From Promethearchaeota archaeon (GTDB taxonomy: Archaea; Asgardarchaeota; Thorarchaeia; Thorarchaeales; Thorarchaeaceae), in NCBI GenBank assembly GCA_027031765.1, contig JALVPN010000144.1, positions 41,384 to 75,723 of the forward strand: 34,340 nucleotides of DNA. The letters run 5' to 3'. This document shows, one piece after another, positions 1-34,340 of the stretch. The notes under the pieces were generated by a model that made no database searches, had not been told where the DNA came from, and saw nothing but the letters and a program-made list of their open reading frames with translations. The translations under genes and the position numbers were made by a program. The stretch's first letter is position 1; each line of letters begins with the position of its first letter.

Positions 1-2
1 TC

Positions 3-290
3 GGGCTCAAGTACAAGCTCCCGGAGGGCATTGCGGAAGTGCAGGAGGAGAACATGCGCCGGTGGGAAGTGATCATGAACTCAATGACTCGGGAGGAGCT
101 CGACAACCCAAAGATCATCAAGTCCTCAAGGATTAAGCGGATAGCGCGGGGTGCTGGGGTCACTGCTAAGGATGTCCGTGACCTGCTGAAGCAGCACCAG
201 CAGATGCAGAAGATGATAAAACAACTCACAAAGCAAAGACGTGGACGCAGAGGGGGAATACCCGGCATCCCGGGGTTCCCGGGGGTCTGA
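3..290 (+). CDS. srp54: Signal recognition particle SRP54, C-terminal M-domain fragment (5' end outside window)
   Basis: Frame open to the window edge; GLKYKLPEGIAEVQEENMRRWEVIMNSMTREELDNPKIIKSSRIKRIARGAG matches the SRP54 M-domain; G/P-rich tail. Confidence 0.93.
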   Translation, partial: GLKYKLPEGIAEVQEENMRRWEVIMNSMTREELDNPKIIKSSRIKRIARGAGVTAKDVRDLLKQHQQMQKMIKQLTKQRRGRRGGIPGIPGFPGV

Positions 291-293
291 TGG

Positions 294-899
294 GTGCTGG
301 GCCCAACCCCCCATAGCCGGCGTTTCGCCCTCACGTCCGGCAAGATACCAGTCACGCGCAGTACGGTGAAGTCCGGGTGGAACCATCCAGTTGTGGCACG
401 GGCCTGCAGGTGTATCAATGTCGCACTGTTTGTGTCCCACGACCTCAGACGAAACGTCGAAATCGAGATTGTCCAGATACTTGGTGACACTGTCGAGTCA
501 GTCCTCTTCGGTGGTGCCTCCCTCAGGCGGGTAACACCGGATGAGAGGTCGATTGCGTTCTTCCTGCTCAAGGCCTCGAACACTCTCCTTGACCTTGATG
601 TCGGCGGACAGACAACGCTCCCGAACGGCATAGTCGTGGCAAAGATGAGGTGGGAGGACATGGTGGGGCGCCTACAGGGGGGAAGGGCGGTCTATGTGGC
701 AAGGGGCAGGTCGCCAAGGAGTGTAGCAGTCAGTTGTTGTGGTGCAGTCTTCCTCTATGAACACGAGGAGGGAGTGTTTGCAGACCACCTTGAGGCCATG
801 CCAGTCCCACGACCGGCCCATCCGGAACGCTTCATCCTAGATGTGAACCTTGGATGTGACAGTGCACAGTTCGGGGCGCATCTCCTGCAGACCTGTTGA
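294..899 (+). CDS. trmY: tRNA (pseudouridine(54)-N1)-methyltransferase, TrmY family
   Basis: ACRCINVALFVSHDLRRNVEIEI...SLRRVTPDERSIAFFLLKA is the characteristic TrmY/DUF358 pattern. GTG start; exact start uncertain. Confidence 0.85.
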   Translation: MLGPTPHSRRFALTSGKIPVTRSTVKSGWNHPVVARACRCINVALFVSHDLRRNVEIEIVQILGDTVESVLFGGASLRRVTPDERSIAFFLLKASNTLLDLDVGGQTTLPNGIVVAKMRWEDMVGRLQGGRAVYVARGRSPRSVAVSCCGAVFLYEHEEGVFADHLEAMPVPRPAHPERFILDVNLGCDSAQFGAHLLQTC

Positions 900-1066
900 C
901 ACACGTTTATATGTTGACAACACCAAGATGATGGCAGCTCGAGAAAGGGACTAACACTCAATGATGAGCCCCGCATTCGAGGAACATGCCAGTAGCGGGC
1001 CGCTGGCCCAGATGGGGACATGCAGACAAGGAACACAGGCGGGTGTCAGAGTTGTGTCCGACGAAT

Positions 1067-2230
1067 GTGTCGCCGGAGTTTGACAGACAACGACAGATCT
1101 ATGAAGACACAGAGGACCTCGCGCAGCGGATAGTGGAACTGGAAAAGCTGCTGTCCCTAGCGCCGCGCCACAAAGGCGCAGAGAGGATGGTTGCTGACTA
1201 CCGCAAGAAGCTGGCAAAGCTCAAGGCCGAACTGGCGAAGCGTAGAGAACAGGAGAGGGCGCGGAGGAGCGGTGGGAGCGAAGAGGGTGCAGTAAGAAAG
1301 GAGGGCGCCGGTCAGGTCTGTTTCGTAGGGGTTGCCAACAGTGGCAAGTCGGCACTCATCAATGCAGTCACGAACGCAGACCTTACAGTCGCGGACTACC
1401 CATTGTCGACACCCAGTCCCACCCCAGCAATGATGCCGTTCGAGGACATCAAGATACAGCTTGTTGAGATACCGGGACTGTTCGAGGGTGCAACAGATAC
1501 CAGCATAGGAAGGCAGTCCCTGACAATAGCACGGAACACCGACTGCATCGCGCTGGTCGTTGACCTGTCACAGGACATAGAGTGGCAGATGCGCATCGTC
1601 CTCGGTGAGCTCGACAAGGCACGCATCCGACTCAACCGGGAGCCCACAGCAGTACGTATCGAACGTGTGGGGTCAGGTGGACTGGTGGTATATGGCAAGC
1701 AGTTCTATCAGGGAAACATTGACGAGGTCTACGAATACCTCAGGGCGCGTAGGATTACCAATGTCATCGTGCGCTTTCAGAAGCCGGCCACGTTCGACCA
1801 GCTGGTAGACGCGCTGGATGCGAGTGTTGCCTATGTCCGTGCACTGATCATTGCTACGAAGGGCGATGTCCCGGGCTCAGCAGAGGCGTTCGAGGAGTTG
1901 AGAAGGGAGTACGGAGACCGGTTTGAAATCGTACCCACATCCGCTGTGAAGGGTGAGAACCTCGACGCCATGAAGTGGGCACTCTACGACCACCTTGACA
2001 TCCTGAGAGTGTACACGAAGGTACCGGGCCGCAAGAGAGAGGACAGACCGCTCGTACTCCCGGAGGGCTCGGTAGTAGAGGATGCGGCTAGGAAAATACA
2101 CAAGGAGCTGTTTGTAAAGAGGTTCCGTGCAGCAGTCATATACCGGGAGGACGACCGCATAAAGCGGCGTCAGGTGGGACTGAGCTATCCCCTCCAAGAC
2201 GGTGATGTGCTGCAACTCATGCACAGATAG
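1067..2230 (+). CDS. DRG-family GTPase with C-terminal TGS domain
   Basis: Coiled N-terminus, P-loop GVANSGKSALINAVTNA, G3-like EIPGLFEGA, C-terminal TGS-like LPEGSVVEDAARKIHKELF...LQDGDVLQLMHR. Start set at GTG 1067; the listed ORF begins at 986. Confidence 0.88.
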   Translation: MSPEFDRQRQIYEDTEDLAQRIVELEKLLSLAPRHKGAERMVADYRKKLAKLKAELAKRREQERARRSGGSEEGAVRKEGAGQVCFVGVANSGKSALINAVTNADLTVADYPLSTPSPTPAMMPFEDIKIQLVEIPGLFEGATDTSIGRQSLTIARNTDCIALVVDLSQDIEWQMRIVLGELDKARIRLNREPTAVRIERVGSGGLVVYGKQFYQGNIDEVYEYLRARRITNVIVRFQKPATFDQLVDALDASVAYVRALIIATKGDVPGSAEAFEELRREYGDRFEIVPTSAVKGENLDAMKWALYDHLDILRVYTKVPGRKREDRPLVLPEGSVVEDAARKIHKELFVKRFRAAVIYREDDRIKRRQVGLSYPLQDGDVLQLMHR

Positions 2231-2253
2231 GGTGTGACGAGGGAGTCGTAGCC

Positions 2254-2988
2254 GTGAGCGCCCTCTCAAGGATTGTAGTAGTAGTGGTGGAGCCCGAAAC
2301 ACCCGGGAATGTCGGTTTCGTTGCACGTGCGATGGCGAACTTTGGGGTGAGCCGGCTCCGACTGGTCGGCAATGACTGTCGAAACGAGGAGGAGGCGAGG
2401 AGGTTCGCTGTCCATGCCGTGAACGTACTAGAGTCAGCCACGGTACACGAAGACCTCAGGGGGGCACTACATGACACCGTAGCCGCGTGGGCTGCAACAG
2501 CACGGGTGGGTAGCAACCTCAGCGTAACCAGGGCAGTTGTCCCACTCCAGAGGCTGCCAGACCCGACATCGCTCGTCGGAGATGTAGCGCTGGTCTTTGG
2601 TAGGGAGAGCTCTGGACTCACGAACAACGAGATCGACCTATGCGACCTTGCTTTTTCCATCCCGACCTCACCAGCATATGCGAGTATGAACCTGAGTCAT
2701 GCGGTAGCAGTGGTGTTGTACCACATCTACTCAAAGTATGCCCCACGACCACCGAGGAGGCCCACACAACAAAGGGCCGCCACAAGAGAAGAACGAGAGC
2801 AGGTCTGTAAGTTCTTCGACGAAGTTGTAGACATGTTGGGCTTCAAGGAGTTCAAGGTCCCGATTGCAAAGCGGGTGTTCAGAAACCTGGTCGGACGTGC
2901 GTATATGACGGGTCGTGAGGTCACGACACTGACAGGAACGGTGCGCAGGATTCGCGACACGGTGGCGGGGCGCAGGCCGCAGGACTAG
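2254..2988 (+). CDS. trmJ: SpoU-family RNA methyltransferase, TrmJ-like
   Basis: VVVVEPETPGNVGFVARAMANFGVSRLRLV, LVFGRESSGLTNNEIDLCD, IPTSPAYASMNLSHAVAVVLY are the SPOUT/TrmJ motifs. Confidence 0.88.
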   Translation: MSALSRIVVVVVEPETPGNVGFVARAMANFGVSRLRLVGNDCRNEEEARRFAVHAVNVLESATVHEDLRGALHDTVAAWAATARVGSNLSVTRAVVPLQRLPDPTSLVGDVALVFGRESSGLTNNEIDLCDLAFSIPTSPAYASMNLSHAVAVVLYHIYSKYAPRPPRRPTQQRAATREEREQVCKFFDEVVDMLGFKEFKVPIAKRVFRNLVGRAYMTGREVTTLTGTVRRIRDTVAGRRPQD

Positions 2989-3527
2989 TCTATCCCGTAG
3001 CCCAACCTGCGTTTCAGTTCAGGGTCGATTTTCTCGAAACGCAGCAGACATGGGGTCGGCATCTTGGGGGCAGCCTTCTTCAGGGCCCTGCGTGCAATCT
3101 CAACGTGCTCCCTGTTGCAACGGATGGTGATAAGTGGCTGACCTGCACGCACACGTGCAGCAAGGCCGATGGTCTTACCGAACGCCTTCCGCATCCCGTC
3201 CTGGACACGGTCGCTGCCGGCCCCGGTCAGCATCTTGTTCTCACGGAGATAGTGGAACGGCTTGACCCGGATCCGGAGGTGATACTTTGACCTCGGTACG
3301 CGCTTGCTCATATGTCGGTTCGATGCGATCCGTGCTGCCTCAAGCGCCTGATGTCGGATCTGACACTTCTCAAGTGCAACAAGTGAGATGGCAATCTCAA
3401 AGTCCCCTGCAGGGTTGCCCATGTCGAAGCTGACAATTCGGCTTGCTGGTTGACGGTGGATGTACTTCTTCCGAGTGTAGGGTGGACGGTCTTGCAGACG
3501 ATAACAGTGACCCGGTCGCTTTCCCAT
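2985..3527 (-). CDS. rpl10e: 50S ribosomal protein L10e (uL16)
   Basis: MGKRPGHCYRLQDRPPYTRKKYIHRQPASRIVSFDMGN...RKAFGKTIGLAARVRAGQPLITIRC; length and sequence typical. Confidence 0.97.
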   Translation of the reverse strand: MGKRPGHCYRLQDRPPYTRKKYIHRQPASRIVSFDMGNPAGDFEIAISLVALEKCQIRHQALEAARIASNRHMSKRVPRSKYHLRIRVKPFHYLRENKMLTGAGSDRVQDGMRKAFGKTIGLAARVRAGQPLITIRCNREHVEIARRALKKAAPKMPTPCLLRFEKIDPELKRRLGYGID

Positions 3528-3582
3528 TGCTCACCACCAAATCCGGCAGCTTGATGTGTTCTGTGGCAAGCCGGTCAGTGCG

Positions 3583-3608
3583 AATAAAAGGCTTGTGGCA
3601 TGGGCCAC
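3583..3608 (-). promoter_or_regulatory. TATA-like CTTTTATT with adjacent upstream palindrome GTGGCCCATGCCAC, putative rpl10e promoter
   Basis: TATA-like element about 57 nt upstream of the L10e ATG, compatible with a TSS near 3560; the palindrome lies directly upstream on the minus strand. Confidence 0.5.
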
Positions 3609-3827
3609 AGGTTGGAGCAATGGAGTATCGCCACTCGGACCGGGTAATCCCAGTGTATCGGTCACAGAGGCACTGAAAGCAGTCCATTCAACTCTTGTTA
3701 AGATAGTGTGTGGCACGGATTTGGGGCCACATCAAAGGCCCATGTCGCTGGCGGGTAGGAGTGGGGATCAGTCCTGAGGAAGACGCGGACTGACCAACAC
3801 GACTACAACACCGGACTGAGACCGCGT

Positions 3828-4745
3828 TCAACGGGGCATGCTTGCAAGCACAATCAGTGGAAATAGGGCTGTCGCATCACCAATCACGGTCTCGAAGTCC
3901 GCCCCGCTCTGGACTTTCTGCCATGAAACACCTTCTTGGAGAGGGGCACCACTCAGACTGCCCGCCTCCGGCCTGTCAAGAGTCATCTGGACAGCCAGGT
4001 CCAGTCCACCCTTGAGGATGGTGCTGCCCATGGTGAAGTGCTTGGTAAGACCACCCCCGAGGATTATGGCCCCGGTCTTCTTGGCCTCGGCCACCAAAGT
4101 GCCCAAGAAACGCAGGTCCTTGACAAAGTCGAGAGCGAAACGCTGCTGAGTGCTGAACGTGTAGAGGTGGAACCCGAGCATGGAGTCCATCAGGCCCGGG
4201 GAGAACACCGGGATGTCATTGAGAGAGGCCTGCCTGAGGATAGAGGAGTCATCGGAGAGGCTGGTGCCAAGTGCATGTAGGAACTCGCTTGGCGACATGC
4301 TGGTGCGCTGTTCGGACGAGAGGCTGTCAAGAAACCTGTAGATGTTCTCCTCAAGCACCTCAAAGTCATGGTTGTTAACAACGATGTCGGCTATCCGGCC
4401 CAGTCCGGCCGTACGGAGGGCCCCGTCACCAGTCATTGGTGGCACATGATAGTGTGCCCCCCCATATGCTTCTATGAGGTCATGTACTATGTTTGCGCCA
4501 CTTGTTACGACGACATCCACAAGGCGCTCCCGGACAAGGTGGCATATAATCCGACGCAGACCACCGGGCACCATGGGGCCAGATAGGGAGAGGAACGTCA
4601 GACAGTCCGGGTCGTCGAACATCCTCCGGACAATTGATGCTGCCCGGCCAATACGACCGCAACCAAGTACACCGACCTCAGACATCGCGGCAACCAAGTC
4701 GCCGATAGAGGTTATGGAGGGAGGGATGTGGGTCACGCGTTCCAT
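3828..4745 (-). CDS. dhs: Deoxyhypusine synthase-like protein
   Basis: SGANIVHDLIEAYGGAHYHV, GGGLTKHFTMGSTILKGGLDLAVQMTLDRPEAGSLSGAPLQEGVSWQKV resemble DHS including the VSWxK lysine. Start re-set to the internal ATG (MERVTHIPPS). Confidence 0.85.
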   Translation of the reverse strand: MERVTHIPPSITSIGDLVAAMSEVGVLGCGRIGRAASIVRRMFDDPDCLTFLSLSGPMVPGGLRRIICHLVRERLVDVVVTSGANIVHDLIEAYGGAHYHVPPMTGDGALRTAGLGRIADIVVNNHDFEVLEENIYRFLDSLSSEQRTSMSPSEFLHALGTSLSDDSSILRQASLNDIPVFSPGLMDSMLGFHLYTFSTQQRFALDFVKDLRFLGTLVAEAKKTGAIILGGGLTKHFTMGSTILKGGLDLAVQMTLDRPEAGSLSGAPLQEGVSWQKVQSGADFETVIGDATALFPLIVLASMPR

Positions 4746-5066
4746 GGGGCACCACGGCGCCCGCTGTGTGCCGGTACATAAGTCATTCGCAAGAAAGGAG
4801 GTGGGGAGGCTCAGGTCAGTTCCGGGAGGGCAAGACCCGAGCACCCAGGGCCGCAAACGACCCGAGAGTACACCGTAGTGTGTTGATTGATAGTTTTCTC
4901 TCGTTGACAGTCCGACCGGGAGTACGTCTGAGGCGTGGAGGGGGATGGCCGAAACTATTCGGCCGGTGATGTGGCCTCGCCAGCCCGTGATGACCACACC
5001 GGCTGGTGGGTGGCAGGAGCAAGTACCACCAGCATTAATAGAAAGGACACATAGAGTTGAAACGTT

Positions 5067-5648
5067 ATGGGGTCGCTGCTCGATGCTTTAGCATTTGAAG
5101 TGGTCATGATTGGGCTCCTGTTCCATTTCCTCTGGGTACTTGTGATGCGGTCAGCACGTGAGAAGTACCTACATGACCTGAAACTGCTCCGGCCCCCATC
5201 GTCTCGTCTTGCAAGGTACTACTCTTGGCGCATAGCTAGCAAGACAAACATTGTGATAGAGGCGGCTACATTTCTTGTGATGATGACGTCCTGCATCGTG
5301 GGAATAATGCAGCTGGTAGTCGGGTATGAGCGCATGGTGGAAGCATTCCATGTGGTGCTACTAGTGCTGGCGATATCGTGCCTTACAGTCATCCAGAACA
5401 TCCGTCAGGTTGCAGATGTTGCCACTGGCGAGTCGGAACTGTTGGCGGAGATTGAGGGGGGCGACACACAGGACGGAGTTGTACGGGGGCTGTTGGAGAG
5501 CCTTGGGAACATGACCGCCAGCGACAAGAAACGGGTGCTGTTCATACTGTTCAGGCTTGCTATGACAGACAGCAGGGCTGGTCGCGTGATCAGGGACGCC
5601 CTACGTGAGGCCATGCACCAACCAATGATTGACTGGGACAATCAGTAA
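5067..5648 (+). CDS. Uncharacterised membrane protein with cytosolic helical C-terminus
   Basis: 193-aa ORF; about three hydrophobic segments then a charged helical tail; codon usage like neighbours. No family recognised. Confidence 0.6.
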   Translation: MGSLLDALAFEVVMIGLLFHFLWVLVMRSAREKYLHDLKLLRPPSSRLARYYSWRIASKTNIVIEAATFLVMMTSCIVGIMQLVVGYERMVEAFHVVLLVLAISCLTVIQNIRQVADVATGESELLAEIEGGDTQDGVVRGLLESLGNMTASDKKRVLFILFRLAMTDSRAGRVIRDALREAMHQPMIDWDNQ

Positions 5649-5709
5649 GTCTTATATGATGTCTGGGAGGCGTGAGTCCGAACCCAGTTACAAGTAGGAG
5701 TGACACTGC

Positions 5710-5994
5710 ATGTCGGAGAGCGAGGCCAAAAAGGGCCTAAAAGGCGTTGTGACCAGCTACCGTAGAGGAAAGCACAAACAGAACCCGAACCAAGTACTCC
5801 TTGTCTTCGATGGTGTCACGACTAGGGCACAGGCGGCAGCGCTCGCTGGACGGAGGGTGCGGTGGGTATCACCTGTAGGGCGTGAGGTGCTGGGAAAGAT
5901 CTTGGGGCCACATGGCAACAGTGGGGCAGTACGTGCCAAGTTCAGGACAAACCTCCCAGGACAGGCACTGGGGACACCGGTGTACATAGTCTAG
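5710..5994 (+). CDS. rpl35ae: Ribosomal protein L35Ae (eL33)
   Basis: KGVVTSYRRGKHKQNPNQVLLVFDGV...AAALAGRRVRWVSPVGREVLGKILGPHGNSGAVRAKFRTNLPGQALGTPVYIV. Confidence 0.95.
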   Translation: MSESEAKKGLKGVVTSYRRGKHKQNPNQVLLVFDGVTTRAQAAALAGRRVRWVSPVGREVLGKILGPHGNSGAVRAKFRTNLPGQALGTPVYIV

Positions 5995-6048
5995 AGTAGA
6001 GGGGTCCGACGAGTAACAACTTTTTATCCGGGTCTGCTGAGAGCTGAT

Positions 6049-6126
6049 GTGGCTCCAATGATGGAGAATGGCTATCGTTAGGGCGTCAGGCCCGATGACG
6101 AGTCATAGTTAGACTGAGGGGCCCAC
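6049..6126 (+). ncRNA. Candidate C/D-box guide sRNA
   Basis: C box AaTGATGG at 6058-6064, C'-like CGATGAC at 6093-6099, D box CTGA at 6114-6117; flanks GTGGCTCC and GGGGCCCAC can pair as a terminal stem. TATA-like CTTTTTATC about 25 nt upstream of the predicted 5' end. D' box not clear. Confidence 0.5.
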
Positions 6127-6150
6127 CAGTGGTGACACATGTCCATGTCA

Positions 6151-6176
6151 AGCACACTCTGGGAGCACACTCTGAG
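6151..6176 (+). repeat. Two-copy 13-nt tandem repeat AGCACACTCTGGG / AGCACACTCTGAG
   Basis: Direct reading: 12 of 13 positions identical between copies. Confidence 0.8.
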
Positions 6177-6194
6177 TCTTGGGGCCAGCAATAG

Positions 6195-6743
6195 TTGAAC
6201 ACAGTAGTCTACACGTTGACATATCTGGTGGCCGGTCTGACGCTGAAGACCGGTGACGATGTACTCGACGAGCTCGACATGCCATGGCTAGCATGGACCC
6301 CGCTGGTCCTGTCAGGACTGATGTTCGGACTCATAATGACCGTTTCACAGTGGGATTTTGCACTGATGACCGCAATAGTGATAGGGGTCACACTCGCGGG
6401 CAAGGTGAACAGGGTGGAGTTCGCTGGCGGGTTCATTGCACTAGTGGCTGTGCTGGTCTTCGTCGGCCCGCCAACAGTCACCGACCTGGGGGGCTGGGTC
6501 ACCTTGGTCATTGTGCTGCTCATTGCAGCAGCTGCAGACGAGGCCGCTGGTAACTGGACCGAGGGGCGGGGTACTTCACCCCTCACATGGCTCCTTGAAC
6601 ACCGTTTCGTACTGAAAGCATGCGCATTGTCGGTCATACCAATATGGCCACAGTTCCTCCCAGCCGGTCTTGGACTCTGGGTGTTCGATGCAGGGTATGA
6701 GATGGCCGGGACACTGGTGAAACGGGCTCAGTCAAGGAGCTGA
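6195..6743 (+). CDS. Uncharacterised polytopic membrane protein
   Basis: Several hydrophobic helices (LVLSGLMFGLIMTVSQ, FIALVAVLVFVGPP, WVTLVIVLLIAAAADEAAGN). No family recognised. Confidence 0.65.
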   Translation: MNTVVYTLTYLVAGLTLKTGDDVLDELDMPWLAWTPLVLSGLMFGLIMTVSQWDFALMTAIVIGVTLAGKVNRVEFAGGFIALVAVLVFVGPPTVTDLGGWVTLVIVLLIAAAADEAAGNWTEGRGTSPLTWLLEHRFVLKACALSVIPIWPQFLPAGLGLWVFDAGYEMAGTLVKRAQSRS

Positions 6744-7738
6744 TATGCCAGGCTGCAGCACACATCAAAGAACTCCGGTACAAGGCCCATCGCCACTGCG
6801 GTATCGACCCCCTCCTGGCTCACGTAGGCAATCCCGTTGACCCCGGCACGGACAGCAAACTTGTCGGTCTCGACCTTGTGTTGCCCGAGTGGCCGTGCAC
6901 AGCCCAAGAGTAGCGGGACATCGGCAAGGCCGAGACGTGCTATGACCATGAGGCGTGCAATGTCCTCAGGCGAAGGGGGGTTGACGTGCGCCATTGGAGT
7001 GTGACGGAGAGGGCTCAGTACAATCAGGACTACAGCAGCAGGATGGGTCTCGGATATGATGTGGAGGGCTTGGAGCTCGCCGTTCAGGCGACCATAGTCC
7101 AGGCCGACCAAGACATGTGGGACAACAGGGACACCAGCACGTTGCAGGTACAATAGTGACTCCCGCATCAGACGAGGGCCGTCATCCAAGTGGTACACAG
7201 AACGGGACACACTACTGCTGCCTATCACGTCGAGCATCGCTGCATCGACACCCGCCCTCGCAAGGCCCTCGGCAGTCTGGCGTGTGACCAGACCCGTATG
7301 TACGACTACCCTCAGGCCGAGTTCGTGTCTGGCCGCTGATATGGTATCGATGAAGCGTGCAAGCGGTACATGACCCGCAATGTCAGCCCCCCCACTGATT
7401 AGGACGCCCTCGCCGCCAGCCTCTGCGACCTGTCTGCAGGCCTCTAGGAGTTCCTTGGGAGTTGGCGCGGGTATCATGGCCCCTAGGAGGCGCCCTCTAC
7501 AGTGGTCACACTGGAGGGCACACGATGTACCAGTGATGCTCAGGGACACAAAGTTGTGGCGGCTCTTCTGCTGGTGTGATAGGATCTGATACGGATAGCC
7601 CGTGGGGCTGAAACAGAGGAGCCTGTGCCCATGACGCGAAGTGCGGAGAGAGAATGCTCGTTCCATCCATCGTTGGAAGTCTGTTGGAGAGGCGCCAAGG
7701 ACTAGGGGGCCCTGCTCAAGGATGTTGAAGCCGGTCAT
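6728..7738 (-). CDS. Radical SAM protein, biotin-synthase-like (function unknown)
   Basis: CALQCDHC = CX3CX2C motif, ISGGAD, C-terminal GCARPLGQHKVETDKFAVRAGVNGIAY typical of BioB-related archaeal radical SAM proteins. Confidence 0.8.
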   Translation of the reverse strand: MTGFNILEQGPLVLGASPTDFQRWMERAFSLRTSRHGHRLLCFSPTGYPYQILSHQQKSRHNFVSLSITGTSCALQCDHCRGRLLGAMIPAPTPKELLEACRQVAEAGGEGVLISGGADIAGHVPLARFIDTISAARHELGLRVVVHTGLVTRQTAEGLARAGVDAAMLDVIGSSSVSRSVYHLDDGPRLMRESLLYLQRAGVPVVPHVLVGLDYGRLNGELQALHIISETHPAAVVLIVLSPLRHTPMAHVNPPSPEDIARLMVIARLGLADVPLLLGCARPLGQHKVETDKFAVRAGVNGIAYVSQEGVDTAVAMGLVPEFFDVCCSLAYQLLD

Positions 7739-7806
7739 GGTGCGTGGGCTGCTGGTCTAAGAAACGCTATTAGGGTTATGATGTCAGTGTACGACAACTA
7801 CAAGTA

Positions 7807-9294
7807 GTGGTAGGAAAACGGGTCGGTGAACAACAACAGGAGGACGAACGCTTGTCTGGGTGTGACACTTCCGGCCTCGACGTGTTCTTCAATGCCAAGA
7901 GCGTAGCAGTCTACGGTGCATCAGCAACACCCAACAGTGTTGGTCAAGCAATCATCCAGAACTTCATCAAACCCCAGTATGAGGGCAAGGTCTTCGGTGT
8001 GAACCCGAAGTACAGGACAGTCCTGGGTGTGGACTGCTACCCGACACTGCAGGACATCCCGGACGAGGTCGACCTAGTGATAGTTGCAGTGCCGGCCAGG
8101 ATAACGCCACGGGTGTTCGAGGACATTGCAGCAAAGGGAGTGAGAGCGGCCATTGTAATATCAGGCGGGTTCTCGGAAACCGGCCCACGGGGTGCCATGC
8201 TTGAAGACGAGATTGTCAGGATTGGCAAAGAGCACGGGATCAGGATAATCGGGCCCAACTGCATAGGTGTTGTTGACACGCACACACATATTGACACGTT
8301 CTTTCTGCCGGAGTACCGCTGTGGGCGGCCCAAGGCCAGCAGTACTGCGAACATATCGTTGGTGTCACAGTCAGGTGCCTTTGCAGCAGCAATATCAGAC
8401 TGGACATCCGAACTCGGGATTGGTGTGAGCAAGATTATCAGTCTTGGCAACAAGTGCGATGTGGATGATGACGACCTCCTATGCTATCTGGGAAACGACC
8501 CGTCAACCCAGGTGATATGTTTCTATACGGAGGGCTATGACCTTGGGAAGGGACGCACCTTCTTCGAGACCGCAAGAAGGGTCACACAACAGAAGCCGGT
8601 GATTGTTGTCAAGTCAGGACGCAGTGAAAGAGCAAAGGAGGCCGCAAGCTCGCACACCGGGTCACTTGCTGGGCTGGACAGCATTGCTGACGCAGCATAT
8701 CGTCAGGCCGGGGTAATCCGGGCCACAGAGTTCGAGGAGATGTTTGTGATGGCGAAGGCACTGGCGATGCAACCACCAGCAAAAGGGGACCGGGTGCTCA
8801 TCGTCACAAACGGAGGGGGACTGGGAGTAATGACCACAGATGCGCTCGAGTCGCTGGGCCTGGCGGTGCCACACCCCTCGGGCGAGCTCAGGGCGCGACT
8901 GGAAGAACGGCTCCCCTCGTACTGCGCACTGGGAAACCCGTGCGATGTTGTGGGTGACACTGATGCTGGACGGTATGACGTAGTCTTCGAGGAGGCAATC
9001 CGCAGTGGAGAGTACGACCTCTTTGTGGTGGGAATGCTGCTACAGACACCAAGCCTCGGAATGGAGATTACGAACCACATTGCTAACTATCAGAAACAGT
9101 CTGGGCTCCCGTTCGTGGTGGTATCAATGGGTGGTAGCTTCACGAGGAAGGCCGGTGAAATCCTTGAGCTCATGGGTGTCCCCACCTATTCCACAGGCGA
9201 GAAGGGCGCGCTTGCAGCAAAGGCGCTCGTCAGATACGGTGAGATAAGGTACGGCAACGAGTTCCACAGGACTGTTACAAGCGAGAAACCATAA
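7807..9294 (+). CDS. acdA: Acetate/acyl-CoA ligase (ADP-forming) alpha subunit
   Basis: CoA-binding domain (VAVYGASATPNSVGQAIIQNF...), IIGPNCIGVVDT, phospho-His segment AASSHTGSLAG. Start codon uncertain. Confidence 0.92.
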   Translation: MVGKRVGEQQQEDERLSGCDTSGLDVFFNAKSVAVYGASATPNSVGQAIIQNFIKPQYEGKVFGVNPKYRTVLGVDCYPTLQDIPDEVDLVIVAVPARITPRVFEDIAAKGVRAAIVISGGFSETGPRGAMLEDEIVRIGKEHGIRIIGPNCIGVVDTHTHIDTFFLPEYRCGRPKASSTANISLVSQSGAFAAAISDWTSELGIGVSKIISLGNKCDVDDDDLLCYLGNDPSTQVICFYTEGYDLGKGRTFFETARRVTQQKPVIVVKSGRSERAKEAASSHTGSLAGLDSIADAAYRQAGVIRATEFEEMFVMAKALAMQPPAKGDRVLIVTNGGGLGVMTTDALESLGLAVPHPSGELRARLEERLPSYCALGNPCDVVGDTDAGRYDVVFEEAIRSGEYDLFVVGMLLQTPSLGMEITNHIANYQKQSGLPFVVVSMGGSFTRKAGEILELMGVPTYSTGEKGALAAKALVRYGEIRYGNEFHRTVTSEKP

Positions 9295-9314
9295 ATACGA
9301 GCGTCAGACCGACT

Positions 9315-10070
9315 ATGCGCACACGAGGCCTGATATTCATGAAGACCGTCAAGAAGATCTTCAAGACAGCCCTTGATGAAGGGCGGACATTCGTCCTGGA
9401 GGACGAGGCAAAGAGAGTAATGAGGGAGTATGGGATTCCGGTCCCACCATTCGCCCCGGCGGCGACGGAAGACGAGGCCGTAGCGAGAGCAAATGAGATT
9501 GGATACCCCGTCGTGCTCAAGATACTCTCGAAAGACATCATGCACAAGTCGGATGCCGGTGGTGTCAAAGTCAACCTGAACAGCGACGAGGAAGTGAGGA
9601 GGGCATTCCAGGAGATCATGGAAAATGCCACGCAGTATGGAAAGGAGAAAGGTATTGATGTCGACCTGAGCCGCGGGGTCATTGTCACACGTTTTGTTGA
9701 GATGGGGACAGAGACCATTGTTGGTGTGACGAAAGACCCTCAGTTTGGCCATGCGCTGATGTTTGGACTCGGCGGGATATTTGTCGAAGTGCTAAAAGAT
9801 GTCACATTCCGACTGATACCACTTACAGAAATCGATGCCCGCGAGATGGTCTACGAGATAAAGGCCAAGAAGATACTGGAGGGGATACGTGGACAGCCAC
9901 CACGCGACATTGACGCCCTCGTGGAGATAATGCTCACAGTATCAAAGATGGTCGAGGAAAACCCTGAGATTGTAGAGATGGACTGCAATCCCACCATCGT
10001 ATATGAACAGGGGAAGGGTGCGGTCGTTGTCGATGCACGCATGGTAATTGAGAGTGCCTCTAGTGACTGA
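9315..10070 (+). CDS. acdB: Acetate/acyl-CoA ligase (ADP-forming) beta subunit
   Basis: ATP-grasp ACD beta motifs: GIPVPPFAPAATEDEAVARANEIGYPVVLKILSKDIMHKSDAGGVKVNL; EMDCNPTIVYEQGKGAVVVDARMVI. Follows alpha subunit. Confidence 0.93.
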   Translation: MRTRGLIFMKTVKKIFKTALDEGRTFVLEDEAKRVMREYGIPVPPFAPAATEDEAVARANEIGYPVVLKILSKDIMHKSDAGGVKVNLNSDEEVRRAFQEIMENATQYGKEKGIDVDLSRGVIVTRFVEMGTETIVGVTKDPQFGHALMFGLGGIFVEVLKDVTFRLIPLTEIDAREMVYEIKAKKILEGIRGQPPRDIDALVEIMLTVSKMVEENPEIVEMDCNPTIVYEQGKGAVVVDARMVIESASSD

Positions 10071-11247
10071 GCAGTGAGCCCAGCAGGCGGCTCAAGAGTA
10101 TCAGGCCTCTCCTCAAGTCTGATGGGCTGATGCGTCCGGACGCAGCGGGGCCCGTCGCGATGGCGAGCAGTAGGAGGAGCGACATGAGCCGAGTCACAAA
10201 CAGGGTGTGCTCTAGGTGGAAGTCGCGGTTGCCACTCGCATCGACTATCAGGAGTTCGAGGCGTCTCATCAGCGGCTCAAGGTAGTCTGCCAGCCCCGAG
10301 GTGTTGTGTAGTCTTTTCAGGGCCTGCGTCACAGCCTGCGGGTCTTGCAGGAAGTCCAGTGGGACTCCAACCGCCCCCAGCAGTGCGAGGCCCCTGTGGG
10401 TCACTCGCTCGTAGTCTGACGCGCCAAGCTGTTCCATGGCCGAGGCAGCCGCATGACATTGTGCGAGTATCCGGAGTGAGCCAGTGAGCACCTCCCGGAC
10501 GATGCGCGGTCGCGTCGGGACAACTGGTGAGATGTGGACTGCATGTGACCGTTCAAGATGAGCTGCCATTGAAGAGTCGAGCTGTGACTCGAAGTCTGGA
10601 GCCAGGATGACATCAGCAGCCTTGAGGAGTATGGGATGGGTGCCTACACGGCGGACGGCGACTAATGCCCTGAACTCGTCCGGGTCGACATGGAAGAGCA
10701 GGACGCGTGTGACATCATAGGCCCGTTCAAAGTCGTTCTCTGTAGTGGAGCTGCGTCCCCGGAGAAATGAGAGCAGAGAACACAGTATCGTCCAGATAGA
10801 TACCAGCGACTCGCACATACCATCACATGCTGCCCGGTCGTTGACCTCATGTTCATCAAGGAAACGGGCAAGCCGGTCGACCGCACCGCCGAGGCGGCTC
10901 ATGGTCGGCCCATCAATGGTGACCGCCGCGAGGGAGTCGAGGGACTCGCGAGGACTGCGTGTTGGCGGCCGCAGCACGAAGAACGGTTGGCGCCGGTCAA
11001 GTGACCACCACCTTGATGTCGAGGCGAAGTAGTCAAGGAGGTCTATGCTCGCGGTCAAGTCGTCCATGCCAGTGGTGTTGCGTCCGTCCAGATAGGCCAA
11101 GAGGCGTGAGAAGAGCGAGAGAAACCGTGCGACATGGACGCGGACCGGGGTGCCGGCCAGTTTTGCGTCTGTGAAGTGGCCCGAAATCGTATTGATATGG
11201 GCCAGACATCCTTCATCTAGGGAGGTCGCAATGATGCCACGGTACAC
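10060..11247 (-). CDS. Uncharacterised all-helical protein with internal repeats
   Basis: 395-aa ORF, no known motif recognised; three similar helix-(GR)-T-D-helix segments. Confidence 0.6.
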   Translation of the reverse strand: MYRGIIATSLDEGCLAHINTISGHFTDAKLAGTPVRVHVARFLSLFSRLLAYLDGRNTTGMDDLTASIDLLDYFASTSRWWSLDRRQPFFVLRPPTRSPRESLDSLAAVTIDGPTMSRLGGAVDRLARFLDEHEVNDRAACDGMCESLVSIWTILCSLLSFLRGRSSTTENDFERAYDVTRVLLFHVDPDEFRALVAVRRVGTHPILLKAADVILAPDFESQLDSSMAAHLERSHAVHISPVVPTRPRIVREVLTGSLRILAQCHAAASAMEQLGASDYERVTHRGLALLGAVGVPLDFLQDPQAVTQALKRLHNTSGLADYLEPLMRRLELLIVDASGNRDFHLEHTLFVTRLMSLLLLLAIATGPAASGRISPSDLRRGLILLSRLLGSLLSH

Positions 11248-11395
11248 ATCGATTGGTCTTCTAGCCAGCGTCTGTGCCTCCTAGAGTGGAGAGGTGATGC
11301 TCATGACGGACGCGCGAGGAGTGAACGGGGGGAGGGATAACAGTGTCCAGTAAAAACAGTGTGTATTGCGTGGGGTGGTGGGGACCGACCAGAAC

Positions 11396-12175
11396 CTACT
11401 TGCCAAAACGACGGGTCCTGTGCTCGTAGGACCGCAACGCACGCCAGATGTCAATCCGTCGGACTGCTGGCCAATAGACCTGGGCGAAGTACAGTTCGGA
11501 GTATGCAGACTGCCACAGGAGGAACCCGGAGAGGCGTTCCTCGCCGGATGTGCGGATGATCAGGTCGGGGTCGGGGATGCCACTTGTGTAGAGGTGGCGT
11601 TCAATGACCTGCTCGTCGATGTCGGAGGGAGCAAGCTCCCCAACGGCAATCTTCTCACCAATAGCCCTGACAGCATCGACCAGCTCAGTGCGTCCTGAGT
11701 AGCCAATGGCAACGTTGAGGATGTGGTCGCTGTAGGCCGCGGTCTCTGCTTCTGCCATCCGTATGGCCTCCTGCACATCGGGGGGGAGGAGGTCCACCCG
11801 ACCTATGGCATTGATACGGACGCGGTGCTTGTGTACATCAGGGTTTCCAACGACCTCTCTGAACTTCTCCTTTGCAATATGCATGATGTGAGAGACCTCT
11901 TCTCTGGAACGCCGGAAGTTCTCAACGGAGAAGGCATAGAGCGTGCAGACCTTGACGCCAGCTTCCCACAGGATACGGAGCACTTCCATGACCTTCTGAG
12001 CACCCTTCTGGTGACCGAACCATGGGGCGTCTACACCGTGCTCGCGGGCGTATCGTCTGTTGCCGTCGAGGATTATGCCCACATGCCGGGGCGCCCTTTC
12101 TTTGTTCAGTTGCCTGTGCAACCAGAACTCATAGAGCCGGTAGACCGGACCAGTGAGGTTCAATGCTCCGCGCAC
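11396..12175 (-). CDS. uppS: Cis-prenyltransferase (undecaprenyl/polyprenyl diphosphate synthase family)
   Basis: RHVGIILDGNRRYAREHG, TLYAFSVENFRRS, NVAIGYSGRTELVDAVR, DPDLIIRTSGEERLSGFLLWQSAYSELYF. Confidence 0.95.
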   Translation of the reverse strand: MRGALNLTGPVYRLYEFWLHRQLNKERAPRHVGIILDGNRRYAREHGVDAPWFGHQKGAQKVMEVLRILWEAGVKVCTLYAFSVENFRRSREEVSHIMHIAKEKFREVVGNPDVHKHRVRINAIGRVDLLPPDVQEAIRMAEAETAAYSDHILNVAIGYSGRTELVDAVRAIGEKIAVGELAPSDIDEQVIERHLYTSGIPDPDLIIRTSGEERLSGFLLWQSAYSELYFAQVYWPAVRRIDIWRALRSYEHRTRRFGK

Positions 12176-12389
12176 CTCTCTTCATTCAAGATGTGAGTGC
12201 TCGACATCAGCAGCTGACTGGAAAACGGCTGGGCCTCCGAGGACGGGACTCGACACAGCCCGGCCGGCCTTCATTGAGAGGCCAAGGCAGTGGGAGCTGC
12301 CAGTTTCACGTCAGCACATGACAGCCACATCTCTCACAGAATAGGTTCCAATGATGCCCTAATAGGCTTGATGCTCCGGAAACGGCAGA

Positions 12390-12761
12390 CTATATCATCT
12401 TGGCAATCTTGTCGGCCGCCCGTTTCATGTCTAGGAAGATGAGGCCGAGCTTTGCATTTGCAGTTGTGGACACTGTAAGGCACGCATTCATCCCGGCCTG
12501 GACCACAAGCAGCCAGCCGTCGGCCCCCTTGATGTTCACCTGTTCAAGAGTGCCCTTGCCGAGTTCGATGGCAGCCTTCTCACCCAAGGTCAGCATGGCT
12601 GCCGTCATGGCGGCCACCTTTGCTTCGTCCACATCAGTGGGCAGGGCAGACACGATTGGCAGCCCCTCAACACTCACAATGGCACATGCCTCAATCTCAG
12701 GAATACTTCCCTGTAGCTCGTTGAGCACACCTTCAAGAGTATCTTCGCGTGTTTCACTCAA
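12390..12761 (-). CDS. Roadblock/LC7 (MglB-like) protein A
   Basis: LNELQGSIPEIEACAIVSVEGLPIVSALPTDVDEAKVAAMTAAMLTLGEKAAIELGKGTLEQVNIKG is a typical roadblock fold; 11 nt downstream of the GTPase gene. Confidence 0.9.
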   Translation of the reverse strand: MSETREDTLEGVLNELQGSIPEIEACAIVSVEGLPIVSALPTDVDEAKVAAMTAAMLTLGEKAAIELGKGTLEQVNIKGADGWLLVVQAGMNACLTVSTTANAKLGLIFLDMKRAADKIAKMI

Positions 12762-12772
12762 TTAGCCCCACC

Positions 12773-13345
12773 TCACTTGTACAACCGCTTGAGGATTACC
12801 TCGCGCGCTATCGCTTGGAATGCGCGCTTCACACCCACACCTTGGACAGCGATGGTCTCGTAGATTGGGACGTTCCCGCCAAGTCCCAGCAGGTCAAGCA
12901 TCTCCTCGCGGGACATCCGGTTTGGCAAGTCCCGCTTGTTGAGCATCACCACAATGGGGATTTCGCGCCCCAACGCATCCCCGAGGAACAGTTTGAGTTC
13001 CTCAAAGCTCTCGACGTTCTCCTCGCGTTGATCCGGGGACGAGTCGGCAACAAAGAGGATGCCATCCGCTCCTTGTAGGACGACCTTCCTCTGATGGCGG
13101 TGTCTCTTCTGACCGGCAACCGTGAACACATCAAAGAGCACGCGACCACCGGCACTCATCGGGACATAGTCAAAGAACAGAGTCCGGTTCGTTTCGTCCT
13201 CAATCGCAGTGAACTCGCCCTTCTGTAACCCCTCGACCTTGCCATACAGCCATCTCAGTGCAGTGGTCTTTCCACCCAGCGAGGGGCCATAGAAGACCAG
13301 TTTGAGATGGATGCGACCTTCGGTATCACGCCGTATTGTAAACAC
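12773..13345 (-). CDS. MglA-like small Ras-superfamily GTPase
   Basis: G1 FYGPSLGGKTT, G3-like FTVAGQ, ILFVADSS, G4 NKRD. Confidence 0.9.
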   Translation of the reverse strand: MFTIRRDTEGRIHLKLVFYGPSLGGKTTALRWLYGKVEGLQKGEFTAIEDETNRTLFFDYVPMSAGGRVLFDVFTVAGQKRHRHQRKVVLQGADGILFVADSSPDQREENVESFEELKLFLGDALGREIPIVVMLNKRDLPNRMSREEMLDLLGLGGNVPIYETIAVQGVGVKRAFQAIAREVILKRLYK

Positions 13346-13520
13346 CTCACTGTTCCACTGCGTTGTTAGTCACCGGGACAGGGCCCGGAGAGATCATCGA
13401 GAGATGCGGACTCCATGCCACTAAGGACGCGCGACTGATACGGGCCTCGCGGCCCGGCAGGATGGTCAGGACCCAGTGTGATGGCCAGAGTCCGGGGTTG
13501 AGTGTTCTAGATTTCAGTCC

Positions 13521-13547
13521 AATAAAAGCCTTTGTGGCACAGGCCAC
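13521..13547 (-). promoter_or_regulatory. TATA-like CTTTTATT with adjacent upstream palindrome GTGGCCTGTGCCAC, putative promoter of the MglA-like gene
   Basis: Same arrangement as upstream of L10e (3583-3608); distance to the GTPase ATG about 175 nt. Confidence 0.4.
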
Positions 13548-13750
13548 TGTTGGTGTGTCGAACCAAGGACAGCTTGGGACAGACAGGGCCATTGTAAGTG
13601 GCAGGTGGAAGTTGACAGATGACTCGTTGGACATTGTTCCGGCCACACTATCGCATGCTCTCATCCGCCAGCAGTGGGCACTATGACCATATTGGGTAGC
13701 TGTGACCCGTACGGTCGGGACGATACCAGCGCCCCTACTGGAATAGAGGC

Positions 13751-14221
13751 TCACACGCGCTCCAACTTTGCCAGAGCTGACCGCAGGTCTTCCTCGTCGA
13801 TGTCCTTGTCCTTGCCAGGGGCCTCAACACCCTCGACCGAGAGGAACTCGTCCAGCTCGCGGGCAAGCTGTGCGCCCTGCTTCTTCATTACAAGACGGAT
13901 GAGCCCAATGTTGACCTCGGCTTCCGACACAACGCACAGCACACCTTTCCCGCAGGCGGAGGCGAAAATCTTGCCCTGAGAGAACTCTGAGGTGACAATC
14001 TCAAGCTCACCGATCTGTAGGTTCTTGCCCTGTTCCTCACTGGCACAGAAGACGGCACTGGCAATCGCACCGATAGAGTCAACATCAACGGGGTAGTAGC
14101 TCAACTTTGACACGTTGGCAATTGTGAGTCCCGTCTTGTCAACCAGGATTACTTTCTTGATACCTTTGTCTTGCTTGATTATCTCGGTAAGGATCTTGTC
14201 GAAAGCCTTTGGATCAGTCAT
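13751..14221 (-). CDS. Roadblock/LC7 protein B with acidic C-terminal extension
   Basis: KILTEIIKQDKGIKKVILVDKTGLTIANVSKL...VDSIGAIASAVFCASEEQGKNLQIGELEIVTSEFSQGKIFASACGKGVLCVVSE. Confidence 0.85.
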   Translation of the reverse strand: MTDPKAFDKILTEIIKQDKGIKKVILVDKTGLTIANVSKLSYYPVDVDSIGAIASAVFCASEEQGKNLQIGELEIVTSEFSQGKIFASACGKGVLCVVSEAEVNIGLIRLVMKKQGAQLARELDEFLSVEGVEAPGKDKDIDEEDLRSALAKLERV

Positions 14222-14235
14222 GATGTCAACCCCAC

Positions 14236-14544
14236 TTATGCATTCTTCAGAACCACTAGTATCAGGCCTTCTCGTGGTTCCGGTGCGATGTTTATCTGTC
14301 CTTTGGAAGTGTCAAGAGTGAGGAACGAGAGGCTCCCCTCTTTCAACTCCCTCACGGCGTCAAGGGCCTTGCCGACCAGAGAAGTGATTATTGCAGCAAC
14401 ACTCTCGGTGGTCTCTGGGTCGAGGTCGCTACTCAAGGGTAGGCCTTCCATCGTGGTGACCACTACTCCACGGACGCCCTCTTGAGCCTTAATCTTGTTG
14501 AGGATTCCCTCAAGTTTCTCTTGGCTAATCAACGATGGTATCAC
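14236..14544 (-). CDS. Roadblock/LC7 protein C
   Basis: [79 protein letters not shown]. Start reset to GTG 14544 (upstream part of the listed ORF is low-quality sequence). Confidence 0.82.
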
Positions 14545-14692
14545 CGCTGCTGTCAATGGTGCTTCCAACGCATTTTTCGTACTCTTTCTGGGTATTTGAG
14601 AGTTGTGATTATTATCTCTGCGTATCGGCTGCACGCTGCACGTAGTAGCAGCCTGTACACTGCAAAGGGAGTGGCCAGAAATAAAGCTGCTC

Positions 14693-16357
14693 CTACTCGT
14701 CGTCATCGTCCTCCTCGTCGTCCTCACGCACCAGTTCATCAAGTCGTGCACGCATCTTTGAGATGTTCATGGACGCCATCATATCCCTGGCCATTGCGGC
14801 CCGGAATGGTGGGGCTGCTGCAGCCTCTGCCTGCACCTGAATCTGCTCCTCAAGGTCTTCTTCCTGTTCGGCCATTATGCGGTCGGCCGTTTCAAAGGAC
14901 TCACGTGCATGAGAGGGCGCAGCAGCAGCCATGGCACGCAGGACATGTCGCAATTCCCGGATTTTTGATGCTCCGGCCTCTTGGTGCCCATGAAATGCCT
15001 CCTCCCCCGCCTTCTGTACAGCAAAGGCTGCTGAGAGGGTCGGGTCAAACGATGCGAGGAGTTCATCCTCCCGGCGTGCAACTTTCAGTTCCGTGGTGAC
15101 GGCCCGGAGATGGCGCGCACCCTCATCGTCGGTGTATTCGACCTGTATCTGGATTGGGACTGTTTCGGACTCGATTTCGTGTGTTGGTTCCATGGAGAGA
15201 TAGATCTCATGGGTATCGGCTACAGCACCGATACGGCTGCTCCGTGCCCCCGCCAGTGAGCGGGCCGCCTCAGGGGAAAGGCCGGACACTTCGCCAACAC
15301 GCACCCCGGGTGGTGTGATGACCCGGACTTCGACATCGCGACCGAGAATGCTGGCCCCAGACAGACGGGCCATGTACTTGTCCAGTTCCGAGGGCGTGAC
15401 GTAGTACATCTGTCCGCCCGTTATCTCAGGAATGAGTCCGATGGTCTGTAGTTCCATTCCTGACCCTGATGCGATGCCCACCACATCGAAGATGACACCC
15501 ACATCATTGAACATCCGGGCAATCTGCTCATAGAACTCCTTGGCCGGGGTGACCTGATAGCCCTCCAATGCGCCAACGCCCTCATTTGCAAGCCCATCGG
15601 TAAGGAGCACCACACGGCCCACTCCGCGGTGTTTCGCAATGACATATGCTGCGGCGACAGCGGGTCCAAGGGCTGTGCCACCCTTGTCACGCAGTTGCCG
15701 GACATGGTGCTTCAGGCGGTCTGCATTGGTACCCACAGGGATCATCTTCACACGGTCCAGGAGCCTGCGGGTGGCGTCCATGACCCGTTCCAAGCTGGCA
15801 TAACTGCCAGGGGGTATCTGGATGGGCGCCCCGGTCTCAAGGTCACGTATCACCACGCTGCTCTCGAACTCAATAAGACCGAACATGGTCTCGGGAGAGT
15901 TTGCGGCAAGGCTGTCAATGGAGTTACTTAGACTGCGCTTCACAGCTGCAAGATTGGCGCCGGCCATGGAACCAGAAACATCAATCACTGCAAGGAATGC
16001 CTTTCCAGCTGCGGGCGCAGGCTGTGTCTCAGTGGTAGTGGTCTCCTTGGGTGGCGGACTGACAACAAAGTCGGTATCGCTACCAGCCGAAACTATCTCG
16101 CCCTCTATCACGTTCAGCGTGCCACAGAAGGAGCACACAAAGTGACGCCCTATGCGTGAGTCTTCCTTTATCTGGTCTGCACTGAGCAGGACTGCGCCAC
16201 ATTTGTGACATGCAATCGGGCGGCCTACAATGCGGCGTGGCTCCCGGGCCAGTTCTGAGAAGTCGATACGGACTACGTAGGGGAGGCCACGGGTCACATC
16301 CCGGGATGCTGGAAACATATCCGAGCTTGTCCGTAGCATGGGCATATACAGAACCAC
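14693..16357 (-). CDS. Sec23/Sec24-like protein: zinc-finger + vWA trunk + beta-sandwich + helical region, acidic tail
   Basis: [22 protein letters not shown], zinc finger CHKCGAVL...[12 protein letters not shown], v[13 protein letters not shown]...FGLIEFESS...[22 protein letters not shown], then [51 protein letters not shown]. Order and motifs parallel eukaryotic Sec23. Confidence 0.75.
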
Positions 16358-16705
16358 CGTCAGTCCAATTGTCTGGAGAGCCTATACATGAACCGTATTA
16401 AGTGAATCGTAGATGGGGGAGGGTCAAAAGGCGAGTGGGTATGGGCTCGAAAGCCACAACGTCCACAGCTGGGGGAACACGGAAAGGGTGGGGACAGCGA
16501 GGTGTACACCGTGCATACCGGTCGGGCTCCATAACTAGCTGCGAACACTAGCCCACAGGAAACCAGACAAGGGGCAGGGACTGGACGAGTGAACTGTGGA
16601 ACAGCGTGCGGCACAGCACCAACGGCATGGAGGCCGCCCACCAACACAAGATATAAGGAGTGAGTAATCCAAACCTAGTAACGAATAGACCGCTACGGGG
16701 ACTGA

Positions 16706-17077
16706 TTGACAGTGGTTGACAAGGCCAAGATTGAGAAGATAGTTGCTGATACAATGGCAGCTAATACCGACCTCGAGGGAATTGTGGTCTGTGAGCCGAC
16801 CGGCAAAGTGATCTTTGGGCACATGATTGCCGGGGGCATAAGACATGTGGACGTCGCGGGTCTTGCAGTCAAGATAGCAGCTGACGCGTCCCAGCTTGTG
16901 AAGACTCTTGAGAAGGGCGGACTGAGAGAGGTCACAATTGCATCGGAGCTAGGAGTCGTTGTGATTCTTGGTGACGTGAAGATGGTCGTGGCAGGAATAG
17001 CCGGGAAGAGCGCGCACGAGTCCATAGGGCTACTACGGATGGCCCTCAAGCGTGCGTTGCTAGAGATGGTGGAGTAG
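16706..17077 (+). CDS. Roadblock/LC7 protein D
   Basis: KIEKIVADTMAANTDLEGIVVCEPTGKVIFGHMI...VDVAGLAVKIAADASQLVKTLEKGGLREVTIASELGVVVILGD. TTG (or GTG 16712) start; TATA-like AGATATAAGG about 55 nt upstream. Confidence 0.82.
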   Translation: MTVVDKAKIEKIVADTMAANTDLEGIVVCEPTGKVIFGHMIAGGIRHVDVAGLAVKIAADASQLVKTLEKGGLREVTIASELGVVVILGDVKMVVAGIAGKSAHESIGLLRMALKRALLEMVE

Positions 17078-17284
17078 GCAGTCAAGAAACTGTATGAGGG
17101 GCTATGGCGCAGTACAGCAGTGTATTGGCAGACCAAGACAGCACGCCGTCACCCACCCGTATTCCGACAGTATTATCTGGGTATTACCAATGATGATATT
17201 TAACCCAGTGTGTCTTCCGAATAATGTTGACACGCCAGCACATGGTATCAGTGATAACGCTCCAGAGGCAGAAGGGAGTCCGTC

Positions 17285-20200
17285 TTGGTCTACATTGAGA
17301 AGATTGTGGTCAAAGGGTTCAAGTCGTTTGGTCGCGAAACGGTGACCATCAGGCTGAGCCCGGGATTCACATGTGTTGTTGGACCTAACGGCTCCGGCAA
17401 GTCCAATGTGATTGATGCGATACTGTTCGTCTTGGGGCAACTCAGTGCAAAGACGCTGCGTGCTACTGTGTTCTCGGACCTGCTCTATAAGCCACCAAAA
17501 CCAGGTATGCCACCGGGCGCAAGGAAGGCGGTCGTGGAACTGCACTTCAACAACCAGGACCGCAAGCTGAAGGTCGATGCAGACAAGGTGGTCATTGCAA
17601 GAGAACTGGACGAGTCGGGCAAGTCGGTCTGCAGGGTTAACGGCAAGGTCGTTACAAGGGCGACTGTACTGGATGTGCTAGGGAGCATAGGTGTCGACCC
17701 AAACGGGTACAACCTTGTGCTGCAGGGTGAGATAGCACAGATGGTGAAGGTGAGCCCGAACGACCGTCGCAAGTTGATTGAAGAGATTGCTGGAATCTCG
17801 GCGTACGACGAACAGAAAGAACGTGCCCTGAAGAAGCTAGCGGAAAGCGAGGCTAATCTTGGCAAGGTGGAGGCACAGCTGCAAGAACGGCGCCGACAGC
17901 TCGAACGACTCGAGCTGGAGAGAGAGGATGCGCTCAAATATACCGAGATCCAGTCGAGGATGCAACAGATACGGGTTGACAGGCTGGCGTGGACCATCCT
18001 CAAGGCGCAGAGTAGGACTAGAACCATAAAGGAGAACCTCGTTGAGCGTGCGGAGAGGGCCAGACAGCTGGAGGAGAGGGTCAGGGAAGTCGAGAAGGCC
18101 ATAGACACCGCCGAAACAGAAATTGAAGAGATTGACCGGGCCATTGACCAGATCACAGGCAGCGAGTCTGCACGGGTGTCAGAACAACTGGGAAAGGCCT
18201 CAGCAGCACTCGAACATGTGAGAAGAGAGTTTGAGGGGCGAGCCAAGGAGCTTGAGGGCAAGAGGGCACTGCTCACCGTGACGCAGGAACAGATTGCCGG
18301 CTTGGGTCGCGAGATTGAGGAGGCCACCCGACAGATTGAGGAGAAGGAGAACAGGCTCAAAGAGGTGGTCGCCGAGGTCGAGGGCTGTGAGGACAGTATC
18401 CGACGACTTGAGACAGTTTCCGAACGGGAGCAAGCCCAGTTCCTCGAAACGACACAGAAGCTCCAAGAGCTCAACAGACTGGTCGCTGCGCTTGACGAAC
18501 AAATCTCAGAAGCCCGTTCCCAAGTCAGGTCGAACAAGAGGGACATAAGGCTCCTGTACGAGGACATAGAGGACGCCAAGGGCGCCCTTGAGAGGGCCGA
18601 GGCCGAGCGTGAGGAACTGGAGAGGACAGTTCCGGAGAAGCGCCAGGAGTTGGAAGTCCTTGAGCGTGAGGAGGAGGACACCCAGGACCAGCTGGTACGT
18701 GTCCGTGAGCAGCTGTCCAGAGTCGGTGCCGAGGTGGCCGAAACAAGCAAGATTGTCAGCGAGACCCGGGAGGAGCTCGTCAAGATACGTGCCCGGCAGG
18801 ATGCACTTAGAGAGGCTGAAGAGGCATTTCTGAGGAGGAAACGAGCTGTTGCACGAGTGCTACAGCTGAGGGACACGGGAGAAGTGGACGGGATCTATGG
18901 CACCGTTGCGGAGCTGGGCAAGATCAATCCAGACTACGCGGTCGCAATGGAGGTGGCCGGTGGAAACAGGCTCTCTTACATCGTCGTGGAAGACGAAGAT
19001 GTCGCGACCAAGTGCATAAGAGTCCTGAAACAGGAGCGTGTTGGTCGTGCGTCATTCATCCCGCTGAACAAGATCAGGACACGCGCGCCCGGAAAGCTGC
19101 CCGATGATGACGGTGTGATTGGTTTTGCACTAGACCTCGTCAGTTTCGACAAGCGACTACAGCCCGCATTCGAGTTCGTCTTCTCGGACACCATTGTTAC
19201 CGAGGACTTTGAGGCGGCCAAGCGCATCGGCTTCAGGGGCAACCGTGCGGTCTCGCTGGATGGGGACCTTGTTGAGCGTTCGGGACTGGTCACGGGAGGA
19301 CACTACCAGAGGCAGACGGCCGGGCTCACACTGCAGATTGAAGACACAACACCGGAGGTCATCACCCGCCTCGAAGGCCTTGAAAACATACTGGCTGGGC
19401 TGCTGCAGAAACAGGAGGAACTAGAAGCAACAAGACAACGTCTTGAGAAGCAGGCCCAAGACCTGTCGAAGAAGCTGTATGTTGGACGGATGGAACTCGA
19501 ACGGCTCGAGGAACGGCTTGGAGACCGTCAGACCCGTGTGTCTATGTTGACCGAGAGAATAGAGGAGAACGGACAACGTGTTGCAGCCCTAGAGAGAGAG
19601 ACCCACGAACTGGAAGAGGAGATGGACAGGCTAATAGCGGAGAAGGAACGTATTCAGGAGGAACGGGACGCCTGCAACGAGATACTTGCACGGTCGGATG
19701 TTGCAAGGGTCAACCAAGAGATACGCGATTTGAAAGTGGTGCTTGAACGCAAGGCCCGTGAGAGAGATGAGATAAAGGACGCGTTGTCTAGGCTGAGAAC
19801 CAGCGTTGAGGAGAGGTTTAGACCGCGTGTCCACGAACTCCAGAGAAGACTTGATGCCACGGAGAGAGAGATACCAACACTGGAGGCCCAAGTACGTGAG
19901 TTGGAGCAGGAACTTAAGGAAAAAGAGGCCCAGTACGAAACGCTCAGAAGCGAACATGCCCGGATAGAGGCTTCTGTGAAGGACAGACGTATCCGTCAGG
20001 CCGAGTTGAAGAGAAAACTTGCCGACCTGCGACGCGCGCTCGATGAAACAAAGGACGAGCGGACCCAGAACGACAAGGCGATATACCGGCTGCAGACCGA
20101 ACAGGCACGTCTGGAGAACGAGCTGGTCGGAGTGGAGGCCGAACTGGCCAACCTAGCCGATGTCAGAGAGGAACTGGAGAAGAGGCGGTCGATGCGGGAG

Positions 20201-20875
20201 GTGACATACAGGGAGCTCGACGAGATGACGGAGAAGATCAGGGAACTTGAGCGGGAACTCGATGAGATGGGGCCGGTCAACATGAAGTCGCTGACAGACT
20301 ATGAGGCTGAACGTGAGAGGTACGAGGAGATTGTTGACAGGAAGGTCAAACTGGAGGAGGAACACAAGGAAATCCTGCGGTTCATGGAGGAGCTGGAGGC
20401 TGAGAAGACGCGGAAGTTCCTCAGGGTGTATAATGAGATAGCGGACAACTTCTCAAGGGTGTTTGCCAAGCTCTCACCGGGTGGAGAAGCACATCTGATG
20501 CTTGAGAACCCTGAGCACCCGCTCATGGGGGGGATAATTGTAAAGTCAAAGCCGCAGGGCAAGGATGTCGTCACGCTGGATGCCATGAGCGGTGGGGAGA
20601 AGACGCTCACAGGGCTGGCCCTGATATTTGCAGTGCAGATGTACAGCCCCGCAAGCTTCTACGTCTTTGATGAGATTGATGCAGCCCTTGATGATGTAAA
20701 CGCACACAATGTTGCGACTCTCATCTCAGAGATGTCGAAGTCATCGCAGTTCATTGTGGTATCCCTGAGGGAGGCCACCGTTAGCAAGGCAGACCTGTTA
20801 ATCGGAGTTTCGAACCAAGACGGTATCTCACGGATCGTTTCGGTCGACCTGGAGGGGGTGACGAGCACTGCATGA
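17285..20875 (+). CDS. smc: SMC chromosome-segregation ATPase
   Basis: GFKSFGRETVTIRLSPGFTCVVGPNGSGKSNVIDAILFVLGQ, long coiled coils, hinge GIYGTVAELGKINPDYAVAMEVAGGNR, signature LDAMSGGEKTLTGLALIFA, Walker B FYVFDEIDAALDD. Confidence 0.98.
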   Translation: MVYIEKIVVKGFKSFGRETVTIRLSPGFTCVVGPNGSGKSNVIDAILFVLGQLSAKTLRATVFSDLLYKPPKPGMPPGARKAVVELHFNNQDRKLKVDADKVVIARELDESGKSVCRVNGKVVTRATVLDVLGSIGVDPNGYNLVLQGEIAQMVKVSPNDRRKLIEEIAGISAYDEQKERALKKLAESEANLGKVEAQLQERRRQLERLELEREDALKYTEIQSRMQQIRVDRLAWTILKAQSRTRTIKENLVERAERARQLEERVREVEKAIDTAETEIEEIDRAIDQITGSESARVSEQLGKASAALEHVRREFEGRAKELEGKRALLTVTQEQIAGLGREIEEATRQIEEKENRLKEVVAEVEGCEDSIRRLETVSEREQAQFLETTQKLQELNRLVAALDEQISEARSQVRSNKRDIRLLYEDIEDAKGALERAEAEREELERTVPEKRQELEVLEREEEDTQDQLVRVREQLSRVGAEVAETSKIVSETREELVKIRARQDALREAEEAFLRRKRAVARVLQLRDTGEVDGIYGTVAELGKINPDYAVAMEVAGGNRLSYIVVEDEDVATKCIRVLKQERVGRASFIPLNKIRTRAPGKLPDDDGVIGFALDLVSFDKRLQPAFEFVFSDTIVTEDFEAAKRIGFRGNRAVSLDGDLVERSGLVTGGHYQRQTAGLTLQIEDTTPEVITRLEGLENILAGLLQKQEELEATRQRLEKQAQDLSKKLYVGRMELERLEERLGDRQTRVSMLTERIEENGQRVAALERETHELEEEMDRLIAEKERIQEERDACNEILARSDVARVNQEIRDLKVVLERKARERDEIKDALSRLRTSVEERFRPRVHELQRRLDATEREIPTLEAQVRELEQELKEKEAQYETLRSEHARIEASVKDRRIRQAELKRKLADLRRALDETKDERTQNDKAIYRLQTEQARLENELVGVEAELANLADVREELEKRRSMREVTYRELDEMTEKIRELERELDEMGPVNMKSLTDYEAERERYEEIVDRKVKLEEEHKEILRFMEELEAEKTRKFLRVYNEIADNFSRVFAKLSPGGEAHLMLENPEHPLMGGIIVKSKPQGKDVVTLDAMSGGEKTLTGLALIFAVQMYSPASFYVFDEIDAALDDVNAHNVATLISEMSKSSQFIVVSLREATVSKADLLIGVSNQDGISRIVSVDLEGVTSTA

Positions 20876-21585
20876 GTGATGACAACACCCCCTTCTGGGC
20901 CACGCCCCCGTATATACTGTTGACCGACGTGCTCCAACTTGACAAGGTCGACCCCTGGAACGTCGATGTCGGAAAGCTTGTGAGGGAGTTCCTTGAGGAG
21001 ATGAAACGACTTGGTGACATCGATTTCAGGGTCTCTGGCAGTGCGTTGTACTCTGCATCAGTCATATTCATGCGCAAGACACGGGATCTCGTGAAGATGG
21101 GGGTGCTACCACCGGAGGAGGACGAGGAGGAGGAGCTCGAAATCCCACTGATTAGACCCCCGTTCAGACTCACGAACCGGCGTGTGACCATTGAGGAACT
21201 GCTCGTCGCGATGGACAGAGTCCTCTCCCGAGGCATCAGAGGACGGCCGTCACCTAGCAGACGGAAGAGGGGCTCACAGGTGGCACCCCCGACCTTGAAG
21301 ATGGAGGTAAGCGAAACAAATGTGGAGGAAACAATAGCAGAAGTGTATGCAGACCTCCGGCAGATGATGGGAGTTGGCAGTACCTGTCGATTTGAAGACC
21401 TGCTCGTCAACAACACCAGACGTGAGATTGTACGTGTGTTCTTCTCCCTGCTGTACTTGTATGCAAGGGGGTACATTGACCTGTGGATGGACGAGGAGCA
21501 GACAATCTGGGTCAGGCTTCTCGCACCGCCAGTCAGCGGACACGAACAGCTCGCACAGGTCGAACAACAACACGGGCCCAGGTGA
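20872..21585 (+). CDS. scpA: Segregation and condensation protein ScpA (kleisin)
   Basis: ATGA overlap with smc; PPYILLTDVLQLDKVDPWNVDVGKLVREFLEEMKRLGDIDFRVSGSALYSASVIFMRKTRDL matches ScpA N-terminus. Confidence 0.93.
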   Translation: MSDDNTPFWATPPYILLTDVLQLDKVDPWNVDVGKLVREFLEEMKRLGDIDFRVSGSALYSASVIFMRKTRDLVKMGVLPPEEDEEEELEIPLIRPPFRLTNRRVTIEELLVAMDRVLSRGIRGRPSPSRRKRGSQVAPPTLKMEVSETNVEETIAEVYADLRQMMGVGSTCRFEDLLVNNTRREIVRVFFSLLYLYARGYIDLWMDEEQTIWVRLLAPPVSGHEQLAQVEQQHGPR

Positions 21586-21588
21586 GGA

Positions 21589-22131
21589 TTGTTGGACGAG
21601 GACATGGTGACACTTGAGGCTGCACTGTATGTCACCGGTCGGCCGATGGCCTTGGAGGAACTCGCATCGCTCATTGGGAAGGCCGAGTCCACGACCAGGA
21701 AGCTGCTTGAAGAGCTCGCATTCGAGTATGACAGGCGTGGCGGGGCTCTCGAGGTAGTTGCACTCCCGCGTGACCGCTACGTACTGCAACTGAAGCCAGA
21801 ACTGACGCCCCGTGTTGGAAAGCTGATCCCAGGTGGCCTGCTGTCATTTGCGACGCTGCAGACCCTCGTGTACATTGCGCTGAAGCAGCCAATCCTTCAG
21901 TCAGAACTTGTGTTGCAACGTGGGACACAGGCATACGAACATGTGAGAGAACTTGTAGACAAGAAGTTCGTACAGGCGACTCCCGAGCGGCGCACCCAAC
22001 GGCAGGAAACAACACCACTGTTTGCAGACTACTTTGGGTTTGACCACGACAAGGTGAAGATGAAAGCACAGCTGCGACATAGGATGAGGAAAATCCTTGA
22101 GGAGCAACGACTGGCAGAACAGAACTCCTAA
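21589..22131 (+). CDS. scpB: Segregation and condensation protein ScpB
   Basis: LEAALYVTGRPMALEELASLIGKAESTTRKLLEELAFEYDRRGGALEVVALPRDRYVLQLKPEL; downstream of scpA. ATG 21604 is an alternative start. Confidence 0.92.
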   Translation: MLDEDMVTLEAALYVTGRPMALEELASLIGKAESTTRKLLEELAFEYDRRGGALEVVALPRDRYVLQLKPELTPRVGKLIPGGLLSFATLQTLVYIALKQPILQSELVLQRGTQAYEHVRELVDKKFVQATPERRTQRQETTPLFADYFGFDHDKVKMKAQLRHRMRKILEEQRLAEQNS

Positions 22132-23144
22132 CACACACGGGGGACAGGCTCACCATAGGGGACTTGGATGAGCTTCCGACCACCAATGGCAGTCTTCATG
22201 GTGACACGTGGTGGGCCCTGACGGATAGTGCCTACTACACAGGCGTTTCTCGTAGTACTGTGCTCTGCGAGTGCCTCAAGTATGGCATCTGTCCTCTCAT
22301 GGTCGACTGCCATCACGGCAACCCCCTCACAGCTCATCTCGAACGGGTTCAGACCAAGGATTTCACACAGTGAGTAGACCTCAGGTCTGACTGGCACCTT
22401 GTCCTCTACGAGCTCGATTTCCACATGCGACTTGTAGGCAATCTCGTTCAGCGCAACTGCAGTGCCCCCACGGGTCGGGTCTTTCATCGCATGGACACCA
22501 CCGACATCCAGGCAGTCTTTGATGGGATGCCAGAGGGGGGCAACATCGCTTGTGAGGGACGTTGAGAACTCAAGCCCCTCACGGTGGGCAAGCAGTGTGG
22601 TGCCATGGCTCCCAATGGGGCCGGTCACTATGAGGTCGTCACCAATACAGGCCCCGCTATCGGTGACGGGTGCGTCGAGATAAAGACGACCAATCCCGGT
22701 GGTAGACATGATGAGGCCGTCAATAGTGCCGGGTGGCATGACCTTTGTATCGCCGGCAATCATGGCCACATCTAGACTCTCAAGGACACTGTTCAGCGAC
22801 TCCAAGATGCGACGCAGGGTGTCAATCTCAAAGCCCTCCTCCACCACGATTGTGTTGGTCATGGCGATGGGCTCAGCACCCATGACTGCAAGGTCGTTGA
22901 TGGTGCCACAGGCGGTCAGGGTACCGAGGTCGCCACCCGGAAAGAAGAGGGGCTGCACGGTATGAGCGTCGGTACAGACCACCAAGTGACCTGAAGGGGG
23001 GACTGGGAGTGTGGCGCCGTCATCCATCTCATCAAGACCGACCCGGCCCAAGGACCGCTTCGAGAAGGAGGGGATGACCACCTGTTCGAGTAGACGCTGC
23101 ATCAGCTTGCCGCCACCACCATGTGCGGCCTCAATCCGGTCCAT
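22128..23144 (-). CDS. hypE: Hydrogenase maturation protein HypE (C-terminal PRVC)
   Basis: AHGGGGKLMQRLLEQV, VVCTDAHTVQPLFFPGGDLGTLTACGTINDLAVMGAEP, MKDPTRGGTAVALNEIA, terminal PYGEPVPRVC with the catalytic-type C-terminal Cys. Confidence 0.95.
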   Translation of the reverse strand: MDRIEAAHGGGGKLMQRLLEQVVIPSFSKRSLGRVGLDEMDDGATLPVPPSGHLVVCTDAHTVQPLFFPGGDLGTLTACGTINDLAVMGAEPIAMTNTIVVEEGFEIDTLRRILESLNSVLESLDVAMIAGDTKVMPPGTIDGLIMSTTGIGRLYLDAPVTDSGACIGDDLIVTGPIGSHGTTLLAHREGLEFSTSLTSDVAPLWHPIKDCLDVGGVHAMKDPTRGGTAVALNEIAYKSHVEIELVEDKVPVRPEVYSLCEILGLNPFEMSCEGVAVMAVDHERTDAILEALAEHSTTRNACVVGTIRQGPPRVTMKTAIGGRKLIQVPYGEPVPRVC

Positions 23145-23417
23145 ATGACATATCTCCGAAGAGCACTATATGCTATCATCACCTCACGACCACTAGGGAG
23201 TATATGAAGTGGACGATAGGGTGGCAGACAACAGGGCTGCGGGCATCAGTCCGACAACAGTTCTGCCGGGCATGCGACCATGACCTGACGGGCTGTTGTG
23301 TACATGGTGTGACTCAGCGGTGCCCGGTACAGTTGGCCTAGCGTGCACTATTCTATTACATAATGCTTAAAACCACAGTACAGTGGTCGACATTGACTGA
23401 AAGATGAGGTCATAGAG

Positions 23418-23795
23418 ATGGGTGTATGGCACAGGAGATCTCGCCGGTCACCAACTGGGGCAAAACGAAAGCCCTTCCGGAGCAAGAGAAAGTTCGAGAT
23501 GGGACGTGTGCCCACTGAAACCCTTGTTGGCGAGCCCAAGCTGTTGAGGGTTGACAGTAAGGGCACACGGAAGAAGACGCCGGCGCTGAGGCTCAACATG
23601 GTGAATGTGACAGACCCGAAGAAGAACGTGACCTACCGGGCGGAAATCCTTGACGTTGAAGAGAACAAGGCGAACATGGACTATCAGCGCAGAAAGGTCA
23701 TTACACGGGGCACCATAATCAAGACATCAAAGGGTAGAGCGAGAGTCACCAGCAGGCCGGGACAGGACGGCGTGCTAAATGCAGTGCTCATCTAG
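23418..23795 (+). CDS. rps8e: 30S ribosomal protein S8e
   Basis: MGVWHRRSRRSPTGAKRKPFRSKRKFEMGRVPTETLVGEPKLLRVDSKGTRKKTPALRLN...YQRRKVITRGTIIKTSKGRARVTSRPGQDGVLNAVLI. Confidence 0.97.
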   Translation: MGVWHRRSRRSPTGAKRKPFRSKRKFEMGRVPTETLVGEPKLLRVDSKGTRKKTPALRLNMVNVTDPKKNVTYRAEILDVEENKANMDYQRRKVITRGTIIKTSKGRARVTSRPGQDGVLNAVLI

Positions 23796-24232
23796 GTGTG
23801 GGCCTGTCCGCCGCACTGGGCTGGCTCTGTGGGGCATATCTGGTCGTCCGGCCCCTCCATCTCGACCTCTATGTTGGTCACAATAAACTCCTTGCCACCT
23901 ACAATCACAGTGGCACTGCTGCCGCAACTCGGGCACTGCATTGGCGCAAACATGGCAATCTCTGGTGATAGACCACCAGGTGTCTGTGCGACACCTTCGT
24001 AGCCGCACTCCTGACACTGGATACGACCATGGACGATATCAATGTTCAGCGTGGCGCCCTCCAGCAGGGTGCCCTTCGATGCAACTTCAAAGTTGAACTC
24101 CAGTTGTTCTGGTATTAGGAATGTGAACTCGCCCACCTGTACATTTACGGCAACGACACGTCGCACGTTGTGCTGTGTTGCAGTTTCCAGTGCGGCCTCC
24201 ACAATCGAACACGCAGCCGAGAACTCGTGCAT
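23792..24232 (-). CDS. hypA: Hydrogenase/urease nickel incorporation protein HypA
   Basis: MHEFSAACSIVEAALE start, VQVGEFTFLIPEQLEFNFEVASKGTLLEGATL, zinc motif CQEC...CPSC. Start reset to MHE. Confidence 0.92.
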   Translation of the reverse strand: MHEFSAACSIVEAALETATQHNVRRVVAVNVQVGEFTFLIPEQLEFNFEVASKGTLLEGATLNIDIVHGRIQCQECGYEGVAQTPGGLSPEIAMFAPMQCPSCGSSATVIVGGKEFIVTNIEVEMEGPDDQICPTEPAQCGGQAHT

Positions 24233-24336
24233 TGGGTACCGACCGTGTGACACCGGACGACTGGCATTAAGTGGTTTTTGATACAGGCTGGGCTGGTGCG
24301 ACCCTTTATATGAACGTGCGGTGTCAATATAACGTG

Positions 24337-24486
24337 ATGGCCGTGCCGCAACTTGACTGCAAGACGCAAATCGTCGACAACTTGTACGAAGAGCCGACCA
24401 AGGACTGGGTGCGAGTGTCTACTGTATCTGTCGCGGAAACCGGTGGTACGGAGCAAGCAGGTGAGGCCATTGAGCAGGACGCATGA
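24337..24486 (+). CDS. Small uncharacterised protein (49 aa), possibly leaderless
   Basis: MAVPQLDCKTQIVDNLYEEPTKDWVRVSTVSVAETGGTEQAGEAIEQDA; TATA-like CTTTATATG about 26-30 nt upstream of the ATG. Confidence 0.45.
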   Translation: MAVPQLDCKTQIVDNLYEEPTKDWVRVSTVSVAETGGTEQAGEAIEQDA

Positions 24487-24868
24487 CGAGGAGAGCCAGA
24501 CGCTGGAGCTCGAAGACCTCCTCAAGGAGCTCGAGAGCGACGACGAACAGGTACTGATTGGGGCAATAGACAGACTTGCGATGCTCGACGACCCGCGGGC
24601 CACAGAATACCTCATACGATGTTTGAAGGACGGACGCTACATTGTAAGGATATTTGCTGCGGCACAGCTTGGTGAACGGAAGGACGAGGCTGCAATCGAA
24701 CCCCTCATAGAAACGCTCAGGGATGAGTCCCTGTTTGTCCGGCAGACAGCAGCGGGTGCACTGGAGAACATAGGAGGGCAGAGGGCACTGGAGGCAGTGC
24801 GCAAGGCGGAGGAGGAAGGACGGCTCCTAGACGAGCTGCCGGAGGGCAAACGCCTCGACCCTGATTGA
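24461..24868 (+). CDS. HEAT-repeat protein
   Basis: DDEQVLIGAIDRLAMLDDPRATEYLIRCLKDGRYIVRIFAAAQLGERKDEAAIEPLIETLRDESLFVRQTAAGALENIGGQRALEAV. GTG 24461 or TTG 24470 start; the rest of the listed ORF upstream looks non-coding. Confidence 0.8.
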   Translation: MRPLSRTHDEESQTLELEDLLKELESDDEQVLIGAIDRLAMLDDPRATEYLIRCLKDGRYIVRIFAAAQLGERKDEAAIEPLIETLRDESLFVRQTAAGALENIGGQRALEAVRKAEEEGRLLDELPEGKRLDPD

Positions 24869-24884
24869 AATACAGCGTAGGGCA

Positions 24885-26021
24885 TCAGTCCTCAACTATG
24901 TACACGATGTTCTCGCGTCCTTCGCGGAACCGTTTGATGAGGCCGTGTGCTTCGAGAGCCGTCAGAATCATACTTACGCGGGACTGCGAGAGGCCCAGTC
25001 CGGTATACAGCTCCTTCTGGAAGCAGGAACCGCCCCGGTTGCGGATTGCACCAAGTACTTCCTGTTCATCTTCAGTCAGGCCAACAAGCCGTACTGGTCG
25101 GGCCCTCCGTGCAAGTCTAGTGATGCGGGGCCACGAAATGCCAAGTCCGACCCCCAGAGCGAAACAGATGGCGGCCAGTCCCAAGCTGACCGGCCCTATG
25201 ACTGGTGCTCCGGGAGTGCCAAGGTTGGGCACCTGATAGCGGACTATGAAGACGCGTTCCTGACCGGGCTCGAGGACTGGTATCCGCCACTCGAAGACTA
25301 GAGACATCCCATCCGTCGAGTTTTCATAGCCACGGGGATAGACCGGTGACACAGATGTCGGGGACAGAGTGGCCTCCGGAGGGAGCACGACCACAAGCGA
25401 CAGGTTTTGGACACTGGTTGTCGGACGTACATAGAACAGGAAGTCTACATGGGAGTGCGTCCCATCGGGGGTGAGTTGTGGCGGCGACTGGAGGTCGTCT
25501 GCGGAGAGCTCCAGGTGGACGGAGGCCATACCACCCGGGTCGATTGGACGGACAAGGTTGAGGAGGACGTCCGTCTGACGCCCAGCCATGACAACATTGG
25601 CCTCGGCTGCGGAGTTGTTCACAAGGGCACTCCGGAGGCGCAGCGACATGGAGTCTATACTGATTGCCACAGACTCCACCGGTTCGGCCCCGTGATTGAC
25701 AATGCGTGTGTCCACCGCCATTGTACTGTGACCATCGCTCTGGAGCCAGATACGGATGGTCAAGGGATTGAGCACAAGGGCCTGTCCAGTAGCCTCAGAA
25801 GGAACGATACGGACAGACGGTGGTGGGGATGCGACTATGGAGCGTGTGCGTGCTACTGCCCCCAGATCAGACCATGGGAGGGCCATTTGAGACCCGGGTT
25901 GTTGTACACCGCAGGATATGGGATAGAAAGCCCCAGCTGTTAGTATCTGAGAGAGGAGGAACAGGAACAGGGTGGCAGTGGCTGTGTGGAAAGAGGTATT
26001 GGGCCGTAGCACTGTTGTCAC
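24885..26021 (-). CDS. Membrane-anchored regulator: signal/anchor, extracytoplasmic domain, TM, C-terminal winged-helix
   Basis: N-terminal hydrophobic ATATLFLFLLSQILTAGAFY; TM VIGPVSLGLAAICFALGVGLGISWP; wHTH LTEDEQEVLGAIRNRGGSCFQKELYTGLGLSQSRVSMILTALEAHGLIKRFREGRENIVYI. Confidence 0.8.
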   Translation of the reverse strand: MTTVLRPNTSFHTATATLFLFLLSQILTAGAFYPISCGVQQPGSQMALPWSDLGAVARTRSIVASPPPSVRIVPSEATGQALVLNPLTIRIWLQSDGHSTMAVDTRIVNHGAEPVESVAISIDSMSLRLRSALVNNSAAEANVVMAGRQTDVLLNLVRPIDPGGMASVHLELSADDLQSPPQLTPDGTHSHVDFLFYVRPTTSVQNLSLVVVLPPEATLSPTSVSPVYPRGYENSTDGMSLVFEWRIPVLEPGQERVFIVRYQVPNLGTPGAPVIGPVSLGLAAICFALGVGLGISWPRITRLARRARPVRLVGLTEDEQEVLGAIRNRGGSCFQKELYTGLGLSQSRVSMILTALEAHGLIKRFREGRENIVYIVED

Positions 26022-26129
26022 CGGAACTGTTCATCTGAGGAGCAGGACACAGCAGGACAGTTGAGGGATATCACAAAATAAAGGAGATGGCGGGTGTTTC
26101 CGCCATCACCGTGCACTAGGCCAGACAGA

Positions 26130-27338
26130 CTACCTCCGACGTCGGACTGCACCGGCTATTGCAACAAGGACAACAACCACAACAATACCGCCGATGACCA
26201 GTGGACTGAGGAGTGGCTCCACGAGCGGGGCCCCATCTTCGAAGAGACCGATAGAGGGGTCATGCATCAGTGTGCCATCATCAAAGTGCGGGTACGCGAG
26301 GTACAGCACCAGTCCGTTGTCAGACGGGGTATACGAGGCTGTGACGTTGACTATTTCCGAGGCGCCACCCGGCCAAGTAATGAGCGCCTTGTCGACCCAC
26401 CTGAAGAAGCCTTGGGTCACATTTGACTCGTCAATCAGGTCGACTTGCTGCAAATGGGCTTCGTGTCTGCGCTCAAAACGCGTTTCGGACTGGTTGTGAT
26501 CGGGCCACGCGGAGGAGTCGCCGATGAATGTCCGGTTGTGCTCTCGAGTCATGTATCGGTGCCGGTTGTGAGACTGATCCATGTGGGCCACGTTCTCTCG
26601 CAGGAGCGTCTGAAGGGCGACCATTGATGTGTTCGTTGAGAACGGGAAGTTGCCGATGATGATGTCCATCTTCAGCTCGCTTCCGCCCGCCACCGTGTAG
26701 TTCAGGTGGACACCGCGTGAGTCAGAAACATTGCCGTGATAGTCATTGAGGTAGATGTGGGCTAGGACTTGGATACTGACATCCTCGAAGGCCTTGGGCG
26801 TGCCATGCCGGTAGAGGGCAGGGGTAGGTGCACCCGGGACTGGCCCTTCTGTACGCAGGCCACCCTTAGTGTAGGAGATCCACACCTCGGTTGTTACACC
26901 GTCCTCCACAACACTCCCGGTCTGGACAACCCACTCATATGTTGCAAGAGAGGCAAACCGCAGGGTCTCGTTCCGCTGGAACGCACCATCACCGTTCAGG
27001 TCTTCGAACTCGGCAATGCCCGGATAGGCGAGAATGAACCGCGCCATGGAACCGTTATTGTCAGTGGTGTACCAGAAGTGGAACATTGGGAACTGCGGAG
27101 TGGCCATGACCGTGATGATGTCCGTACTTATCCAGACAACACCCTGGTTGTCAACAGTACGATGGGGCATGCGTCTCGGGTCATGCGTTGTGGTCGGCAT
27201 TGACGGGTGTTCTGTTGGCTCTGTGTGCCCTGGAGACCCCGGCGCAGAGGTGCCTTGGGCACTCACATTGGAGACCATCGGTATGGCAAGTGCCAGCACA
27301 ATAATCAGGCTGAGTGCAAGGCGTGTCTTTACTTTCAT
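26130..27338 (-). CDS. Secreted, C-terminally membrane-anchored protein of unknown function
   Basis: Signal peptide MKVKTRLALSLIIVLALAIPMVSNVSAQG; C-terminal TM LSPLVIGGIVVVVVLVAIAGAVRRRR. Start reset to the internal ATG. Confidence 0.8.
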   Translation of the reverse strand: MKVKTRLALSLIIVLALAIPMVSNVSAQGTSAPGSPGHTEPTEHPSMPTTTHDPRRMPHRTVDNQGVVWISTDIITVMATPQFPMFHFWYTTDNNGSMARFILAYPGIAEFEDLNGDGAFQRNETLRFASLATYEWVVQTGSVVEDGVTTEVWISYTKGGLRTEGPVPGAPTPALYRHGTPKAFEDVSIQVLAHIYLNDYHGNVSDSRGVHLNYTVAGGSELKMDIIIGNFPFSTNTSMVALQTLLRENVAHMDQSHNRHRYMTREHNRTFIGDSSAWPDHNQSETRFERRHEAHLQQVDLIDESNVTQGFFRWVDKALITWPGGASEIVNVTASYTPSDNGLVLYLAYPHFDDGTLMHDPSIGLFEDGAPLVEPLLSPLVIGGIVVVVVLVAIAGAVRRRR

Positions 27339-27653
27339 TCGTATATCACCGAAAACCATCACGCAACGTGTGCTTATAATGAGTCTTGAAAACGGTGTGC
27401 CCGGCGTGATATGATAGCCGATATGCATGCCGGGAGGTGCCCGGAAATATTTATGGACGCTTTGAACGGTGCTACAAGGAGGAATACGTGCCAGACCCAT
27501 GTCCGGGAGGGGGCGGACATGCTGGCCACGGTGGCACATAGTGCACATGATGCTGGACTGCAATACAGGGGACGGGAGAGGCCTCACGGGTGCGCACTGC
27601 CACTGACCAGAAAGGAGAAGTAATGGAAAGGTGTAAGAAGGATGTGATTGTAG

Positions 27654-28862
27654 ATGACGTACGATGTGATAGTGGTCGGCGGAGGGCCGGCTGGGGCAAC
27701 CTGTGCACGGCATGCAGCAAGACTTGGGCTTGATGTCCTGCTCATTGAGAAGAGGGTACACCCGCGCAGAAAGGCCTGCGGTGGGGGTATCACTCTCCGT
27801 GTGGTCGATGTACTTGATTTTAGCATCGGCTCCGTAATCGAGCGTGAACAGTGCGGGCTGAGATTACACGCACCATCTGGGATAGAAGTGGTTGAGAAGA
27901 GGAGCACACCCACAGGATACACGATTCGCAGAGAAGACTTTGACAACCTGCTACTCCGCCAAGCGGAGAGTGCGGACGCAGAGGTGATTGAGGGGGTGCG
28001 AGTGGTGGACGTGATAGAGGGGAGTGATGCCGTCGAGGTAATCACGGATGACCGAAACTACCGCGGGCAAGTGCTTGTAGGTGCCGATGGCGTCAATAGC
28101 ACTGTCGCACGGAAGACGGGCATCAAGACCCGATGGGAGGACGATGAGGTCTGCCTCTGCATTGAGGCATCAGTGCCGATGGGCCCTGAGGACATAGTAC
28201 GCCTGTTTGGTGACCCTGAGGAGCATGGCAACAGAATCCTCATTGAGATCTACTTTGGTGCACTGGTACACGGGTATGCATGGGCCTTCGCTAAGAGAGC
28301 GGAGGTGAGCCTCGGAATCGGTGCACTTGTCAGCGAGTTGCACGACTTGCGTGGTGCGTGGAAGAAGTTCGTCGGGGTCATTGAGGAGCGTGGTGGAGTG
28401 AAGTGCGACCTCTCATCCGAGACCGCAGCACGGGTGCCACTTGCAGGGCCTATCAAGAGGATGTACTCATCACATACGCTCCTTGCAGGCGATGCTGCGG
28501 GCTTTGTTTCGCCGGCCACCGGGGAGGGGATATACTATGCCATAGAGTCAGGGAGGATTGCAGCCGAGACCGCCAACGACATTGTTTCTGGCATCCGTGG
28601 AGTTGACACCAGGACGTACCAAGAGCGGTGTGACAAGGCCCTCGGAAAGGACCTGAGGGTTGCAAAGTCGCTTGCGGACATGATGTTCCACTCCATTGAG
28701 AACATGGAACGCGTGTGTCAGATGGCCTACGATGACGAAGTGATGAGACATTACACGATGGAACTGGTCATGGGCCTAAGGTCATACAGGGAGTCGAGGA
28801 ACAGGGTAATCAGGAGGATGTTGAGAAAGCACCTGCGTACTGCACTCAGAATGGTGTTCTGA
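27654..28862 (+). CDS. Geranylgeranyl reductase-family FAD-dependent oxidoreductase
   Basis: MTYDVIVVGGGPAGATCARHAARLGLDVLLIEKR, RKACGGG, VLVGADGVNSTVARKTG, LLAGDAAGFVSPATGEGIYYAIESGRIAAE. Confidence 0.92.
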   Translation: MTYDVIVVGGGPAGATCARHAARLGLDVLLIEKRVHPRRKACGGGITLRVVDVLDFSIGSVIEREQCGLRLHAPSGIEVVEKRSTPTGYTIRREDFDNLLLRQAESADAEVIEGVRVVDVIEGSDAVEVITDDRNYRGQVLVGADGVNSTVARKTGIKTRWEDDEVCLCIEASVPMGPEDIVRLFGDPEEHGNRILIEIYFGALVHGYAWAFAKRAEVSLGIGALVSELHDLRGAWKKFVGVIEERGGVKCDLSSETAARVPLAGPIKRMYSSHTLLAGDAAGFVSPATGEGIYYAIESGRIAAETANDIVSGIRGVDTRTYQERCDKALGKDLRVAKSLADMMFHSIENMERVCQMAYDDEVMRHYTMELVMGLRSYRESRNRVIRRMLRKHLRTALRMVF

Positions 28863-29128
28863 GCAGCGGGAGGCAGTCCACACAGGGAGGGCTGACACCC
28901 CCGCAGGCGGCCTGCCATTTCGAGGACAGCGGACAACAGGGCAGTCCTCACCCCCGGGCGGGCCCGACAGTCACGCAGGCACCACCAGCACCCAAGTGCT
29001 CCTTAGAGGGAGCGGTTGCCGCGGGCGGAAAGGCATGCATTCACGATGTCCGCACTGGCCTCACATTGCTGTGGGGGTGTGACAGTGATAGGGGGCGACT
29101 GGGTGGTGGAGTGCGAACAACTACCCGG

Positions 29129-30700
29129 CTACGTCTCTTCGTCGCCCTTCCTGTACGACTCTGCGAGTAGGTCGGGCAGGTATCGCACCTTCACGTCGAG
29201 GCCCTTCATCATGTCACCAATCTGGATGGTACAGAACGGACACTCTGTTGCGACCATGTCCGCACCAGTGGCGAGTATCTGCTCCTTGCGAGTTGTTGCA
29301 ATCTTCATTGAGAGGTCGCGTCTTCCAGCACGGACGCCACCACCAGCACCACAGCATCGGTTCTTGTAGGGGTCATCTATGTACTTCACACCCGGAATCA
29401 TCTTGAGGAGTTCGATGGGCTGGTCGACAACGCCCTGTCCGCGGCCGAGATGACATGGCTCATGGTAGGTGACTTCAAGGTCAAGCTCGCCCTTTGGCGG
29501 GACTATGTTCTCCTTGCCTATGACATCAATCAGGTACTCGGCCAGGTCGTACACCTTGAAACGTGGTGGCTCACCTCGTTCCTCAGCGATGAAGGGTCGG
29601 TGATCCTCACGGAGAGTCTTGCCACAGCCAGCACAGGCGACCACAACCGTATCCAGGCCGTACTTGTCAGCCACATCCTCGAATATCTTCGTGACACGCC
29701 TAGCAGCATCGTGTGCGGTCTTCAAATCACCAGTCCTGAATGCAGGGCTCGCACAGCACCACTGCTGCTTGGGCACGATTACGTCAATGCCATTCCGGTT
29801 TAGCACCTCGATGAGAGAGCGTCCGGTCCCCTGCATGCGGTAGTCAATAAGACAGCCGGTGAAGAATGCCACGCGTCCACGGGGGTTATCTACCAAGAAC
29901 TCTTCGGACTCCAGACTCCTCAGTAGAGGGGTGTCCTTCTCCGGGACTGACCGACCAGTCTTGTTAATCTGGTCTATGAACCCCTGCTGACCCTCGGCCA
30001 GCGGGTATCCGGCCTCGACAGCCTTTGCACGCAACAGCTCTACTGCGAGGGCGGGGATCTTTATACTCTTTGGACAGATGTCCTCACACATCTTACAGGT
30101 CGTACAAGCATAGACAGACTCGTCCAGTGCAATTGCAATACGATCCTCGACATCACGGGGATCGAGCTCGAGACGGGCAATCTGGCGGATTATCATCGGC
30201 CCAGCATAGTCCCAGGTCTCACGGAGGGCCGGGCAGTTTGACAGACAAGCATAGCACTCTATGCACTTCCGGATTTCGCGTAGTGTTTCAATCTCCTCAG
30301 CGTGTACAATCTCCGGACGTGGGGCAGGCTTGTCCCGTACAACATATGGACGGATCCGACGAACCCGCTCTTTCACACGGCTCATATCGGTGACGAGGTC
30401 TTTGATGACGGGCATCTTCTCGAGGGGTTCAAGTACAAGGGGGCCGTCGTCCGGGTCGACCTTGGCCCGGCAGGCAATCCTAGCGGTGCCATTCACTTTG
30501 ACCGCACAGGAACCGCACTGGCCGCCCCGGCACTCCCATCTGAAGGCAAGACTCGAGTCATACTTGTCCTGGATATACAGGAGCGTATCGAGCACTGTCA
30601 TGCCGGGCTCGTAAGCGACATCGAACTCTTCGAAGTGTGGTGCATCATCAGTGTCCGGGTTGTACCTGAACACGCGGGCCTTGAACATCTTTGTAGCCAT
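29129..30700 (-). CDS. tfrB: TfrB-like: fumarate-reductase-type Fe-S subunit fused to HdrB-like CCG domains
   Basis: 2Fe-2S WECRGGQCGSCAVKVNG; 4Fe-4S CIECYACLSNCP and CTTCKMCEDICP; CCG-type GCLIDY...WCCASP...ACAGC and EPCHLGRG...RCCGAGGG...ECPFC. Start reset to MATKMFKARVF. Confidence 0.88.
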   Translation of the reverse strand: MATKMFKARVFRYNPDTDDAPHFEEFDVAYEPGMTVLDTLLYIQDKYDSSLAFRWECRGGQCGSCAVKVNGTARIACRAKVDPDDGPLVLEPLEKMPVIKDLVTDMSRVKERVRRIRPYVVRDKPAPRPEIVHAEEIETLREIRKCIECYACLSNCPALRETWDYAGPMIIRQIARLELDPRDVEDRIAIALDESVYACTTCKMCEDICPKSIKIPALAVELLRAKAVEAGYPLAEGQQGFIDQINKTGRSVPEKDTPLLRSLESEEFLVDNPRGRVAFFTGCLIDYRMQGTGRSLIEVLNRNGIDVIVPKQQWCCASPAFRTGDLKTAHDAARRVTKIFEDVADKYGLDTVVVACAGCGKTLREDHRPFIAEERGEPPRFKVYDLAEYLIDVIGKENIVPPKGELDLEVTYHEPCHLGRGQGVVDQPIELLKMIPGVKYIDDPYKNRCCGAGGGVRAGRRDLSMKIATTRKEQILATGADMVATECPFCTIQIGDMMKGLDVKVRYLPDLLAESYRKGDEET

Positions 30701-30713
30701 CGTATCGACCTCC

Positions 30714-32411
30714 TCATGGTGGCGGGATCTTGGTGATGACCAGGTCACGCTTCTCGAGCACCATCTCCCCGTCGTCGCCTTTCCGAATGACGATGTTGTA
30801 GAGACCGTCATCATTTGGATCAGCATCTGTCCGGAAGTGCGCGCCTCTGCTACCCTTCCGCATGAGGGCGGCCTCCGCCACCATCCGGGCTGTTATGACC
30901 ATATGTCCGAACTCAATGGCCTGGTGCCAGCCGGGGTTGAACCGCTTCACCTGGATGTCCACTTTGATGTTCGGTACGACCTCCTTCTCAATCCGGCGGA
31001 GCTCCTTCACGGCACGAGAAAGACCCTCCTCATTCCTGAAAATCTGTACATCGTTCCACATCAGCGTGGTGAGCTCTTCACGGGCATCTGCAGGGGAGAT
31101 GCCAGACTCCCGCAACAGCATCGCCTCTAGGCGTACGAACTCGTCCCGGATTTCGTCGCGGTCAACTGGTGGGAGACCGTGTTCCTTGGCGAACTCGGCT
31201 GCATTCTTCCCGGCCAGTGCCCCAAACACTTGGGTATCTGCGAGCGCGTTGCCCCCCAGTCTGTTGCCGCCATGCACACCACCAGTGCACTCACCTGCAG
31301 CAAACAGCCCCGGGATTGTTGACTGGGCATCCGTATCAATCAAGATACCACCCATGAAGTGATGGGCGGTCGGTGAAACCTGCATCGGCTCGTTGCGGAT
31401 GTCAACACCAGCATCTGCGAACTGCTCAATCATGCTCTCAAGCCTAAACTCTATGACAGACCGGGGCAGGTGTGCAATGCTGAGGTACACACCCCCATCA
31501 GGTGAGCCGCGGCCCTCAAGTACCTCGGTCATGATTGACCTTGCAACCTGGTCGCGACCGGCAAGCTCCATCACTTGAGGGTAGTACCTTGCCATGAAGC
31601 GTTCGCCACGGTTATTCAGGAGGATACCGCCCTCACCACGGACTGCCTCTGTTACCAGCCGACCCCTAGCAGACTCGGGACGTACCATGCCAGTTGGATG
31701 GAACTGTATCATCTCCATGTCGATGAGTGCGGCCCCGGCCTCATAGGCCATTGCATAGCCGTCACCAACATCGAGCTGCGCATTACTGGTTACCTTGAAG
31801 ATCCGACCGGCCCCGCCAGTTGCCATGACAACGGCCTTGGCACGGAAAACAAGGTAATCACCATACTTGAGGTCAACAGCACACACACCGGCAGCACGGC
31901 CATCATGTACGAGGATCTTGGTCGCAAAGACCTCATCAAAGACTCTAACTGAGGACTTGCGTATTGCCTCAGTCAGTGTGACCATAATCTCAGACCCGGT
32001 TCGGTCAGAGGCATATGCGGTGCGCCTCCAGCTCTGTTTCCCGAAGGGTCGCTGCGCAATCTTCCCCTCTGGGGTGCGGTCAAAGACTGCGCCCACCTCT
32101 TCGAGATCAAAAATCCGTTCGGCAGCATCCGTGACCAGTATCTCGACGAGTTCCTGGTTATTGAGGTATGCGCCACCAACAACAGTGTCCTTGAAGTGGG
32201 TCTCAACATCATCGAGAGGATCTACGTTTCCAAGGCTAACATTGTAGCCGCCCTCGGCCATTGAGGTGTGGGCCTTTCCGAGCAGTTCCTTGCTGATTAT
32301 GACGACATCGAGGTTATGCTTTGCTGCCTCAATCGCAGCACGACAGCCGGCGCCGCCAGCACCCACAACAAGAACGTCGCACAAGATGGTCTTGTAGGGT
32401 AGTTGACTCAA
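30714..32411 (-). CDS. tfrA: TfrA/FrdA-like fumarate reductase/succinate dehydrogenase flavoprotein
   Basis: DVLVVGAGGAGCRAAIEAA, KAHTSMAEGGYN, MEMIQFHPTGM, AHHFMGGILIDTDAQSTIPGLFAAGECTGGVHGGNRLGGNALADTQVFG. Confidence 0.93.
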   Translation of the reverse strand: MSQLPYKTILCDVLVVGAGGAGCRAAIEAAKHNLDVVIISKELLGKAHTSMAEGGYNVSLGNVDPLDDVETHFKDTVVGGAYLNNQELVEILVTDAAERIFDLEEVGAVFDRTPEGKIAQRPFGKQSWRRTAYASDRTGSEIMVTLTEAIRKSSVRVFDEVFATKILVHDGRAAGVCAVDLKYGDYLVFRAKAVVMATGGAGRIFKVTSNAQLDVGDGYAMAYEAGAALIDMEMIQFHPTGMVRPESARGRLVTEAVRGEGGILLNNRGERFMARYYPQVMELAGRDQVARSIMTEVLEGRGSPDGGVYLSIAHLPRSVIEFRLESMIEQFADAGVDIRNEPMQVSPTAHHFMGGILIDTDAQSTIPGLFAAGECTGGVHGGNRLGGNALADTQVFGALAGKNAAEFAKEHGLPPVDRDEIRDEFVRLEAMLLRESGISPADAREELTTLMWNDVQIFRNEEGLSRAVKELRRIEKEVVPNIKVDIQVKRFNPGWHQAIEFGHMVITARMVAEAALMRKGSRGAHFRTDADPNDDGLYNIVIRKGDDGEMVLEKRDLVITKIPPP

Positions 32412-32467
32412 CTGCAGTCCTCCGGTGGAGAGGGTACTCTGTACTGTGCCGCAGGGTCAGCGAGAGC

Positions 32468-32477
32468 GGTTTATACC
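32468..32477 (-). promoter_or_regulatory. TATA-like GGTATAAACC upstream of tfrA
   Basis: About 60 nt upstream of the tfrA ATG; element is nearly symmetrical (GGTTTATACC on plus). Confidence 0.45.
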
Positions 32478-32617
32478 TTACGGTTGCGGTTTGTACGGGG
32501 CTGCACAGGGGTGCACATCGGACATGGCACTCTCAAGTGCAAGCACGCTATGAGCGTACCAAGGACAGGGGAGTCCAGACGATAAAGGCCTATATTCTAT
32601 TGCTGAGAGAATAGCAT

Positions 32618-32740
32618 ATGAACGCCGGGGGTAGAGAGAGAAGAATCGGCGACATACTACTCATCTTGGTGGTCCTCATCCTCGTAGTCATGTCGATATA
32701 CGGGATAACCAAGCCAGTACTCACTGCGTTGGGGTCATGA
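32618..32740 (+). CDS. Candidate 40-aa single-pass membrane protein
   Basis: MNAGGRERRIGDILLILVVLILVVMSIYGITKPVLTALGS: charged N-terminus plus one TM; TATA-like CCTATATTC about 26 nt upstream would allow leaderless start. Confidence 0.45.
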   Translation: MNAGGRERRIGDILLILVVLILVVMSIYGITKPVLTALGS

Positions 32741-32824
32741 TGGGGACACGGAGAACCCCGTGTTAGGCGGGCCCTCCGTATCACAATGATAGAGGAGAGT
32801 CCAACAGGCCACACTGCACACCTA

Positions 32825-33439
32825 TCAGGTGGCCCCAATCTTGGCATAGACAGTGGGCCTTCGCTCGCCAACCGCATGCTCAATCTCATCATGCAGGCTA
32901 CGTCCATGTGAGTCCATTGTCACGAGAAGCGGGCCGAACTCCTCTGCTGTGATTACCCACAGGGCTTCGGGCATGCCCAGGTCCGGCCACTCAAGGGCCC
33001 GTACCTCCTTCAGCCCCTTTGCAGCAAGGGCACCACACCCGCCTGTGAAACTACAGTACACGGCCCCGACCTCCTGGAGTGCAGCCAGTGTCTTCGAGCC
33101 CATTCCACCTTTCCCGATGATGATCCGTGGGCGGAACCTGCGCAGGAACTCGTCCTCGAAGAGTTCCATCCGGATGCTGGTGGTAGGCCCAGCAGATACA
33201 ATCTCCCACTTCCCCTCTCGCTGCCACGCGACAGGACCCACATGGTAGACCACCCCACCCTCGAAGTTGACCGGGGGGCTCTCGCCACGTTCGTGCATCT
33301 CAAGTGCACGTTTGTGGGCCTCATCGCGCGCCGTGTACACATGCTGTCCGCTCACATAGACTATGTCGCCAACCCTGAGCCTGCGGGCATCTTCCTCTGA
33401 AATGGGGGTTTCAAGATGATACTCAGCCATGCTACTCAA
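32825..33439 (-). CDS. Class I fumarate hydratase, beta (C-terminal) subunit
   Basis: LRVGDIVYVSGQHVYTARDEAHKRALE, VYHVGPVAWQREGKWEIVSAGPTTSIRMELFEDEFLRRFRPRIIIGKGGMG. Confidence 0.92.
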   Translation of the reverse strand: MSSMAEYHLETPISEEDARRLRVGDIVYVSGQHVYTARDEAHKRALEMHERGESPPVNFEGGVVYHVGPVAWQREGKWEIVSAGPTTSIRMELFEDEFLRRFRPRIIIGKGGMGSKTLAALQEVGAVYCSFTGGCGALAAKGLKEVRALEWPDLGMPEALWVITAEEFGPLLVTMDSHGRSLHDEIEHAVGERRPTVYAKIGAT

Positions 33440-34268
33440 CCTCCGGATGAGTGATGTACTTCACCTCAAGGTCGTGGGTTATTGTGGCGGTACTGTACCG
33501 TGCAGCCCAGCACTGTACGGCGACTCCAACGGGAAGACTCGCCGGATGACGCATTGCATAGTCCACTTTGACACCGAGCACAGTAGTGTCACCACCAAGG
33601 CCCATGGGGCCAATGCCAGTCGCATTGAGGGCTTCAAAGAGCTCCTCCTCAATCTGGGCGACCTGTGGCTCGGGATGGTGGTCTGTGAGTGGTCGGAGGA
33701 GCTGTTGTTTGGCAATCTTGATTGCGATGTCTGCACCGCCACCAATGCCAACACCGATTATGTTGGGGGCGCATGCCTTCCCCATATAGCTCATTGCATT
33801 GTCAACGACCAGCTTCTTGACGCCGGTCAGGCCGACGCCGGGCTTGAGCATCCCGATGATGCTCACATTCTCGCAGCCGCCACCCTTTGGGAATGCCGCG
33901 ATTTCCAGCGAGCCGCCGGACACCAGTTCCCAGTTGATCCATGGGATCATCCGGCCAGTATTGTCACCGCTGTTGCCACCAAAGGGGTCTACAGCATTCG
34001 GCCTCAGTGGGACCTCGGCGGTGGCCTTCCGTACAGCGGCTGTCACAGCATCCCTGATGACGCCCACATGTGGGAAGTCCTCGCCCACCTTGACATAGAA
34101 TATCATTATGCCGGTGTCCTGGCACATTGGAATGCCCTGGCGTGCAATGTCTAGGTTCTTCAGGATTGCAGCGAGCTGAGTCTTGGCGGTCTCGTTGGTC
34201 TCCCGCTCATATGCAGCCCGCAGAGCATCCTCGACATCCTTGGGCAGCCTTGTCACGGCCATTTTCAA
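33432..34268 (-). CDS. Class I fumarate hydratase, alpha (N-terminal) subunit; true start may lie beyond the window
   Basis: IPMCQDTGIMIFYVKVGEDFPHV, RPNAVDPFGGNSGDNTGRMIPWINWEL, FPKGGGCENVSIIGMLKPG, IGVGIGGGADIAIKIAKQQLL. Frame remains open upstream to the window edge. Confidence 0.92.
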   Translation of the reverse strand: MKMAVTRLPKDVEDALRAAYERETNETAKTQLAAILKNLDIARQGIPMCQDTGIMIFYVKVGEDFPHVGVIRDAVTAAVRKATAEVPLRPNAVDPFGGNSGDNTGRMIPWINWELVSGGSLEIAAFPKGGGCENVSIIGMLKPGVGLTGVKKLVVDNAMSYMGKACAPNIIGVGIGGGADIAIKIAKQQLLRPLTDHHPEPQVAQIEEELFEALNATGIGPMGLGGDTTVLGVKVDYAMRHPASLPVGVAVQCWAARYSTATITHDLEVKYITHPEVE

Positions 34269-34340
34269 TAGCCGAAAGGTCGTATTCGCCCCAATCGGAA
34301 ATATCAGCCGAATGACGTGCCGTAATTTGGAAAACGCCTT

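Follow-up and report, generated by a model that had tools for sequence, protein, structure and literature searches.

In the bacterial MglA/MglB system, the roadblock protein MglB contributes no catalytic residue to the small GTPase MglA. Instead, it orients those of MglA itself, while an acidic helix at the C-terminus of MglB binds to helix α5 of MglA and thereby speeds up exchange (PMC6785124, PMC11016934). For the Asgard archaea, it has been called difficult to match small GTPases and roadblock proteins from genome layout, and in MK-D1 the GTPase genes do not, as a rule, share operons with roadblock genes (PMC10933270). Sec23/24 proteins of Thorarchaeota have been reported earlier (PMC7997004), and COPII homologs in Asgard archaea have been mentioned (PMC10307638).

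The window studied here is a stretch of 34,340 nucleotides from contig C144 of a thorarchaeotal (Asgard) genome assembly of 2.95 Mb that is 95% complete. It contains the genes Sec23L, robC, robB, MglA and robA in this order, with robD in divergent orientation (Table 1). Profile and orthologue matches placed the Sec23-like gene, roadblocks A-D and the MglA-like GTPase gene where the original prediction had located them, and the gaps of 14 nt between robC and robB and of 11 nt between MglA and robA were also correct. The fourth roadblock gene, robD, is indeed divergent from Sec23L, and 15 of 21 robD orthologues match Robl_LC7 (best E 1.2e-5). Its assignment is based on these matches and on the tree described below, since its similarity to robA-C in profile-profile comparisons is weak. 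Sec23L probably starts with the ATG at 16345 rather than at 16357, and the MglA orthologues mostly start three codons downstream of the start taken in the window. The joint between robB and MglA exceeds 600 bp in 9 of 28 thorarchaeotal loci, and such insertions are concentrated at this site, where they carry unrelated genes. Examples, as read from the sequences, are genes for a kinase-like protein and for a membrane protein that resembles a channel. Given the length of this joint and the genes inserted into it in relatives, the stretch from Sec23L to robA probably comprises at least two transcription units, as judged from the intergenic gaps.

Table 1. Genes and other features of the cluster and its flanks, with window coordinates and strand.
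Feature	Position	Strand	Description
UppS-type cis-prenyltransferase	11396..12175	-	Prenyltransf 259 bits; often neighbours robA; beside the cluster in many families
robA	12390..12761	-	123-aa long-type roadblock; Robl_LC7 61.7 bits (cut-off 23)
MglA-family small GTPase	12773..13345	-	Arf 50.5 bits, Ras 34.5 bits
robB/MglA intergenic joint	13346..13750		About 0.4 kb; unrelated insertions in relatives
robB	13751..14221	-	156-aa MglB-like roadblock; Robl_LC7 39.0 bits
robB acidic C-terminal tail	13754..13804	-	Residues 140-156, DIDEEDLRSALAKLERV
robC	14236..14553	-	Short LC7-type roadblock; Robl_LC7 57.5 bits; start codon uncertain
Sec23L	14693..16345	-	Sec23_trunk 39.8 bits (cut-off 27); predicted Sec23/24 fold, zinc finger, MIDAS
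robD	16706..17077	+	Divergent long-type roadblock; Robl_LC7 14.3 bits, under the Pfam cut-off
SMC	17285..20875	+	SMC_N and SMC_hinge; often neighbours robD
ScpA	20872..21585	+	SMC_ScpA 40.7 bits
ScpB	21589..22131	+	SMC_ScpB 101.7 bits

Roadblock proteins by themselves are not rare in this genome, which has 14 matches, 13 of them above the Pfam cut-off and robD not among them, so it is the arrangement that counts. The genome also has 26 matches to the Arf profile, which may include a Sar1-like GTPase. Since orthologues keep the same arrangement in about 30 thorarchaeotal genomes, it is far beyond chance.

The closest solved relative of the GTPase is MglA from M. xanthus (E 2e-39), and the next family is Arf (1e-11). 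By sequence, the protein is of the MglA type and not of the Sar1/Arf type. In the G3 motif of its orthologues a Thr replaces the Asp, and the motif reads T-V/T/A-A-G-Q in all rows listed. Arg54 and Gln79 of the window protein are the equivalents of MglA Arg53 and Gln82, and they are present in 54 and 56 of the 56 orthologous sequences, respectively; the family f13 has a Phe at position 54. As MglA itself would supply both the catalytic Arg and the catalytic Gln, an arginine finger of the Sec23 type would be unneeded. The last helix, α5, is basic and contains KRAFQ...REV.LKR in most families.

The most MglB-like of the four roadblocks, as judged from profile comparisons, is RobB. Its pan-Asgard profile finds MglB as the best solved match (E 1.5e-6); RobB also matches MAPKK1_Int as well as LAMTOR2, although MglB is nearer. 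The 11-nt gap had pointed to robA as the counterpart of MglB, but this candidate is weakened by an E-value against MglB of only 0.08 and by the closer similarity and the tail of RobB. The C-terminus of RobB ends, in its sequence, in a conserved acidic tail with the consensus ELKAALxELEK, which follows a linker of variable length. An AF2 prediction of RobB from an alignment of thorarchaeotal sequences reached a pLDDT of 39.8, so the tail is termed a helix by analogy only. The homologs in f2, f18 and f26 have a GLDLSDLD-type sequence in its place. The families f23-f25 have retained the tail and lack a close MglA orthologue. The co-variation between the tail and the presence of MglA is therefore imperfect and suggestive only. 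By analogy with MglB, RobB may serve as both GAP and exchange factor for MglA. We also considered that the tail could be docked in the open groove of RobC, since LC7-type roadblocks have been proposed to bind a helix of their partner; the data speak neither for nor against this reading.

The nearest solved relative of robA is 7F8M (E 6e-24), while robC is near 7F8F (E 5e-26) and also has a LAMTOR5 match above the cut-off. We take 7F8F and 7F8M to be the Odin-RBLC7 and Thor-RB, respectively, of PMC10933270. By sequence, robA, robB and robD are of the long type and robC is short. A tree was inferred from 102 roadblock domains, for which 11 further roadblocks from the same genome served as background. 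It recovered four orthologous groups: robB (100/98), robD (100/99) and robC (91/82) each formed one branch, and robA also formed one group, but neither this group nor its separation from the other roadblocks was supported (45/0). The labels of all groups required 5 changes on the tree, which is the minimum, compared to 59.8 with shuffled labels. Relations between the groups are unsafe because of the long branches.

The order ScpB-ScpA-SMC-robD / Sec23L-robC-robB-MglA-robA-UppS is retained in about 30 thorarchaeotal genomes, and by coordinate count Sec23L and MglA are neighbours in 29 of the 30 that could be judged by their contigs. However, the surrounding 20-kb block is retained as well, so synteny within the Thorarchaeota alone is weak evidence for function. 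In G007, robA-UppS has been inverted away from MglA, and G022 has rearranged flanks around an intact stretch from UppS to robD. The Sec23L gene of G004 is found on a separate contig, whereas robD and robC are directly adjacent and the order robD-robC-robB-MglA-robA is kept. In G003, a deletion has taken all but the end of Sec23L, with flanking DNA that is 95-98% identical to that of a relative, although this is a single draft genome in which a mis-assembly is possible. Conservation in this neighbourhood is highest for MglA, robA, robB and robC, with median identities to the window of 95%, 92%, 88% and 84% across the Thorarchaeota, compared to 79% for UppS, 61% for robD, 60% for SMC and 56% for Sec23L.

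Beyond the Thorarchaeota, the part of the arrangement that is conserved is MglA with the roadblocks. Of the 26 Asgard families sampled overall, 16 have MglA beside one or more of robA-C, in many cases along with SMC-ScpAB and UppS. By coordinates, 29 genomes from 11 non-thorarchaeotal families have robB no more than about 3 kb away from MglA. All five core genes are found together in f6, f9, f10, f11, f12 and f13. The genes robA, robB, robC and MglA occur together in f4, f5 and f16, robB, MglA and robA in f20, and robB and MglA in f27. In f15, f17 and f21, and by coordinates in f19, robC is found with MglA, with or without robA; the robC score is low for f15 and for f19. In f3 the four roadblocks occur with no MglA among them, while f7 has three of these roadblocks and f22 has robB with robC. 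In f2, f18 and f23-f26, robB is located apart from MglA and alone. Contigs in common with named records place Loki-type genomes and Harpocratesius in f2 and f18, Hermod in f9, Jord/Frey in f11 and Borr in f13. The scattered genes of f2 fit the observations on MK-D1 (PMC10933270). SMC adjoins robD in f1, f9 and f11 and is near the roadblocks in f3. The spread over families suggests that the MglA-roadblock cluster is probably ancestral to the Asgard archaea, although it may instead have spread by transfer between the families.

The linkage to Sec23L is, by contrast, confined to the Thorarchaeota. In all other Asgard families examined, Sec23L is located elsewhere or is absent. Seventeen non-thorarchaeotal genomes have both a listed MglA and a Sec23L of full length, and in none of them are the two linked; they are on different contigs or 120 kb apart (G102). 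No roadblock or GTPase of the module was found beside Sec23L in the records from Hermod-, Jord-, Frey-, Loki-, Borr- and Sigynarchaeota and Harpocratesius, and a scan of the neighbourhoods outside the Thorarchaeota revealed no broadly conserved Sec23L partner; the second-largest neighbour group in it is an antisense frame of Sec23L itself. The position of Sec23L outside the Thorarchaeota rules it out as an ancestral member of the module, and this lack of linkage, together with the cases of G003 and G004, marks it as an addition. Conserved gene order across Asgard genomes, which the original prediction had proposed as a check, holds for MglA and the roadblocks but fails for Sec23L. The proposed switch, in which a GTPase has a number of distinct roadblocks as partners, is supported, and the conservation of this part of the order reaches deeper than the original prediction could know.

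Sec23L is about 55-61% identical to named Thorarchaeota records. Sec23_BS and zf-Sec23_Sec24 also match it, under the cut-off but in the correct order, and the trunk, β-sandwich and zinc finger are matched in 39, 37 and 16 of 39 cases, respectively. The family profile covers the zinc finger, trunk and β-sandwich of Sec24 (E 6e-17). In Foldseek searches with the AF2 model (pLDDT 90.5, pTM 0.89), the E-value to Sec23/24 was 2e-28. Ranks 1-46 were all taken by Sec23/Sec24 chains of COPII or by chains from a ring assembly of Toxoplasma in which Sec23/Sec24 is present (query TM 0.61-0.73), with ArnB (8s05) at rank 47. Bacterial VWA matches do not match Sec23 models. As modelled, Sec23L has a genuine Sec23/24 fold with zinc finger, trunk, β-sandwich and helical domains in that order. 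The zinc cysteines and the complete MIDAS are invariant. In yeast Sec23, the Sar1-directed arginine sits in the C-terminal region. The AF2 model of Sec23L contains no gelsolin-like domain, since everything beyond the β-sandwich is helical, and G000 and the other genomes having Sec23L encode one full-length copy rather than separate Sec23 and Sec24 paralogues. The missing domain, the intact MIDAS and the single copy make a role as Sar1-GAP unlikely, and the suggestion that Sec23L is the GAP at this locus is further weakened by the catalytic Arg and Gln of MglA.

We consider it probable that the locus encodes an ancestral Asgard MglA switch with four roadblocks, in which RobB is the GAP and exchange factor and Sec23L is a passenger or effector. 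The gene content, orthologous groups, gene order, residues and predicted Sec23L fold are as described above; for the biochemical roles and interactions of MglA, RobA-D and Sec23L, we infer the following. MglA would alternate between a GTP-bound and a GDP-bound state. RobB, acting as a dimer, would, like MglB, orient Arg54 and Gln79 of MglA itself, and the acidic tail of RobB would dock on the basic α5 helix of MglA and lead to faster exchange. RobA, the LC7-type RobC and RobD may be further dimer partners or scaffolds. Sec23L would have come to sit between robD and robC in the Thorarchaeota as a passenger or lineage-specific effector, and would be neither a core part nor a GAP of the Sec23 type. 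A more elaborate version, in which the four roadblocks heterodimerise around the single MglA in one ancestral Asgard complex to which the Thorarchaeota added a Sec23/24-type effector subunit, seems to us rather doubtful. If true, this heterodimer complex would correspond, in archaea, to the TRAPP and Ragulator-Rag architectures of later date.

The original prediction, which as a whole is partly supported, had instead read the locus as a candidate primitive coat, with Sec23L brought to membranes by the GTPase as its effector or GAP and with the roadblocks as a scaffold. The predicted Sec23/24 fold and the position next to the cluster in nearly all thorarchaeotal genomes agree with this, but Sec23L is linked in that lineage alone, has been deleted in G003 and relocated in G004 while the cluster stayed whole, is a single-copy protein with the gelsolin-like domain missing, evolves much faster than MglA, and neighbours an MglA rather than a Sar1, which together make a coat improbable. 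We also find it unlikely that SMC-ScpAB, the roadblocks, MglA, UppS and acyl-CoA synthetase merely form an old housekeeping neighbourhood with shared expression and no MglA-roadblock complex. Conserved order alone is no proof of a complex, since the unrelated genes for UppS, SMC and an acyl-CoA synthetase (g9315) share the block and are also kept in several families. However, MglA-roadblock adjacency survives where SMC or UppS is gone (f4, f13, f17 and f20), and bacterial MglA/roadblock pairs are functional complexes (PMC6785124). Least plausible, and very unlikely in our view, is that the four roadblocks mainly build a scaffold of the Ragulator type that serves Rag-like GTPases from other loci, with MglA as only one client: the LAMTOR2, MAPKK1_Int and LAMTOR5 matches and the arrangement in f3 fit this, but RobB is nearer MglB than LAMTOR2, the set has three long members and a single short one instead of two of each, and no LAMTOR1-like gene was noted among the neighbours.

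Asgard genomes contain dozens of small GTPases and many roadblocks, and the cluster offers a specific, testable pairing among them, which probably predates the divergence of the Asgard families. It also yields the concrete prediction that the RobB tail is an exchange element, and it cautions against reading the Sec23L neighbourhood in the Thorarchaeota as an ancient coat module. We found no published description of the cluster in the open-licence literature, which is incomplete, and regard the Asgard-wide MglA-roadblock cluster with its four roadblock groups as new.

Among the known systems, MglA/MglB of Myxococcus xanthus and Thermus shares with the Asgard locus the MglA-family GTPase, the Thr in G3, the intrinsic Arg and Gln, and a roadblock partner with an acidic C-terminal tail encoded nearby. 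The archaeal cluster differs in having four roadblock paralogues, where bacteria have one or two (MglB, MglC), and in being joined to SMC-ScpAB and UppS, and no RomR-like polarity partners were seen. Sec23L resembles the Sec23/Sec24 proteins of COPII in fold and domain order, but it is single-copy with an intact MIDAS, lacks the gelsolin-like domain and has a neighbouring GTPase that is not of the Sar1 type. Sulfolobus ArnA/ArnB (PMC12852372) is alike in its VWA metal site, β-sandwich and helical C-terminal domain; however, its zinc finger is in the partner, whereas Sec23L is longer and carries its own, no FHA partner was seen, and by Foldseek Sec23L is far closer to Sec23/24 than to ArnB. In the Streptomyces conservons (CvnB, CvnD; PMC13343842), an MglB-type roadblock and a small GTPase are also encoded in one operon, while the Asgard cluster has more roadblocks and no histidine-kinase-like or CvnC-type partner. 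Ragulator (LAMTOR1-5)/Rag likewise combines several different roadblocks with a small GTPase, and LAMTOR2/3/5 matches were found here. However, MglA is without the roadblock tail domain of the Rags, and the two long and two short roadblocks of Ragulator are wrapped by LAMTOR1. With respect to the Asgard roadblocks Thor-RB, MKD1-RB and Odin-RBLC7 (PMC10933270), robC is close to 7F8F and robA is related to 7F8M. In contrast to MK-D1, where GTPases are not generally in operons with roadblocks, most other Asgard families link them.

The RobB roadblock protein ends in a conserved GLDLSDLD... C-terminus, instead of the acidic tail, in loci from three Asgard families (f2, f18 and f26; table). MglA Arg54, the counterpart of the bacterial catalytic Arg53, is otherwise invariant and is replaced by Phe in the two f13 loci L139 and L177 (genomes G057 and G059), which suggests an altered catalytic mechanism there. 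In the thorarchaeotal genome G003 (locus L144, ~8089), the Sec23L gene appears to have been removed almost exactly, and the flanks are otherwise 95-98% identical to those of a relative.

On the UppS side of the cluster, positions 6728-11247 encode a radical SAM protein, two acyl-CoA synthetase-like halves, and a 395-aa protein without a Pfam match. Past SMC-ScpAB (22128-24253) are an AIR-synthase-family protein, perhaps HypE-like, and a HypA-family protein.

Features and loci in the window, elsewhere in the genome (G000) and in other Asgard archaea
Feature	Location	Remark
ADP-forming acyl-CoA synthetase-like enzyme, one half	window 7807-9294	
ADP-forming acyl-CoA synthetase-like enzyme, other half	window 9315-10070	
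395-aa protein, fast-evolving	window 10060-11247	median identity 40%
GTPase and roadblock neighbourhood	G000 C144:3315-4905	outside window
GTPase and roadblock neighbourhood	G000 C77:26786-27815	outside window
GTPase and roadblock neighbourhood	G000 C40:79905-82286	outside window
GTPase and roadblock neighbourhood	G000 C31:30533-39223	outside window
RobB with GLDLSDLD... tail	L150-L155, L158, L166, L168, L169	families f2, f18, f26

Outside the window, gene coordinates place further small-GTPase genes of the same genome ~0.3-8 kb from other roadblock genes, and such neighbourhoods may therefore be more common in Thorarchaeota than in the Asgard archaeon MK-D1.

Follow-up and report, generated by a model that had tools for sequence, protein, structure and literature searches.

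Candidate relatives of Sec23 and Sec24 in Asgard archaea bear on how the COPII coat arose, COPII being among the founding coats of the eukaryotic endomembrane system. The window analysed here (the whole stretch of 34,340 nucleotides from a Thorarchaeial contig) contains one such candidate, which a preliminary description made from the DNA letters had called a Sec23/Sec24-like COPII coat protein. Two questions follow, namely whether the product is a true relative of Sec23/24 rather than a generic vWA protein, and whether "coat protein" is the right name for it. The gene is as follows.

14693 to 16357, minus strand: Sec23/24-like gene, 554 amino acids from a GTG start

Reading frame and distribution of the family

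The open reading frame is intact, and its frame is the conserved one. An ATG four codons in, near 16345, is probably the true start because homologues begin MPML or MPLL. The source assembly comprises 2.95 Mb in 229 contigs and is 95% complete. The protein was matched in 39 of 59 related genomes. Within the family of the source genome, most of the matches were full length, at 46 to 63% identity; given these matches and the conserved frame, the reading frame is judged to be far beyond chance. The nearest named homologues were almost all from Candidatus Thorarchaeota. Strong matches (E <= 1e-100) were present in approximately 80 of the 232 genomes of the phylum, by a count of rows, and spanned Thor-, Hermod-, Jord-/Freyr-, Borr- and several Loki-type lineages, plus a family designated f21. 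Nearly all of these ~80 genomes carried one strong full-length copy, and the Asgard homologues were mostly ~500 to 580 amino acids long. In a scan of 85,488 species with degenerate patterns, which may miss members and apparently missed family f21, all of the listed matches that ranked below the Asgard loci were bacterial, none being better than E 1e-11.

Asgard proteins with Sec23/24 domains, including those of Thorarchaeota, date from Zaremba-Niedzwiedzka et al. 2017, as cited in PMC7997004 and PMC9648965, so the earlier suspicion that the family might not be new proved right. The finding has been repeated in reviews (PMC7997004, PMC9648965, PMC7613921), and Asgard COPII homologues have also been noted elsewhere (PMC10307638). 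The present gene is one more member of the same family from the same group. The present analysis adds a structural model, a comparison of the metal site (MIDAS), a distinction from ArnB-like proteins and a description of the gene neighbourhood. Among open-licence papers, no earlier account of these was found, nor any paper on the MIDAS comparison or on the gene cluster described below.

Two loci were unusual. At L031/L067 (G023:C210) and L086 (G023:C196), one Thor genome (G023) has a divergent second Sec23/24-like gene (41%) in addition to a normal copy of which the contig end leaves only the beginning; the second gene is possibly a lineage-specific duplication, or contamination. Locus L050 (WJMJ01000059.1, genome G018) is titled Lokiarchaeota, has Thor-type sequence and synteny and belongs to the same family as the genome of the window; it is probably a mislabelled assembly.

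Domain order of the protein

The following regions were assigned.

16106 to 16219, minus strand: Cys4 zinc finger, residues 47-84, with C50, C53, C75 and C78; Pfam zf-Sec23_Sec24 at E 0.003, below cutoff
15356 to 16000, minus strand: vWA/trunk domain, residues 120-334; Pfam Sec23_trunk at E 4.9e-10, over cutoff
15077 to 15349, minus strand: main part of the beta-sandwich, residues 337-427; Pfam Sec23_BS at E 2e-4, below cutoff, with strands in the model
14729 to 15070, minus strand: helical region, residues 430-543, followed by an acidic tail; from the AlphaFold model and the Foldseek alignment to Sec23/24

This order, with a zinc finger ahead of the vWA trunk and a beta-sandwich and a putative helical domain after it, is that of Sec23/24. 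All of the motifs listed in the preliminary description were located in the 554-residue frame and in the order it gave: the N-terminal motif at residues 15-36, CGAVL within the Cys4 finger, DVSGS at residues 126-130, then the further motif quoted after DVSGS, the helices and the tail. The four cysteines were invariant in 24 aligned Asgard sequences. In Pfam, Sec23_trunk scored 39.8 bits against a cutoff of 27, and the zinc finger and sandwich matched below cutoff and in the expected order around it (22.3 bits against 33.5 for Sec23_BS), but Sec23_helical had no match in the 554-residue protein, the helices at residues 430-543 being seen in the model. Among 20 aligned homologues, Sec23_trunk and Sec23_BS were matched in all 20 (best E for Sec23_BS, 5.8e-10) and zf-Sec23_Sec24 in 11. 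Nothing follows the helical region and its acidic tail: the C-terminal gelsolin domain carried by Sec23 and Sec24 is absent, as had been anticipated.

Relationship to Sec23 and Sec24

A PDB search with the single sequence found Sec24 at no better than E 0.1, and since this was too weak, profiles were built. The family profile reached Sec24A at E 2e-19 in one continuous alignment that runs from the zinc finger up to where the helical region begins. When the Asgard profile was compared by hhalign with a Sec23/24 profile (yeast Sec23, identical to PDB 1m2o, and human Sec24A, the human sequences being taken from PDB alignments), the result was 99.2% over 425 columns, taking in the zinc finger, vWA domain and beta-sandwich without a break. 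A profile built on family f21 alone did not have the depth for a convincing match to Sec23/24. Short motifs were shared as well, ALGPA...GVGA with Sec24 and ASFD...A with Sec23.

The structural comparison agreed. The AlphaFold model (pLDDT 87.8, pTM 0.88) was searched with Foldseek, and the best 46 PDB matches were all Sec23 or Sec24 (best E 3e-29, TM 0.70 on the query). All other vWA proteins ranked lower, the first non-COPII match being a bacterial vWA protein at 4e-16, followed by ArnAB (8s05). The model of the homologue from Candidatus Lokiarchaeum ossiferum, which is 23% identical, likewise favoured Sec23/Sec24 folds. In a tree of 41 proteins, the Asgard long forms grouped with eukaryotic Sec23 and Sec24, apart from bacterial, ArnB-like and other Asgard vWA proteins (100/98), and the same split was obtained from the vWA and sandwich columns alone (98/95). 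Sec23 and Sec24 grouped together (100/99). These trees include only three eukaryotic sequences, all on long branches. The fold search and the phylogeny both favoured the main claim of the preliminary description.

Could the protein nevertheless be a generic vWA/MIDAS protein of bacterial type, with nothing that ties it specifically to Sec23/24? Pfam VWA models do match it, and some bacterial vWA proteins score ~72 bits with the Asgard profile, approximately the same as Sec24A. The probable reason is the MIDAS, which these bacterial proteins have in common with the Asgard family and which Sec24 no longer has. For this reason the profile bit score was dropped as a sole argument. The high-scoring bacterial proteins, however, matched no Sec23 Pfam model, left the zinc finger out of their alignments to the Asgard profile and fell across the 100/98 branch. 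Matches confined to bacterial-type vWA proteins, with no sandwich or helical support, would have spoken for this alternative and did not occur; contradicted by the fold matches, the profile-profile comparison, Pfam and the tree, it is very improbable.

A closer competitor is ArnB. This regulator of motility in Sulfolobus consists of a vWA domain, a beta-sandwich and a helical bundle, and the protein might be a signalling scaffold of the same type whose resemblance to Sec23/24 is only that of a shared core fold. The ArnAB complex was among the best non-COPII fold matches, ArnB-like proteins keep the MIDAS as this protein does, and MglA/MglB-type genes, which adjoin the gene here, are signalling genes in bacteria. 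In a 2026 paper, the authors of that complex ascribe the Sec23/24 core to ArnB and place the zinc finger on ArnA (PMC12852372). More generally, ArnB/vWA2 of Sulfolobus and bacterial YfbK/Caci_2163-type proteins resemble the Asgard protein in having a vWA domain inserted in a beta-sandwich, a helical bundle and a MIDAS, but they have no in-chain zinc finger, lie on the other side of the tree and give a weaker fold match. The genomes of L. ossiferum, Harpocratesius and a Hermodarchaeon each carry ArnB-like genes that are separate from the Sec23/24-like one. In addition, ArnB-like profiles failed to find Sec23/24 (hhalign, only 3.7% over 55 columns) and matched the Asgard family across the vWA domain only, while a topology grouping Sec23/24 with ArnB-like proteins instead of the Asgard long forms was rejected (AU p 0.029). 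We consider the ArnB-type reading unlikely and membership of the Asgard protein in the Sec23/24 family highly probable.

Separate Asgard ArnB-like proteins (~384 amino acids) and other MIDAS vWA proteins (420 to 500 amino acids) were recorded at L156, L157, L158 and L164, and at L159-L163; some of these genes share a genome with a Sec23/24-like gene.

Two finer assignments were given up. The protein was not called an orthologue of Sec23 or of Sec24: Sec24 was better by sequence, but the folds were equal and Sec23 and Sec24 group together. Nor were the eukaryotes placed next to a particular Asgard lineage (p 0.35 for Thor, 0.11 for family f21 and 0.38 for a position outside all Asgard), since the tests rejected none of these positions.

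An intact metal site

The vWA/trunk domain has a complete MIDAS formed by D126-S128-S130, T228 and D254. These residues were invariant in the 24 aligned Asgard sequences and in 26 of 26 Asgard copies in a residue table, and in the same table they were lost from eukaryotic Sec23 and Sec24, in keeping with the earlier remark that the site is more canonical than in eukaryotes. An intact MIDAS would hold a divalent metal and through it grip an acidic residue of a partner protein. Most simply, the ancestral protein would have held the acidic side chain of a partner through the metal, a contact that eukaryotic Sec23/24 would then have dropped. That the Asgard protein makes such a metal-dependent contact is somewhat likely.

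Comparison with COPII

Beyond the degenerate MIDAS and the gelsolin domain, eukaryotes differ in having Sec23 and Sec24 as a paralogue pair, whereas Asgard genomes normally have one gene. The catalytic (GAP) arginine of Sec23 is carried by the gelsolin domain. Since this domain is missing, Sec23-type GAP activity is not expected of the Asgard protein. The gene is most simply read as a single-copy form that predates both the eukaryotic duplication into Sec23 and Sec24 and the gain of the gelsolin domain. The "coat" wording of the preliminary description thus did not hold up: with both the gelsolin domain and a paralogue pair missing and no known coat function, the protein should be named a Sec23/24-like homologue of pre-duplication type, not a COPII coat protein. 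A membrane-coat role seems rather unlikely. The protein may serve as a cytosolic adaptor or scaffold, perhaps as a homodimer.

The gene is ordinary for Asgard archaea and evolutionarily important; its identity is secure, and its mechanism is what we infer. For in vitro tests, the single-copy Asgard proteins that retain the metal site, that of Candidatus Lokiarchaeum ossiferum among them, provide a concrete ancestral form.

Gene neighbourhood in Thorarchaeia

The gene is followed on the same strand by roadblock/LC7 and small GTPase genes, which the preliminary description had not pointed out, with a divergent gene on its other side.

14236 to 14544, minus strand: roadblock/LC7 protein a, dynein-roadblock type, likely start GTG at 14544; Pfam Robl_LC7 at 4.2e-15 and PDB roadblock proteins
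13751 to 14221, minus strand: roadblock/LC7 protein b, MglB/LAMTOR-like; Pfam, and MglB chains at E ~5e-5
12773 to 13345, minus strand: MglA-family small GTPase; PDB MglA chains at E 2e-39, Arf next at 1e-11
12390 to 12761, minus strand: roadblock/LC7 protein c; Pfam Robl_LC7 at 5.6e-17
11396 to 12175, minus strand: cis-prenyltransferase (UppS type), the conserved cluster end by synteny; Pfam Prenyltransf at 4.3e-77
17285 to 20875, plus strand: divergent SMC gene with ScpA and ScpB after it; a conserved neighbour

By script, the order Sec23/24-like gene, roadblock a, roadblock b was found in 28 of 32 Thor loci. The four exceptions were a contig end, a gene fragment, the copy in genome G004 (which lies elsewhere in that genome) and the window itself, which does have the order; the script missed it owing to an overlong, overlapping start for roadblock a. 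In 17 of the 18 Thor loci that extend far enough, the next genes are the GTPase and roadblock c. Median spacing was ~182 bp from the Sec23/24-like gene to roadblock a, ~15 bp from a to b, ~257 bp or more from b to the GTPase and ~13 bp from the GTPase to roadblock c, and the two wide gaps suggest that the block may form three transcription units.

The adjoining GTPase is closest to MglA and has retained RTLFFD, the arginine motif of MglA switch I, and one roadblock protein is closest to MglB. The MglA-MglB system has one MglB, whereas the Thor cluster has three roadblock genes with the Sec23/24-like gene at its head. In MK-D1, small GTPase genes generally lie outside operons with roadblock genes (Tran et al. 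2024, PMC10933270), and GTPase-regulator pairing is hard to predict from Asgard gene order (PMC10933270). The roadblock-GTPase cluster of Thor, Hermod, Jord and Borr lineages is a counter-example in other lineages, and the Thor-linked genes offer a specific GTPase-regulator pairing.

Complete or partial versions of this block (two roadblock genes, MglA-type GTPase, roadblock and, in some, cis-prenyltransferase) were observed across Thor-, Hermod-, Jord- and Borrarchaea, at window positions 11396-14544, L147:7360-10104, L149:6808-8984, L145:3-4483 and L144:6602-9419. Because the block occurs without an adjoining Sec23/24-like gene in G004 and in Hermod-, Jord- and Borrarchaea, it is probably the older element and the link to the Sec23/24-like gene a Thorarchaeial addition. 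This gene-free version, together with the ~180-bp spacing, led us to drop a strict operon claim. The flanking SMC-ScpA-ScpB genes, probably unrelated in function, and CoA-ligase genes are equally syntenic with the Sec23/24-like gene, and gene order is therefore a weak guide to function here. On gene order, functional coupling to the roadblock/GTPase block is plausible, if tentative.

The neighbourhood also bears on two other explanations. A metagenome assembly and a eukaryote-like protein might point to a eukaryotic contaminant or a recent transfer from a eukaryote, but the intact MIDAS, the missing gelsolin domain, the archaeal neighbours with synteny kept across Thorarchaeia and the presence of the gene in single-contig Lokiarchaeum and Harpocratesius chromosomes make this exceedingly improbable. 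Alternatively, the protein could have no coat function and act as the effector of a switch for polarity or trafficking that resembles MglA/MglB, a vWA protein marking a site under GTPase/roadblock control. The affinity of the GTPase to MglA rather than Arf, the MglB-like roadblock b and the conserved gene order in Thorarchaeia fit such an effector. Against it, the GTPase-roadblock block is older and stands elsewhere without the gene, and the spacing leaves room for a separate promoter; we regard this as somewhat unlikely.

For the preferred reading of a Sec23/24-like adaptor, the proposal is that in Thorarchaeia the MglA-type GTPase, regulated by the adjoining roadblock proteins, would recruit or release the protein in the way that Sar1 recruits Sec23/24; the GTPase beside the Asgard gene is of the MglA family and not Sar1. 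Control by the neighbouring GTPase is possible and somewhat doubtful; family membership and mechanism blended into one explanation are fairly likely. A fuller scenario, improbable as a whole, is of a pre-COPII adaptor in Asgard archaea, a Sec23/24 homodimer that depends on metal, lacks gelsolin and is switched by an MglA-type GTPase together with roadblock regulators. In eukaryotes, contacts through gelsolin and cargo would later have taken the place of the metal contact, and Sar1 that of the MglA-type GTPase.

Further features of the locus were noted. At 10060-11247, a 395-residue protein with no Pfam or NCBIfam match is a constant downstream neighbour in Thorarchaeia. The Rfam search found no RNA family in the window, including the spacer at 16358-17284 between the divergent SMC and Sec23/24-like genes; a spacer of ~700 to 930 bp recurs here in many Thor loci. 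The GTPase at 12773-13345 is 93% identical to that of G004 (L144:7836-8399), whereas the Sec23/24-like proteins of the same pair are ~45% identical, and the GTPase is therefore under much stronger constraint.
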